A DNA stretch of 50,751 nucleotides from Blastopirellula marina (lineage in GTDB: Bacteria > Planctomycetota > Planctomycetia > Pirellulales > Thermoguttaceae): assembly GCA_020721965.1 (NCBI GenBank), contig DYLS01000021.1, positions 1 through 50,751 of the forward strand. The letters are read 5' to 3'. Shown here one piece after another: positions 1 to 50,751 of the stretch (the stretch's first letter is position 1; every line of letters begins with the position of its first letter). The notes beneath the pieces are model-generated. The model was not told the DNA's origin, did no database searches, and was given only the letters and a program-made list of their open reading frames with translations. A program made the position numbers and the translations under genes.

Positions 1-1
1 A

Positions 2-802
2 ACTCGCCATAATCTGGACCACGATCGCGCCGTGATGTTCCAATGGAAGGGCGGTACGCTCGGCAACATCGACCTGTACTTGGAGTCGAAATCGGCCCAG
101 CCCGTTGATCTGGAAGCTCACCTTTGCCGCGCTAAGACCTTGTGCGGTTTTCAGGATGCGGAGCAAATTGGAACGATGAAAGTAACCTTGCCACCTGATC
201 TTCGCGACTGGATTCGTGTCCCGATTGGGTTGCAGCTCGAGCCGGGGTACTACTTCCTTTGGCTTCCGATGACGCCGGGGGTAAGCTGGGCGCTCTTTGG
301 TTCGGAGCCTCCGCAAACAGCACGCGCGTACCGCAGCGGCGATGCTTGGAATCAAATGCCCGGGTGCTACGCATTTCGCACCGATCCCCCCGGCGAAGAG
401 GCGTCGAGGTTGGCCGACGATTGGGATGATCAGCCGTGGTTTTCACCGCAAAACGTGGTGGATGGTTTTGCCCGCGCGATCCGGGGTATCCCGCACTCCT
501 GGCGGCCCGACCCCGCGCAGGAGTTGCCGCAATGGGTCGAACTGAAGTTTCCGTCCCCGGTTGTATTCGACACGGTGCACATCAGCTTTCAGAGCCGCCA
601 GCTCGCTGCAAAAGATTTTTCACTCTCCGCGCAGGTCGACGGCCAGTGGCAAATGCTGGTTCAGATAGCAGATAATGCCCAACGACGGCGTGTCTTGTGC
701 ATCCCAGAAACGCGCACCGATCGCTTGCGTTTGAATGTGCAAAAAGCGCCCCCGGAAATCGGTGTCTGCGAAATTCGCGTTTACCGCGAGGGAAGTCCGT
801 AA
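2..802 (+). CDS. C-terminal part of a protein with a discoidin-like (F5/8 type C) domain, possibly an FAD-dependent oxidoreductase
   Basis: The frame is open from the first codon of the window, so the gene begins upstream and only its last 266 residues are seen; a GTG at 32 could be read as a start but lies inside continuous coding sequence. The last ~130 residues carry an NVVDGFARAIRGIPHSW stretch followed by beta-rich sequence with LPQWVELKFPSPVVFDTV, which resembles the sugar- or surface-binding jelly roll of the F5/8 type C (discoidin) fold. In planctomycetes such a domain commonly closes FAD-dependent oxidoreductases of the FAD_oxidored type. The catalytic domain is not visible, so that assignment is inference. 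It is followed by 244 bp without a supported gene and then by exported sugar-metabolism genes on the same strand. Confidence 0.7.
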   Translation, partial: TRHNLDHDRAVMFQWKGGTLGNIDLYLESKSAQPVDLEAHLCRAKTLCGFQDAEQIGTMKVTLPPDLRDWIRVPIGLQLEPGYYFLWLPMTPGVSWALFGSEPPQTARAYRSGDAWNQMPGCYAFRTDPPGEEASRLADDWDDQPWFSPQNVVDGFARAIRGIPHSWRPDPAQELPQWVELKFPSPVVFDTVHISFQSRQLAAKDFSLSAQVDGQWQMLVQIADNAQRRRVLCIPETRTDRLRLNVQKAPPEIGVCEIRVYREGSP

Positions 803-1046
803 AAACGCTTGCTTTCTAAACACCTATTTTTTGAAGCGGAGAAGCTGGCAAGTCGGGAAGGCGTGAACGGATGGCTGGTCGCCGAGGGAGGCTCTGAACA
901 AGTTCCAGATTTCCCTCGAAAACCTGCGCCAACCAACTTGATATCGTTGGAGTTAGTCGCGGCAATGTGGCTGACGGGCGAAAGCGTTGTGTTAGGAAAA
1001 CCAAAGAGTTTTATGAGGACAACCACTTAGCTTTCGGAGAAAACCC

Positions 1047-2030
1047 ATGAAATCGAGAATCAAGCGGCGATCTTTTCTAGCAGGCTCTACCGCTGTGGTG
1101 GCCGGGGCGATGGCTAGCCACGTCCTGCCTGGGCCTTTCGCAGGGGCTGTTGCAATGGAGGGGGCGGGCTACCGAACCAAGCTTCTCAAAGCCATGATCG
1201 GTAATCCAGATGAGGCTACCCTGAAATCCTTGAAAGACGCTGGCTTTGATGGCATCGAGTCCAATCAACGTCACGCCTCGATCAAGGAAGCAACGGCAGC
1301 TCGCAAGCTGGCGGAGTCGCTGGGCCTGCGCGTGCATTCTGTGCTATACGGCTGGGCGAATTTCAACACCGACAGCGTTGACGCCGACATCGAGAGCGTC
1401 AGCAGGTCGTTACAGACCGCCGCCGCGTATGGAGCCGATGCCTTGCTCCTTGTGCCGTGCCGCATCGGTGGAATGGCCATGCCGAAGCCCTGGGAGTTCG
1501 AAATCGAATTCGATGAGAAGACGGGACACGTTCTCCAGGTGGTACCGGGCGACAATAATCCGTATCGGAAGTACATCGAGGCCCACAACCATGCTATCGA
1601 TACATCCACGGAGGCCGTGAAAAAATTGATCCCCGTGGCGGAAAAGGCGAAGGTGATCGTCGCCCTGGAGAACGTCTGGAATAACCTATGGGTCAAACCG
1701 GCGATCTTCGCGCACTTCATCAAGTCGTTCGATCACCCAATGGTAAAGGCCTATTATGATATCGGCAACCATGTGAAGTACGCACCCCCGCAGGAGTGGT
1801 TGCGGGCTTTGGGCAAGCAAATCGTGAAGATGCATGTGAAAGACTTCCTGCTGAACCCCGACGGTCACGATGGCAAATTCGTGCACCCACGCGATGGAAG
1901 CATCCAATGGCCATCAGTTCGGAACGAAATCGAGAAAATCGGGTACAACGGGTTCATGACAATCGAAGATGACGGGCTCAGTCTCGATGAATTTAGCCGT
2001 CGGTTGGATTCGATCATTGCGGGCCAGTGA
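1047..2030 (+). CDS. Exported sugar phosphate isomerase/epimerase-like TIM-barrel protein
   Basis: A 327-residue protein of the xylose-isomerase-like TIM-barrel family (AP endonuclease 2 fold). The N-terminus has a twin-arginine signal, KRRSFLAGS, followed by a hydrophobic Ala/Val stretch, so folded export by Tat is expected. After cleavage the barrel begins near LKAMIGNPDEATLKSLKDAG; metal-ligand candidates are the Glu in ALENVWNN (about residue 210), the Asp in YYDIGNH (about 233) and the His/Asp in KMHVKDF (about 259), in the order usual for the family. The ATG has GGAG about 7 bases upstream. The next gene, 13 bp downstream, is an exported Gfo/Idh/MocA oxidoreductase; the two families are often paired in planctomycete sugar-catabolic clusters. 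The actual substrate cannot be read from the sequence. Confidence 0.88.
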   Translation: MKSRIKRRSFLAGSTAVVAGAMASHVLPGPFAGAVAMEGAGYRTKLLKAMIGNPDEATLKSLKDAGFDGIESNQRHASIKEATAARKLAESLGLRVHSVLYGWANFNTDSVDADIESVSRSLQTAAAYGADALLLVPCRIGGMAMPKPWEFEIEFDEKTGHVLQVVPGDNNPYRKYIEAHNHAIDTSTEAVKKLIPVAEKAKVIVALENVWNNLWVKPAIFAHFIKSFDHPMVKAYYDIGNHVKYAPPQEWLRALGKQIVKMHVKDFLLNPDGHDGKFVHPRDGSIQWPSVRNEIEKIGYNGFMTIEDDGLSLDEFSRRLDSIIAGQ

Positions 2031-2043
2031 CAATTAGGGAGCA

Positions 2044-3060
2044 GTGGCAATGAGGATCGCTCGATTGCTGGCTTGGCCAGCCACGTGGCTTTGTTTGATG
2101 GCGTGGCCGACGGCTCTGACTCTCGGGGAGGGCGGGGATGCCAATCCGCCGCTTCGGGCCGGGGTGATTGGCCTGGATACCTCGCACGTCATTGCGTTCA
2201 CAGATCTCATCAACGACCCGAAGGCGGAGGGACCTTTGGCTGAAGTGCAGGTTACGGCGGGCTATCCTGGCGGGTCACCGGACCTTCCGGCGAGTTGGGA
2301 TCGAGTGGGGGAATATACAGCCAAACTTCGTGAGAAGGGCGTGACCATTTGCGATTCCATCGAGGCCATGCTTCCAAATGTCGATGTCGTCTTACTAGAA
2401 AGTGTTGATGGACGGCCTCACCTGGAGCAAGCCCGCAAGGTCATCGCCGCCAAGAAACCCCTCTTCATCGACAAGCCGATGGCGGCCTCACTCGTGGATG
2501 TGCTCGCGATCTTTCGCCTTGCCGATCAGGCGGGCGTGCCGGTATTCTCCAGCTCATCCCTCAGATTCAGCTCAGGTTTTCAAGCCGCGCGGCGTGGAGA
2601 GCTGAAGATCGGGGATGTGCGCCGTTGCGCGGCTTGGAGCCCGATGCATCTCGAACCGCATCACCCCGATTTGTTCTGGTACGGCGTCCATGGTGTGGAG
2701 ACGCTTTATACCATCATGGGGCCGGGCTGCAAGACGGTAACGCGAGAATCACCGGAGCGCGTGGTTGGAACTTGGGGCGATGGCCGCATCGGCGTGTTTG
2801 AGGCTCGCAAAGGGTACGGAGCCGAGGTCGAAGGCTCGCAGGGGACTGCATCGGCGGGGACCTATGAGGGCTACGGACCGCTGGTAGTGGAAATCTGTCG
2901 CTTCTTTAAGACCGGACTCTCCCCCGTTCCACGCGAAGAAACGATCGAAATCTTCGCCTTCATGGAAGCCGCCGACGAAAGTAAGCGACTGGGGGGAAAA
3001 CCCGTGGACATTGCCGAAATCCTCAAACGAGCCGAGGCGGCCCTCGCGGATACCCAGTAA
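2044..3060 (+). CDS. Exported Gfo/Idh/MocA-family oxidoreductase
   Basis: A 338-residue NAD(P)-binding oxidoreductase. The start is either GTG 2044 or ATG 2050; both follow an AGGGAG Shine-Dalgarno sequence, and the short distance favours the ATG. Residues 1-28 form a Sec-type signal (LLAWPATWLCLMAWPTALT), so the enzyme probably works outside the cytoplasmic membrane. The Rossmann part starts with LRAGVIGLDTSHVIAF, a divergent dinucleotide motif, and contains the family landmark FIDKPMAAS (the EKP-like loop) near residue 140. The C-terminal half is the usual alpha/beta dimerisation domain. It is probably co-transcribed with the TIM-barrel gene 13 bp upstream and may act on the same exported sugar or cyclitol. 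The glycine-rich nucleotide motif is weaker than in classical members, so a non-canonical role is possible. Confidence 0.85.
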   Translation: MAMRIARLLAWPATWLCLMAWPTALTLGEGGDANPPLRAGVIGLDTSHVIAFTDLINDPKAEGPLAEVQVTAGYPGGSPDLPASWDRVGEYTAKLREKGVTICDSIEAMLPNVDVVLLESVDGRPHLEQARKVIAAKKPLFIDKPMAASLVDVLAIFRLADQAGVPVFSSSSLRFSSGFQAARRGELKIGDVRRCAAWSPMHLEPHHPDLFWYGVHGVETLYTIMGPGCKTVTRESPERVVGTWGDGRIGVFEARKGYGAEVEGSQGTASAGTYEGYGPLVVEICRFFKTGLSPVPREETIEIFAFMEAADESKRLGGKPVDIAEILKRAEAALADTQ

Positions 3061-3086
3061 AGGCAAGGAGTGCCGGGCAAACCCTG

Positions 3087-3485
3087 ATGGACCGACGAAC
3101 TCGCGATTGGTTCGATCGCCAGCTTGATGCGGTAATGATCGCCCTGCCCGAGCGGTTGAAACAAATGGTTTCGGTGATTCCCCTCTATGTGGAGGATTAT
3201 CCGTCCAGGAAGGTGGCACGCGAGCTTCGGCTGAGGCATCGCTCGGAGTTGTGCGGGCTGTTTTCTGGAGTGCCGCTTCATGAGAAGCGGCTGGACGAAC
3301 CAACGGTAAGCCTGCCAGATCGGGTGACACTTTACCGTGAAGGCATTATCGCCGCCGCATCGGCGAACCACGGGCACGTCACGGATAGGAGCGTGCGCGA
3401 AGAGATTCGTATCACCCTACTTCACGAGTACGGGCATTACTACGGGATGTCCGAAAAGGAGTTGGAAAGCTACGGGTACGGTTGA
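3087..3485 (+). CDS. Small zincin-like metallopeptidase family protein
   Basis: A 132-residue protein whose C-terminus holds LLHEYGHYYGMSEKEL, that is, the HExxH zinc-binding signature (HEYGH) followed by a downstream acidic ligand region as in the small MTSS/zincin family (PF06262). Length and the HExxH close to the C-terminus both fit that family, whose members are cytosolic and of unclear substrate. No signal peptide or membrane segment is seen. It starts 26 bp after the oxidoreductase gene on the same strand; an AAGGAG at 3064 is rather far from the ATG, so translation initiation may be weak or coupled. Peptidase activity is a family inference. Confidence 0.8.
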   Translation: MDRRTRDWFDRQLDAVMIALPERLKQMVSVIPLYVEDYPSRKVARELRLRHRSELCGLFSGVPLHEKRLDEPTVSLPDRVTLYREGIIAAASANHGHVTDRSVREEIRITLLHEYGHYYGMSEKELESYGYG

Positions 3486-3639
3486 AAGCTCGTCAGGGAG
3501 CCTGCTTCTGAACCCGGAACCGCGGTGTCCCTGCTTCGAAGTCGGGTCCGTATTGCCCGCCTCGGGCGACTCCGCAAGAGCCAGTAGGAGTTCGAGGCTT
3601 AGGTCGAGTTCTGGTGATCCTAGGACGTAAGGGCATGTC

Positions 3640-4053
3640 ATGAAAGCACGGCTGATACGACTTCATCCCAGCGACAATGTCGTCGTTGCCAGTGGGACGA
3701 TTCCCAAAGGCACTGTCGTGAAGCTGGATCGGGTGCGATTGACGGTAACGTCGAACCTCCGCATGGGCCACAAGGTCGCTGTGCGCCCCATCGCAGAGGG
3801 CGAAAAGGTGATCAAGTACGGCCACCCGATAGGGATCGCTACTGTGAACATTGAGCCTGGCCAATGGGTTCACGTCCACAACCTGCGAAGTGGCTATATC
3901 ACGACGCGCGAGCATCGCGGGACCGCCCCCATGATTCTATCGTCATCCAATCGGGCCGCGCCGGCGGAGCCCCGCACAACGACAGGCGTTGACAGCAGCC
4001 CATCCTCCCAGATTGGTGAAACAGCAGGTCCTCAACAACCCGCCGCGGATTAG
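3640..4053 (+). CDS. UxaA-like SAF-domain protein (altronate dehydratase small-subunit type)
   Basis: A 137-residue protein. Residues 1-90 match the SAF domain that forms the N-terminal or separate small subunit of altronate/galactarate dehydratases (UxaA family): RLHPSDNVVVASGTIPKGT, then GHKVAVRPIAEGEKVIKYG and PIGIATVNIEPGQWVHVHN, the typical run ending at the VHNL motif. The catalytic large subunit is not next to it in this window. The last ~40 residues are Ser/Pro/Thr-rich and look like a flexible tail not needed for the fold. The start ATG is supported by where the domain begins. A link to uronate or sugar-acid breakdown fits the exported sugar enzymes upstream but is inference. Confidence 0.82.
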   Translation: MKARLIRLHPSDNVVVASGTIPKGTVVKLDRVRLTVTSNLRMGHKVAVRPIAEGEKVIKYGHPIGIATVNIEPGQWVHVHNLRSGYITTREHRGTAPMILSSSNRAAPAEPRTTTGVDSSPSSQIGETAGPQQPAAD

Positions 4054-4674
4054 GAAGGCTTTCAGGAGCATCCGTACCCATAGCCGGGGCTTCAGCATTA
4101 GAATTTCCGCACAATTGGCCGCAGCTTCAGTATACTCGTGGCGATGATTGCGGCAATCTCGGGGAAGGCTGCGAGGAAGGTGTAGAACAGGGAATCACGG
4201 AGTAGTAGGGAGTCGGGTAATAGTCGTGGCACGGAAAAATGGCGGCGCCCAGCGGACGTTTGCGAGCCCGGGGCGGAATGTGATGCGCAGACTGGCAGGG
4301 CGGCACGAGTTCTTGCGGATGATGAATCTCGCCATGTTGCGAGAGGGCTTGGTCAAGCTGATCACGCCATTCTAACCCGACAGCTAGGCCCCCAACCGAC
4401 CGGCCAAGCGGCTCCTCTGTGCATTGGCCGTTTCTATCGCGAGCCAATGTGCAATGACTTAGGGATACTGCTCGCCCACACGGCTATGGACGCATAACCC
4501 ACACAACATAGAGAATATAGAAGCGATTGCAATTGCCACATGGTCGCGTGTTCTTCTCGATAGACCCGCGATTGTAACGCAACACCCAAGGCTTTTCAAA
4601 AAAAGACGATTGTGTAGAGGTTCCCGGAGTTGGTCCGAGGTTTTCAATGTCATCTGCGCGCAACAAGAATCGGG
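4054..4674. other. 621-bp gap with no supported gene
   Basis: Between the convergent UxaA-like gene and the MFS gene no frame shows convincing coding character. Short open frames on both strands lack recognisable domains and Shine-Dalgarno sequences. No tRNA-like fold or long inverted repeat was found by eye. Confidence 0.5.
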
Positions 4675-5868
4675 TTACTTGCGAAGTAACTTGCCGACCA
4701 AAAGGAACAAGGGCACCGCAGCAAGTTGCATCCCCACCGAAAAGATGATGAGCGCGGGCAGTGACTGATCGTACAGAATCCCCATCAACACGCTGCCTAA
4801 GAACCAGAACACGCCAAAGCCTGTATTGAAAATTCCATAAGCCGAACCACGTCGCTCTTGCGAGACCATGTCTGCAATTGCGGCACGCAGGATGGACTCT
4901 TGCGCGCCCATGCCAATGCCCCATATCGCCATGCCGAGTACGGCCAAAGGGAAACCGCCCAGGAATACGAGGGGCGCGAAGGATGCCGAGATCAGCGAAA
5001 CAATCATCAGGATTGGTATGCCAGTGCGGTCAAACCATCGACCAAATATCAGGGCCGCCAGTGCGTCCACACCCATCGCAACGGCATACAGGAGTGGAAT
5101 CCAGGTGTTGGGTACAGACGATACTTTTCCAAAATGATACGCGATCAATGGAAAGTCCACATAGCCCGCCGCGACGAGGGCGACGGCAGCGAGATAAACC
5201 CAGTAGGCGGGGGGGAAGCCATGCGTCTGCAACTGGGGTGTTGTGGGTTCCAAATCCTGTGGATGCGGGTAGAGCCAGCGTGCCGCCAGCAACACGGATA
5301 GCGCGAGTATTGCTGGGACCACGAGGGCGGCGAACGCGGTGGGATAATCGTTTTGCGTCGCCATCACGAGCGCGACGATCAAGGGGCCGGCCACAGCGCC
5401 GATTTGATCCATCGCCTCGTGCAACCCAAAACCCCAACCACGCCCCGTTTCCTTGGTCGCGTAGGAGAGCATGGCATCACGTGCTGGGGTACGAAGTGCC
5501 TTTCCCATTCGCTCGGCAACCAGGAGCGCGGCAGCGATTTCCCATTTACCAGCCAATGCCAGAAGCGGTACAGAGAGCAAGTTGATCGCGTAGCCGACCA
5601 ACGTGATGGCCCAATAGCGACGCGTGCGGTCGCTCAAGTATCCCGACACGAGGCGCAACCCGTATCCGACCAGTTCCCCCAACCCCGCGACAATCCCTAC
5701 GACCGTCCCGCTTGCACCCAGAAACGCGAGATAGGGTCCCGCAATACTACGCGCACCTTCATACGTGGTGTCTGCCAACAGACTCACGAGGCCGAGCAGG
5801 ATGACGAATTTGATAGCAGCAGCTTTGGTGGGAGTCGACGATCTGGTCTGGGGGGATAGGCGATCCAT
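4675..5868 (-). CDS. Major facilitator superfamily (MFS) transporter
   Basis: A 397-residue integral membrane protein with about 12 hydrophobic segments separated by short polar loops, the size and topology of MFS carriers. The loop between helices 2 and 3 has GYLSDRTRRYW, a good match to the MFS motif A (GxLaDrxGrR). A second copy, FGRWFDRTGIPIL, sits at the equivalent place of the C-terminal half near residue 265. The start ATG is preceded by AGGATCGCCC on the minus strand. It stands alone, convergent to the UxaA-like gene. Drug-efflux-like or metabolite export is possible; no substrate can be assigned. Confidence 0.88.
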   Translation of the reverse strand: MDRLSPQTRSSTPTKAAAIKFVILLGLVSLLADTTYEGARSIAGPYLAFLGASGTVVGIVAGLGELVGYGLRLVSGYLSDRTRRYWAITLVGYAINLLSVPLLALAGKWEIAAALLVAERMGKALRTPARDAMLSYATKETGRGWGFGLHEAMDQIGAVAGPLIVALVMATQNDYPTAFAALVVPAILALSVLLAARWLYPHPQDLEPTTPQLQTHGFPPAYWVYLAAVALVAAGYVDFPLIAYHFGKVSSVPNTWIPLLYAVAMGVDALAALIFGRWFDRTGIPILMIVSLISASFAPLVFLGGFPLAVLGMAIWGIGMGAQESILRAAIADMVSQERRGSAYGIFNTGFGVFWFLGSVLMGILYDQSLPALIIFSVGMQLAAVPLFLLVGKLLRK

Positions 5869-6026
5869 GGGCGATCCTGTCTTATGTGGATTCTATCTCT
5901 GACGTAGCCAGGCGGCTAGCTGGGCTAGGGATTGGTGATCATCTTGCTTGTTGCGGGCCGTAAAGATGTCGATTTAGCCCGCAGGCATTCAATGGGCGGA
6001 AATCCGATTTTACCTCTCGGGAACCT

Positions 6027-6090
6027 CTGAACAACCCGCCGTGTTACAGATCATTTCCGTTATGGCTCAGCCGTGAACGGTTACCGCCCA
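6027..6090 (+). repeat. Solo right end of the 242-bp dispersed element (family R2)
   Basis: This stretch (CTGAACAACCCGCCGTGTT ... CAGCCGTGAACGGTTAC) is similar to the right ends of the longer elements at about 16014-16275 and 20348-20589. Here the left part with the hairpin is missing, so it is probably a decayed or partial copy. It lies in the 480-bp gap upstream of the MFS gene, which otherwise only holds the R1 copy next to it. Confidence 0.6.
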
Positions 6091-6165
6091 TCTATTGACG
6101 CCGCACTGCGAGAGCGGTAAAGATTGAAAGGAAAGGTTCGGATCGGACAATCTCGCCCCCGACTC

Positions 6166-6283
6166 TAGTACTACCGCGCAAAGTCCGCCTGATCGCATGA
6201 TGTGCCCAGCATGTCTTGCAAGGCGATATGTCTCATCATCACAAGATGTTGAGCCAAGCAAGGAGTCTTGTGCTGTAGTATCA
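6166..6283 (+). repeat. 118-bp inverted-repeat element, family R1, copy A
   Basis: One of three dispersed copies (others at 27462-27579 and, inverted, 36848-36964). The ends are 16-bp imperfect inverted repeats: TAGTACTACCGCGCAA on the left and, read from the other strand, TGATACTACAGCACAA on the right. The interior shares AAGTCCGCCTGAT and a CAGCATGTCTTGC-like core with the other copies. All copies are 117-118 bp, have no coding capacity and lie between genes, which fits a MITE-like or REP-like family. No clear target-site duplication is visible here. Confidence 0.75.
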
Positions 6284-6349
6284 GCCGGTGGTGAATCCGA
6301 TTAGGGAAAGCCCGATTGGCGGTCCATTCCACAGGATTGAGGAGACACC

Positions 6350-6532
6350 ATGCCCATCAGTGAACGGAAGACGGAGCTAGCGCGGCGACGAAAGCGTCGC
6401 GAAAAATACGCCATTTTCAAACGGAAATTAGAAAAGGCCACGGTCTCCGAACGTGCAGCGATTGCCGAAAAGATCCGCCGGATGGCCACGGATCCGGAGG
6501 TCGTGTTGAAGAATCTCGGGCTCGCTGATTGA
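6350..6532 (+). CDS. DUF6800 family small protein
   Basis: A 60-residue, very basic, helical protein (MPISERKTELARRRKRREK then alternating Lys/Glu helix, ending in VVLKNLGLAD). This pattern of an Arg/Lys-rich N-terminal half, a central KATVSERAAIAEKIRRM helix and a short hydrophobic tail is that of the planctomycete DUF6800 family, of unknown function. The start ATG is preceded by GAGGAG at good spacing. The high positive charge suggests binding to nucleic acid or the ribosome, which is only inference. Confidence 0.85.
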   Translation: MPISERKTELARRRKRREKYAIFKRKLEKATVSERAAIAEKIRRMATDPEVVLKNLGLAD

Positions 6533-6638
6533 CCAGCGAGCCGAATTCCCGAGCAGACAACCCGGGCTGTTAATCCGCGCTCTTGCGATGCAACCGCTTG
6601 CGGGAGCGAGATGCTGTCTAATGGAAGGAGGAGTCAAC

Positions 6639-6983
6639 ATGGCCTCCAAAAGCGTCTTCAAGCGGATCATCGATCGGGAGATCCCTGCTGACATCGTGTA
6701 CGAAGACGGGGATTGCCTGGCCTTTCGAGATATCAACCCCCAATCGCCCGTCCATGTTGTCCTTATCCCTAAGAAAGAAATCGCCGATTTCCAATCCGTT
6801 ACGACGGAGGATGAGGCGATCCTGGGAAAATTGCTGATGGCCGTGCCGCGAATCGCCGCCAGCCTAGGGCTGAACAACGGGTTTCGACTAGTCTTGAACA
6901 ACGGAAGAGATGCGGGTCAGGAGGTGAAGCATCTGCACTTCCACATCTTAGCCGGCCGCCCTTTTGGCTGGCCACCTGGTTAA
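6639..6983 (+). CDS. HIT-family nucleotide-binding protein (Hint/PKCI type)
   Basis: A 114-residue histidine-triad protein. The triad HLHFH (pattern HxHxH) is at about residue 100 within QEVKHLHFHILAGR, and the early part has the family's CLAFRDINPQSPVHVVLIPK block, so this is the Hint/PKCI branch, which hydrolyses purine nucleoside phosphoramidates. Length is typical. ATG 6639 is chosen over an in-frame ATG at 6588 because it is preceded by GGAAGGAGGAG and the homologous region begins there. The stop overlaps an alternative upstream start of bioF, so the two genes are probably co-transcribed. Confidence 0.93.
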   Translation: MASKSVFKRIIDREIPADIVYEDGDCLAFRDINPQSPVHVVLIPKKEIADFQSVTTEDEAILGKLLMAVPRIAASLGLNNGFRLVLNNGRDAGQEVKHLHFHILAGRPFGWPPG

Positions 6984-7020
6984 GACCTTTCTCTGCATCC
7001 GAGAACGACGGCGACGGATA

Positions 7021-8220
7021 ATGACGCTCCATCCTGATCTCGCCTCCAGGCCACTCGGTTGGATCGAGGAATCTTTGGAAAAGCTGAGACAGGACGGCCT
7101 GCTTCGCTCGCCAAGGGTCCGGCATGGGGCGCAGTCGGCCGTGATCGACCTTGACGGCCGCCGGTTGGTGAATTTCGGGTCGAACGATTACCTGGGGCTG
7201 GCAAGCGACTCACGCTTGAGGGGTGCAGTACAACAGGCCCTACTGCAAGATGGCTTTGGGGCTGGCGCAAGTCCGTTGGTATGCGGCCGGGCCGAACTCC
7301 ACGACCGCCTGGAAAATGCCTTGGCCCAATTCGAGGGCGTGGAATCCACCATCGTCTTCCCGTCGGGGTTCGCAGCGAATAGTGGTACCATCGCCGCCCT
7401 CGTCGGACCGGGAGATGCCGTGTACACCGACGAGAAAAACCATGCCAGCATCTGGGACGGTTGCCGTTTGAGCCGCGCGGATGTCAAGGTCTATCGCCAC
7501 TGCGATCCTGACCACTTGGATTCACTTCTGGCCAAGCATCATCATCGGCGCCGGTTAATTGTGACCGATACCGTATTCAGCATGGATGGCGATCTCGCGC
7601 CCTTGGTCGAGCTATCCGAGATTGCCGCTCGGCACAAAGCCATAATGATGGTCGATGAAGCACACGCAACTGGTGTCTTCGGTGAACGCGGAGGGGGGCT
7701 TTGCGAGGTTTGCGGGGTCGAAGAGCGAGTGCCCGTCCGCGTGGGAACCCTCAGCAAGGCCCTGGGCGGAATCGGTGGGTTTACGGCTGGGATTCGCTTG
7801 CTGACCGCCTGGCTATTTCAACGAGCGAGGTCTTACGTTTACTCGACGGCCTTCCCCGCGTCGCTCTGTGCTGCTTCATTGACGGCCCTCGACATCGTCC
7901 GCACCGAACCATGGCGGCGGCGGGAACTGCTAAATCGGGCCGCGCGGTTCCGCCAGGCCCTGCTAAGTCAAGGCTGGAACGTGGGAAATTCACAAAGCCA
8001 GATTATCCCCATTGTTGTGGGCGATGCGCAAGCGGCTGTCGATCTGTCGGCGGCCCTCCACGAAGCAGGCTTTTTTGTGCCGGCGATTCGCCCGCCCTCG
8101 GTACCCCAGGGAGAGGCCCGCCTGAGGATCAGCCTCACCTCCGCACATCAGGGGGATCACTTGAGCCAGCTTCTGGAGCTGCTTGCCAAACTGCGAGATC
8201 GATTCTTGCCGCGTCGCTAA
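7021..8220 (+). CDS. bioF: 8-amino-7-oxononanoate synthase
   Basis: A 399-residue PLP enzyme of the alpha-oxoamine synthase family, condensing pimeloyl thioester with L-alanine in biotin synthesis. Landmarks: FGSNDYLGLA near residue 40, GAGASPLVCG near 80, FPSGFAANSGT, the PLP-contacting MMVDEAHATGVFGERG, and the Schiff-base lysine in GTLSKALGG about residue 245. The gene could be read from TTG 6964, but ATG 7021 gives the usual N-terminus and avoids overlap with the HIT gene. Glycine C-acetyltransferase is the closest alternative; the GAGASPLVCG and GLCEVCG loops and the absence of other threonine genes favour BioF. No other biotin genes are nearby. Confidence 0.87.
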   Translation: MTLHPDLASRPLGWIEESLEKLRQDGLLRSPRVRHGAQSAVIDLDGRRLVNFGSNDYLGLASDSRLRGAVQQALLQDGFGAGASPLVCGRAELHDRLENALAQFEGVESTIVFPSGFAANSGTIAALVGPGDAVYTDEKNHASIWDGCRLSRADVKVYRHCDPDHLDSLLAKHHHRRRLIVTDTVFSMDGDLAPLVELSEIAARHKAIMMVDEAHATGVFGERGGGLCEVCGVEERVPVRVGTLSKALGGIGGFTAGIRLLTAWLFQRARSYVYSTAFPASLCAASLTALDIVRTEPWRRRELLNRAARFRQALLSQGWNVGNSQSQIIPIVVGDAQAAVDLSAALHEAGFFVPAIRPPSVPQGEARLRISLTSAHQGDHLSQLLELLAKLRDRFLPRR

Positions 8221-8505
8221 AGCGGTTTGGAAGGGACGATCCCACAGGGGCAAGGACTCCGTTCTTCGAGCGTGCTATTCCGCTACAATAAGAAGATCAG
8301 CCCGCCCCAAGGCGAACGACGAAGGTGGACGACTACGTCAAGTCAAGACGCTGATTTCATGGGCGAGCTGGTATGTGATGTATTCGTCCACAGCGCCACC
8401 TATGGACACCCATGTGAAATCGTTAGCGTATTCGAGGTGTCTACTGTCTTTCTTGTCGTTTTTGGAAAATCGCCCGTTATTGGGAAACCATTTACGGAGT
8501 CGGCC

Positions 8506-9078
8506 ATGCGCATCGGACTAGCGTTTCGAGCATTCTTTGCGGTTCTCCTGGACCGATTGGCGGCGGATCGGATCTCCGCTGCCCTTGCCCGCGAGACAGA
8601 GATTCGCGGGGATGGTGATCGTGCGGCCGTCAGCGAACGCGAGGAGAAGAAGGCTGCTCCCCCAAAGGTAGATCGTCCTCAGCGACGGACAAGCAAGAGC
8701 GAGGCTTTGATCCTCCTCGAAGTGCTCCAGCGTGAGGGTCGCTTGATCGATTTCTTGAAGGAATCCATATCGGAATACAACGATGCCCAAATTGGCGCAG
8801 CGGTGCGGGACATCCATCGCGATTGTGGAGCGGCACTGGAACGTCTATTCGCCATCCGCCCAGCGGTAGATCAGGAGGAGGGTCAGACCGTGGAAGTAGC
8901 GGGCACCTATGACTCCGGCGTTTACCGGTTGTTTGGCAATGTGGTGGGATCGGGACCGTATCGCGGCGTCATTCGCCATCACGGCTGGAAGGCCACGGAG
9001 TGCAATATGCCGACCTGGACAGGGACCGCGGAAGCCGCGCAAGTGATCGCTCCGGCTGAAATAGAGGTCGCCCCCTGA
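8506..9078 (+). CDS. DUF2760 domain-containing protein
   Basis: A 190-residue protein. The first ~30 residues form an amphipathic/hydrophobic helix (RAFFAVLLDRLAA), followed by a charged linker. From SEALILLEVLQREGRLIDFL onward comes the DUF2760 domain, ending in the conserved YRGVIRHHGWKA and the short beta-rich tail. ATG 8506 has GGAG nine bases upstream and matches the start of the homologous region, although the frame is open further 5'. DUF2760 genes frequently sit directly before an Hsp70-type gene pair, as here, suggesting a co-chaperone-like or accessory role; this is genomic-context inference with no demonstrated function. Confidence 0.85.
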   Translation: MRIGLAFRAFFAVLLDRLAADRISAALARETEIRGDGDRAAVSEREEKKAAPPKVDRPQRRTSKSEALILLEVLQREGRLIDFLKESISEYNDAQIGAAVRDIHRDCGAALERLFAIRPAVDQEEGQTVEVAGTYDSGVYRLFGNVVGSGPYRGVIRHHGWKATECNMPTWTGTAEAAQVIAPAEIEVAP

Positions 9079-9198
9079 GCCGGTGATCTCAATTTGCATC
9101 CCGTTGCATCTTTTAGCGCGACTATCTCAGAAAAGCGATGTCTTCACGGCGCTAGGGCGGAACGTGGCGCGCATCTTCCACAGGCGGCAAAAGGCACC

Positions 9199-9236
9199 TC
9201 CGTATCGAGTGAAGTGATCCGTATCGAGCGAAATGA
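9199..9236 (+). repeat. Tandem 19-bp direct repeat in the hsp70 leader
   Basis: Two adjacent units, TCCGTATCGAGTGAAGTGA and TCCGTATCGAGCGAAATGA, differ at two positions. The second unit contains the first possible ATG of the downstream Hsp70 gene. It may be a regulator-binding site or a simple slippage duplication. It is not the CIRCE element. Confidence 0.6.
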
Positions 9237-11044
9237 TCTGGATGGCCATGAAAACGAAATATGTCATAGGCATCGATCTGGGTACGACCAACAGTGTGTT
9301 GGCCTACATTCCCATCGACGCAGAAGAGCCGCAACTGGAAGTACTCAAGATTCCTCAACTAGTATCGCCCGGAGTGGTCGAGGAGAAGACCTCCCTGGCC
9401 TCGTATATTTACCTCAGCACCGATGACGAGTCTGCTCAAGGGACGCTAGCGTTGCCCTGGGACAAAGCCCCTAAATGCGTGGTAGGGGAATATGCGCGGC
9501 GTCAGGCGGCAGATGTCCCGCAGCGCACGGTGAGTGGAGCCAAGTCTTGGTTATGTCATAGTCGCGTGGATCGACGGCAACCGATCCTGCCGTGGAATGC
9601 CCCTTTCGAGGTTGCCAAGATCTCGCCGGTTCAAGCGTCGCGGCGGATACTTGAACATCTGATTGCAGCCTGGCAACATGCGTTTCCGGACGCCCCATTT
9701 GCCCGGCAGCGTGTGGTGCTGACGGTTCCCGCTTCGTTTGATGCCGCCGCGCGCGAATTGACCCGGGAAGCTGCCCTGGAAAGCGGCTTTCCTCCGGAAT
9801 TCGTCCTTCTGGAGGAACCGCAAGCGGCGCTCTACGCCTGGTTTGCCGATACCGGTTCCAAGTGGCGCAAGGTCCTGAAAGTCGAGGATCAGGTGTTGGT
9901 TTGCGACGTGGGCGGAGGGACGACCGACTTGACGTTGGTGGCGGTGGCCGAAGAATCGGGCGAGCTGATTTTACGCCGTGTGGCCGTCGGAAACCATTTA
10001 TTGGTGGGTGGCGATAACATGGATCTGGCGTTGGCCCATACGGCCGCGCAATTGTTCGCAGAAAAGGGAACCAACCTGGACGCCTGGCAATCGGTTTCGT
10101 TATGGCACGCGTGCCGTCAGGCCAAAGAGTCCCTTTTGGCGGAAGATGGTCCCTCCGAGTTCCCCATCTCGATCCTGGGACGAGGCAGCAAACTGATCGG
10201 AGGTACCATCAGCATCAAAGTCGGTCGAGAAATCGTGGCCTCTCAGCTTTTGGAAGGCTTCTTCCCCCTGTGTGGCGTGGACGAGCGCCCGGGCAAGCGG
10301 AGGGCCTCGGGTTTCAAGGAGATCGGGCTGCCTTACGAGAGCGACACGGCTGTGACTCGGCACCTGGCTGCCTTTCTGCAGTCGCACGGACCAACCGAAG
10401 GCCACCCCGCCCGCCCCACCCAACTCCTGCTCAACGGTGGCGTGTTTCGCGCCCCACGACTGCGGCAACGAATGTTAGAGGTGCTGCAAACTTGGTTCGC
10501 GGACGATCCTCGACCGCAGATGCTGGCGGGGCGCCAAGATCTCGATCACGCCGTGGCTAAAGGCGCCGCCTATTACGCCTGGGCCAAGGAACGCGGCGGG
10601 GTACGAATCCGTGGCGGTACGGCTCGCGCGTACTACGTGGGGGTGGAAACCTCTGGCCCCACCGTACCCGGTATCCCCCGCCCGGTGCGTGCCCTCTGCG
10701 TGGTGCCTATGGGGATGGAAGAAGGGTCTTCGGTAGACGTCCCGTCGGAAGAGGTTGGGCTGATTGTCGGCGAGCCGGTCCAGTTTCGATTTTTCGGGTC
10801 ATCGGTCCGAAAGAATGATCGCCCCGGTGAGATTCTCGATCGCTGGTCGCCCGAAGACCTTGAGGAAACGGACTCGTTGGAGGCGTGCTTGCCGGCGGAC
10901 GAAGGCAGTGAGGGGGAATACGTGCCGGTTCGGTTTCACGCCAAGGTTACGGAACTGGGTATGCTGGAGTTATGGTGCAACAGTGTCCATTCTGACAAAC
11001 AATGGAAGTTGGAATTCAGTGTTCGCGAGGCGGATGAGGATTAG
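9233..11044 (+). CDS. Hsp70-family protein (short paralogue of the tandem pair)
   Basis: About 600 residues of the Hsp70/actin-like ATPase superfamily. N-terminal phosphate-1 motif IGIDLGTTNSVLAY, phosphate-2 motif LVCDVGGGTTDLTLVAV near residue 225, and adenosine-binding LLNGGVFRAPRLRQ near 400. The substrate-binding half is short and divergent, with no DnaK-type EEVD or lid, so it is an HscC/YegD-like chaperone rather than DnaK. Three close ATGs (9233, 9242, 9248) are possible and none has a strong Shine-Dalgarno sequence. It shares the motif order and the AKSWLCHS-VDR block with the next gene, so the pair arose by tandem duplication; 14 bp separate them. DUF2760 lies upstream as expected for this cluster. 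Confidence 0.87.
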   Translation: MIWMAMKTKYVIGIDLGTTNSVLAYIPIDAEEPQLEVLKIPQLVSPGVVEEKTSLASYIYLSTDDESAQGTLALPWDKAPKCVVGEYARRQAADVPQRTVSGAKSWLCHSRVDRRQPILPWNAPFEVAKISPVQASRRILEHLIAAWQHAFPDAPFARQRVVLTVPASFDAAARELTREAALESGFPPEFVLLEEPQAALYAWFADTGSKWRKVLKVEDQVLVCDVGGGTTDLTLVAVAEESGELILRRVAVGNHLLVGGDNMDLALAHTAAQLFAEKGTNLDAWQSVSLWHACRQAKESLLAEDGPSEFPISILGRGSKLIGGTISIKVGREIVASQLLEGFFPLCGVDERPGKRRASGFKEIGLPYESDTAVTRHLAAFLQSHGPTEGHPARPTQLLLNGGVFRAPRLRQRMLEVLQTWFADDPRPQMLAGRQDLDHAVAKGAAYYAWAKERGGVRIRGGTARAYYVGVETSGPTVPGIPRPVRALCVVPMGMEEGSSVDVPSEEVGLIVGEPVQFRFFGSSVRKNDRPGEILDRWSPEDLEETDSLEACLPADEGSEGEYVPVRFHAKVTELGMLELWCNSVHSDKQWKLEFSVREADED

Positions 11045-11058
11045 AAGGTTTCCCCACC

Positions 11059-13965
11059 ATGGATGATGCGAGCTCTGCTTCACGCTTCGTCGTGGGCATG
11101 GACTTAGGTACTACCAACTCCGCCGTTTGTTACGTAGATACCGAAGAAAGTCCGTGGCGGATTCGCGTTTTTCGAATTCCTCAACTCGTATCGCCGGGGC
11201 AAGTGGAATCCCTGGAGGTGTTGCCCTCATTCCACTACGAAGCGGCAGCAGGTGAATTTGCCAAAGACGCCTTGCGTTTGCCCTTCGAGAAAGAGTCCCG
11301 CAATTACACGGTGGGCGTCTTCGCCCGAGAACACGGGGCCTTGGTGCCCGGCCGTTTGATCGCCTCGGCCAAGTCGTGGCTTTGCCATTCGGGCGTGGAT
11401 CGCACGGCACCGTTGCTGCCTTGGCATGGGGCGGCGGATGCCACGCGGCTATCTCCGGTCGAGGTGTCCGCTCGCTTTCTTTCACACGTAAGGCAGGCCT
11501 GGGATGCCTCCTTTCCCTCGCGTCCACTCGCAGAACAAGAATTCATTTTAACCATCCCCGCCTCCTTCGATGAGGTGGCTCGCCAATTGACGGTAAAGGC
11601 CGCCGCGGCAGCCGGATTGGATCGTGTGGTCCTTATCGAGGAACCACAGGCGGCCTTCTACGCATGGCTCTACACGCACAACGAAAAATGGCAAGAACTG
11701 GTCAAGCCCCGCGAAAAGATCCTCGTCTGCGATATCGGCGGGGGGACGACGGACCTCACGCTCATTCGCGTCCGCTGCGGGACCGATGGAAGGGTTCAAT
11801 TCCATCGCATAGCCGTGGGGAATCACCTGATCCTGGGCGGCGACAATTTTGATCTCGCACTGGCCCACCATGTGGAATCCAAATTGGCCCCGAACGGCAC
11901 GCTGGAACCGCGGCAGTGGTCCCTCCTCGTTCGCCGCTGCCAGCAGGCCAAGGAAGAACTCCTCGGGTCGCGGCCCTTAGAAAAATTGACGATAACGATC
12001 CCGGGCAGCGGGACGCGTCTCATCGGCGGGGCCTTGCAGATCGATCTTGCCCGGGAAGAAGCCGAAAAAATCGTCCTGGACGGATTCTTTCCTTTCGTGG
12101 ATAAGGATGCACGGCTTCAGGTGCGGCGCACTGGTTTTCAGGAGTTCGGCTTGCCATACGCCAGCGATCCTGCCATCACACGGCAAATAGCATCCTTCTT
12201 GCAATCGCATCGGGCCGTAGTGAGCGAGGAGTCTCCTGCCCAAGAGGATTTGGATGCCACGGCCCCGGATCACGTGCTATTCAACGGGGGGGTATTTTTC
12301 TCTCCAGCAATTCGCAAAAGGGTTGTGGAGGTGCTAGCGGATTGGTACAGCACACCCGACCGCTCATGGCGGCCCAATCTCTTGAGCAACGATCGCCTCG
12401 ATTTGGCGGTGGCCCAAGGTGCGGCCTACTACGGGATGGTCAGGCGTGGTCAAGGCGTGCGGATCACCGCTTCCCTGGCGCGATCCTATTATCTGGGAGT
12501 CGATCTACCGGACGCCGAAAAGAGAAGTTTAGCCGAGGTCATGCTGTCTTCGACCAATTCCCTCGGGACGACCACCTCCCAAGCTGAGCCCGCACCTGAG
12601 ACGATCGACACCGCCATTTGCATCCTCGCTGCCGGAATGGAACCGAATGAAGAGGCCGTGCTGGGCGATCGGCCCGTCCGCTTGCGGGTCGCCGAGCCGG
12701 TCGAGTTCCCCATCTATTATTCCAGCACCCGGCTGACGGATCCGGTGGGGAAAACTGTGATCATTCGGCCGGAGGAAGTCACGGCCCTGCCACCGATTCG
12801 TACGGTTCTCAAGGCCGCCCGAGACAGCAACCCCGCACGAAAAGAGGCCGAAGTTACTGTCCACGCAAAGCTGACGGAGATCGGCACCTTGGATTTGTGG
12901 TGCAAGCCGCTTCACGGCCGCGGTAGCTGGAGATTGGAATTCGACGTTCGATCAGCGGTGCATACGGAAATCGATCCCCACTCTGGGCAAGGAGAGCAAG
13001 AGGGCGTTTGGGATGAGGAGGTAACCGAGGCCGCTTTGGCCGGGATCCAAGAATGTTTTGGCCCCAACTCCAGCCGCAAGCCGGAAGGCGTTATCAAGCA
13101 CCTCGTTCAGATAATAGGCGTCAATCGCGGCGAATGGCCAATTTCGTTATTGCGACGGCTTTGGGCCGGGTTGATCGCGTGCGAGCATGGCCGCCGACGA
13201 AGCCCCATCCACGAAGCCCGTTGGCTAAACTTGCTGGGCTACTGTCTGCGGCCCGGTTATGGCGCCGCCGCGGACGATTGGCGGGTGGGGCAGACCTGGC
13301 GGGTGCTCCAAGGGCAACTCATACATCCCTCCCCCATGTGCCGCACCGAGTGGTGGATTTTGTGGAGACGCATTGCCGGGGGACTGCCAGCCGGTCGTCA
13401 ACAAAGCCTGGCCGATCCGCTCTTGGCCGCTGTTCGGGCCTTGCAGCGTCAAACCACACATGGCCGCAGCGGTTCCGACTTCCCGACCGCCTCTCACGAA
13501 GGCTCGGAAATCTGGCGGCTGCTTGGTTCTCTCGAACTGTTGCCTGTCGCCCATAAAGTCGAGTTGGGGACGATCATTCTCGACTTGCTACCCCGCCGAA
13601 AAGCCGAGAACATGCGGGACGCCATGACTTGGGCGATTGGCCGCCTCGGAGCGAGGGTCCCCCTCTACGGTCCCCTGAATTGTGTGGTTCCTCAAGAGGC
13701 AGCCGCGGATTGGCTACGTCGGCTTCTGGACTTGGACCTCGAAACCAGCATCGCTGCTTTCGCCATCATGCAGTTAGCTCGCTTTACCGGCGACCGTTTC
13801 CGCGATTTGTCCACCAGCCTTCGAGAAAAAGCCGTGAAAAGGCTCGAAGGGATGTCCGCCGGATCGCACCTGGCCGAGCTTGTCCGATCTGCGGGACTCC
13901 TCCGCGACGAAGAACGGACAGAGGCCTTCGGGGAAAGTCTCCCCAAGGGACTTCGCCTTGCATGA
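11059..13965 (+). CDS. Hsp70-family protein with long C-terminal DUF3731-like extension
   Basis: A 968-residue protein. Residues 1-640 repeat the architecture of the preceding gene: VGMDLGTTNSAVCYV, AKSWLCHSGVDRTAP, LVCDIGGGTTDLTLIRV near 225 and VLFNGGVFFSPAIRK near 410. The extra ~300 residues are mostly helical, with VTEAALAGIQECFG, WWILWRRIAGGL and RRKAENMRDAMTWAIGRLGARVPLYGPL. That is the kind of C-terminal region annotated as DUF3731 in Hsp70 pairs of this type. It has no signal peptide, so it acts in the cytoplasm. The 14-bp gap to the upstream Hsp70 gene implies an operon. A heterodimer of the two Hsp70 proteins is plausible but inferred. Confidence 0.87.
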   Translation: MDDASSASRFVVGMDLGTTNSAVCYVDTEESPWRIRVFRIPQLVSPGQVESLEVLPSFHYEAAAGEFAKDALRLPFEKESRNYTVGVFAREHGALVPGRLIASAKSWLCHSGVDRTAPLLPWHGAADATRLSPVEVSARFLSHVRQAWDASFPSRPLAEQEFILTIPASFDEVARQLTVKAAAAAGLDRVVLIEEPQAAFYAWLYTHNEKWQELVKPREKILVCDIGGGTTDLTLIRVRCGTDGRVQFHRIAVGNHLILGGDNFDLALAHHVESKLAPNGTLEPRQWSLLVRRCQQAKEELLGSRPLEKLTITIPGSGTRLIGGALQIDLAREEAEKIVLDGFFPFVDKDARLQVRRTGFQEFGLPYASDPAITRQIASFLQSHRAVVSEESPAQEDLDATAPDHVLFNGGVFFSPAIRKRVVEVLADWYSTPDRSWRPNLLSNDRLDLAVAQGAAYYGMVRRGQGVRITASLARSYYLGVDLPDAEKRSLAEVMLSSTNSLGTTTSQAEPAPETIDTAICILAAGMEPNEEAVLGDRPVRLRVAEPVEFPIYYSSTRLTDPVGKTVIIRPEEVTALPPIRTVLKAARDSNPARKEAEVTVHAKLTEIGTLDLWCKPLHGRGSWRLEFDVRSAVHTEIDPHSGQGEQEGVWDEEVTEAALAGIQECFGPNSSRKPEGVIKHLVQIIGVNRGEWPISLLRRLWAGLIACEHGRRRSPIHEARWLNLLGYCLRPGYGAAADDWRVGQTWRVLQGQLIHPSPMCRTEWWILWRRIAGGLPAGRQQSLADPLLAAVRALQRQTTHGRSGSDFPTASHEGSEIWRLLGSLELLPVAHKVELGTIILDLLPRRKAENMRDAMTWAIGRLGARVPLYGPLNCVVPQEAAADWLRRLLDLDLETSIAAFAIMQLARFTGDRFRDLSTSLREKAVKRLEGMSAGSHLAELVRSAGLLRDEERTEAFGESLPKGLRLA

Positions 13966-14081
13966 GGGCCGCGGATGTACCCCGATATACGTAGCCTACC
14001 GGAGGATACTCAATCGTCTTCGTTCTGGTCCTTGGCCCGTAGAAGTTGCCCATTTTACCGTGGCAAATCAACGTACGAGCG

Positions 14082-14471
14082 TCATTCCTCTCCCCGCTCG
14101 GCCTCGGACTTCGCTGCCGCGATACGATCCGCGTTTTGCTGCCGGGCAAGCAATTCGGCCGTCATCCGCACCGCCCGTTGTCGCAACCGGTCCAGATCGT
14201 CGGCCAGGCTTTCCAGCCGTTGCACGTCATAGCGATGCGAATACATCATGGCACAAAGCTCTTGATAAGCGTTGTTCCACTGCATCCACAGATTCAGCAC
14301 GTCTTGCATGCGGTCGACAAGCTGGGACAGAGTAGTTATCTTCTGGTCGGCAGCAAGTGCCCGGTGATCGTCGGCCGCAGTCCAGCCGCCCGTCGTAAAC
14401 TCCAAGTTGATAGACGCATGGGACATTCCCTCAGCGAATATAGGGTAACTGGGCTGAGACTGCGAATTCAT
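14082..14471 (-). CDS. Small helical protein of unknown function
   Basis: A 129-residue protein read right to left, with AAGGAAGGG ahead of its ATG. After a polar N-terminal 35 residues, residues 40-125 are predicted as continuous amphipathic helix (LSQLVDRMQDVLNLWMQW, then DVQRLESLADDLDRLRQRAV), likely a coiled coil. No signal or membrane segment is seen and I do not recognise the family. It is convergent with the Hsp70 pair. The long frame on the opposite strand over the same DNA has no Shine-Dalgarno sequence and a composition unlike a protein, so this strand is preferred. Confidence 0.6.
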   Translation of the reverse strand: MNSQSQPSYPIFAEGMSHASINLEFTTGGWTAADDHRALAADQKITTLSQLVDRMQDVLNLWMQWNNAYQELCAMMYSHRYDVQRLESLADDLDRLRQRAVRMTAELLARQQNADRIAAAKSEAERGEE

Positions 14472-14739
14472 GACAGAATCCCTTCCTTGGTTTCACGAGA
14501 TTTCCGATCCGTTGGGTACCTCGCAGCCATAAAATCGGCGTTGGGTGGGGTTCTATGGACAGCAGACAGGACTGAATAAGATAGAGAGGATTGGCGGCCC
14601 GGAAAACCCTTCCCAGCTCTTGCGTGGCCGCTGAATTGCCAAGAACCACCGCGTACCACCGGATTCCCCCCAATTTTTTGCGCACGACCGCCTGTTGTTT
14701 TTCGGCCGGCAAGCGGGGCTAGCTTGAGTCTCAGCCGAA

Positions 14740-15200
14740 TTACACCGAGGCCGGTGTCCGGTAGTCCAATGCCTGATGCATCCGCTCGTGACAATAGAAC
14801 CGGAAGTAGGCCGACAGCGAGTCCTCGAACAATGCCTCGACCTTCTCCGCCGTCCGTTTGCCGGGCACCACGCTGAAGACCAGGCGGTGTTCCAGGTCGA
14901 ACGCCACGTGGTCCCAATTATCTGAGGGGTCCGGAAATTAGATTCCGCTGATTACCCAGATTCTCAACCGCACAGATACGCGAAACTGTGCGGCCAAATG
15001 TCTGAAAACCATTGAAAACAAGAGGTTACGACTGTCAAATTCCCGGACTCTCAATTATCTCCCTGCTTGGCATCTACTGACACGGCCGGGTCGCAATCCT
15101 TTTCCTTCTTGCCCACGAACGACCATTTCTCGTCGAATTGCACTTCACGAGCCTTAAGCCGAACTTCCTGGGCGAGTTTTTGCGTAAATCATTACTGCGT
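14740..15200 (-). pseudogene. Degraded IS1-like transposase, interrupted by a MITE and ending in an IS3-like tail
   Basis: Reading the minus strand, 15200-15053 gives AREVQFDEKWSFVGKKEKDC and QGDN, and 14915-14740 continues WDHVAFDLEHRLVFSVVPGK then RTAEKVEALFEDS. This is the central part of an IS1-type transposase of the kind common in planctomycetes. The 129-bp insertion at 14924-15052 splits it; removing the insertion and one copy of the 8-bp duplication joins QGDN and WDHVAF in frame with no base lost. After FEDS the frame runs into YFRFYCHERMHQALDYRTP, the hallmark end of IS3-family (rve) transposases, so two unrelated IS relics are fused in frame. There is no start codon and no N-terminus; the gene is dead. 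Confidence 0.75.
14924..15052. mobile_element. 129-bp miniature inverted-repeat element with 8-bp target duplication
   Basis: The ends are imperfect inverted repeats (GAGGGGTCCGGAAATT on the left; GAGAGTCCGGGAATT read from the right). AATTATCT is present at 14916-14923 and again at 15053-15060 as the target-site duplication. An 8-bp duplication fits IS256- or IS1-like enzymes acting in trans. The element has no ORF. Its host is the transposase relic. Confidence 0.8.
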
Positions 15201-15210
15201 AACGACTTAC
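15184..15210. repeat. 27-bp imperfect palindrome, copy 1
   Basis: The arms GTAAATCATTA and (other strand) GTAAGTCGTTA match at 9 of 11 positions. A related 27-bp palindrome is found at 15333-15359. Both begin GTAAATCA and end CTTAC, so they are the same REP-like sequence, here flanking about 120 bp of non-coding DNA upstream of the transposase relic. Confidence 0.6.
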
Positions 15211-15332
15211 TGCTGATTTATAGTGCTTACTGTGGTCATGTAATGGTTTTTCGCAAGGTCTTGTCCTGTAACGAGTTGTGCGATACGCCTTGTGCTCAGA
15301 AAACAGTGGGAGAATCAGGATGCTCAATTGAC

Positions 15333-15359
15333 GTAAATCACTGTTTTGCAATCACTTAC
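15333..15359. repeat. 27-bp imperfect palindrome, copy 2
   Basis: GTAAATCACTG with (other strand) GTAAGTGATTG, 8 of 11 matching, and TTTTG in the centre. It is the partner of the palindrome at 15184-15210 and lies between it and the 3' end of ruvX. A CCCCC...GGGGG hairpin follows at about 15370-15387 and could be part of the ruvX terminator, although no T-run follows it on the minus strand. Confidence 0.55.
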
Positions 15360-15443
15360 AATTAGCATCCCCCTATTTCGTGGGGGCGACCTAGGCCGCA
15401 CCTAGGAAACGAAGCTGCGGGTCGCATCACCAGTGTGCGGTTT

Positions 15444-15956
15444 CTATGAGTCCGCATGATCGGCGTTCTCATCATCCAGGCCTGAGGGTTCCCAGCTAGC
15501 AGCCATCGTCGGGTTTGACCGCGCGAAAGTCTCCAGGTACGCCTGGAGGATGATTTGGGCAGCTACCTTGTCGAGCTTCCTTTTCCGTTGTTTTTTGGTC
15601 ATCGAGGCTTCCGCTAACCAGACTTCCGCGGTCTTGGAGCTGAATCGCTCGTCCATAAAGACAACGGGAACGCCGGTAACCGATTCCAGCCACTTGCCGA
15701 AAGCGCGGGCGGCACGCGAGGACTCGGACTCCCAGCCGTCGCAATGGACGGGCAGGCCGACCACGAACAAAACGACATCTTCTTCCTCTTTCAACTGCTG
15801 AAAGTACTTCGCATCCTGGCGTTCATCCCGCGGCAAATAGATGTTCCAAGGCGTGGCGATCGACCGACTGGGATCGCTGATGGCCAAGCCGATCCGCCGT
15901 CGGCCGAAATCGATGCCTACAAACCGTCCTTGGGGTGGAATGGGGCGCTGTTTCAT
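15444..15956 (-). CDS. ruvX: YqgF/RuvX family Holliday junction resolvase-like protein
   Basis: A 170-residue RNase H-fold protein. Residues 12-27 hold FVGIDFGRRRIGLAISD with the first catalytic Asp. The middle has VVGLPVHCDGWESESSRAAR, and DERFSSKTAEVWL near residue 105 supplies the conserved DER(F/Y)(S/T) motif with the second acidic residue. A third acidic position is the Asp in KLDKVAAQIILQAYL. Length is slightly above the usual 140-150 because of a tail after position 150. The family acts on Holliday junction-like DNA and in 16S rRNA 5'-end processing. It stands alone on the minus strand between the IS relic and a repeat-rich gap. Confidence 0.92.
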   Translation of the reverse strand: MKQRPIPPQGRFVGIDFGRRRIGLAISDPSRSIATPWNIYLPRDERQDAKYFQQLKEEEDVVLFVVGLPVHCDGWESESSRAARAFGKWLESVTGVPVVFMDERFSSKTAEVWLAEASMTKKQRKRKLDKVAAQIILQAYLETFARSNPTMAASWEPSGLDDENADHADS

Positions 15957-16013
15957 GCCTGTAACGTGAGTGGTCGCCTGATGTAGCCCGCTTTACATCA
16001 AACTGGCAAAAGT

Positions 16014-16275
16014 ATCCCGTAGTCTTTCACAGGGGTTCTCGTCACTGCAAAACCGCTCGCCCTCTTGCCCTGTCATTTCGAGCGAAGCGAGAAATCTTGC
16101 GACGCGAGAAGTTTTCTCGCCATGGCTCAAGATTTCTCCTCGCTGACGCTCGTCGAAATGACAGCCCATTCCAGACTAAAGGAACCGCTGAGCAACCGTC
16201 GGGAGCCGCTGAATAACCCTCGTTGTTTCAAAAACCTTTTTCGTTATCGCTCAGCCGTGGACGTGACAGCAAGTT
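16014..16275 (+). repeat. Dispersed composite element R2, copy 1 (degenerate)
   Basis: Its centre (16071-16163) is a long asymmetric hairpin: TGTCATTTCGAGCGAAGCGA on the left pairs with the complement of GCTCGTCGAAATGACA on the right, with a CGCGAGAAGTTTTCTCGC mini-hairpin at the tip. It is followed by a tail (TGAATAACCCTCGTTGTTTC to TCAGCCGTGGAC) shared with the copies at 20348-20589 and 6027-6090. The GAGCGAAGCGAGAAATCTT arm is of a kind seen in many bacterial genomes. The remaining ~250 bp up to the next gene show nothing else I can support. Confidence 0.65.
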
Positions 16276-16539
16276 TTTGTCCGGCAGGCGTGCGTAATCT
16301 GCCTTTTGAAGCATTCCGAAGCATGATATTATACACGCAGGTTGGGAGTCCGCTTACGTGATTTTCGGGTCACCGAGAACAGGTCGTCGTTGTCGCAACG
16401 ACAAGGCAGCACCGTTGCATTGGCCCCCCGCCTCAACCTCGGACAGACGTTTGCCACGGTCGGGCGCGGCGTGCCTGGTGGCTGGGCCTGCGGTTGTTCC
16501 GAGAGATCGACCTTCCCCTAGCCGAGTTGAGTTGGCGTC

Positions 16540-17670
16540 GTGGATGGCAAGCTATTTGAAGTTCCAACCGAACAACGGCCACGGCCAAGTGGTGGGCGAT
16601 GGCGAGTGGTAACGCGACACATCTTGAGCCTGTGTTGCGTCATTCTCTTGGCCTGCTTTTTGCGCCACACGCTCCTCAACGCGTGGGAGCAATTCCACCG
16701 GCTTCAGACCGATGCCCATATTCGTCTGCATTTACACTGGGGATGGTCGGTGGCGGCTGCGGCGATGTATGTGGTGGGCGTTCTGCCTGCCGGGTGGTTC
16801 TGGCATCGCGTCCTGCGAGACCTGGGGCAAGAGACGGGCTTGATTCGTGCAATGCGGGCATACATGATCGGCCATCTCGGGAAATATGTACCGGGAAAAC
16901 TCTGGGTTGTGGTGCTTCGTGTGGGGTTGGTTTCAGGCCCCGGCGTTCAACCCACCATGGCCGGCGCGGCGGTCTTCGTCGAGACCTTGACGATGATGGC
17001 GGTGGGGGCTTTGCTCTCCGCGCTGTACCTGATTTTTGCGTGGCAAGGGCACGGCGAGCTGCTGGCCGTGGCTGTCGGCATTGCGTGCGTCGCGGGGATT
17101 TTGACGCTGCCGCCCATCTTCAAGCCCATCCTCCGCATTGTTGCTCGAAGGAACAGCCGGCCGGAGGTTTTGAACGCGGTGGAGCGACTGGGCTTTCGGA
17201 CGTTGTGGCAAGGTTGGGGCGGCATGTTGATCCTTTGGGCGTGCTTTGGGATCAGTTTGTGGATGACGTTGCGTGTGATTGGTTTAGATCGCCTGCCCTT
17301 TTGGGCCCCTCTCCCCGCCATGATCGCCTCGGCGGCGATGGCGACCGTCTCGGGCTTTGTGATCATCTTGTTGCCGGGTGGGCTTGGCGTGCGGGAATTC
17401 GTGCTGGTAGCTTTGCTGGCCCCGTACCTCAAAGGTGCGCTGGCGGGCAGTGAGTTTTCGGACCATGCTGAGCTGATGGCAGTGCTGGCGGCCTGCTTGT
17501 TGCGCATCGAGTGGCTGTTGGCAGAGGTTATCGCCGCGCTGCTGTTATGGCTTTGCATCGGGCAGCGTAGGGACCGGGGGGCCGAGCCGCCATCCCCTGA
17601 GGATTTGAGGGTCGAACGCGTGTCTCGCGAATCCGTTGCACAGGCTACCCTGCCTACCAACTCGTTGTGA
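16540..17670 (+). CDS. Flippase-like integral membrane protein (lysylphosphatidylglycerol synthetase TM / UPF0104 family)
   Basis: A 376-residue polytopic protein with about eight hydrophobic segments (for example HILSLCCVILLACFL near residue 30 and MIASAAMATVSGFVIILLPG near 255). The stretch MRAYMIGHLGKYVPGKLWVV contains the GKYxPGK-type loop typical of PF03706 membrane domains, and LLPGGLGVREFVLVALL matches the second conserved G-G-xG-xRE block. The soluble aminoacyl-transferase domain of MprF is absent, so it is likely a lipid or glycolipid flippase-like partner. The GTG start gives the first helix; no strong Shine-Dalgarno sequence is present. Its end overlaps an upstream extension of the glycosyltransferase, so the two are in an operon and probably act on the same polyprenyl- or lipid-linked sugar. 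Confidence 0.83.
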   Translation: MDGKLFEVPTEQRPRPSGGRWRVVTRHILSLCCVILLACFLRHTLLNAWEQFHRLQTDAHIRLHLHWGWSVAAAAMYVVGVLPAGWFWHRVLRDLGQETGLIRAMRAYMIGHLGKYVPGKLWVVVLRVGLVSGPGVQPTMAGAAVFVETLTMMAVGALLSALYLIFAWQGHGELLAVAVGIACVAGILTLPPIFKPILRIVARRNSRPEVLNAVERLGFRTLWQGWGGMLILWACFGISLWMTLRVIGLDRLPFWAPLPAMIASAAMATVSGFVIILLPGGLGVREFVLVALLAPYLKGALAGSEFSDHAELMAVLAACLLRIEWLLAEVIAALLLWLCIGQRRDRGAEPPSPEDLRVERVSRESVAQATLPTNSL

Positions 17671-17732
17671 ATAGCCGCTCCCATCGCACAAAGTTTTCAA
17701 TCTCGGGAAGAAACGACAAGGGGATCACCGTG

Positions 17733-18719
17733 ATGCAGGCTTTGTCGATCGTGGTTCCGGTGTTCAACGAGGCCCCTAGCCTGCGGCAGCTTCACCGCGA
17801 GATTGCCGACGTTCTCGGAGAGCATAACTACACGGGCGAAATCATTTTCGTGGATGACGGTTCCCGCGATGAGAGCTGGACCGTGATTCAGGAGCTGGCT
17901 TCACAAGATTCCCGTATTCGGGCTGTTCGGTTTCGCCGCAATTTTGGCAAGGCGGCTGCCTTGAGCGCCGGCTTCGCGATGGTTCGTCATCCTCGCGTGC
18001 TAACCCTGGATGCCGACCTGCAGGACGATCCGCGTGAGATTCCCGCCTTTCTCGCCAAAGTGGAAGAGGGCTTTGACGTGGTGAGCGGATGGAAGAAGAT
18101 CCGGCACGACCCCTGGCACAAAGTTTTCCCATCGCGAATTTTCAACTGGATGGTCAGCGGTATCACCGGGGTGCGCCTGCACGACCACAATTGCGGCATG
18201 AAGTGCTATCGCCGCGAAGTACTGGAAGAAGTGGTGCTTTACGGGGAGCTGCATCGCTTCGTGCCGGTCCTAGCCGCAGCTCGTGGATTCACGGTTGGGG
18301 AGTTGGTGATCCATCACAGGCCCCGCCAATTCGGGAAATCCAAATATGGTGTGTCGCGGTTCGTCAAGGGATTTCTGGATCTTCTAACGGTCCGTTTTTT
18401 GACCGGCTTCGGCCAGCGTCCCCAGCACGTCCTGGGCACGGTGGGATTGGTCTCGTTTGCGTTGGGGGCGGTGATTCTGACGTCTCTGGCCACGCTTTGG
18501 ATTGGCTCTCGTACCCTGCCCGGCTGGACACCCATTACGCTGCATGACCGCCCGCTGGTTGTTTACGCCACAGGGTTATTACTCTTGGGGGGCCAAATGA
18601 TGAGCATCGGCTTTCTGGCCGAGTTGTTTTTGGCGTACCATGTGCGTCCGGAACGGATTTATTCCATCGCCGAACGGATCGATGGGCCACCACCGCACCC
18701 TGGCACGTCCACGGTGTAA
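17733..18719 (+). CDS. Family 2 glycosyltransferase (dolichol-phosphate mannosyltransferase/GtrB type)
   Basis: A 328-residue GT-A fold enzyme. It begins with SIVVPVFNEAPSLRQLH. The sugar-nucleotide motif VDDGSRDESW is near residue 40 and the metal-binding DADLQDDP near 95; VSGWKKIRHDPWHK and NCGMKCYRRE complete the DPM/GtrB pattern. Two C-terminal membrane segments (FALGAVILTSLATLWIG and VVYATGLLLLGGQMMSIGF) anchor it, as in GtrB/ArnC-like enzymes that charge a polyprenyl phosphate. The frame is open from 17667, but ATG 17733 follows AAGGGG and matches the family N-terminus. It is grouped with a flippase-like and a membrane glycosyltransferase-like protein, consistent with lipid-linked sugar export. 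Confidence 0.9.
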   Translation: MQALSIVVPVFNEAPSLRQLHREIADVLGEHNYTGEIIFVDDGSRDESWTVIQELASQDSRIRAVRFRRNFGKAAALSAGFAMVRHPRVLTLDADLQDDPREIPAFLAKVEEGFDVVSGWKKIRHDPWHKVFPSRIFNWMVSGITGVRLHDHNCGMKCYRREVLEEVVLYGELHRFVPVLAAARGFTVGELVIHHRPRQFGKSKYGVSRFVKGFLDLLTVRFLTGFGQRPQHVLGTVGLVSFALGAVILTSLATLWIGSRTLPGWTPITLHDRPLVVYATGLLLLGGQMMSIGFLAELFLAYHVRPERIYSIAERIDGPPPHPGTSTV

Positions 18720-18801
18720 GCCAGGTAGGCATCGCAAGGCGGGTTGCGCAGCGCCGAGATCGAGGCAGACTTCGTATAGCTGAGCTGGGAGATCAAGATT
18801 G

Positions 18802-20346
18802 ATGCTCGCCTCGTCCTATGCACCTTTGCGGCAAATGTCGGCTTCTTCGCAGGTCAGCCGGACTTGCTACGCCATTTTGATCACCGTCTCCGCCGGAGTT
18901 ATGCTCGGTCGAATTCTGGCGGTCACTTCCGTTGATGTTGAATTGCTGGAGCGTCAGCGTTTGCAGGAGATACCGCGGCTACTGGAAACGCGACGTGCCG
19001 AATTGGTGGCCCGGGGGGTGACTGGCAGCCATCTCGAAAATGAGATGTCGCGGATCGAAAAAGCGCTACGCGATCAGGCTACATTGAGCCGGCCGTGCCT
19101 GAGTGCCAATGATCGCAGCCGATGGTGCACGGTTCGAGCATTGGTGGAGCCTGATATGCGCGTGCCCGGCGCTCCCTACGCCATCGACCGAGTCACTCAA
19201 GAGCCGCGCTGGGACACCATTGACATGGTGAAGCACGACGGTCATCTGTATTCCAGTAAACCGCCATTGTTTTCGACCATCGTCGCGGGGCTGTATTGGC
19301 TCATCTTGCACACGACCGGGTGGACGCTGCGCGATCGGCCCTACGAGGTGGTAAGGGCCGTGTTGATCGTTGTGCAGTGGTTGCCCTTGCTGGCCAGTTT
19401 GGCGGGACTCGCGGTGCTTGTGGAGCGGTTTGCGAAGACCGACTGGAGCCGCATCTTCGCGGTAGCGGCGGGCAGTTTCGGAACGTTTTTGACTACTATG
19501 GTAGTCACGTTGAACAATCACCTGCTCGGCGCGGTCTGTGCCTTTGGCGCTCTGTTTTTTGCGGTGCCGATCCTTTGGGATGGGCGGCAAGAGGTGTGGC
19601 GTTTCGCCTTGGCAGGCTTGTGCGCCGCCCTGGCCGTGACTTTCGAACTCCCGGCCCTGAGTCTTTTCGTGGTGCTTTGCGCGTTTTTGTTCAAAGCATC
19701 TGCACGCAACACACTTATCGGTTTCCTGCCGGCGGCCCTGCTTGTGGGAGCCAGTTATCTCTACACCAACTGGTTGGCCCACGGGACATTGTCGATCCCT
19801 TATTCCCACCGAGGCGACGCAGGTGAAAATTGGTATGACTATACCTACGAGCGGAGAGGGCGTGTCGTCGAGAGTTACTGGCGAAACCCGGTGGGAATCG
19901 ATCGCGGCGAGGCCTCGGTGGCGACCTACGTGTTCCACACTACGGTTGGGCATCACGGCATCTTCTCGCTGACGCCGATTTGGCTCCTCGCGTTGGCCGG
20001 AATGGGGCTTGCCATGTATAGCGAAGACCGCCGCTGGCGAGCTTTTGCCATAACCATCGCGGCGGCATCGTTTGTCTGCCTGCTGTTTTATTGGACGCGC
20101 GATCTGCGGGCACGCAATTACGGTGGGCTTTGCTGCGGCTTTCGCTGGATGTTCTGGTGGGCCCCGTTTTGGCTGCTGATGATGGTTCCGGCACTGGACC
20201 GTCTAGCACACTCGCGATGGGGCAGAGCCGTAGCGTTGGTTTGCCTGGCGATATCGGCATTCTCCGCGGCATATCCAACCTGGTCGCCTTGGGTTCATCC
20301 CTGGATGTACCGCTGGATGGAATACCAGCGTTGGATCACGTATTGA
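18802..20346 (+). CDS. Polytopic membrane protein, possible GT-C-type glycosyltransferase
   Basis: A 514-residue protein with one N-terminal helix, a periplasmic loop of about 150 residues rich in charged residues, then about eight further hydrophobic segments (for example IVAGLYWLILHTTGW, FGTFLTTMVVTLNNHLLGA and IWLLALAGMGLAM). The overall layout recalls GT-C glycosyltransferases that use polyprenyl-linked sugars, but I see no diagnostic DE/EExD motif in the first loop, so the activity is not assigned. ATG 18802 follows a GGGAG; a TTG at 18799 is the alternative. The stop codon lies two bases before the left end of a dispersed repeat. Context with the flippase-like and GT2 genes supports a role in envelope glycan assembly. 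Confidence 0.7.
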   Translation: MLASSYAPLRQMSASSQVSRTCYAILITVSAGVMLGRILAVTSVDVELLERQRLQEIPRLLETRRAELVARGVTGSHLENEMSRIEKALRDQATLSRPCLSANDRSRWCTVRALVEPDMRVPGAPYAIDRVTQEPRWDTIDMVKHDGHLYSSKPPLFSTIVAGLYWLILHTTGWTLRDRPYEVVRAVLIVVQWLPLLASLAGLAVLVERFAKTDWSRIFAVAAGSFGTFLTTMVVTLNNHLLGAVCAFGALFFAVPILWDGRQEVWRFALAGLCAALAVTFELPALSLFVVLCAFLFKASARNTLIGFLPAALLVGASYLYTNWLAHGTLSIPYSHRGDAGENWYDYTYERRGRVVESYWRNPVGIDRGEASVATYVFHTTVGHHGIFSLTPIWLLALAGMGLAMYSEDRRWRAFAITIAAASFVCLLFYWTRDLRARNYGGLCCGFRWMFWWAPFWLLMMVPALDRLAHSRWGRAVALVCLAISAFSAAYPTWSPWVHPWMYRWMEYQRWITY

Positions 20347-20347
20347 C

Positions 20348-20589
20348 GCATCGTAGTCGTTCATAGGGATTCTCCGTACAGCAAAACGGGTTGCCTCGCT
20401 GTCATTTCCAGCGAAGCGAGAAATCTTGCGAAACGAGCACTCGTCTCGACAGAGGGTGAGATTTCTCCTCGCTGACGCTCGTCGAAATGACGTTCCGTTC
20501 CACCTCAAGGAACGTCTGGAACCCATGAACAACCCGCGTTGTTTCACAAATCTTTTCCGTTATAGTTCAGCCGTGAACGGTTACGACGC
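20348..20589 (+). repeat. Dispersed composite element R2, copy 2 (best preserved, 242 bp)
   Basis: The left end GCATCGTAGTCGTTCA and the right end, read on the other strand GCGTCGTAACCGTTCA, match at 13 of 16 positions. The middle holds the asymmetric hairpin (20400-20491) shared with copy 1, and the right third is the ACCCATGAACAACCCGCGTT to CAGCCGTGAACGGTTACG tail shared with 6027-6090. It has no ORF of its own. It begins next to the stop codon of the upstream membrane protein and may act as its transcription terminator. Confidence 0.65.
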
Positions 20590-20981
20590 ATCGTTACCGC
20601 GTTGGGGGCACCGCAATACGGCACGGACGGTTCATTCCCGGCAAAACGTCACCTGTCGTGGGGAAAGCGATGATGCCCTCCCCGAAATCGTTCTCCCCAG
20701 ACGGCCTAGGTCTCATGCCTTGCCAGGTGCTTTTTCCGCGTGGGAGTACCAAAACCGAATCTCGATTCGGCCCGGAATCGCAATGGCAAGTGCCTGGCGT
20801 TTTTTCGCGAGTACGTACCAACCCAAGTGGTTGCGATTCTGTCGGCCCTTTCGAGTTTGCAGTGGATGAATCTGGCGTCGTAAGAGGCAATTTCGGGTCG
20901 CAGGGGGGCCGAAAGCGGCAAGAAAACTCCAGAAAGGCCACAATTTGGCCCATTTTGCGGCCGATAAACTCGTTAACCCCC
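20590..20981. other. Non-coding stretch upstream of HU
   Basis: No supported gene or repeat seen. Short open frames on both strands lack Shine-Dalgarno sequences and recognisable domains. Confidence 0.4.
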
Positions 20982-21009
20982 TTGAAATTCGCGAAAATCA
21001 CGGTCTAAT
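20982..21009 (+). promoter_or_regulatory. Candidate sigma-70-type promoter of the HU gene
   Basis: TTGAAA (20982-20987) and TCTAAT (21004-21009) are separated by 16 bp, about 100 bp ahead of the HU ATG. The local sequence is AT-rich compared with the surroundings. This is a prediction by eye. Confidence 0.4.
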
Positions 21010-21110
21010 CATGGCAATCAGCCAGCCGTTCTCGTGGGATGTCACGGCCCCGACGCGGACGGACGTTTGTTAACTACCCTTTCTCGACGTGGCATGGAGG
21101 AATATCGGTT

Positions 21111-21437
21111 ATGGCTAAAGAAGCAGCTCCCAAGAAACCGTTGACGAAGACCCAGCTTCGCGACGCCATTGCAGAGGCCACTGGGTTGAAGAAGGCAGAT
21201 GTGGCCGCGGTGTTGGACGCCTTGACGGAAGAGGTCAAGAAGTCTCTTGGCCCGCGTGGCGCCGGCGCATTTATTCTGCCTGGTCTTCTGAAGATCGTGA
21301 AGAAGCGTGTGAAGGCCCGTCCGGCTCAAAAGCGCCCGCGGCCCGGCAAACCGGACGAGATCATCACCATCCCCGCCAAGCCAGCCCACAACACGGTGCG
21401 TGTGCGTGTGTTGAAGTCGCTCAAGGAGATGGTGTGA
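21111..21437 (+). CDS. HU-family DNA-binding protein (planctomycete type)
   Basis: A 108-residue HU/IHF-fold protein. Residues 10-50 form the helical dimerisation body (LTKTQLRDAIAEATGLKKAD, AAVLDALTEEV). The beta part has FILPGLLKIVKKRVKARPAQ, then a Lys/Arg/Pro-rich DNA-binding arm, and ends VRVLKSLKEMV. The canonical GRNPxTG arm tip is replaced by RPRPGKPDEIITIPAKPA, as in the divergent HU proteins of planctomycetes. ATG 21111 is chosen because GGAGG lies 10 bases upstream; an open frame extends further 5'. It probably acts in nucleoid packaging. Confidence 0.9.
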   Translation: MAKEAAPKKPLTKTQLRDAIAEATGLKKADVAAVLDALTEEVKKSLGPRGAGAFILPGLLKIVKKRVKARPAQKRPRPGKPDEIITIPAKPAHNTVRVRVLKSLKEMV

Positions 21438-21975
21438 TGATGCGAATGGTGGCCGCTGCGTCACCAGCACGACGTTGATTTGAGGATCATGGCCGAAACT
21501 TCGCCGCGACTTCGTTTTCGCCCCTTTTTCGCAAAATGAACGCATCGGGATGCGAGAACGGCTGCTGTGGGGAAGAACGAGTCAGATGCGAGGTTCGGCC
21601 ATGATTTCGTGAGGCACAAGCCTCCCGATTCGCATCGTCGTCCTTGCCTTGCCAAGACGGCGGTTTTTCGTTTGCGAACGGGGATTTGTCGCGTCTTATT
21701 TATTCCTGCCGCAACCGTCTAAACGGCATCCGTATAGCGGCGGGGTCATTGACCTTGATCCGCATCTCTTTTTTTGGCACACTCTGGCCTGCTACTCCAT
21801 CGAGCAAAGTCCGAATCACGCAGGCACTTTCGCGTGCGCGATTGCTCGGACAGGTGAAACGGTGGGACGAGAAACGTTCAGCGGATGCGGTTTGCAAAGC
21901 AGGATGTTTGCAGAGCGGGACGCCAAGATGGACTCTTGTCAAATTGCGCGATGCGGCGAGCGACTCCGCACCATA
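21438..21975. other. 538-bp gap with hairpins, no supported gene
   Basis: CGCATCGGGATGCG at 21541-21554 is a short palindrome. GATGCGA (21585-21591) pairs with TCGCATC (21630-21636) around an inner GAGGC-ACAA-GCCTC hairpin; together they could terminate the HU transcript. Otherwise nothing is recognised. Confidence 0.4.
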
Positions 21976-22284
21976 ATGCCGCCCACGTTGTCGGATGGTA
22001 CAACATCCCGAAAATCAGGAAATCTGTTCTCTGCTGGCCGCCTTGCAGCGCCGCGATGCAGGACCAGGCGTGGGAAAGCTTCATTCCGCTACGGATTCGC
22101 GATCCTATTTCTAGTGCTCGTACTGCCGGCTGGTTGCAGCTCGTTGGACCTGCGAGGACAGGCTGATCCGCCCAGCGAACTCTCCGAGCTTGCGCAGCGT
22201 GCCAGGCCGAAAGACCCCAATCTCGAACCATTCACATTTAGCAATCGCGCGAGGGCGATCGAAGCGGAGCTGGGGGTGCGCTGA
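21976..22284 (+). CDS. Small lipoprotein of unknown function
   Basis: A 102-residue protein. After a long positively charged N-terminal stretch comes a hydrophobic segment (GFAILFLVLVLPAGC) with a lipobox LPAGC, so the mature chain would start at Cys and be about 55 residues long. The C-terminus, LEPFTFSNRARAIEAELGVR, is typical of a small planctomycete lipoprotein that ends in a short amphipathic helix. The true start is uncertain: ATG 21976 lacks a clear Shine-Dalgarno sequence and gives an unusually long n-region, and the frame is open further upstream. A perfect 8-bp hairpin follows the stop. Confidence 0.55.
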   Translation: MPPTLSDGTTSRKSGNLFSAGRLAAPRCRTRRGKASFRYGFAILFLVLVLPAGCSSLDLRGQADPPSELSELAQRARPKDPNLEPFTFSNRARAIEAELGVR

Positions 22285-22669
22285 TCGGCCCACGAGTGGG
22301 GTGAAACGTAGTGGGAAATGTGGGCGGGTTCGCCATTTCCCGTTGGATCTCGATCTGTGCTCTCCTCGGTGTCCCATTGTGGCGTGTAGAATGTGGCTTG
22401 AAATGCCATCGTTAGGCTCTCACCGCCTGCCCATCATGTCCTGCCACTAAGCCTTGTAACGCCTGAAGAACGCTTTCCGAAGATCGTTCCAGGTCGGGGC
22501 AGCAGTGTGGCTCACCCGTCACCCTCGGCTTGCTATAATCAAATTGTGGCCGCTGTGTTATTGTTATCCCACCTCGGCCAACGGGCGATCCTGGATTTTG
22601 GCTACTTCTTCGCAGTTAGGCAGAGACTTAGCCGGATCGGCAAGTCGCGTTTTGCGGCAGGAAATATCC
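22285..22669. other. Gap upstream of nadB
   Basis: Apart from the hairpin at 22313-22341 nothing is recognised. The nadB frame is open through part of this gap, but there is no evidence that it is coding. Confidence 0.4.
22313..22341 (+). terminator. Hairpin downstream of the lipoprotein gene
   Basis: GGGAAATG and CATTTCCC form a perfect 8-bp stem with a 13-base loop, 29 bases after the stop codon. No T-run follows, so it may be factor-assisted or only stabilise the mRNA end. Confidence 0.45.
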
Positions 22670-24319
22670 ATGATTACGGAGTGTGGAAACCGGTATTTGA
22701 CGCCTTTTCATCCCAAGCGGATCCCTCATTACTTTACTGACGTGCTGGTGATCGGGGCTGGGGTGGCGGGTATGCGGGCGGCATTGGCGGTGGATCCCCG
22801 GCTTGCCGTACTGATCGTCTGCAAAGGGGAATTGCAGGCATCCAACAGTTGGTATGCACAGGGTGGAGTGGCCGTGGTCTACGACCCGCAGGACAGGGTG
22901 GACGATCATGTTCACGATACGCTGGAGGCAGGTGGCGACCTGTGCGAAGAACGAATTGTTCGGATGGTCGTGGAGGAGGGACCGCTGCGCATCCGTGAAT
23001 TGATCGACTGGGGCGCACAATTCGACCGCAAGGATGGCAGAATCACCCTCGGTCGCGAGGGCGGGCACGGCCGAAACCGCATCCTGCACGCCAATGGCGA
23101 CGCCACGGGACGCGAATTGGTACGAACGCTGCACGAACGCGTTCGCTGCCGCAGCAACATCGAGATTTGGGAGGACACTTTTACCATCGACTTGCTCACT
23201 CACGATGAGGTGTGTCGCGGCGCCATTCTGTGGAATCACCGCCACGGGCGGACTTTGGTTTGGGCCAAGCAGACCATTCTGACCTCGGGTGGGTGTGGCC
23301 AAATCTATCGCGAGACAACCAATCCCGAGGTGGCGACCGGTGACGGGATGGCCATCGCCTGCCGGGCAGGAGCCGAGTTGCGGGACATGGAGTTCATGCA
23401 ATTCCATCCCACTGTGCTCTATATAGCCGGTGGGGCTCGGCATCTGATCACGGAGGCCATGCGGGGCGAGGGGGCACGCCTGATCGATCGCAACGGTTAT
23501 CGCTTCATGGCGGACTATGACCCCCGGGGAGAGCTGGCACCGCGGGATGTGGTCGCCGCCGCAATTGTCGAACAGATGGCCAAAACACGTCACCCCTGCG
23601 TATACCTCGACCTCAGTCATCTCGACGAACGCTACATCCGCCGACGATTTCCGGGTATTGCAGCGATCTGCGAGGAGTTTCGCCTCGATATTACCCGGGA
23701 TCGGATTCCTGTTCGACCCGGGGCCCATTACATGATGGGCGGAGTAACGGTCGATGCGGATGGGCGTTCCGGCGTTCCTGGGTTGTGGGCGGCGGGAGAG
23801 GTGACGGCGTCCGGGCTGCATGGTGCAAACCGCCTCGCTTCCAATAGTTTGCTAGAAGCGATGGTCTTCGGGGCCCGTGCCGGAACGGGCGCATCCGCGG
23901 AGGCGATGAAGCAAGAGGACCGATTCGACGTCCCCCCCATCGAAGGTCCGCCAGTCCCCCCTTCCCATGAACCGCTGGACTTGATGGATATTCGCAATTC
24001 ACTGAAAAGCCTGATGTGGCGTGCGATGGGGGTGCGGCGCGATCCGGTGACGATGAGGGAAGCGTTAGAGGACATTGGCCGATGGTGCGGGTACGTCTTG
24101 CCGCGACAATTCAACCACCCCCAAGGCTGGGAGCTTCAGAACATGCTCATCGTCTCACGTGTGATGCTCCAGGCGGCTCTGGCCCGGGAGGAATCGCGGG
24201 GTTGTCACTTCCGGACAGACTTCCCCGAACCACGCGAGGAGTGGCGAAAGCATCTGACGTTCCGTTGTCCCACAACGCCGAAAGTCGTCAGGAATGGGCC
24301 TCCGGTATCGGAGAGTTGA
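22670..24319 (+). CDS. nadB: L-aspartate oxidase
   Basis: A 549-residue flavoprotein oxidising L-aspartate to iminoaspartate for quinolinate and NAD synthesis. The dinucleotide motif VLVIGAGVAGMRAAL is at residues 25-39, ASNSWYAQGGVAVVY near 65, the succinate dehydrogenase/fumarate reductase-type active-site block GGHGRNRILHANGDATGREL near 135, MEFMQFHPTVLY near 245, HYMMGGVTVD near 350 and the C-terminal FAD contact HGANRLASNSLLEAMVFG near 385. ATG 22670 follows AGGAAA; the upstream open frame has no family similarity. A succinate dehydrogenase flavoprotein is excluded by the free-standing context and the NadB-type N-terminus. NadA and NadC are not in the window. Confidence 0.92.
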   Translation: MITECGNRYLTPFHPKRIPHYFTDVLVIGAGVAGMRAALAVDPRLAVLIVCKGELQASNSWYAQGGVAVVYDPQDRVDDHVHDTLEAGGDLCEERIVRMVVEEGPLRIRELIDWGAQFDRKDGRITLGREGGHGRNRILHANGDATGRELVRTLHERVRCRSNIEIWEDTFTIDLLTHDEVCRGAILWNHRHGRTLVWAKQTILTSGGCGQIYRETTNPEVATGDGMAIACRAGAELRDMEFMQFHPTVLYIAGGARHLITEAMRGEGARLIDRNGYRFMADYDPRGELAPRDVVAAAIVEQMAKTRHPCVYLDLSHLDERYIRRRFPGIAAICEEFRLDITRDRIPVRPGAHYMMGGVTVDADGRSGVPGLWAAGEVTASGLHGANRLASNSLLEAMVFGARAGTGASAEAMKQEDRFDVPPIEGPPVPPSHEPLDLMDIRNSLKSLMWRAMGVRRDPVTMREALEDIGRWCGYVLPRQFNHPQGWELQNMLIVSRVMLQAALAREESRGCHFRTDFPEPREEWRKHLTFRCPTTPKVVRNGPPVSES

Positions 24320-24677
24320 TCTGCTTGATCTTGGGTGATGGCGGGAACCGGCGGAATTCAGCCAGCGGATTGGGAGGCTTCAGTTCAAAATTAGCGCAAC
24401 CTTGTACCCGGATCCCGAGTCCCGCTAGCCGGATGAAGGTTTGTGGTGACCCAATCGCAGAGTTTGCGGCCCGATCTCAAGGATCAGGTTAACTGGCTAC
24501 CGACATGGAGAGGCGAGAAAGGGGGGATGAGGGACCATTTTCAAGCTCTACCCATCCGCAGTTTGCCAACTAAGCATCGCATTTGCCGATTTCGCGTTGC
24601 AACATGCGATAGCGGCGTCTTCGGTTGCATCTGCAACACAGGGGATGGCGAATCCAGCTCCCTTCGTTTTCATGCGA
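24320..24677. other. 358-bp gap between convergent genes
   Basis: No gene, repeat or clear terminator recognised between nadB and the convergent aminotransferase gene. Confidence 0.4.
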
Positions 24678-25880
24678 CTACGTGGCGTGCGTGATGAATT
24701 CTTGGAGTGCATCCAGGGCCGCCGCTAGATTGTCCATCGAGGTCGCAAAGGAGAATCTTACGTAACCCGGTGCTCCAAACGCAGACCCCATCACCGAAGC
24801 TACCCCCTTTTGCGCCAGCAGTTCCAGGCACCACTGCGGGTCTTCGTCGACGCGAACGCCGCCATAGGTCTTGCCGAGGTGTTGCGAAATGTTGACGAAG
24901 GCGTAAAATGCCCCTTCCATTTCGGGGAAAGACAGGCCGGGCATGGCCTGAAGGCGGGATGCTACATAGCGTCGCCGCCGATCAAACTCCTGCCGCATCT
25001 GTTCCACGCAGTCCTGAGCCCCCTCGATCGCGGCCAGGGCAGCGTACTGGCTGATACTGCAAGGATTGGATGTCTCTTGACTTTGCAGATCGGCCATCGC
25101 CTTCGCAAAGGTCCTGTTGGGGGCAATGGCCCAACCGATCCGCCATCCCGTCATCGCGTACGTTTTGCTCACCCCGTTCACGACCACAGTGCATTCTTTC
25201 AGGCCGGGGCGAACCGTAGGAAAGCTGGCGAACGGTTGTGAGGTGTAAACCAAACGATCATAGATTTCGTCAGCCACGACGACCAGATCCGTATCGAGGA
25301 CGACATCGGCCAGCGACTGAAGCTCTTCCCGTGAATACTTGGTTCCCGTGGGATTGGACGGACTGCAAAGGAGCAGGCCCTTGGTCTTGGGAGTGATCGC
25401 GGATCGCAGGGAATCCGCGGTCAGTTTGAACCCATTCGACTGAGGCGCGTTGATGACGACGGGGATCGCGCCGGTCAGTTTGACCAATTCGGCATAGCTC
25501 ACCCAATAGGGAGCCGGAATGATCATTTCGTCCCCAGGATTCAGCAGGCAGGTGAAGACGTTGTGGAGGGCGTGCTTCGCCCCATTGGATATCACGATCT
25601 GATCGGGCGGGTATTCCAGCCCATAGCGCGTCAGATACTGCTTGGCCACGGCCTTCTTCAGTTCCGGAATACCGCTGGCTTCGGTGTAATGAGTGTATCC
25701 CTCACGCATAGCGGCGAGAGCGGCCTGGCAGATATGTTCCGGCGTAGCAAAATCCGGCTCTCCCACGCTAAGATCATAAATCGTTCGACCGGCAGCCTTT
25801 AGCTCCTTCGCCTTCGCCGCCATAGCCAAGGTTGCCGACGGCTCGAGCTGTTGAATCAGTTGCGAGACATGAACTGCCAT
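24678..25880 (-). CDS. Pyridoxal-phosphate-dependent class I aminotransferase (aspartate aminotransferase type)
   Basis: A 400-residue fold-type I aminotransferase of the Iγ/1b group. YDLSVGEPDFATPEHI near residue 40 and YTEASGIPELKKAVA near 70 are the standard N-terminal blocks. SNGAKHALHNVF binds the PLP phosphate, CSPSNPTGTKYS carries the Asn contact, VVADEIYDRLVY holds the Asp that pairs with the PLP nitrogen, and the Schiff-base lysine is in GVSKTYAMTGWRIG near 240. The ATG at 25880 is preferred over a GTG two codons upstream because AAGGGA lies 8 bases before it. Aspartate is the likely amino donor; a broader specificity (prephenate or alanine) cannot be excluded. Its promoter faces the inositol phosphate synthase gene across a 200-bp divergent region. 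Confidence 0.92.
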   Translation of the reverse strand: MAVHVSQLIQQLEPSATLAMAAKAKELKAAGRTIYDLSVGEPDFATPEHICQAALAAMREGYTHYTEASGIPELKKAVAKQYLTRYGLEYPPDQIVISNGAKHALHNVFTCLLNPGDEMIIPAPYWVSYAELVKLTGAIPVVINAPQSNGFKLTADSLRSAITPKTKGLLLCSPSNPTGTKYSREELQSLADVVLDTDLVVVADEIYDRLVYTSQPFASFPTVRPGLKECTVVVNGVSKTYAMTGWRIGWAIAPNRTFAKAMADLQSQETSNPCSISQYAALAAIEGAQDCVEQMRQEFDRRRRYVASRLQAMPGLSFPEMEGAFYAFVNISQHLGKTYGGVRVDEDPQWCLELLAQKGVASVMGSAFGAPGYVRFSFATSMDNLAAALDALQEFITHAT

Positions 25881-26084
25881 GGGCACGATCCCTTGAACTT
25901 GCTGGAACGGACTCTTCAGGAAGCCCCTGCAAAGCGGCTTCGTTTGTACGGGACGTCGTTGAACCTGCGTCCCGCTCAGCAGATAATCGTTAGATTAAGC
26001 TCTCGTCGGATATAGCGGTAGGCCCCGTGGCAGCCTGCGAGAGGCCGAATCACGGCGAAATATTTCCTTTTTGCTGAGGCTGGA

Positions 26085-27317
26085 ATGCATAGCTCCATCC
26101 ATCGGGATTCGTCATCGGATGCTATAGGCTTGTGGTTAGTCGGAGCCAGAGGCGGCGTGGCCTCCTGCTCGATCCTTGGGGCGATGTTGCTGCGCCGCAA
26201 TATCGTACCGTCGACGGGGATGGTCACGGGCTTGCCCGAGTTTCAAGCCGCCGACCTGATTTCCTTCGATCGGGTGGTCATCGGTGGCCATGAAATCCGC
26301 CAGGGGACATTGGCCGCTGAAGTCCGGGCCTTCCATCGAACTAATCGGGTGCTTCTTCCCGAGTGGATCGACACCATCGAATCCGAGTTGAATGAGTGCG
26401 ACGCCCGAATTCGTTGGGGAACGTTGAACGGCGCCTCGAATACGATCGTGAGCTTGGCCGCGCCGGAGGTGCCACAAGACGCGTCGCCAGCGGATGCGAT
26501 CCAACGTTTGCGGGCAGATTTGGCGGAGTTCCGAAGCCGCCACGGCTTGCGGCATGTAGTGGTGATCAACGTGGCTTCCACCGAACCGCCCGCCGACGCC
26601 GCGACTTATCCCCGAAGCTGGGCGGAAATGGAGGCAGGGCTGATGACGGGCAGGCTCTCGCCCCCGCCGAGCACGTTGTATGCGGTGGCCGCCTTGATTG
26701 AGGGTTGTTCGTACATCAACTTTACTCCCTCCCTCGGCGCTTCCCTGCCGGCTCTAACCGAACTTGCGGAGATCCATAAGACCCGTCACATGGGGTGCGA
26801 CGGCAAGACCGGCGAGACCCTCATGAAGAGCGTGTTGTCGCCGATGTTCCGCGCACGCCATCTGCACGTGTCGAGCTGGGTAGGGCACAATATCTTTGGC
26901 AATCTCGACGGTCGCGTCTTGGATGACAGCGGCCACAAGGCGACCAAGATTCGTAGCAAGGATCACTTGGTGGCCGACATCCTGGGCTACTCGCCTAAAA
27001 CGGTCGTTTCCATCGAGTATGTGGAGGACATGGGCGACTGGAAAACGGCCTGGGATCACATCCATTTTGCCGGCTTTTTGGGGACTCCCATGGTGCTGCA
27101 ATTTATATGGCAAGGTTGCGATTCGTTACTCGCCGCGCCATTGGTCCTGGATTTGTTCCGTTTGACGGAACGTGCAGCGCGTGCTGGAGTGACCGGTACC
27201 ATGCCGTTCTTGGCCCCGTTCTTTAAGAGTCCCTACGAGATATCTGACAACGACTTCTTTTCGCAGCACCGCATGTTGCTGGAATGGCTTGCGTCGCTGG
27301 ATAGAAACGGCGGATGA
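26085..27317 (+). CDS. Inositol-3-phosphate synthase family protein
   Basis: A 410-residue protein of the myo-inositol-1-phosphate synthase family, which converts glucose 6-phosphate to inositol 3-phosphate with bound NAD. The NAD-binding start is LWLVGARGGVASCSILGAM near residue 17, FTPSLGASLPALTELAEIHK near 215, then the catalytic-domain block GCDGKTGETLMKSVLSPMF with Lys residues of the active site near 240, HNIFGNLDGRVLDD and HKATKIRSKDHLVADILGY. A GAGGCTGG lies just ahead of the ATG. Inositol is uncommon in bacteria but recurrent in planctomycetes, where it may feed phosphatidylinositol or compatible solutes. Confidence 0.9.
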   Translation: MHSSIHRDSSSDAIGLWLVGARGGVASCSILGAMLLRRNIVPSTGMVTGLPEFQAADLISFDRVVIGGHEIRQGTLAAEVRAFHRTNRVLLPEWIDTIESELNECDARIRWGTLNGASNTIVSLAAPEVPQDASPADAIQRLRADLAEFRSRHGLRHVVVINVASTEPPADAATYPRSWAEMEAGLMTGRLSPPPSTLYAVAALIEGCSYINFTPSLGASLPALTELAEIHKTRHMGCDGKTGETLMKSVLSPMFRARHLHVSSWVGHNIFGNLDGRVLDDSGHKATKIRSKDHLVADILGYSPKTVVSIEYVEDMGDWKTAWDHIHFAGFLGTPMVLQFIWQGCDSLLAAPLVLDLFRLTERAARAGVTGTMPFLAPFFKSPYEISDNDFFSQHRMLLEWLASLDRNGG

Positions 27318-27362
27318 CCTGTACCGGGCAGGAAAACAGAGATACACCCAAGCATGAAAAAA

Positions 27363-27387
27363 GGCGGCCGCGTTGCTGGCGGCCGCC
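27363..27387 (-). terminator. Intrinsic terminator reading leftward
   Basis: GGCGGCCGC and GCGGCCGCC form a perfect 9-bp GC stem with a 7-base loop. On the minus strand it is followed directly by six T (complement of 27357-27362), the classical intrinsic layout. It would stop transcription from the minus-strand lipoprotein gene; on the plus strand it lacks a T-run but also lies after the inositol synthase stop. Confidence 0.8.
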
Positions 27388-27461
27388 CTCCCCCCTAGGC
27401 AAATATGGTGCGATGAATCGTAGCCGTGGTCTCGATAACGAAGCTGGCTAGGAAGCGAACG

Positions 27462-27579
27462 CGGTCCTGCAGCGCAAAGTCCGCCTGATTGGCTGATCCG
27501 TCCAGCATGTCTTGCGAGGCGTGATGTCCTGTCAACACAAGATGCTAAGCCAGGCAAACTATGTTGCGTTGTAGTACCA
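27462..27579 (+). repeat. 118-bp inverted-repeat element, family R1, copy B
   Basis: Same orientation and length as copy A. The right end reads TGGTACTACAACGCAA on the other strand and the left end CGGTCCTGCAGCGCAA, which is the more eroded. The shared interior is AAGTCCGCCTGATTGG, CCAGCATGTCTTGCGAGGC and ACAAGATGCTAAGCCA. It lies between the terminator and the minus-strand lipoprotein gene; the rest of that gap shows nothing else. Confidence 0.75.
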
Positions 27580-27701
27580 GCCTCGCCTCCCTTCCGTCGA
27601 GCGACAGGTTGTGAGAGAGCTTCGTCTCTACGCAAATCGTCCGTGTCGGGCAAAGCATTGCGACTCTGCCGACTCAGGGATCGCTAGCGTTCGCAAGTAT
27701 C

Positions 27702-27920
27702 CTAGATGATGCCGCCATGTGTGCGGTACGGCGTCATGTGGTCGGGGGCATCGAGCATCCACGTCCGTTCCCATTCATCGAGAAACAGCCGAAGCCCCTC
27801 GGATGTGAAGATCATTTGCTGGACCCGACGGTCCGGATCGGCTGAGTAGATGGGAATCACGCATCCCACGGCACTGCTTACCAGTAGCGCGGATACGACG
27901 CCGAGTAGCAGCTTTTGCAT
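27702..27920 (-). CDS. Small planctomycete-type lipoprotein
   Basis: A 72-residue protein starting MQKLLLGVVSALLVSSAVGC, a signal peptide with the lipobox SAVGC, leaving a ~53-residue mature lipoprotein. The mature part has IPIYSADPDRRVQQMIFTSE, LRLFLDEWERTWMLD and the C-terminus DHMTPYRTHGGII, a pattern I recognise from short conserved lipoproteins of this phylum with unknown function. ATG 27920 is chosen because GGAGG precedes it by 6 bases; the longer open frame upstream would not give an export signal. Transcription probably ends at the strong hairpin at 27363-27387. Confidence 0.82.
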   Translation of the reverse strand: MQKLLLGVVSALLVSSAVGCVIPIYSADPDRRVQQMIFTSEGLRLFLDEWERTWMLDAPDHMTPYRTHGGII

Positions 27921-28317
27921 GTCATCCTCCGTGACCCTGAGTTGAGACGGCCGCATTCTCGCGACACCCCGCAACGGCCCTCATGTTTCCTTTGCCCGGC
28001 GTTGCTCGCAGACGCCGTCGCCGCACGCATGCCCCATCCGGGACTACCCGGTGGGCGTGGCTCATGGGAACTGTGTGCGACGATCCACCAACCAAAGGAA
28101 AAGACAGCATCACCTGGAGGACTGATACTAAAGCCAAGTTCTTTCCATCGTGAGAATGGAAGAACATCTCGGCCAGCGGACCGGCGGCATCTGCAGTGAT
28201 TGCGTTGGGGCGATCCATCGAGGCAGCGCCGCTCGCGTCCAGTTAGACTGGAAGCAAGCAGGGCCACCGTTACGCCAACACAATCGGCTTTTCGCAGCCG
28301 CACCAGGCGACCCAATG
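27921..28317. other. Gap between lipoprotein and HU-like genes
   Basis: A hairpin at 28138-28165 (GTTCTTTCCAT and ATGGAAGAAC with one bulged T, 7-base loop) lies downstream of the HU-like gene on the minus strand and may mark its transcript end. The rest shows no gene I can support. Confidence 0.4.
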
Positions 28318-28659
28318 CTAATCCGCGGCCTTCCGCCGCCGGGTCGTGCCGGATTCGCTGCGGCGATTTGCATTCGCTAAGTGCGCTTGCTGCAATCGCC
28401 GGGCCATCTCTTTGCCAGGCTTGAATCGAACGGCGGGCTTTTCGGGAACCTGCACGGGAGCGCCCGTCACGGGATTTCTTGCCCGGCGAGGCTTTCTGAA
28501 GTGCACCCGGAAGATCCCAAAATTCCGCAATTGGATTTCCCGCTTCGTGACCAAGACGTCGATGATCGCGTCAAGTGCCATCTGGACCACCTTTTTGGTA
28601 GTGGTCTGCTTCAGATCCAGCTTTTGGGAAATCTCTCGCACGATGTCTTTTTTGGTCAC
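28318..28659 (-). CDS. HU/IHF-family DNA-binding protein
   Basis: A 113-residue protein starting at GTG 28659 (VTKKDIVREISQKLDLKQ), with GGAG ten bases upstream. The helical body is followed by TKREIQLRNFGIFRVHFRKP and the canonical arm ARNPVTGAPVQVPEKPAVRF with the DNA-intercalating Pro, then FKPGKEMARRLQQ. This is the classical HU/IHF sequence, clearly different from the arm-modified HU at 21111. The last ~20 residues are a basic tail (RRSESGTTRRRKAAD). A good promoter lies upstream. An in-frame ATG 26 codons earlier would add a hydrophobic leader that is not part of the fold, so it is not used. Confidence 0.88.
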   Translation of the reverse strand: MTKKDIVREISQKLDLKQTTTKKVVQMALDAIIDVLVTKREIQLRNFGIFRVHFRKPRRARNPVTGAPVQVPEKPAVRFKPGKEMARRLQQAHLANANRRSESGTTRRRKAAD

Positions 28660-28721
28660 GAGTCTGTGCTCCGCCGGCAAGACAAGATTTGATGTAGACA
28701 CAATCCAGAACGAATGTTGTA

Positions 28722-28750
28722 AGCTTAGGTTCTGCAAGACTTAATGTCAA
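28722..28750 (-). promoter_or_regulatory. Candidate sigma-70 promoter of the HU/IHF gene
   Basis: On the minus strand TTGACA (28745-28750) and TAAGCT (28722-28727) are separated by 17 bp, about 60 bases ahead of the GTG start. The -35 box is a perfect consensus. Confidence 0.6.
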
Positions 28751-29046
28751 GGCTGCCTAGCCTTCAACATCCGGGACTGGACAGCCGGCTCTTGTCCCGG
28801 CGGACCGTCGCACACAGCTCCCAGTTGCCAAAGAGCAAGCCTTTTGGGGACGGATTCGCCGCCGCTTTTGTGCACACGCCGAACCGTCGCCACAAATGGC
28901 ATTTCGCGTAGAACCTATATCGGCCGAATAACCGGAAAAGTTGAACCACTTTTTGTCGCAGCCGGTCGTCTCGGTTGGGTACTCCCCGGCAACGTGGTTC
29001 CGCCTGCCCAAAAATGCCTCAGCCGCGGGAGCAGGCCGCGATTGGG
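28751..29046. other. Gap with two hairpins downstream of the YkgJ-like gene
   Basis: AAGGCT-GCCT-AGCCTT (28749-28764) and CCGGGAC...GTCCCGG (28771-28800) could end transcription from the minus-strand gene at 29047-29466. No coding sequence is supported here. Confidence 0.4.
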
Positions 29047-29466
29047 TCAGATGTCAATCTCTCGCCGCAACTCTTCGATCTGTTCGTACGAAAAAAGCGG
29101 TCCCCGGCCACAACCGGGGCAAGTTCGGCTGACGTGTTCCCAGTCGCGGGGCCGGGCGAGATTGCTATTCCAGAAGGGAAAGGTGCGACATTGCCGAGGA
29201 CGGATTGGGTAAATACGACAAGATCGGGCAAATGGGTCAAGGAACACACAATCACCGTTTGGACGCTCGATGAGGCTCCTCTCGCGGTGCGTTTCCCGGA
29301 TAAACCGGGCGACAAACTCGTTCACGTCCATTTCGAGGTGCTGAGCGATCCTGGCGATTTCTTCATCGTTGACATATACGAACCCAGGCTGGCCCGAGCA
29401 GCAGTAACCGCAGCCTGTGCACGCAAAATGCAGACCCGTCGAGTACCAAGTTTCTTTTTTCCCCAT
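29047..29466 (-). CDS. YkgJ-family cysteine cluster protein
   Basis: A 139-residue protein with the YkgJ/CxxCxxCC cluster: CTGCGYCCSG near residue 16, further Cys at CVFLDPFARSCRIYPIRPRQC (the CxYxxRPxxCRxFPF block near 84-97) and CPGCGRG near 120. The eight or so Cys are expected to bind a metal or an iron-sulfur cluster. Function of the family is not known; some members are linked to flavin or lipid metabolism. It is the last gene of a minus-strand group after hslVU, 160 bp downstream of hslU. The ribosome binding site is weak. Confidence 0.87.
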   Translation of the reverse strand: MGKKETWYSTGLHFACTGCGYCCSGQPGFVYVNDEEIARIAQHLEMDVNEFVARFIRETHRERSLIERPNGDCVFLDPFARSCRIYPIRPRQCRTFPFWNSNLARPRDWEHVSRTCPGCGRGPLFSYEQIEELRREIDI

Positions 29467-29626
29467 TCACCGCAGACTTCTGGTTTTTACTAGACCTACC
29501 TCGGCGCCGGTTATTGACCAGCTTCCTTGTATCTGAATCCAGGCATTTCTCGTCCAAGAGTATTCAGATTTTTCGTCCGTTATGGTCGAGACGCTGCTAT
29601 GCCCTTCGATACGGATCGGGCGACTC

Positions 29627-30979
29627 CTACAAAATGAAGCGGCTGAGATCGTCGTCCTTGACGATTGCGCTGAGTTTGGCCTGCACAAATGCCCGGTCGA
29701 TGGTTACCTTGCCGGTCAGTTTTTCGGGGACGTCGAAGCTGATTTCCTCAAGAAGCCTCTCCATGACGGTGTAGAGCCGCCTAGCACCGATGTTCTGGGT
29801 GGTTTGATTGACGGAAAACGCTGCCTCGGCAACGGCCTCGATGCCTCCACTTTCGAATTCCAGTTCCACCCCATCCGTCGCTAGCAAGGCACGATACTGA
29901 TTGACGAGCGAGTTCTTCGGCTCCGTGAGAATTCGTAGGAAATCGTCTTTGCTGAGATCATCCAACTCTACGCGAATGGGAAAGCGCCCTTGCAATTCGG
30001 GCATCAGGTCGCTCGGTTTTGAGCGGTGGAACGCGCCGGCCGCAATGAACAGAATGTGATCTGTTCGCACCTGACCGTAGCGGGTCTGCACCGTTGTCCC
30101 TTCGACGATCGGCAAAAGATCGCGCTGTACACCCTCCCGGGACACGTCCGGCCCTTCTCCGCCGTGCCCGGAAGCAATCTTGTCGATCTCGTCGAGAAAC
30201 ACGATCCCCGAGTTTTCGCTCAACTCCACGGCCAACGAGTGTACCTTATCCTCATCAATGAGAGAGTCGGCCGCCTGGCTGAACAAGATTGCCTTGGCCT
30301 GAGCCACGCTCACCTCCCGCCGCAGGGTGGCGCGGGAGGAGAGCAGCTTTCCGAACATCGCTTGAAAATCCAAATCGAATTGTTCACCGCCCAGGCCGGA
30401 AAGGAACAAGGGAGTGCTTTTCTTTTCCACTTCGATCTCGACCTGCCGGTCGTCCAAGGCTCCGCTTCGAAGAAGCTTCAACATCTCGGAACGAGCTTTC
30501 TCGCGGCGCTGGCGGGGTGAGCTGGCCTGCTTGAGATTCGAGCCTGGCTCGTCGCCATCATCTTGCTGCTGCAAGAGAATCTGAACCAGGCGTTTTTCGG
30601 CCTTTTTCTCGGCTTCTTCGCGCACGCGCTCCAGTTCCTGAGTCCGAACCAGGAATATGGCGTTCTCCACCAGGTCCCGGATGATGGATTCCACATCCCG
30701 GCCCACGTAGCCTACCTCTGTGAATTTGGTGGCCTCGACTTTGACGAACGGTGCCCCAGTGAGTCGAGCTAAGCGCCGGGCGATTTCGGTCTTGCCTACA
30801 CCGGTCGGGCCAACCATCAGAATATTTTTCGGCGCGACATCACTCCGAATGTCTGGCGGTAATTGATGTCGCCGGTAACGGTTTCGAATGGCCACCGCTA
30901 CCGCCCGTTTGGCCGCGGCTTGACCGATGATGTACTTATCCAATTCCGCAACGATCTGGTGCGGCGTTAAGGCGTGCAC
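29627..30979 (-). CDS. hslU: ATP-dependent protease ATPase subunit HslU
   Basis: A 450-residue AAA+ unfoldase that feeds proteins to HslV. It begins [17 protein letters not shown]; the Walker A motif GPTGVGKT is at residues 57-64; the [14 protein letters not shown] loop at about 90 corresponds to the GYVG pore loop; the I-domain between about 110 and 235 is charged; Walker B is in [13 protein letters not shown] near 260. The C-terminal sensor-2 region ends DLSRFIL, the tail that inserts into HslV. Its start overlaps the hslV stop by 13 bp, so translation is coupled. Confidence 0.97.
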
Positions 30980-31509
30980 GAAAGCTCCTCAATATGAATT
31001 TGAGAATTGGTGTAAATGTCAATCTCGGACGCGATCGCCAACGCTTGTTGAACGATCTCCTTGGCAGAGAGAGAGGTATTGCGGAGCAGGGCCTTGGCGG
31101 CGGCCAAGGCATACGGACCACCGGAACCGATTGCCAGGACGCCATCCGACGGCTGAATCACGTCGCCGGTCCCCGAGATCAAGAACGTGTGCTTTGCGTC
31201 TACCGCAATCAACATGGCCTCCAGTCGCCGCAGCACGCGATCCGTACGCCACTCCTTAGCCAACTCCGTCGCCGCTCTGGGCAGGTTGTTGGGGTAATCC
31301 CTCAATTTGGCGTCAAACCGCTCCAAGAGTGCGAAGGCGTCAGCCGTTGCCCCCGCAAAACCCGCCAGTACCCGTCCGTCCGCCAATCGCCGGAGTTTCA
31401 CGGCATCGGCTTTCAAGATCGTATTTCCAAAAGTAACCTGACCGTCCGATCCCAGGGCGACGCTGTCCCTGAGACGCACGGTGACCACCGTCGTTCTCTT
31501 CCACTTCAC
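30967..31509 (-). CDS. hslV: ATP-dependent protease peptidase subunit HslV
   Basis: A 180-residue N-terminal-threonine peptidase. The start is taken as GTG 31509, with GGAG 9 bases upstream, giving [15 protein letters not shown], so a five-residue propeptide precedes the catalytic Thr as in other HslV proteins. The conserved [18 protein letters not shown] and [18 protein letters not shown] blocks follow, and [16 protein letters not shown] is near 135. A longer N-terminus from 31584 would be atypical and lacks similarity. It is first in the hslV-hslU operon, downstream of the sulfatase on the minus strand. Confidence 0.95.
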
Positions 31510-31631
31510 GTGGCTGCTCTCCGAATCACTGTCCAAGGAGTGCGCGCGACCGGGAAAACCGCGGATCTTGTCCGTCCTACGCATGCCGATCGCTTTTCAC
31601 CACCCAGCGTGCGGTCTCGATGATGGCTGGG

Positions 31632-33299
31632 TTACTTCCCAGGCTTCAGGTCGCTTTTCGCGTCGGCCTGAATCTGAGTCCAGACCTTGTTCCAAAGGGC
31701 CTCAAGCTCGGCTACCCGGTGAGACATCTGCTCTGCCACGTTTCGCGTTTCGCCGCGATCTTCTCGCAGATTATACAGTTCCCAAGGTTCATCGCGAGCG
31801 GCCACCAGTTTCCAATCTCCCACGCGAATCGCGCGATTCCCCTCGTGAAGCCACCAGAGATAGTCCCGCTTTACCGTGCCATCCTGAGCGAGTAGCGGTA
31901 GAATGCTCGTCCCGGGAAGAGGAGGGCGGGTCATGCCTTCCCATGCCTGCGGAGGTTCGATGCCAGCCACTTCCAGAATCGTTGGCAGGAAATCGATGAA
32001 GTGCACTGGCGTGTGCCGCAACTCGCCTTGGGCTGCGATGCCGCGCGGCCAATGTACGATGAGCGGCGTCGAGATGCCGCCTTCGTGGACCCAAGTCTTG
32101 TGTCGTCGAAACGGGGTGTTGGCGGCGCTGCTCCAACCCGGTCCCAGGCAAAGGAAGGTCTGGCCACTGCCTGGCGGCGCACTAGGATCGTGCCCATCCC
32201 CCCGCACCATGATCTCGGCACTGGCCCCGTTATCGGAGGCAAAAAGGATCAGTGTATCTTCCCAAGCCCCCATCTCTTGTAGTTGGTTCAGCACTTTTCC
32301 GATCGCTTCGTCCATGTGGTGGACCATGGCTGCGTGGATTGCCATCTTCGCCGCTTGAAAGGCCTGCTGTTCGGCGTTCAGACCGTTCCACGGAATTGGC
32401 GTGCGGACCTCGCCCGGACCTAATTTCTCAAAGGCGTCGGGGAAGAAATACGGCGGTCCCAGCTCCGTCTCCATAGGGGAGGGACCGTTGTTGACCAGCC
32501 CCAGCTCCAGCAGTCGCTTGCCACGAGCTTCCTGGATGCGGTTCCAACCTTGGGTGTACACATCTTTGTACTGTTCGATGACCTCTTGGGGTGCTTGGAG
32601 CGGAAAATGAGGGCAGGTGAAACACAGATATAGAAAGAATGACCGTTCCGCGAAGCTCTTTTCGTGTTCTTGCAGCATTTCGACCGCGTATTGGGCAATC
32701 GCATCGGTCGTGTAATAGCCCTCATCCTCGCCGGGCTGCGGGAGCGGTTGGCTGTCCCAGTCGTGCTGCTTCGGTCGGAAACACCGGTCGTGATCGTCCA
32801 ACTTGTAGCTATGATCGAAACCACAACGGATCGGCTCGCCATCGATATGCCACTTGCCGGAATGATAACTACGGTAATTCTTGGCTCGCAGCAGTGCTGG
32901 CAAAAGCGGGGCCCAAGCTGGACGCTGACCTCGCCCACCGGTCTTGGCGAGGCCCGGGACCGTGTCCCGCCGGGCTTGCTGGGGGTAATAACCGGTCATA
33001 ATGGCTGCGCGAGATGGCCAGCACCGTGCTGTGTTGTAGCATTGCGTGAATCGCAAGCCGTGGGCAGCCAGCCGATCGAGATTCGGGGTGTGAATTTCAC
33101 CGCCGTAACAGCCCAAGTCCGAATATCCCATGTCATCGGCCAGGATGATGACCACATTGGGCGGCCGATCCCCTTCGGCACCGTGCGATGGCGTCGCAGC
33201 AACCGGCAGCAGCACTGTCGCGATTCCGGCGAGGGCGGTCAACAGCAGCCCAACACCACGGGCCGACAACATGATCTTGATCGATTCGACTCTCATCAT
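31632..33299 (-). CDS. Exported formylglycine-dependent sulfatase
   Basis: A 555-residue alkaline-phosphatase-superfamily sulfatase. It starts at one of two adjacent ATGs (33299 or 33296) preceded by GGGAGG. A hydrophobic signal (VGLLLTALAGIATVLLPVAA) directs export. The metal-binding ILADDMGYSDLGCYGG is near residue 55, and the formylglycine site CWPSRAAIMTG (C-x-P-S-R) near 100, so maturation by a formylglycine-generating enzyme or anaerobic sulfatase maturase is needed. YHSGKWHIDG, FASDNGA and the C-terminal VGDWKLVAARDEPWELYNL complete the sulfatase pattern. Planctomycetes carry many such enzymes for sulfated polysaccharides; the substrate is unknown. Confidence 0.93.
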   Translation of the reverse strand: MMRVESIKIMLSARGVGLLLTALAGIATVLLPVAATPSHGAEGDRPPNVVIILADDMGYSDLGCYGGEIHTPNLDRLAAHGLRFTQCYNTARCWPSRAAIMTGYYPQQARRDTVPGLAKTGGRGQRPAWAPLLPALLRAKNYRSYHSGKWHIDGEPIRCGFDHSYKLDDHDRCFRPKQHDWDSQPLPQPGEDEGYYTTDAIAQYAVEMLQEHEKSFAERSFFLYLCFTCPHFPLQAPQEVIEQYKDVYTQGWNRIQEARGKRLLELGLVNNGPSPMETELGPPYFFPDAFEKLGPGEVRTPIPWNGLNAEQQAFQAAKMAIHAAMVHHMDEAIGKVLNQLQEMGAWEDTLILFASDNGASAEIMVRGDGHDPSAPPGSGQTFLCLGPGWSSAANTPFRRHKTWVHEGGISTPLIVHWPRGIAAQGELRHTPVHFIDFLPTILEVAGIEPPQAWEGMTRPPLPGTSILPLLAQDGTVKRDYLWWLHEGNRAIRVGDWKLVAARDEPWELYNLREDRGETRNVAEQMSHRVAELEALWNKVWTQIQADAKSDLKPGK

Positions 33300-33497
33300 G
33301 AACACCTCCCAAATTATGGCCAAACTTGCCACCGGCCCGCATGAACGTCGGAGCCTCGGTACTGCGAGGTCCCCGGTTGGCTGCGTCACTCGTCCAAAAC
33401 GGATTGTCCTTGCAAACGATCAGGCAGAGACCATCGGGATGCCAGCTCTGTAAAGATTACCACAACCATATCGTGTTGGGGAGCGGCGACGCCCGAA

Positions 33498-34727
33498 TCA
33501 CTCCAGCGTTGCGAGAGGTCCCGCGGCTACCGTTGCATGGCACGATAGCGGATAGCGTTGTATCACTCGATTGACATCCGCGACGGTTACCGCCTCCAAT
33601 GCCTCCAATCTCTCCTTTACGTTTTGGTAAGAATGATAGAGCAGCCATCGCTGACCAATGTTAAACAACCGGTTGCGGGGCCGCTCGCTGGCGAGAACGA
33701 TGCTAGTGCAAACTTTTCGTTTGGCCCGTTGTAGTTCGTCTTCAGTAATACCATTGTCTTCTAGGTTGCGAATGATCTCACGCAGCCGCTTCATGTTGGC
33801 GGCGCACCGGTCAGCTTCGCAACTCAACGTCAAGGCGAATACCCCGGCATCCTCATGCGAGGAGTAGGACAGGGAAGCAGAATCCGCCCGTCCTGTATCG
33901 ATAAATTCCCAGAACAAGCGACTGCCGGAATCGTCTCCTACCACGTCGGCCAGCAAACGCGCTGCATAGCGTTCCGCGTTATGCCCCGATGGCCCTTCCG
34001 ATAGTTGAACGATGTACTCATTCGAGCTTGCTGGTTTTACGCACACTTCCGACCCAAACGCTGGTTCCAAGGGATGCAGCACTCGATCCACATCCTCCGA
34101 TTCCCAATCTCCGCAAAGCACCTCCGCCTGTCGCACGAGGGATTCGAAATCGACCTTGCCGGCAGCCGCCAGCACCATGTTGTTCGAGGCGTACCGTCGC
34201 CGATGGTAATCGCGCATGCGATCCGCGCTGATACCGGCCACACTCTCCTGCGACCCAAGCACGCTGCGGCCCAAAGGATGCCCGGCGAAGAACTTCGCCT
34301 GGCACAGATCGTCGGCCCCGTAAGGCGGTTCGTCGAGATACATCCGTATCTCTTCCAGGATCACTTGCTTTTCTCTGGCGAACTCGTCCGGGGGCAAGGT
34401 CGGCTGCATCAACTCCGCGAGCAGACGGCAGGCGGCGTCTTGGTACTCGGGCAAGACCGCCGCGAAATATGCGGTTACGTCCTCGCTGGTGACGGCGTTG
34501 TAGGCTGCCCCAATACGATCGAAGGCCAGATTGACCTCGGCCGCCGACATGTTGGGCGTTCCCTTGAATGCCATGTGTTCCAAGAAATGGCTCACGCCCG
34601 CAAGCTCGTCCGGCTCGTCCCGCGAGCCGGCACGAACGAAAAAGCCGATACCCAGCGTGTAGGCATCCGGGTAAACCTCAGCGATGATCTGCAAACCGTT
34701 AGCTAGCGTTTGCGTCAAGCACGTCAC
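33498..34727 (-). CDS. M16-family zinc peptidase, active subunit
   Basis: A 409-residue pitrilysin-type peptidase. The inverted zinc motif HFLEHMAFKGT (HxxEH) is near residue 48, with the downstream Glu ligand in the ENARQ-equivalent region (REKQVILEEIRMYLDEP near 120). The C-terminal half contains the second M16 domain. The N-terminus TLANGLQIIAEVYPDAYTLG is typical and there is no signal peptide. Its start overlaps the end of the upstream M16 gene by 29 bp, so the two are co-translated. Such pairs form a heterodimer in which this chain is catalytic. Confidence 0.93.
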   Translation of the reverse strand: MTCLTQTLANGLQIIAEVYPDAYTLGIGFFVRAGSRDEPDELAGVSHFLEHMAFKGTPNMSAAEVNLAFDRIGAAYNAVTSEDVTAYFAAVLPEYQDAACRLLAELMQPTLPPDEFAREKQVILEEIRMYLDEPPYGADDLCQAKFFAGHPLGRSVLGSQESVAGISADRMRDYHRRRYASNNMVLAAAGKVDFESLVRQAEVLCGDWESEDVDRVLHPLEPAFGSEVCVKPASSNEYIVQLSEGPSGHNAERYAARLLADVVGDDSGSRLFWEFIDTGRADSASLSYSSHEDAGVFALTLSCEADRCAANMKRLREIIRNLEDNGITEDELQRAKRKVCTSIVLASERPRNRLFNIGQRWLLYHSYQNVKERLEALEAVTVADVNRVIQRYPLSCHATVAAGPLATLE

Positions 34728-35973
34728 GCGGTACCTCCAGGGGCTTAGGGCCGACCATCACGATGGTGAAGGACCGGGGAGGATGGTCCCGGAGAAATTG
34801 GTTGATCGCCGTCGTGGTCAGGCCACGGATTCGTTCTTCAATCTCCCTTAGGGAGCGGGTGCGGCCCAACAAATGCCAGTCGTGTACCAGGGCACCGCTG
34901 CGGGCCGACGTGGACTCCTGATGCATCACCAACCCTGTCCGATATTGCGACCGAAGGCGTTCCAATTCCGCGTCCTGTACGCCCTCTCTCAATCGGATAA
35001 GCTCCCGAAGGAGCACATCCAGCGTTTCCTGGGCACGTTCCGCCGTCGTCCCAGAATAGCAAATGACGGCCCCCATCCGCGGCCGCGTTTTGTACGTCGC
35101 GTGCACACTGTAACACAGTCCGCGCTTTTCACGAACCTCTGTGAACAGTCGCGCACTCATGCCGCCGCTCAACACCCCCACTGTTCCAACAGCCTCATAA
35201 TACCGGGGATGGTCATAGGGAACGCTGGGGTATGCCACCGCAATATGCGTCTGCTGCGAGGGATAGTCGACATGCCAGATGATGGGCTGTTGGGGCGTCT
35301 CCGCAATGGGGCATGGCTCGCTCGCGGACCAGTCCCCTAACAACTCGCCAACCTGATCCCGCAGCCCGTTCCAATCGAACTTGCCCGCCACCCCTAATAT
35401 GGTGCCATTCGGGCGAAAATGCTTCTCGTAATGCTCCCGTACCTCTTCCCAATTGATCGCGCGGACGTGATCGGCCTCGCCTTCATGGGGCCGATGGAAC
35501 GGACTGGGAAAGAAACGCCGACGCAACTCCCGGCTGGCGAGGTCAGCCGGGTCATCCTCCACGGAGAGAATGTCCTGCAACAAACCTTGACGGGCGTTCT
35601 CCAGCTCGTCACGGGGTAGTCGCGGTCGGCGAAGCACGTCCGCAAATATTCCGAGGGCCTGCGGAAACGCATCCGCGGCACAGGCCCCCGACAGGCGGAT
35701 GTGGTCACTACCCACCGAGTCGTGCCAATTCACTCCGAGTGACTCCAGATCGCTCATGAAGCGGCGGTTATCCCGTTCGCCTGCCCCGCGGAGGCACATC
35801 TCACAGGTCAACGAGGCCAGGCCGGAGCGATCAATGGGGTCCCGGCCGCTTCCGGCAGGCACTGCGACCGCGAAGGCCGTTGATTCCACCCAAGGCATCG
35901 CCTCGGCCAGCAAGATCAGCCCATTGGAATAGCGATGTAGGAACGTGCCGTCTTCGGATGCGGTGATCACCAA
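34699..35973 (-). CDS. M16-family protein, catalytically inactive partner
   Basis: A 424-residue M16 protein of the same length and fold as its neighbour (NGLILLAEAMPWVESTAFAV, GSGRDPIDRSGLASLTCEMC). Where the active chain has HxxEH this chain has SLTCE, so the zinc ligands are absent. The C-terminal M16 half is better kept (GGMSARLFTEVREKRGLCYS with the Arg/Tyr pair used by non-catalytic subunits, and YKTRPRMGAVICYSGT). It is the first gene of the pair and is expected to supply the substrate-binding Arg/Tyr site, as in mitochondrial-processing-peptidase-like and Sphingomonas-type heterodimers. Confidence 0.9.
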   Translation of the reverse strand: MVITASEDGTFLHRYSNGLILLAEAMPWVESTAFAVAVPAGSGRDPIDRSGLASLTCEMCLRGAGERDNRRFMSDLESLGVNWHDSVGSDHIRLSGACAADAFPQALGIFADVLRRPRLPRDELENARQGLLQDILSVEDDPADLASRELRRRFFPSPFHRPHEGEADHVRAINWEEVREHYEKHFRPNGTILGVAGKFDWNGLRDQVGELLGDWSASEPCPIAETPQQPIIWHVDYPSQQTHIAVAYPSVPYDHPRYYEAVGTVGVLSGGMSARLFTEVREKRGLCYSVHATYKTRPRMGAVICYSGTTAERAQETLDVLLRELIRLREGVQDAELERLRSQYRTGLVMHQESTSARSGALVHDWHLLGRTRSLREIEERIRGLTTTAINQFLRDHPPRSFTIVMVGPKPLEVPRDVLDANAS

Positions 35974-36272
35974 ACGCCTACTCCGTTATTACGGGCCGAC
36001 AGGGCCACAAAACGCCCCTCTTGGCCAATTTGTGTGGTATCGCCGGTTGAGCCAGGCCAAAGATTTTAGAATACGGAAGCGCCAGCGGTGTGTAAACGGG
36101 TGAGACCTGGGAAGTTTCCCTGTGCTGTCCACACGGGCCCCCGCAAGGCTTCGCCTGACTTGCCGTTGACGAGTTGTTGCATTGTTGGACGAGACGTATC
36201 CATGTAACCCCGGGTTTGCGGGATGGGTAGCGGGCGGGCGTGCCGCTGGACACGGATTAAGATTTCTCCTCG
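35974..36272. other. Gap upstream of the M16 pair
   Basis: No gene supported. The only recognisable piece is a solo right arm of the R2 hairpin (TTAAGATTTCTCCTCGCCG onward) at about 36258-36293, which runs into the 24-bp repeats. Confidence 0.4.
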
Positions 36273-36368
36273 CCGATGCTCGTCGAAATGACAACCGTGG
36301 CGGTCGTCGAAGCGACAGCCCCGATGCTGGTCGAAGTCACAGCCCTGGCACCGGCCGAAGTGGCGGCC
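36273..36368 (+). repeat. Four imperfect 24-bp tandem repeats
   Basis: Units start at 36273, 36297, 36321 and 36345. Each contains a GTCGAAnnnACA-like core (the fourth GCCGAAGTGGCG). The first unit is the right arm of the R2 hairpin (CGATGCTCGTCGAAATGACA), so the array looks like an expansion of that arm. The period is 8 codons and one frame reads as a PMLVEVTA-like repeat, but no Shine-Dalgarno sequence precedes it. Confidence 0.65.
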
Positions 36369-36506
36369 CTGGCGATCATCTGCCTTCCTTCGCGTCTGCA
36401 CATCTCGCGCGCGGCTGGAAGCCTTGTCAAGCGGGAATTCGCTGGAATACTCAGAAGACATCTCTTTGCTATAACTCGCTGGTAGTAACCCGTTTCGACA
36501 CAATTA

Positions 36507-36689
36507 CAACTACAACTGGACTTTTGCAACTTGGGGTCACAAGCCCCCCTTTCCCCCGACAGATGGTAGGGCGAAGCCAGTTTCCCATGAAAACCCCTTT
36601 CCTTCTTTTTCCTAAATTGCCCAGCAACACAGTTCGTCATCCTCCCTCAGAGGGGGGGACAGCACTTTGCAAAAGTCCAGTTGCAGTTG
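36507..36689. mobile_element. 183-bp MITE-like element with 23-bp terminal inverted repeats
   Basis: The left end CAACTACAACTGGACTTTTG and the right end, on the other strand CAACTGCAACTGGACTTTTG, differ at one position, and both continue CAA, giving 22 of 23 matches. The interior is non-coding and pyrimidine-rich. No target duplication is obvious. The ends probably belong to an IS present elsewhere in the genome. Confidence 0.75.
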
Positions 36690-36847
36690 CGGGGACTCCG
36701 CAATCCGCCGCCCCTTGAAGGATGCTAGACGGAAAGATAGGATTAGGATTTCAACCGTTTCGTCCACGGATCGGTGCATGGGGCGCAAGTGTTGCGTCCG
36801 CGGAGCGTTGGGATCGGCGGGCTGCCGGCCCGGACGGACCTGTCGGT

Positions 36848-36964
36848 TAGTACTACAGCTCAGGGTTGTTGGTTTGGATCAACATCCCGTGTGACGGGAA
36901 ATAATGCCTCGCAAGATATGCTGGGCAGAGCGTGCAATCAGGCGGACCTTGCGCCGTAGTATCA
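36848..36964 (-). repeat. 117-bp inverted-repeat element, family R1, copy C
   Basis: Inverted relative to copies A and B. Read on the minus strand it starts TGATACTACGGCGCAAGG, continues TCCGCCTGATTGC and CCCAGCATATCTTGCGAGGC, and ends GAGCTGTAGTACTA. The 14-16-bp ends are inverted repeats of each other. It lies 95 bp upstream of tRNA-Asn. Confidence 0.75.
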
Positions 36965-37058
36965 GGTGGGTCACGACGCCGTAGCTAGAGAGTGCGAAGC
37001 ACGAGTAACGATCTTGGTGGACCGCGAAATCCCACGATGCCGCGAGGCATGTGCGTAT

Positions 37059-37131
37059 TCCCCGGTAGCTCAGCAGGTAGAGCGAGCGGCTGTTAACCGC
37101 TAGGTCCCAGGTTCGAGCCCTGGCCGGGGAG
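37059..37131 (+). tRNA. tRNA-Asn (anticodon GTT)
   Basis: A 73-base cloverleaf: acceptor stem TCCCCGG/CCGGGGA with discriminator G, D arm GCTC..GAGC, anticodon stem AGCGG/CCGCT with loop CTGTTAA (anticodon GTT at 37092-37094), variable region AGGTC and T arm CCAGG-TTCGAGC-CCTGG. CCA is not encoded. A GC hairpin follows at 37171. Accessory genes begin just downstream. Confidence 0.97.
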
Positions 37132-37170
37132 CCTCTTGATTTTCCGCGAAACTGCCCGACCCGCAAGTTG

Positions 37171-37209
37171 ACGCCCGCGCCCCGGATGGAGGGTTCGCGG
37201 GCGTTTCGC
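37171..37209 (+). terminator. Terminator downstream of tRNA-Asn
   Basis: ACGCCCGCG (37171-37179) and CGCGGGCGT (37196-37204) form a perfect 9-bp stem with a 16-base loop, followed by TTCGCTTT. It lies 40 bp after the tRNA. Confidence 0.65.
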
Positions 37210-37409
37210 TTTAAGCCGCTTTTCTGCAAGGATTTGCGTCAATCTCCGGTCCGGCCCGCCACTCTCGGTTTCGAGAGAGACTATTCGGGGGTCGATGTCA
37301 ACCCTACAGGGTTGCCATCGCAGCCCGAACCTTCGGCCTCGAACTCTCGGACTCTCTGGTCAACAGGCTGGTCGGGTTAACAGCCCAGCTCGCCCAATGG
37401 GGCCGGCCG
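37205..37409. other. Non-coding stretch between tRNA terminator and DUF2934-like fragment
   Basis: No gene or repeat recognised. Confidence 0.35.
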
Positions 37410-37553
37410 TTAGTCGTCAGCATCAGGCGATAACCACTTGCGGGCCGTCATTTGCTCCTCGGCGAGGCACCAGTCCCGCAAATCATCCCACAGGGGTCTT
37501 CCCCGCTCCTCCCAGAGCCGATAGGCCAATCTCTGCGTGCGATGGAACAGCTC
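37410..37553 (-). pseudogene. DUF2934-like fragment without a standard start codon
   Basis: Immediately after the stop of the PD-(D/E)XK gene, and in the same frame, the minus strand stays open for 47 codons. It reads HRTQRLAYRLWEERGRPLWD and then DLRDWCLAEEQMTARKWL, ending TAA. This matches the short DUF2934 pattern (RAYxLWExxGRPxGxDxxxWLxAE). There is no ATG or GTG before the domain; CTG or an internal TTG would be needed. It may be a remnant, a readthrough extension, or a small gene with a rare start. Confidence 0.5.
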
Positions 37554-39233
37554 TTACTTGGGAAGCGCCGTAAGCACAACGTACCGGAATGTCCACTCCC
37601 CAACCTGAAGCTCTTTCGTCGTCGGTGTGAGCCCTTTTGGGTCAGGTACGTCTGGACGGTTGTACGCCCAAGCCATCACGTCGCGGATCGATGTAAAGCA
37701 CCCCTGCTGGAGGTACTCCCTCAGCGAAGGCCAATCCACCGCGCAGATCGGGTCTGGCGCACATGTGGGGTCGGGAAAGTCGACGGGTATCGGCAGCGGC
37801 CATCGTAGGAGAATCAGGCCAAAGACGGCCGGCCTTCTCTGGAACCGCCATTGAAACCTCCGAGCCAACACGCTCGGATTACTTCGAAAGCTGCTGACGT
37901 ATTCAAGGACTCGTTTCTTCCATTTCTCCATCTCCTCCATGTCGTGGCTAACATCGGCGGGACCAAACGGAGGCGTCGCGTGCTTGACATCGACGACGAG
38001 GACAGTCTGGTCGGCTTCGGAGAACAGGACCAAATCGGGGGTAATCTTCCGACCGTCCGGCAGACGAAAAGAGGACTTAGTCGCCATCTGGAGGGTGTTG
38101 GAAACCGCGGCACGGATTTCCCTGGCGATTGATTTCACTTCGGCAGCCTCGACCTCGTTGATCAACTTAGCATAGGCTGCCCTGCCTTGCATGTCCTTGT
38201 TGAGCGCTCCAATGTAAATGCGCGGCAGGTCGAGAAGGAGAAGCATTCTGGGCAGATAGAAGAGCTGTCCATCCGGCGAGCTCACGAACGGCTGCTGGGC
38301 CAACGTGACATGAGGATGCGTGGGATCGAACGTGAGCACTGCAAGGATCGCTTCAACACTGTCCTCGCGAACTCCCGACAGAATTGCTAGCCAGTGGATC
38401 ATCTCATTTCGCTGTCGAGCCACAACATGCGGGTCCAACACGAAGCCGCACACGGGCTCATCGTCGCTGGCATCCTCGAGCTTGGTCACAAAAACCGAGT
38501 GGACATACAGGGTGGCCAGCACGCGGCGCAGCTCTTCTACCGTGCATCCCTTGAGACTGGTTGCAGCATTGACTTCCGGTAGGCACGTGTTTTCCATCCA
38601 AGATACGGCTAGGTCAATCGCCCCGCTCGCACGGATGGTTGCGTCGTCGAAGCGTAAGCGTTGACCGGAGAACCTCGCAGACTCACACCACGTTTCCGCA
38701 AGCTTAGCGAGCTGCGCGTCTGGACGAGCGGCGGCGCACCGTTCGTCGTCTGCCTTCTTGGCCTCAATCTGTGTGACAAAGAACCGAGGATTCACATCCC
38801 GCTGGGGTAGGAACGTGATCACCTTCTTCCGTTCGTCAACCTCGGCTTTTACTTGACCACGCGAGTAGGCGGAGTAATGGTTCCAAATCGAGTCGTACCG
38901 CACCCCCCACCCCAGGAGTTCGTGGGCCTCGCGGGCAAGCACATTCGGGGCAGCCCTAGGAACGACAATACGCGAAGGGCCGCATTCCCTGATCCAGCGC
39001 AGACAGTGCGCCAACCCCCGGAGTCCTTCGTTTGCCGTTTGTAGCTTCACATCGTCACTCGGTGCTCGAATCCTGCCCGTCCGAAGATCGCGAAGAATCT
39101 GGCCATAGCAACGGAAGAGGGCCTCGATGGCATCATTCTTATTTCGGTAAAGGAGCGCGCATTGCCGATGCTGCTGATCGAGAAGCTCTCGCTCAATTCG
39201 GCGAACGATCTCGTCGTCTCTGTCTGCACCCAT
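37554..39233 (-). CDS. Large protein with a PD-(D/E)XK nuclease-like core, unknown function
   Basis: A 559-residue protein. The start ATG 39233 is chosen because AGGAG precedes it by 7 bases; a GTG 8 codons upstream is the alternative. The N-terminal ~380 residues are alpha/beta without a family I recognise. Around residues 395-425 sits GRKITPDLVLFSEADQTVLV followed by VDVKHA: an Asp, a beta hairpin and a D-x-K, the core of PD-(D/E)XK nucleases. A second conserved-looking block, RRFQWRFQRRPAVFGLILLRWPLP, follows near 480. It has no signal peptide or membrane segment. It lies between tRNA-Asn and an integrative element, without an operon partner apart from the DUF2934-like fragment. A solitary defence nuclease is one possibility; a mobile-element accessory protein is another. 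Confidence 0.65.
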   Translation of the reverse strand: MGADRDDEIVRRIERELLDQQHRQCALLYRNKNDAIEALFRCYGQILRDLRTGRIRAPSDDVKLQTANEGLRGLAHCLRWIRECGPSRIVVPRAAPNVLAREAHELLGWGVRYDSIWNHYSAYSRGQVKAEVDERKKVITFLPQRDVNPRFFVTQIEAKKADDERCAAARPDAQLAKLAETWCESARFSGQRLRFDDATIRASGAIDLAVSWMENTCLPEVNAATSLKGCTVEELRRVLATLYVHSVFVTKLEDASDDEPVCGFVLDPHVVARQRNEMIHWLAILSGVREDSVEAILAVLTFDPTHPHVTLAQQPFVSSPDGQLFYLPRMLLLLDLPRIYIGALNKDMQGRAAYAKLINEVEAAEVKSIAREIRAAVSNTLQMATKSSFRLPDGRKITPDLVLFSEADQTVLVVDVKHATPPFGPADVSHDMEEMEKWKKRVLEYVSSFRSNPSVLARRFQWRFQRRPAVFGLILLRWPLPIPVDFPDPTCAPDPICAVDWPSLREYLQQGCFTSIRDVMAWAYNRPDVPDPKGLTPTTKELQVGEWTFRYVVLTALPK

Positions 39234-39426
39234 GCGGATGCTCCTACTTCCCGCCAACGATAATGTTTCACCGACCCAAACACGCGCTCACTCAACGGCA
39301 ACGAAGTCCATGAGGCGCCGGTACGAAAGTAGTCCTCCTCAGCACATTCTACCGACACCTCAAGCCGCCGTCCGGTAGGTTAACAGCATAGGGCCGCGCG
39401 ACCGGCCTTTCCACGAACGTCGCCCG

Positions 39427-39462
39427 CCGGAAGCGGCCACCGCGGGCATCGTCTTCTTCCGG
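39427..39462 (+). promoter_or_regulatory. Hairpin ahead of the first element gene
   Basis: CCGGAAG (39427-39433) pairs with CTTCCGG (39456-39462), and the loop contains GCGGGC complementary to GCCCGC just upstream. The right arm runs into CGGAG, the Shine-Dalgarno sequence of the next gene. Confidence 0.5.
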
Positions 39463-39471
39463 AGTGCTCCC

Positions 39472-39672
39472 ATGTTCGACTGCGCTCAGAGTGCGCGCCT
39501 CTCGCCCGACCAGCGCCTGGGAGAGATGGCCGCCATCTTGGCCGTCGGGCTCCTGCGCCTCGACCAGCGGGCTGCCCTGCCCGCCGAGGATTCTGGCGAG
39601 AATCCTCCGAAAAGGCCGCCCGAGGGCCTTGAACTTTCCGACCCAGCGAGGCTCAGTGTGCGTTGTGGTTAA
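39472..39672 (+). CDS. Small conserved protein preceding DUF2924/recombinase
   Basis: A 66-residue protein (SARLSPDQRLGEMAAILAVG, LLRLDQRAALPAEDSGENPP, ending LSDPARLSVRCG). A short gene of this kind, with a helical QRLxExAAILAxGLLRL stretch and a C-terminal LxxxxRLSV motif, commonly opens the DUF2924-recombinase cluster in planctomycetes. The function is unknown. GGAG lies 7 bases before the ATG. It is the first gene of the GC-rich element and ends 32 bp before DUF2924. Confidence 0.7.
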   Translation: MFDCAQSARLSPDQRLGEMAAILAVGLLRLDQRAALPAEDSGENPPKRPPEGLELSDPARLSVRCG

Positions 39673-39704
39673 CGGTTTCCCAGACCCGTACAGGAGCCGA
39701 ACGC

Positions 39705-40193
39705 ATGAACCTGAACGTCGAGAAGGAACTGGCCGCGCTGCGGCGGATGTCGGTGGGCGAGTTGCGCTTGCGCTATGCGGAGGTGTTCGGCGAGGCGACC
39801 CGCAGCCGGCACAAGCAGTGGCTCATCAAGCGCATTCTCTGGCGGATGCAGGCCTTGGCCGAGGGCGACCTGAGCGAGCGTGCCCGGCGCCGGGCCGAGG
39901 AGTTGGCCAACGACGCCGACCTGCGCCTGCGCCCGCCTCGGGCGCCTGCCGCGCCGCCCCAAACGCAGGCCATCCACGCCCTAGCGGACCGCAACTCGCG
40001 TCTCCCGCCGCCCGGGACCGTCCTCACCCGGCCCTACAAGGGCGAAACGCTCCAGGTCAAGGTGCTCACCGAGGGATTCGAGTACGAAGGCCAGGTCTAC
40101 AAGTCGCTCTCGGCCGTGGCCAAGGCGATCACCGGCAGCCACTGCAACGGCTATCTGTTCTTCCGGCTGGGCGGAAAGAGGAATGACCGATGA
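39705..40193 (+). CDS. DUF2924 domain-containing protein
   Basis: A 162-residue protein. The N-terminal helical half (LNVEKELAALRRMSVGELRL, then YAEVFGEATRSRHKQWLIKR and ILWRMQALAEG) and the C-terminal half (LTRPYKGETLQVKVLTEGFE, YEGQVYKSLSAVAKAITG, HCNGYLFFRL) give the complete DUF2924 pattern. The C-terminal part resembles the small SWI-like DNA-binding fold often found beside large serine recombinases. ATG 39705 follows CAGGAGCC. It overlaps the recombinase by 4 bp (ATGA), so the two are translationally coupled; a recombination-directionality role is an attractive inference. Confidence 0.92.
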   Translation: MNLNVEKELAALRRMSVGELRLRYAEVFGEATRSRHKQWLIKRILWRMQALAEGDLSERARRRAEELANDADLRLRPPRAPAAPPQTQAIHALADRNSRLPPPGTVLTRPYKGETLQVKVLTEGFEYEGQVYKSLSAVAKAITGSHCNGYLFFRLGGKRNDR

Positions 40194-41773
40194 GACGCCA
40201 TGGCAACAACGGTCCAACACGCACGCCGCCGGTGGTCCGCTGCGCGATCTACACCCGCAAGTCCACCGACGAGGGTCTGGACCAGGAGTTCAACTCGCTG
40301 GATGCCCAGCGGGAGGCGGCCGAGGCCTTCATCCGCAGCCAAGCCGGCGAAGGCTGGACCGTGCTTCCGGATCGCTACGACGACGGCGGATTCACCGGCG
40401 GCAACATGGACCGTCCGGCCTTGCAGCGACTTCTGGCGGACATCAAGGCGGGAAAAGTCGATTGCGTGGTGGTCTACAAGGTCGACCGTCTCAGCCGCAG
40501 CCTGCTCGACTTCGCCCAGATGATGGAGACGTTCGATCGCCACAACGTCTCGTTCGTTTCCGTAACGCAGCAGTTCAACACCGCCACGTCGATGGGCCGG
40601 CTGGTGCTGAATGTGCTCCTGTCGTTCGCCCAGTTCGAGCGGGAGATGATCTCGGAGCGGACGCGGGATAAGATCGCCGCCACGCGTCGCAAGGGCCGCT
40701 GGTGCGGCGGCCGGCCGATCCTCGGCTACGACTTGGCCCCCCAGGGATCGCGGCTCTTGGTCAACCCGGAAGAGGCGGCCCAGGTGCGGGCCATCTTCCA
40801 GTTGTACCTCGACTACGGAGGGCTGATCCCGGTCGTCGAGGAGCTGTGTCGCCGCGGCTGGCGGAACAAGCGATGGATCACGCGCAAGGGCTTCGAGTGT
40901 GGCGGCAGGGCATTCGACAAAAACAGCCTGTGGCACCTGCTCACCAACGTCACGTACCTGGGCAAGGTCCGGTACAAGGACGAAATCCACGACGGCCAGC
41001 ACGAGGCCATCGTGGCCGCGGACGTGTGGGAACGCGTCCAGGCCCTCTTAGCGAGGAACGGCCGGATGGGCGGGCCGAGGGTCCGGAACAAGTTCGGGGC
41101 TCTGCTCAAGGGACTCTTGCACTGTGCGGCCTGCGGCTGCGCGATGGTCCACACGCATACCTCGCGCAACCGCATCAAGCGGTATCGCTACTATGTCTGC
41201 ACCGCCGCCCAGAAGCGCGGCCGGGATGCCTGCCCTACCGGTTCGATCCCCGCGGGCCAGATCGAGCGGTTCGTCGTCGAGCAGATCCAGAGCATCGGCC
41301 GCGACCCCGCCCTGGTGGCGGCGACCGTCCGCCAGCTCCAAGCCCAATCGGCCCGTGGGACCGAGGAGTTGGCGGCCGAGGAAGCACGGCTCCAGCGCGC
41401 GCTGGGAGATTATGACCTCCAGTTGCACACGGTCGTGATGCAGCCCAGTACGGGAGGGGAGATCGAGAGGACCACGGCGCGGCTGGCCGACCTTCAGGAG
41501 CGGATCGCGGCGGCCCAGCGGCGGCTGGTCGAGGTCCGCGACCAGGCCGAACGCTTGCGGCGCGGCACGATCGACTCGAGCGAGGTCGCCCGGGCGCTGG
41601 CCGAGTTCGATCCGGTCTGGGAGTCGCTCCGTCCGCATGAGCAGGCTCGGTTGCTCCGTCTGCTGATCGAGCGGATCGACTACGACGGGCGCGAGGGGCT
41701 GATCTCGATCACGTTCCACCCCACCGGCATCAGAACGCTGGTGGAACGCCAGGCAGAGGGAGACGTCGCATGA
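40190..41773 (+). CDS. Large serine recombinase (site-specific integrase)
   Basis: A 527-residue large serine recombinase. The resolvase domain begins RCAIYTRKSTDEGL with the catalytic Ser in the YTRKST motif; RLSRSLLDFAQMM and SFAQFEREMISERTRDK near 150 are the other catalytic blocks. A Recombinase domain covers about 185-290, a zinc ribbon with CAACGCAM and YYVCTAAQKRGRDAC about 308-345, and a coiled-coil-rich C-terminus follows. It is coupled by 4-bp overlaps to DUF2924 upstream and to a small protein downstream. It is the likely integrase of the element, making attL/attR outside or at the edge of the window. Confidence 0.96.
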   Translation: MRRHGNNGPTRTPPVVRCAIYTRKSTDEGLDQEFNSLDAQREAAEAFIRSQAGEGWTVLPDRYDDGGFTGGNMDRPALQRLLADIKAGKVDCVVVYKVDRLSRSLLDFAQMMETFDRHNVSFVSVTQQFNTATSMGRLVLNVLLSFAQFEREMISERTRDKIAATRRKGRWCGGRPILGYDLAPQGSRLLVNPEEAAQVRAIFQLYLDYGGLIPVVEELCRRGWRNKRWITRKGFECGGRAFDKNSLWHLLTNVTYLGKVRYKDEIHDGQHEAIVAADVWERVQALLARNGRMGGPRVRNKFGALLKGLLHCAACGCAMVHTHTSRNRIKRYRYYVCTAAQKRGRDACPTGSIPAGQIERFVVEQIQSIGRDPALVAATVRQLQAQSARGTEELAAEEARLQRALGDYDLQLHTVVMQPSTGGEIERTTARLADLQERIAAAQRRLVEVRDQAERLRRGTIDSSEVARALAEFDPVWESLRPHEQARLLRLLIERIDYDGREGLISITFHPTGIRTLVERQAEGDVA

Positions 41774-42174
41774 CCGAGGGCATCACGTTCCGCACCCGAG
41801 TCCACTTCCGCCGCGGTTCCAGGGGGCGCAAGCAACTGCGACGTGGCCAGAACCCGGCCACCAGCACCCCGTCCGGCCGCGTGCCCCGGGTTACGCGGCT
41901 GATGGCCCTGGCGATCCGCTTCGAGGGGCTGATCCGCTGTGGCGAGGTGGCGGACCAGGCCGAGTTGGCCCGGCTGGGGCACGTCACGCGGGCGAGGGTC
42001 ACGCAAATCATGAACCTCTTGAGCCTGGCCCCGGATATCCAGGAGGAGTTGCTGTTTCTGCCTCCCGTGCAGCGCGGCCGCGACCCGCTCGTGCTGCGTG
42101 ACCTGCTGGTGATCGCCGCCGAACCGGATTGGCGGCGCCAGCGGCGGATGTGGCGGGTGCTGGCAGCGAGCTAA
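41770..42174 (+). CDS. Small HTH-like protein coupled to the recombinase
   Basis: A 134-residue basic protein. An Arg/Lys-rich N-terminus (FRTRVHFRRGSRGRKQLRRG) is followed by MALAIRFEGLIRCGEVADQA then ELARLGHVTRARVTQIMNLL, a helix-turn-helix of the kind seen in ParB/KorB- or resolvase-associated proteins, and LLSLAPDIQEELLFLPPVQRG. The third gene of a DUF2924-recombinase cassette is often of this type. It probably binds DNA near the att sites or its own promoter, which is inference. It overlaps the recombinase by 4 bp. Confidence 0.82.
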   Translation: MTEGITFRTRVHFRRGSRGRKQLRRGQNPATSTPSGRVPRVTRLMALAIRFEGLIRCGEVADQAELARLGHVTRARVTQIMNLLSLAPDIQEELLFLPPVQRGRDPLVLRDLLVIAAEPDWRRQRRMWRVLAAS

Positions 42175-42236
42175 CGCATTGCCTGACAAGGAGATGCGAC
42201 TTTGACCTCCGGCCTCTTGCATTTTGGCCACTCTCG

Positions 42237-42307
42237 TGATAGTGTACTGATGGTCACTATCAAGGAGCCGGCCGAAGGACGACTTGCGTGTCGGCGAACC
42301 TCCGGCC
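42237..42307 (+). promoter_or_regulatory. Two inverted repeats upstream of the unknown two-gene unit
   Basis: TGATAGTG (42237-42244) and CACTATCA (42255-42262) form a perfect 8-bp dyad, suitable as an operator. Immediately downstream CGGCCGAAGG (from 42269) can pair with CCTCCGGCCG (42299-42307 region), with an inner CGAC/GTCG step. ACCTCC in its right arm could alternatively pair with the AGGAGGT Shine-Dalgarno of the gene at 42351. Confidence 0.5.
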
Positions 42308-42350
42308 GATTGGTGGCCATTATTGCCCCGCTTTGGGTAGGAGGTCGACG

Positions 42351-43544
42351 ATGGCGACATTCCGTCTGAGGTACTTTTCGCGTCCCGACACCCTGCGCAG
42401 CATCGCCCCGTCCCGACTGCTCGAGTTGCTCGCCCCGTATCGCGAGGTCCTGGCGGCTGCCGGGTGCGTCTTGCCGACAGTGGCGCGGGAAGAGCTTGTG
42501 CCCTATCAGCGCCTTGGTGAACTGCTGGCGGCTGCAAGCGAGGCGCTCCCGGCGGAGCTGCTCAATGTCCTGTATCTGATTGACGAGATGGCCACGCCGG
42601 AAGGGGCCGACGCGCTGTTGGAAGCGGCATTCGAGGAGAATCTGTCGCTGGATGCCGACCAAGAGCAGACCCCGGCGGACGTGGCGGTTCAGGTATGGCT
42701 GCGGCGTCCCGAGCTGCTCGAGCGGAAACATGCCGAACGGATGACCCTTCGGCCCCGGACATTCGAGTACTACCAGACCGCCCGGGAGACGCCGCCCGTG
42801 TTCCGCGGCCTGTCCGCGTCGGCCAAGGAGCGTCTCGAACACGACCTGGACGATTGGCTGGAGCGGAGGCGGCGGGGGAGGGGCTCACGGGTGTTCGTCT
42901 TTCCGGACGAGCATGAGGTACGGTTCCTGGTTCGCCGGGGAGAGCCTTTCCGGCGCGAGGAGAGTCTCTCGGAGAAAGGTGTTTGCGGCATCTGCTATCG
43001 GCCGGTGCGATACGATGTGGTGATCTTCGACCGGCGCCTGGGCGAGCTGAGGATCAACGCCCGGTTGGCCAGCGAGAAGCGACTCTACGCGCGGCTTTTC
43101 GGCAAGCACCTGTTCGCGGACGAGGGGTGTTTCCCCGGAGGGTCGAAGTACACGCTGGAACCGCTGCGGCACGTGGGGGCAGAGGGCCTGACCTGCTTCG
43201 ACATTGAGGGACTCCAGTGGATCAGGCTCGTGGAGGTCGAGGTGCTCTTCGGCGGGGCCTACCACGCCCGGGAATGCCGCAAGGCCGACGACGTGCTGGC
43301 CGACCTGGCCCAGCGCGGTCGCACGCTCCCCCAGAGCGGTCGCCTGCTGAAGGCGGTCTTCCGGGTCAAGTTCGCCGATGGGCGGACTCCGCGCTCGGTG
43401 ACGATCCGCCCATCGAATGTCGCCCAATACACGCGCGACGCAGACGCGGCGATGGTCGAACGATGGCTCCAGTCGCGGGGATACATCGTTGCGGAGGAGG
43501 CTGCCGAGCATGAGACCTTTTCCGAGGTTCTGGCGAGCGCTTGA
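42351..43544 (+). CDS. Protein of unknown function, first of an overlapping pair
   Basis: A 397-residue soluble protein starting at ATG 42351 after AGGAGG. Residues 1-110 are helical and orderly (FRLRYFSRPDTLRSIAPSRL, LLELLAPYREVLAAAGCVLP, ALPAELLNVLYLIDEMATPE). A middle domain has TPADVAVQVWLRRPELLERK and RPRTFEYYQTAR. A CGIC motif is near residue 220 (GVCGICYRPVRYDVVIF), and the C-terminus has FRVKFADGRTPRSVTIRPSN. No known catalytic motif is recognised. The stop overlaps the next gene by 35 bp. The pair sits between the recombinase and the recombination module, where accessory or defence functions are often carried. Confidence 0.65.
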   Translation: MATFRLRYFSRPDTLRSIAPSRLLELLAPYREVLAAAGCVLPTVAREELVPYQRLGELLAAASEALPAELLNVLYLIDEMATPEGADALLEAAFEENLSLDADQEQTPADVAVQVWLRRPELLERKHAERMTLRPRTFEYYQTARETPPVFRGLSASAKERLEHDLDDWLERRRRGRGSRVFVFPDEHEVRFLVRRGEPFRREESLSEKGVCGICYRPVRYDVVIFDRRLGELRINARLASEKRLYARLFGKHLFADEGCFPGGSKYTLEPLRHVGAEGLTCFDIEGLQWIRLVEVEVLFGGAYHARECRKADDVLADLAQRGRTLPQSGRLLKAVFRVKFADGRTPRSVTIRPSNVAQYTRDADAAMVERWLQSRGYIVAEEAAEHETFSEVLASA

Positions 43545-44436
43545 GGACATGGCCGGGGCGGCTGCCTGGGCCGAATGGAAATACCGGATCGGCGATGACC
43601 TCCAGACCGCGCTGCCCATGCTTTCACCAGCGGATCGGTTCGTCGAGTCGTTGACCGACTTCGGGGACCCGCACCGCTGGTATCGCGTCGTCGAGCACGG
43701 CCCGGGGGACTTCGTGGGCGTGCCGGAAGATGGTGGGCCGCCGCTTGCGGTTTGCCGCGAAGACGTTCTCATCTATCGCATCGACCATCCCAAGCTGGGC
43801 CGGCGGCTTGCCGAAGTCTTCGACCTGGAGTTCCGATTCGCGCCGCTTGCGCCGCCGGCGAGATGCGCCTGGCGCGTCGGCACGGGCAAGGGAGCCGTCG
43901 GCACGCCCATCGACTTCAGCCTACTGGTTCCAGTGGACGAGGACGACGTTCAACAGGCCGTTGCGTGGCACGCGGCGGGGTACTCGCCTTACGTGCTCCT
44001 GCTGCCGACGCGCCGTCGTGTGACGCCCGAGGTCGAGCGGCTCGTTCGGCACTCGTCGGGACATCTGGTGGTGCTGGCCGAGGCGATCCTTGCGGACGGG
44101 GACAGGCGGTGGATGGCAGCCGCCGAGGCGCAGGTGGCCATCAAGCGTCATCTTGAGACAGCGGCCGCCTGTCCGGACGAGCCGCTTTCGGAAAGGGCCC
44201 AGCTCGTGCTGGCAGCCATGCTGGAACTGAATGCCGTGGACTCGGACCGCCGACGGCCGGTCGAAGAGATCGCCCCGCGGGCCCTGGGCCCAGAGGCGGA
44301 CGCGAATGCCCTCAAGCTGGTACTGGCAGAACTTCGGGGCAAGGGGATGGCCCGGTCCAAGACCGGCCGTGGCGGAGGATTCTGGCTGACGGACAAGGGC
44401 CACAGACGCGCTGAGCGGCTTGCCGAAACTCGGTAA
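43510..44436 (+). CDS. Protein of unknown function with C-terminal winged-helix-like domain
   Basis: A 308-residue protein starting at ATG 43510, inside the end of the upstream gene. The N-terminus (AGAAAWAEWKYRIGDDLQTA) and the middle (VVEHGPGDFVGVPEDGGPPL, REDVLIYRIDHPKLGRRLAE) show no family I recognise. About residues 180-215 read VPVDEDDVQQAVAWHAAGYS then PYVLLLPTRRRVTPEVERLV. The last ~70 residues (LKLVLAELRGKGMARSKTGR, GGGFWLTDKGHRRAERL) look like a winged helix with the basic wing of DNA-binding domains. With the upstream gene it may form a complex; function unknown. Confidence 0.65.
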   Translation: MRPFPRFWRALEDMAGAAAWAEWKYRIGDDLQTALPMLSPADRFVESLTDFGDPHRWYRVVEHGPGDFVGVPEDGGPPLAVCREDVLIYRIDHPKLGRRLAEVFDLEFRFAPLAPPARCAWRVGTGKGAVGTPIDFSLLVPVDEDDVQQAVAWHAAGYSPYVLLLPTRRRVTPEVERLVRHSSGHLVVLAEAILADGDRRWMAAAEAQVAIKRHLETAAACPDEPLSERAQLVLAAMLELNAVDSDRRRPVEEIAPRALGPEADANALKLVLAELRGKGMARSKTGRGGGFWLTDKGHRRAERLAETR

Positions 44437-44485
44437 CCGTTTCGACACCGTTTGCGCACCGATTCCCGGCCGCTTTGGGCGGATA

Positions 44486-44536
44486 CTTCGCTCGATGAGG
44501 ATCGCTGCTTGTGGCGATCCGTCTGTCGAGCAGAAG
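44486..44536 (+). promoter_or_regulatory. Nested hairpin reaching the Shine-Dalgarno of the next gene
   Basis: CTTC-GCTCGA pairs with TCGAGC-A-GAAG, and inside it GGATCGC pairs with GCGATCC around an 8-base loop. The right arm ends in AGAAG, part of the AGAAGGAGA ribosome binding site of the gene at 44547. Confidence 0.55.
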
Positions 44537-44546
44537 GAGAAGCCCT

Positions 44547-44912
44547 ATGTCCACCTCCGTCACTGTATTGGAAGGGGCGCGCAAGACCGTCGGCCCGCCC
44601 CGCACATGCGACCTGTCGCCAGCCTGCCGCAGCCTGCTGGAACTGATCCGACGGTTGGGCTTCGGACGCATCGAGGCCCTGGCAGTCCGCGGTGGCGAGC
44701 CGGTCCTCGACCCGCCCCCGCGGGTCATCCGCGCGATCCGGCTGGCCCAACTCGGGCCCACGCGCCCCGCAACCGCTGCCGTCGGGCACCCTTTGCAGAG
44801 CGCCGAAATCGCGCTGGTCGAGACGCTGGCGGCCATCGGTACGGGCGTGATCGAGGTTATCAAGGTCCACGATGGCCTGCCGGCGGCCTTGGAAATCCGC
44901 GAGCAGGTGTAA
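44547..44912 (+). CDS. Small protein of unknown function
   Basis: A 121-residue protein starting at ATG 44547 after AGAAGGAGA. CDLSPACRSLLELIRRLGFG and RIEALAVRGGEPVLDPPPRV form a helix-strand unit that occurs in short planctomycete proteins of mobile elements, and the C-terminus VIEVIKVHDGLPAALEIREQ is conserved-looking. No enzyme motif is visible. It lies between two hairpins and 180 bp before the sigma factor, in the run of genes that precede the recombination module. Confidence 0.6.
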   Translation: MSTSVTVLEGARKTVGPPRTCDLSPACRSLLELIRRLGFGRIEALAVRGGEPVLDPPPRVIRAIRLAQLGPTRPATAAVGHPLQSAEIALVETLAAIGTGVIEVIKVHDGLPAALEIREQV

Positions 44913-44959
44913 CCACTTTCTCTACGTAACCCCATTCGATTCCAAACAATCGGCCGACC

Positions 44960-45080
44960 GCACGAGCGGAGGCGTTGTGGGAGTCGCCCAGCAAGCGGCG
45001 ATCCACGCACGTTTCCGCTCGTGCTGCCTTCTTGCCGGCGCTTGGCGACCGCCCGCACGCCCTCCTCGGCGGTCCGAGAA
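44960..45080 (+). promoter_or_regulatory. Two hairpins in the leader of the sigma factor gene
   Basis: GCACGAGCGGA (44960-44970) pairs with TCCGCTCGTGC (45014-45024), a perfect 11-bp stem around 43 bases. A second one, GACCGCC with GGCGGTC (about 45049-45075), abuts AAGGAG of the sigma-factor gene. Confidence 0.55.
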
Positions 45081-45090
45081 GGAGTTGCCA

Positions 45091-45684
45091 ATGGCTACCA
45101 AGCACAATCTCGATTGCTTCGACCAATTCACCATCCGTTTCATTCGCAGCAAGGCCCGCCAGCTCATCGGCCGGGCCGGGTTGACCGAGGCGGACTGCGA
45201 GGACCTGATTCAGGAGTTCGTCCTCGACCTGCTCGAGCGTCGCAAGCACTTCGACCCCCGCTCCGGAACCTGGGAGGCCTTCGTAGTCGTGGTGTGCGAG
45301 AACTGCCTGGCTACGATCCTGGAGCGCCGGCAGGCCGAGATGCGCTCGCCCGAGCGCGAAGAGGGATCGCTCGACCGTCCGATCCAGGACGGGGAGGGCA
45401 GCCGCACGGAGTTCGGCGACACCCTTCCCGACACCCAGCCGGGCAAGCGGACCGGCCACTGGCCGCGGTCCGCCCAAGAGACCTCCGAGCTGGTCCAGGA
45501 TGTCGCCACCGTGCTCCAGCCGCTGCCCGACCACCTGCGGGACATCTGCCAGCGCTTGATGGCCGGCCGGTCGAAGGCGTCGATCGCCCGTGAGCTGGGT
45601 ATGTCGCGGGCGGCCCTGTACGGACTGCTTCGGGACATCCGCAAGCGTCTCGAGCGGTCGGGCCTGCGAGATTATTTGGCGTGA
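45091..45684 (+). CDS. RNA polymerase sigma-70 family factor (ECF-like)
   Basis: A 197-residue sigma factor. Region 2 is in FTIRFIRSKARQLIGRAGLT then EADCEDLIQEFVLDLLERRK and HFDPRSGTWEAFVVVVCENC (the DxxQExFxxLxxR-like block). A hydrophilic linker follows, and region 4 with its helix-turn-helix is LQPLPDHLRDICQRLMAGRS then KASIARELGMSRAALYGLLR. No anti-sigma gene is adjacent. ATG 45091 follows AAGGAG. A dedicated sigma factor inside the element could switch on the downstream recombination genes; the promoters it would recognise are not identified. Confidence 0.87.
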   Translation: MATKHNLDCFDQFTIRFIRSKARQLIGRAGLTEADCEDLIQEFVLDLLERRKHFDPRSGTWEAFVVVVCENCLATILERRQAEMRSPEREEGSLDRPIQDGEGSRTEFGDTLPDTQPGKRTGHWPRSAQETSELVQDVATVLQPLPDHLRDICQRLMAGRSKASIARELGMSRAALYGLLRDIRKRLERSGLRDYLA

Positions 45685-45699
45685 TTTGCGACAGTTCGG

Positions 45700-45759
45700 C
45701 CGGCCAGCCGGTAGGTCTACTAGTAGGGGCCGCACCGTTAGAGACCTTCGGCTGGCCGG
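45700..45759 (+). promoter_or_regulatory. Long hairpin between sigma factor and nuclease genes
   Basis: CCGGCCAGCCG (45700-45710) pairs with CGGCTGGCCGG (45749-45759), extended inward by AGGTCT/AGACCT, giving 17 paired bases and a ~23-base loop. It begins 16 bp after the sigma-factor stop; no T-run follows. Confidence 0.6.
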
Positions 45760-45862
45760 TTCGTCTCCATGCCGGACCTCACGGGCGGCCCCAACGGCCA
45801 GCGAGCCAGGCCGCGCGGTTCCGCTCCACGACATTCCCTCGGACGAAAACAAAGGCCATTGC

Positions 45863-46663
45863 ATGAGCGCCATCGTCGATCCGATCCTCCGCGAGTCGTA
45901 CGCAGTTTATCGAGAGAAGGCGCGAGAGTACCTCACCAGCCATCAGCTTGCCGACTTCCGCCGCTGCCCGCTCTTGTACCGCAAGAAGAGGCTGGGACTC
46001 GTCGAGGACGAGGACCGGCCGGCGTTTCTGGTGGGCCGGGCGCTGCACACGCTTGTGTTGGAAGGCAGGGACGCCTTTGAGCAGCAGTACGCCGTCGGCG
46101 GGCCAATCAACCCCAAGACCGGCGAGCTGTATGGCTCTAGCACCAAGGCGTTTACTGAGTGGGCCGCCCAGCAGGGCAAGCCCGTGCTCACCGTCCAGCA
46201 GCACGACCTGGTCCAGCGCATGGCCGAAGGGGTTCGCGGGCACGGTCTGGCCAGGGACCTCTTGAGCGAAGGCACACCTGAGGGCGTCGTGCGGGCCGAG
46301 TACTGCCAAATGCCCTGCCAGATTCGCATGGACTGGTTCGACCCGCACCGGGGGATCATAGACCTGAAGACCTGCGACGACCTGGATTGGTTCGAAGCGG
46401 ACACTCGACGCTATGGCTATGTTTACCAAGTCGCCTTTTATCAAGTCGTGCTGGCTCAGATGATTGCCTTGCTTATGCCAGTACACTTCATCGCCATCGA
46501 GAAAAAAGAGCCTTATCGCTGTGGCGTGTGGAAAGTCCACGAGGACGTCTTGGCACAGGCCCGGCGCGAGAACGAGGCGGCCATCGAGCGGTTGCGACGG
46601 TGCATGGCCACCGACACCTGGCCGAGCGGCTACGAGGAATGCCGCGTGTTCGATTACGTCTGA
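45863..46663 (+). CDS. PD-(D/E)XK nuclease (RecE-like, phage recombination exonuclease)
   Basis: A 266-residue protein of the RecE-C/YqaJ-like group. SHQLADFRRCPLLYRKKRLG opens the fold; FLVGRALHTLVLEGRDAFEQ carries the conserved GxxxHxxxLE helix; and the core IRMDWFDPHRGIIDLKTCDD gives the catalytic Asp, then D-L-K. YGYVYQVAFYQVVLA is the Gln/Tyr helix that binds metal or DNA. It is followed by an ATPase, DUF669, RusA and a helicase, the usual order of phage-type recombination modules, where it would resect double-strand ends. ATG 45863 is chosen because the longer frame upstream has no similarity to the family. Confidence 0.88.
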   Translation: MSAIVDPILRESYAVYREKAREYLTSHQLADFRRCPLLYRKKRLGLVEDEDRPAFLVGRALHTLVLEGRDAFEQQYAVGGPINPKTGELYGSSTKAFTEWAAQQGKPVLTVQQHDLVQRMAEGVRGHGLARDLLSEGTPEGVVRAEYCQMPCQIRMDWFDPHRGIIDLKTCDDLDWFEADTRRYGYVYQVAFYQVVLAQMIALLMPVHFIAIEKKEPYRCGVWKVHEDVLAQARRENEAAIERLRRCMATDTWPSGYEECRVFDYV

Positions 46664-46743
46664 GCCGGTCGCCTCTCGGGTCTTTCGAAGCCGGGTAGGC
46701 ATGTCACGGACGAGGATCGCTGCCCCGCCCGAAGGCGACCGGC
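46664..46743 (+). promoter_or_regulatory. Long hairpin immediately after the nuclease stop codon
   Basis: GCCGGTCGCCT (46664-46674) pairs perfectly with AGGCGACCGGC (46733-46743), plus CGGG/CCCG inside. It starts at the first base after the stop and is followed by CTTTT, so it may partially terminate transcription. Confidence 0.6.
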
Positions 46744-46785
46744 CTTTTGAACCATCCGACTCCAACTGCCTGGGAGAACGATGCT

Positions 46786-47511
46786 ATGCCCCTACCCGAT
46801 ACCATCCTGACCCAATCCCATCTGCGCGCCCCGAAGGGCATCGTGTACGGACCACCTGGCGTGGGCAAGACGTCGTTCGGGGCCTCGGCCGATCGCCCGC
46901 TCATCATCGACTGCGAAAACGGCGCAGCCCACGTGCATTGTCACCGCACGCCGTATCTGGCCAGTTGGCCGGAGATGCAGCCCTGGCTCGATGGCCTGGC
47001 CGCCGGGGGCCACGAGTACCAGACTGTCGTCGTCGACTCGATTGATTGGATGTTGCGGCGAATCGAGGAGCACGTGGCCGGGGTGGATGGCACGCCCACC
47101 GGCATGAAGCAGACACTCAATCGCAGCCACGGCGGCTACGGCAATGGCCGGCAAGTGCTGAAGAACTACGTCTACCAGTACCTCTTGCCCGTCTTGGATC
47201 GGCTAGTCAACTCGGGCGTGGCCGTGCTGCTTCTGGCCCATGCCGCCCGCCGCTCGATCACCACGATCGATGGCATCGAACTGGAGAAGTCCGCCCCCGA
47301 GATCCACCCCGACTTGGCCAACACGATGATCGAGTGGTCGGACTTCGTGGGGGCCATCCGGCTAGTAGGCCAAGAGCGGGAACTCGTTCTGCACGAGACG
47401 CCGCAATTAGTGGCCAAGAACCGCTATGGCATCGCCGAGGGCCTGCCTTTGTCGTGGCCGGCCTTCGTCACGGCAATCAGCAACCACAACCCGCAACCGC
47501 AAGGAGCCTGA
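46786..47511 (+). CDS. RecA-like P-loop ATPase of phage recombination module
   Basis: A 241-residue AAA/RecA-like protein (phage nucleotide-binding, AAA_24 type). Walker A is YGPPGVGKTSFG near residue 22; LIIDCENGAAHV and TVVVDSIDWMLRRIEEHV give Walker B near 85. KNYVYQYLLPVLDRLVNSGV then AVLLLAHAARRS is the sensor strand. ATG 46786 follows a GGGAGAAC; another ATG five bases upstream is out of frame. It sits between the RecE-like nuclease and DUF669 and probably assists annealing or strand exchange, an inference from gene order in phages. Confidence 0.88.
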   Translation: MPLPDTILTQSHLRAPKGIVYGPPGVGKTSFGASADRPLIIDCENGAAHVHCHRTPYLASWPEMQPWLDGLAAGGHEYQTVVVDSIDWMLRRIEEHVAGVDGTPTGMKQTLNRSHGGYGNGRQVLKNYVYQYLLPVLDRLVNSGVAVLLLAHAARRSITTIDGIELEKSAPEIHPDLANTMIEWSDFVGAIRLVGQERELVLHETPQLVAKNRYGIAEGLPLSWPAFVTAISNHNPQPQGA

Positions 47512-47515
47512 ACCC

Positions 47516-47971
47516 ATGGCGCACCTCGGCAATTTCGACGCCTCCCAAGTGGAGCCCACCACCACGTTCGATCCCATCCCCGCCGGCAAGTACTTGGCCA
47601 TGATCACGGCCTCGGAGATGAAGCCGAACAAGGCCGGCACGGGCAGCTACCTCGAGCTGGTCTTCACGATTCTCGAGGGCGAGTACAAGGGCCGGCAGCT
47701 TTGGGCGCGGCTGAACTTGGACAATCCCAACGAACTGGCCGTCAAGATCGCCCGGGCTGAGCTTTCGGCCATTTGCAGGGCAGTCGGCGTCCTGACGCCG
47801 CGTGACAGCGCCGAGCTGCACAACCTGCCGCTGGTGATCAAGGTGGCCTGCAAGAAGCGCAAGGACACCGACGAGATTGCCAACGTCATCAAGGGGTATG
47901 AGAAACGCGAATCGGCGAATGGGAAGCCTCAACAGGGCCAGTCGAGCACGCCGCCTTGGCGGAGGCCGTGA
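47516..47971 (+). CDS. DUF669 domain-containing protein (phage SSB-like)
   Basis: A 151-residue protein of the DUF669 family, found in phage replication-recombination modules and thought to be an OB-fold single-strand-binding-like protein. FDPIPAGKYLAMITASEMKP, SYLELVFTILEGEYKGRQLW and ARLNLDNPNELAVKIARAEL cover the fold. A Gly/Ser/Pro-rich tail (GKPQQGQSSTPPW) resembles the flexible C-terminus of SSB proteins. It starts 4 bp after the ATPase stop, with AAGGAG ahead of the ATG, so the two are co-translated. Confidence 0.9.
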   Translation: MAHLGNFDASQVEPTTTFDPIPAGKYLAMITASEMKPNKAGTGSYLELVFTILEGEYKGRQLWARLNLDNPNELAVKIARAELSAICRAVGVLTPRDSAELHNLPLVIKVACKKRKDTDEIANVIKGYEKRESANGKPQQGQSSTPPWRRP

Positions 47972-48029
47972 TCACACGGGGCGCAGCAAGGCTGGGCTTG
48001 TTGTGGCTGGGTACGCCAAGCGGAAACGA

Positions 48030-48195
48030 GGAGGTGACAGGCGTGCGTGCGAACCGGCGCGGTTGAGCGGCGACGACAGGTCAGCGCCCCGGTGGAGCCG
48101 ACAGCGAAAGGCGAAGGCGACAAGATCGTCCCCGCGACTGGCAGGACATACGCCGGCCATTGCCGACTCCCTGCCGGACGCACGCCTCCACCTCC
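48030..48195 (+). promoter_or_regulatory. Long-range inverted repeat in the leader of the RusA gene
   Basis: GGAGGTG-ACA-GGCGTGCGT (48030-48048) pairs with ACGCACGCC-TC-CACCTCC (48178-48195), 16 paired bases enclosing about 130 bases. The right arm ends 20 bases before the RusA ATG. The enclosed stretch has no supported ORF. Confidence 0.55.
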
Positions 48196-48214
48196 GCACC
48201 TAGAGAGAACCATC

Positions 48215-48595
48215 ATGCTCACGGTCGAGCTGCCCTACCCGCCATCGATCAATCATTACTGGCGCCGGGTGGGGCCGCGCACGCTCATCAGCCGGCAAGG
48301 ACGCAAGTTCCGACAGGATGTCGAGGATGCGGTCCGGCGGGGCAAGGGACTCCTCGGAAAGGTGCCGATGCAGGGCAACCTCGCTGTAGAAGTCGTCTTG
48401 CACCCGCCGGACCGCCGGCGGCGAGACCTGGACAACACGCTCAAGGCGCTGCTCGACGCCCTTCAGCACGCCGGCGTGTACGACGACGACAGCCAGATCA
48501 CCCAGCTCTTGGCCCAGCGCGGCGAGCCGCGCCCCGGCGGCCTGGCGATCGTGCGTATTGGCCCACTTGCTATCCCCCAGGGGATCCAAACATGA
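48215..48595 (+). CDS. rusA: RusA-family crossover junction endodeoxyribonuclease
   Basis: A 126-residue RusA Holliday-junction resolvase. The fold starts VELPYPPSINHYWRRVG, with the SxNxxW motif. The catalytic acidic region is PPDRRRRDLDNTLKALLDAL, containing the D-x-D-N-x-x-K pattern, and the second Asp pair is in YDDDSQITQL. Length is typical. The enzyme would resolve four-way junctions formed by the recombination module. ATG 48215 follows AGAGAG; the stop overlaps the start of the next small ORF by 4 bp. Confidence 0.93.
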   Translation: MLTVELPYPPSINHYWRRVGPRTLISRQGRKFRQDVEDAVRRGKGLLGKVPMQGNLAVEVVLHPPDRRRRDLDNTLKALLDALQHAGVYDDDSQITQLLAQRGEPRPGGLAIVRIGPLAIPQGIQT

Positions 48596-48729
48596 AGAAG
48601 TTCATCGCGGTGGCCATCCGCACCACGGTGCTCCTCCCCACCAATCCCGCGCACGAGGACCCGCTCGACGAACTCTCGGAGACCAAGGCAGGCCATGCAA
48701 CTTCGTCCCTACCAACAAGCCGCGGTTGA
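48592..48729 (+). CDS. 45-residue ORF bridging rusA and the helicase
   Basis: ATG 48592 overlaps the RusA stop (ATGA), and the ORF ends 35 bp inside the helicase gene, which starts at 48695 in another frame. The product, MKKFIAVAIRTTVLLPTNPA, then a polar tail, has no recognised domain. The tight overlap on both sides suggests either a translational-coupling ORF that carries ribosomes from rusA to the helicase or chance; the first is favoured by the ATGA geometry. Confidence 0.45.
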   Translation: MKKFIAVAIRTTVLLPTNPAHEDPLDELSETKAGHATSSLPTSRG

Positions 48730-50751
48730 CGCCGTCTACGAGCACCTCCGTGCTCGCGACGACAGCCCGTGCGTGGTGATCCCCACGGCCGGAGGCAAGA
48801 CCCCGGTCATGGCCACCATCTGCCGCGACGCCGTGACGCGTTGGGACGGCCGGGTGCTCGTGCTGGCCCACGTCAAGGAATTGCTCGAGCAGGCGGCCGA
48901 CAAGCTGCGAGTCATCTGTCCCGACGTCCAATTCGGGGTCTACTCGGCTGGGCTGCGCCGCCGGGACACGGACCACACGGTGATCATCGCCGGCATCCAG
49001 TCGGCATACAAGCGGGCAGCGGAATTAGGGCCGTTCGACCTCGTCATCGTCGACGAGTGCTTCCCTGCCGGCACGAAGATCTCCACCCCACGTGGCCATA
49101 TAGCGATTGAAGATGTGTCCATCGGGCAGCCTGTCCACACAGCCCTCGGCGTGGGCGAGGTCGAAGCGATCTCCGCCAGACCCGCCCACAAGCTACTTGA
49201 GCTGGAGTTTGAGAATGGTGGAATCCTGCGATGCACCCCCAACCATTTGCTCTTCACCGAACAAGGATGGCGAGAGGCGCAGACCCTGGAGGTGGGATCG
49301 CGTCTTTTCAGCAGAGAAGACGTGCAAATATTGCGGAGCCTTGATGCGTCCGAGAATCTACACCAACCCAGATGGCAGCCCCAGGGTGTGCCAGTCGGAA
49401 AGCGAGTGGAATGCCCAGGAGTATTGTTCGGCGAAGTGCGGCGCACAGACGAGGCGGAAACCGCGCCCGCCGAAGCCGTCGTCATGGCGGTCGGTCAGAA
49501 TTCATTCCGCCAAAAAATGGCGCGAATGTTGCGGGCGCGAATTCCGTCCGTGGATCAAGCTGGACGCGACAGGGAAGATGATCAGTTATCTGCACGAGCA
49601 CCTCTGGCGCAAGCAACGTTTTTGCTCGATCTCCTGCGCCAAGAAGGCAGAAAATGCCATGTGGATACCAGGCGTTCGAGCGCGAGTCAGCCAGACCCTC
49701 AAACAGCGTGGCCATGCGCCGGTTGCGCGCGGCGGCAACGGGAAGCTTACCATGCCACAGATTCGACTGCTCACAATCCTTGGGCCACCGTGGTGCCCGG
49801 AGTTGGTGGTCTCCACGGGGCGGCCTCGTCCGTTTGGGTTGCCGAAGAATGTCAAGATCGACCTTGCCCATCCGCAAAAGAAGATCACCATCGAACTGGA
49901 CGGTCCGTCGCATCAGTCGCCCAGGAAACGCGAGGCCGACAAACGGAAGGTCTCATACTTGCTTCGCAACGGGTGGTGCGTATTACGGCTATCGAATGCC
50001 AAAGCCCTGTGGCTGTGTTCAATCTGCAAGTCGCAGGACACCCTTCTTACTATGCTGGCGGAGTACTTGCACACAACTGTCACCTGATTCCGCCGGACGG
50101 CGATGGGATGTACCGCACCTTTCTGGCCGAGGCGAAGGTCGTCAACCCACACCTGCGTGTCATTGGCCTTACAGCCACGCCATTTCGCCTGGCCAGCGGG
50201 CCAATCTGCACGCCAGACGGGTTGCTTAACCATATTTGCTACGAAGTCGGTGTCAAGGAATTAATTCACAACGGATACCTCTGCCCTCTAATAACGAAAG
50301 TTGGAAGCAACAAGGCAGACTTCGAGCGGCTACGCGTTCGCGGTGGCGAGTTTGTGGCCGACGAGGCGGAAGACTTGATGGATGCTGACAACCTCGTCAT
50401 CTCGGCATGCAGCGAGATCATCGCCTACACGCACAATCGCCGGAGCGTATTGGTGTTTGCCGCTGGAGTACGACACGGGCGTCACGTGGCCCGCGTGCTG
50501 GCTGACATTTCTGGCAAAGAGGTTGGCTTCCTTGATGGCCAGACGCCGGCTGCCGAGCGGGCGGAGTTGATCGCCCGTTTCCGCCGCGAACCGCTCCCAG
50601 GCGACCTGTTCGGCCACAGGCTGCTGCCGCTCAACTACCTGGTGAACGTCAACGTGCTGACCACGGGATTCGACGCTCCGAACATCGACTGCGTGGCCAT
50701 CCTGCGTCCCACGATGTCGCCGGGACTCTGGTATCAGATGTGCCTGGATAT
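48695..50751 (+). CDS. DECH-box superfamily 2 helicase interrupted by an intein (3' end beyond window)
   Basis: The frame starting at ATG 48695 is open to the end of the window (685 codons). N-extein (121 codons): LRPYQQAAVDAVYEHL, the Walker A variant PTAGGKTPVMA and IIAGIQSAYKRAAELG, ending FDLVIVDE at the start of motif II. A 340-codon intein (49058-50077) follows. The C-extein resumes CHLIPPDGDGMYRTFL, so that after splicing motif II reads DECH; then GLTATPFRL (motif III), VLVFAAGVRHG and TTGFDAPNIDCVAILRPT (motifs V/VI region). It belongs to the SSL2-like phage/restriction helicases. The catalytic motif is split, so the ATPase should be dead until the intein is removed. The start lacks a clear Shine-Dalgarno sequence and may be coupled to the 45-residue ORF. 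Confidence 0.92.
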   Translation, partial: MQLRPYQQAAVDAVYEHLRARDDSPCVVIPTAGGKTPVMATICRDAVTRWDGRVLVLAHVKELLEQAADKLRVICPDVQFGVYSAGLRRRDTDHTVIIAGIQSAYKRAAELGPFDLVIVDECFPAGTKISTPRGHIAIEDVSIGQPVHTALGVGEVEAISARPAHKLLELEFENGGILRCTPNHLLFTEQGWREAQTLEVGSRLFSREDVQILRSLDASENLHQPRWQPQGVPVGKRVECPGVLFGEVRRTDEAETAPAEAVVMAVGQNSFRQKMARMLRARIPSVDQAGRDREDDQLSARAPLAQATFLLDLLRQEGRKCHVDTRRSSASQPDPQTAWPCAGCARRQREAYHATDSTAHNPWATVVPGVGGLHGAASSVWVAEECQDRPCPSAKEDHHRTGRSVASVAQETRGRQTEGLILASQRVVRITAIECQSPVAVFNLQVAGHPSYYAGGVLAHNCHLIPPDGDGMYRTFLAEAKVVNPHLRVIGLTATPFRLASGPICTPDGLLNHICYEVGVKELIHNGYLCPLITKVGSNKADFERLRVRGGEFVADEAEDLMDADNLVISACSEIIAYTHNRRSVLVFAAGVRHGRHVARVLADISGKEVGFLDGQTPAAERAELIARFRREPLPGDLFGHRLLPLNYLVNVNVLTTGFDAPNIDCVAILRPTMSPGLWYQMCLD
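49058..50077 (+). other. Intein inserted between E and C of the DECH motif; splicing blocks in the helicase frame
   Basis: The 340-residue insert begins CFPAGTKISTPRGHIAIEDV (block A, Cys1), has RCTPNHLLFTEQGW (block B with the T-x-x-H at 49235-49246) and LEVGSRL, and ends VFNLQVAGHPSYYAGGVLAH then N (blocks F and G), followed by Cys+1. All residues for Cys-type splicing are present in the helicase frame. Between about 49304 and 49970 this frame is open for some 220 codons but reads as an unusual Arg/Gln/Ala-rich sequence, because the homing endonuclease is encoded in the +1 frame there. See the ORF at 49215-50087. Confidence 0.9.
49215..50087 (+). CDS. Homing endonuclease (Vsr/DUF559-like, with zinc clusters) in the +1 frame of the intein
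   Basis: In the frame +1 to the helicase, 49314-50087 encodes TCKYCGALMRPRIYTNPDGS and EYCSAKCG, then ECCGREFRPW and FCSISCAKK, two CxxC/CxxxC zinc-binding pairs. It continues VKIDLAHPQKKITIELDGPS with H next, then KREADKRKVSYLLRNGWCVL and RL: a D..E-x-D/H core typical of Vsr/DUF559-like nucleases, a group used as homing endonucleases inside inteins. ATG 49215 has GGAG 7 bases upstream and would give a 290-residue product; ATG 49107 and GTG starts are alternatives, or ribosomes may enter from the helicase by +1 slippage on CTTTTC at 49304. The stop lies 10 bp beyond the intein end. The last part overlaps block F of the intein. Confidence 0.75.
   Translation: MVESCDAPPTICSSPNKDGERRRPWRWDRVFSAEKTCKYCGALMRPRIYTNPDGSPRVCQSESEWNAQEYCSAKCGAQTRRKPRPPKPSSWRSVRIHSAKKWRECCGREFRPWIKLDATGKMISYLHEHLWRKQRFCSISCAKKAENAMWIPGVRARVSQTLKQRGHAPVARGGNGKLTMPQIRLLTILGPPWCPELVVSTGRPRPFGLPKNVKIDLAHPQKKITIELDGPSHQSPRKREADKRKVSYLLRNGWCVLRLSNAKALWLCSICKSQDTLLTMLAEYLHTTVT

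Follow-up and report, generated by a model that had tools for sequence, protein, structure and literature searches.

A stop-free intein in a phage-type helicase gene and a Vsr-like nuclease encoded in the +1 frame of the same DNA

Introduction

Inteins are taught as single proteins in which an endonuclease domain lies within the splicing domain. The end of the window (the whole stretch of DNA analyzed here, 50,751 nucleotides) raises the question of whether one segment of DNA can instead provide the two functions in two different reading frames. An initial annotation, made from the sequence alone, had claimed that the insert at 49058-50087 is an intein whose homing endonuclease does not share a reading frame with its splicing domains; this claim held, at that place. 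Below we describe what each frame encodes, how the frames are arranged and maintained in relatives, and which explanations survive.

Results

The helicase frame encodes an intein

A RadD-like, phage-type helicase gene fills the final 2 kb of the window, starting at about 48695 and truncated by the contig end (for the whole frame, NCBIfam RadD_YejH, E 7e-69, and PHROG 16 DNA helicase, E 7e-65). Upstream of it lie phage recombination genes: exonuclease VIII-like, Sak4-like, DUF669 single-strand binding and RusA. The frame is free of stops from 48596 onward, as far as the contig reaches, and within it the helicase DExH motif is interrupted directly after VIVDE by an insert with the expected splicing signals: Cys1 (49058), a block B TPNH, a C-terminal AHN (Asn 50077) and a +1 Cys. 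The coordinates of all features are collected in Table 1.

Table 1. Features of the helicase locus and of the two overlapping reading frames
Feature	Coordinates	Strand	Basis
N-extein, RadD-like/phage DEAD-type helicase up to ...VIVDE	48695..49057	+	Profiles; 20 uninterrupted homologues at the site
Intein in helicase frame, 340 codons, stop-free	49058..50077	+	ORF; invariant Cys1, block B His, C-terminal HN
N-terminal splicing region, blocks A and B	49058..49315	+	pLDDT 84-98 over first 100 residues; PDB matches
Shine-Dalgarno-like GGAG within intein Leu-Glu codons, 7 nt 5′ of ATG	49204..49207	+	Sequence; selected in relatives
Nested homing endonuclease ORF (putative), +1 frame, 290 aa, ATG 49215 to TGA 50085-50087	49215..50087	+	DUF559; 73-sequence alignment; model
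First Cys cluster (C37, C40, C71, C75), usual spacing	49323..49439	+	Translation; zinc binding inferred
Second Cys cluster (C105/C106, C137, C141)	49527..49637	+	Alignment and translation; zinc binding inferred
DUF559/Vsr-like catalytic core: D216, E227, D229, H233, D242, W254	49716..50000	+	DUF559; conserved columns; fold
C-terminal splicing region, blocks F and G, end AHN	49964..50077	+	Profile; model; dual-coding with nuclease C-terminus
C-extein of helicase (CHLIPPDGDG...), continues past contig end	50078..50751	+	Frame; homologue comparison

Profile support for the intein is mixed in strength: on the helicase frame NCBIfam intein_Cterm scores just above its cut-off (15.8 bits, cut-off 15.6), intein_Nterm falls below its own (21.3 bits, E 4e-4, cut-off 24.5), and Pfam Intein_splicing gives E 8e-6 but only 26.2 bits, below the cut-off of 35.8. 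Against the PDB, the N-terminal splicing region matches PI-MtuI (E 1e-4) and the gp41-1 intein (E 4e-7). The predicted structure of the intein frame has splicing halves mostly at pLDDT 95-98, separated by an insert mostly at 46-59; the insert is not uniformly disordered, with residues 181-200 modeled as a helix (pLDDT 85-88). The test for a Hint/intein fold was met, since the model matches the gp41-1 and MchDnaB inteins and 30 PDB chains in all at E ≤ 0.001. In a 70-row intein alignment, Cys1, the block B His (H63) and the C-terminal H339 and N340 are invariant. These rows were delimited by searching for HN[CSTA], so the invariance of HN is partly by construction; DEC was used together with HN[CSTA] to delimit inteins for both the alignment and the substitution counts given below, and these residues are thus partly selected for. 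No recognizable endonuclease is present in the intein frame of the window. By sequence, fold and insertion tests, we identify the helicase insert as a class 1 intein, with splicing itself inferred.

The +1 frame encodes a Vsr-like nuclease

The nuclease is encoded solely in the +1 frame, where Pfam DUF559 scores 27.9 bits against a cut-off of 20.6. Across a 73-row alignment, E227 and D229 are conserved at 90% or more and H233 and D242 are invariant. These four residues appear to be the catalytic E, D, H and D of EDxHD, a recognized homing-endonuclease family (PMC3943268, PMC6083498), the mapping to the individual motif letters being inferred. A sequence profile of the nuclease matches 3hrl (E 9e-9) and, more weakly, 3r3p (I-Bth0305I; E 0.011) in the PDB. 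The structural model built from the same alignment has a mean pLDDT of 87.3 and a pTM of 0.50. Its C-terminal domain matches 3hrl (Z 9.7), 1cw0 (Vsr; Z 9.3) and 3r3p (Z 8.7); the highest match is a mitoribosomal protein at Z 10.2, with 3hrl and 1cw0 tied within 1. Foldseek ranked 3r3p and 1vsr first, at E 0.025-0.035; its matches reached prob 0.97-1.00 but only E 0.025-0.042, with none for the nuclease model at E ≤ 0.001. The second Cys cluster of the window departs from the family spacing: at position 103, where 90% or more of the 73 relatives in the alignment have Cys, the window has Arg, and C105 and C106 are adjacent. Sequence, fold and residues together place the nuclease in the EDxHD/Vsr-like (DUF559) family; site-specific cleavage and homing are inferred.

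The same frame offset recurs in every classified relative

Relatives were found frame-blind, through the nuclease, in IMG/VR, GenBank phages, plasmids and bacterial genomes, a search in which decayed nuclease copies would be under-represented. We kept 80 of 112 IMG/VR relatives for the survey and, from 42 phage records at E ≤ 0.01, opened six with helicases (L013-L017 and L114) plus a free-standing one from Rhizobium (L116). Frames were classified with profiles of the intein N half, the intein C half and the nuclease core, run on read-through translations.

With the window included, 103 of 106 loci could be classified, and in 103 of 103 both splicing halves lie in one stop-free frame with the nuclease in the +1 frame. 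The first set contributed 85 of 88 loci (80 from IMG/VR, seven fetched earlier and the window) and the bacterial genomes 16 of 16; the two further agreeing loci are in Vibrio phage 1.088.O (L114) and in an SNF2-type protein of a Rhodovastum plasmid (L115). Two of the three unclassified contigs are cut within the N half (L038, L067), and the third locus, L095, has the nuclease without an intein, as a free-standing gene with its own ATG. Some of the 103 are repeats (L029 is L012, L030 is L011, and L090 is very probably L013, CP-T1), leaving 100. The hosts are mostly helicases, from phages of Proteobacteria and Corynebacterium and from metagenome-assembled genomes (MAGs) of several phyla; isolate phages, the isolate plasmid carrying L115 and an isolate bacterium (Roseiconus nitratireducens, L099) are among the classified relatives. 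The closest relative, L098, is a Phycisphaerales MAG (60% identity in the best segment).

This survey decides two structural alternatives. The test for a canonical in-frame bifunctional intein failed, the nuclease being in the +1 frame at all 103 classified loci, and so did the test for a split intein or fractured gene, the halves being joined by one stop-free frame in all 103. We also looked for an in-frame nuclease in 99 relative genomes with a hybrid of the window's two frames as the query and found none: the search returned the window's own locus and otherwise only intein N-half matches, in five other genomes.

Both frames are kept open, and selection changes frame across the insert

A third-position T in a nuclease codon gives the intein frame a stop whenever AA, AG or GA opens the following codon. 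Across 62 clusters defined at 80% core identity, T was found at 0 of 863 such risky positions and at 2011 of 3931 safe NNY codons; wobble usage predicts about 442 intein-frame stops, and none was seen. The effect is visible even in the window alone, with T at 0 of 31 risky nuclease codons among those ending in T or C vs 43 of 101 elsewhere in the ORF (P ~3e-8). The third frame, by comparison, has a mean of 12.2 stops per cluster. Because read-through translation was used to locate the intein frame, the absence of stops in it is a genuine observation. The openness of the nuclease frame between flanking stops in the 62-cluster test is by construction and carries no evidential value; the nuclease ORF extends beyond the core in 101 of 101 loci.

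Selection is also frame-specific. Over 25 disjoint pairs, amino-acid identity in the core is 0.69 for the nuclease frame, 0.45 for the intein frame and 0.46 for the third frame, implying that, stops aside, the in-frame insert is kept no better than an unused frame. Substitutions at intein codon positions 1/2/3, counted over 30 disjoint pairs, number 224/174/360 at the block B end, where the intein is constrained, and 1440/752/585 in the core, where the nuclease is. The tail, with 347/271/350, shows constraint on both, so that in relatives the C-terminal splicing segment is under constraint in both frames. Sequence comparison thus shows that constraint passes from the intein frame to the nuclease frame across the insert and is then common to both.

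The details of the initial annotation can be judged against these results. Its placement of the block A, B, F and G signals in a stop-free helicase frame held, with the open frame beginning at 48596 and not just at 48695. Confinement of the nuclease to the +1 frame also held; the start given, 49314, did not, lying about 100 bases too far downstream (the best ATG is at 49215). The Vsr/DUF559-like core is supported by DUF559, the conserved residues and the fold. The claim of two zinc clusters held in part, the first being usual and the second altered in the window, with zinc binding inferred for both. The remark that a third frame is also open over part of the region was correct (49582-50229 in the window), yet that frame has at least one stop over the tested overlap in 62 of 62 clusters, window included.

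Start and stop signals of the nuclease are selected within intein codons

In the window's branch of the family, the conserved Asn/Asp-Gly turn that precedes block B is spelled AAT/GAT-GG, giving an ATG in the +1 frame, and the upstream codons contain GGAG or GAGG at Shine-Dalgarno (SD) distance. In Vibrio phages L013, L015, L016 and L017, GAGG followed by ATG is found just 3′ of block B. For a recoding test, we fixed the intein protein and resampled its codons at the 37 of 78 loci that have the motif and an open nuclease frame; the remainder start elsewhere or cannot be classified by the motif. ATG is present in 32 of the 37, where 17.0 would be expected; a strong SD is present in 25 (expectation 9.8) and the two together in 23 (expectation 3.7). 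The support is statistical, 14 loci lacking the full signal. A simpler test points the same way, though less strongly: first ATGs pair with an SD better than background codons do (P 2e-4), a strong SD being found at 47% of first ATGs and 25% of background codons, with no ATG in the region for 2 of the 62 clusters. Because the start signal is selected beyond what intein coding explains, a nested gene is better supported than frameshifting.

The stop is adjusted as well. At the nuclease-stop Leu before Val-His-Asn (residue N-3), the rare codons CTA and TTA, which generate TAG in the nuclease frame, are used in 32 of 62 clusters (8.8 expected). The window belongs to a minority type (16 of 75) in which the nuclease stops 10 nt inside the extein.

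Empty sites and a sister-phage pair

The precise-insertion test was met, as intein-free homologues exist. The Corynebacterium phages phi673 (with the intein) and phi674 (without) have exteins of 1605 nt each, with 17 differences, and the phi673 insertion is exactly 906 nt relative to phi674. At the +1 codon, phi673 has Cys where phi674 has Val. The differences lie on the 3′ side in 16 of 17 cases, a clustering that fits co-conversion, although this is inferred. All 20 homologous helicase loci examined are uninterrupted at the site (19 of them a subset of a longer match list). A second helicase in the genome of the window, on another contig (C93), has no interruption and is 63% identical in the N-extein. 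Among related Vibrio phages, 1.024.O and 142E35-1 have the site empty, and in 268E42.1, K459, PS65A.1 and 13VV501A it is filled by an intein of 143-150 residues, too small for the nuclease.

Discussion

Four points are shown by sequence comparison: both frames are open, selection is frame-specific, the nuclease start is selected, and sister phages differ by exact presence or absence of the segment. The explanation that best accounts for them, and that we consider very probable, is that a single DNA segment encodes a splicing intein and an overprinted EDxHD/Vsr-type nuclease with its own start; splicing, internal initiation, cleavage and homing are inferred. According to this model, ribosomes from the helicase start would make one long precursor, in which the intein halves would come together over an insert that is modeled mostly at low confidence and is probably unstructured. 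Splicing would then remove the intein from between Glu121 and the +1 Cys of the DExH motif. Separate ribosomes would initiate at the SD and ATG inside codons of the block B region and read the +1 frame, producing a separate endonuclease of the EDxHD/Vsr type with two zinc knuckles. By cutting alleles without the intein at the DExH site, this enzyme would cause the whole segment to be copied into them.

Of the three mechanisms offered by the initial annotation (a nested gene with its own start, a frameshift-dependent product or two compensating indels), the comparative data favor the first. The alternative that survives best, though it is unlikely, is a programmed +1 (or -2) frameshift yielding a fusion of the intein N-half to the nuclease without a separate start. 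In its favor, the two follow each other on a single mRNA, in frames 0 and +1, and could be joined by a suitably placed shift, and translation is unmeasured. Against it, the SD and ATG are selected beyond the needs of the intein protein, the L095 family member is free-standing with its own ATG, and we noticed no conserved slippery site in the start regions that we inspected (an unsystematic look). Frameshifting is thus disfavored but not formally excluded.

Two further alternatives appear very improbable. In the first, the nuclease frame is an unexpressed relic preserved by chance within a splicing intein. The altered second zinc cluster of the window and the lack of data on nuclease expression are compatible with this, but core identity is far higher in the nuclease frame than in the intein frame, the catalytic residues are conserved, and exact presence and absence in the sister phages implies recent transfer (decayed copies would, again, be under-represented in our search). 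In the second, the intein frame is mere read-through without splicing, with the insert tolerated by the host helicase, an explanation that has been proposed for the ShiLan domain discussed below. Splicing is indeed inferred without experiment, but none of 70 relatives departs from Cys1, the block B His or the C-terminal His-Asn, both halves are modeled at high confidence and match solved inteins, and the insert divides the helicase DExH motif.

Finally, two compensating indels or sequencing errors in an ordinary in-frame nuclease, which would be conceivable in a 380-contig draft assembly where a one-base shift at each end gives an in-frame fusion, are all but excluded by the 103 of 103 classified relatives, isolates included, with the same offset and no stop, and by nuclease wobble positions that avoid intein-frame stops throughout. 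This option of the initial annotation thus failed, and the outcome that would have refuted its main claim, homologues with an in-frame nuclease and the same flanks, was met by none of the 103 classified loci; the database search for relatives that it suggested found the arrangement to be widespread, at about a hundred loci. Sequencing error, compensating indels and a pseudogene were each tried as candidates and rejected because of the offset common to every classified relative.

The component parts of this system are known; the arrangement is new within the open-licence PMC literature that we searched. In that literature we found no description of an intein with its endonuclease in another frame than its splicing domain, and a precedent is possible in bioRxiv 10.1101/2025.01.02.630785 or Gorbalenya 1998. 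The former concerns actinobacteriophage inteins of "non-canonical architecture", and the latter has the title "Non-canonical inteins".

The closest comparison is with the ShiLan domain and the Pacc40 insertion, HNH nucleases encoded out of frame inside the methylase genes of phages (Arsenault et al. 2025, PMC11855218), of which one further example has been reported (PMC12613952). As in our family, a homing-type nuclease is out of frame, the host frame is open, the setting is phage and selfish spread has been proposed (PMC11855218). No splicing domain is reported for these insertions; their nuclease is of the HNH type and begins at GTG with no detectable ribosome-binding site, and their hosts are methylases (PMC11855218). 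The window's family, at about a hundred loci, has a complete splicing domain, a nuclease that is EDxHD/Vsr-like, an SD plus ATG under selection, and hosts that are mostly helicases. The test for a ShiLan-type element accordingly failed on two counts, the splicing domain being present and the nuclease being DUF559/Vsr-like rather than HNH.

The fractured genes of Dassa et al. 2009 reportedly have split inteins with a free-standing Vsr-like endonuclease between the halves (cf. PMC12350094). In that description they resemble our locus in having an EDxHD/Vsr-type endonuclease as its own polypeptide inside an intein locus; their inteins are split, whereas here the intein is one unbroken ORF that the nuclease overlaps. 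I-Bth0305I is similar in its catalytic-domain fold and, by profile, in sequence (3r3p; values above), but its PDB name is that of a mobile intron protein, whereas the window nuclease has zinc knuckles and lies inside an intein in another frame. Canonical bifunctional inteins such as PI-SceI and PI-MtuI have, like the window, a splicing domain with an extra segment between blocks B and F. In them the endonuclease shares the reading frame and is excised with the intein; the in-frame insert of the window, by contrast, is not the nuclease.

A bolder reading, which we think probable, is that these loci represent a widespread and ancient class of inteins in which invasion and splicing are encoded in two frames of the same DNA, with the ribosome-binding site of the nuclease set within conserved splicing-domain codons and the in-frame insert merely kept stop-free. 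If this is true, the class would fall naturally between bifunctional inteins and fractured genes as an intermediate, and some inteins listed as endonuclease-less would carry a hidden one.

In the arrangement that we favor, the splicing and nuclease functions would have the DNA in common rather than the protein, with a conserved same-strand overlap of about 200-300 codons, and nuclease dosage would be uncoupled from host-protein dosage. It also hints at how the free-standing endonucleases of split-intein loci could arise. With their sharp hand-over of selection between the frames, these loci offer a natural setting for testing ideas about genes that overlap on one strand, and the phi673/phi674 pair makes homing directly testable.

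Annotation of the helicase frame alone overlooks the nuclease. In the five phage records whose annotation we examined, only the helicase frame is given and the nuclease is missed.

Intein sites in the helicase and related nucleases

In four related Vibrio phages (loci L118, L119, L120 and L123), the DExH site, at which the intein interrupts the phage-type helicase, is filled by inteins of 143-150 residues that lack this nuclease and might have arisen from the nested form by deletion. Two of these, PS65A.1 and 13VV501A (L120 and L123), carry an additional intein-like insert that interrupts the helicase Walker A motif between GK and T, and therefore have two occupied sites in one gene. The helicase of locus L012 appears to hold a second, larger in-frame insert of intein-like character (CLDEKTEILTSDGF...VTGN), 3′ of its nested-nuclease intein. 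The window's own genome encodes a second phage-type helicase in which the intein site is empty (VDESHLIPP) and which is preceded by the same Sak4-like and DUF669-like gene order as the window's helicase.

A free-standing nuclease of the same family as the nested one, with its own ATG, is found on a viral contig (L095), where no intein halves were detected alongside it. A free-standing gene of Rhizobium phage RHph_TM61 (L116), annotated as a homing endonuclease, matches the nested nuclease weakly and lies inside a tRNA gene cluster.

Residue variation

In the second putative zinc cluster of the window's nuclease, the Cys residues are adjacent, whereas relatives have CxxC; this alteration could reflect functional drift. 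In relatives L050, L061, L063, L070, L076 and L108, the +1 residue after the intein HN is Ser instead of Cys, and the hosts appear to be other DExx-type proteins.

Coordinates of the features discussed
Locus	Positions	Feature	Length
L012	2286-6092	helicase, apparently with second insert	
L095	3623-4426	free-standing nuclease	267 aa
L116	1033-1719	annotated homing endonuclease	
G000:C93 (L125)	521-880	second helicase, empty site	
Window	49527-49532	adjacent Cys residues
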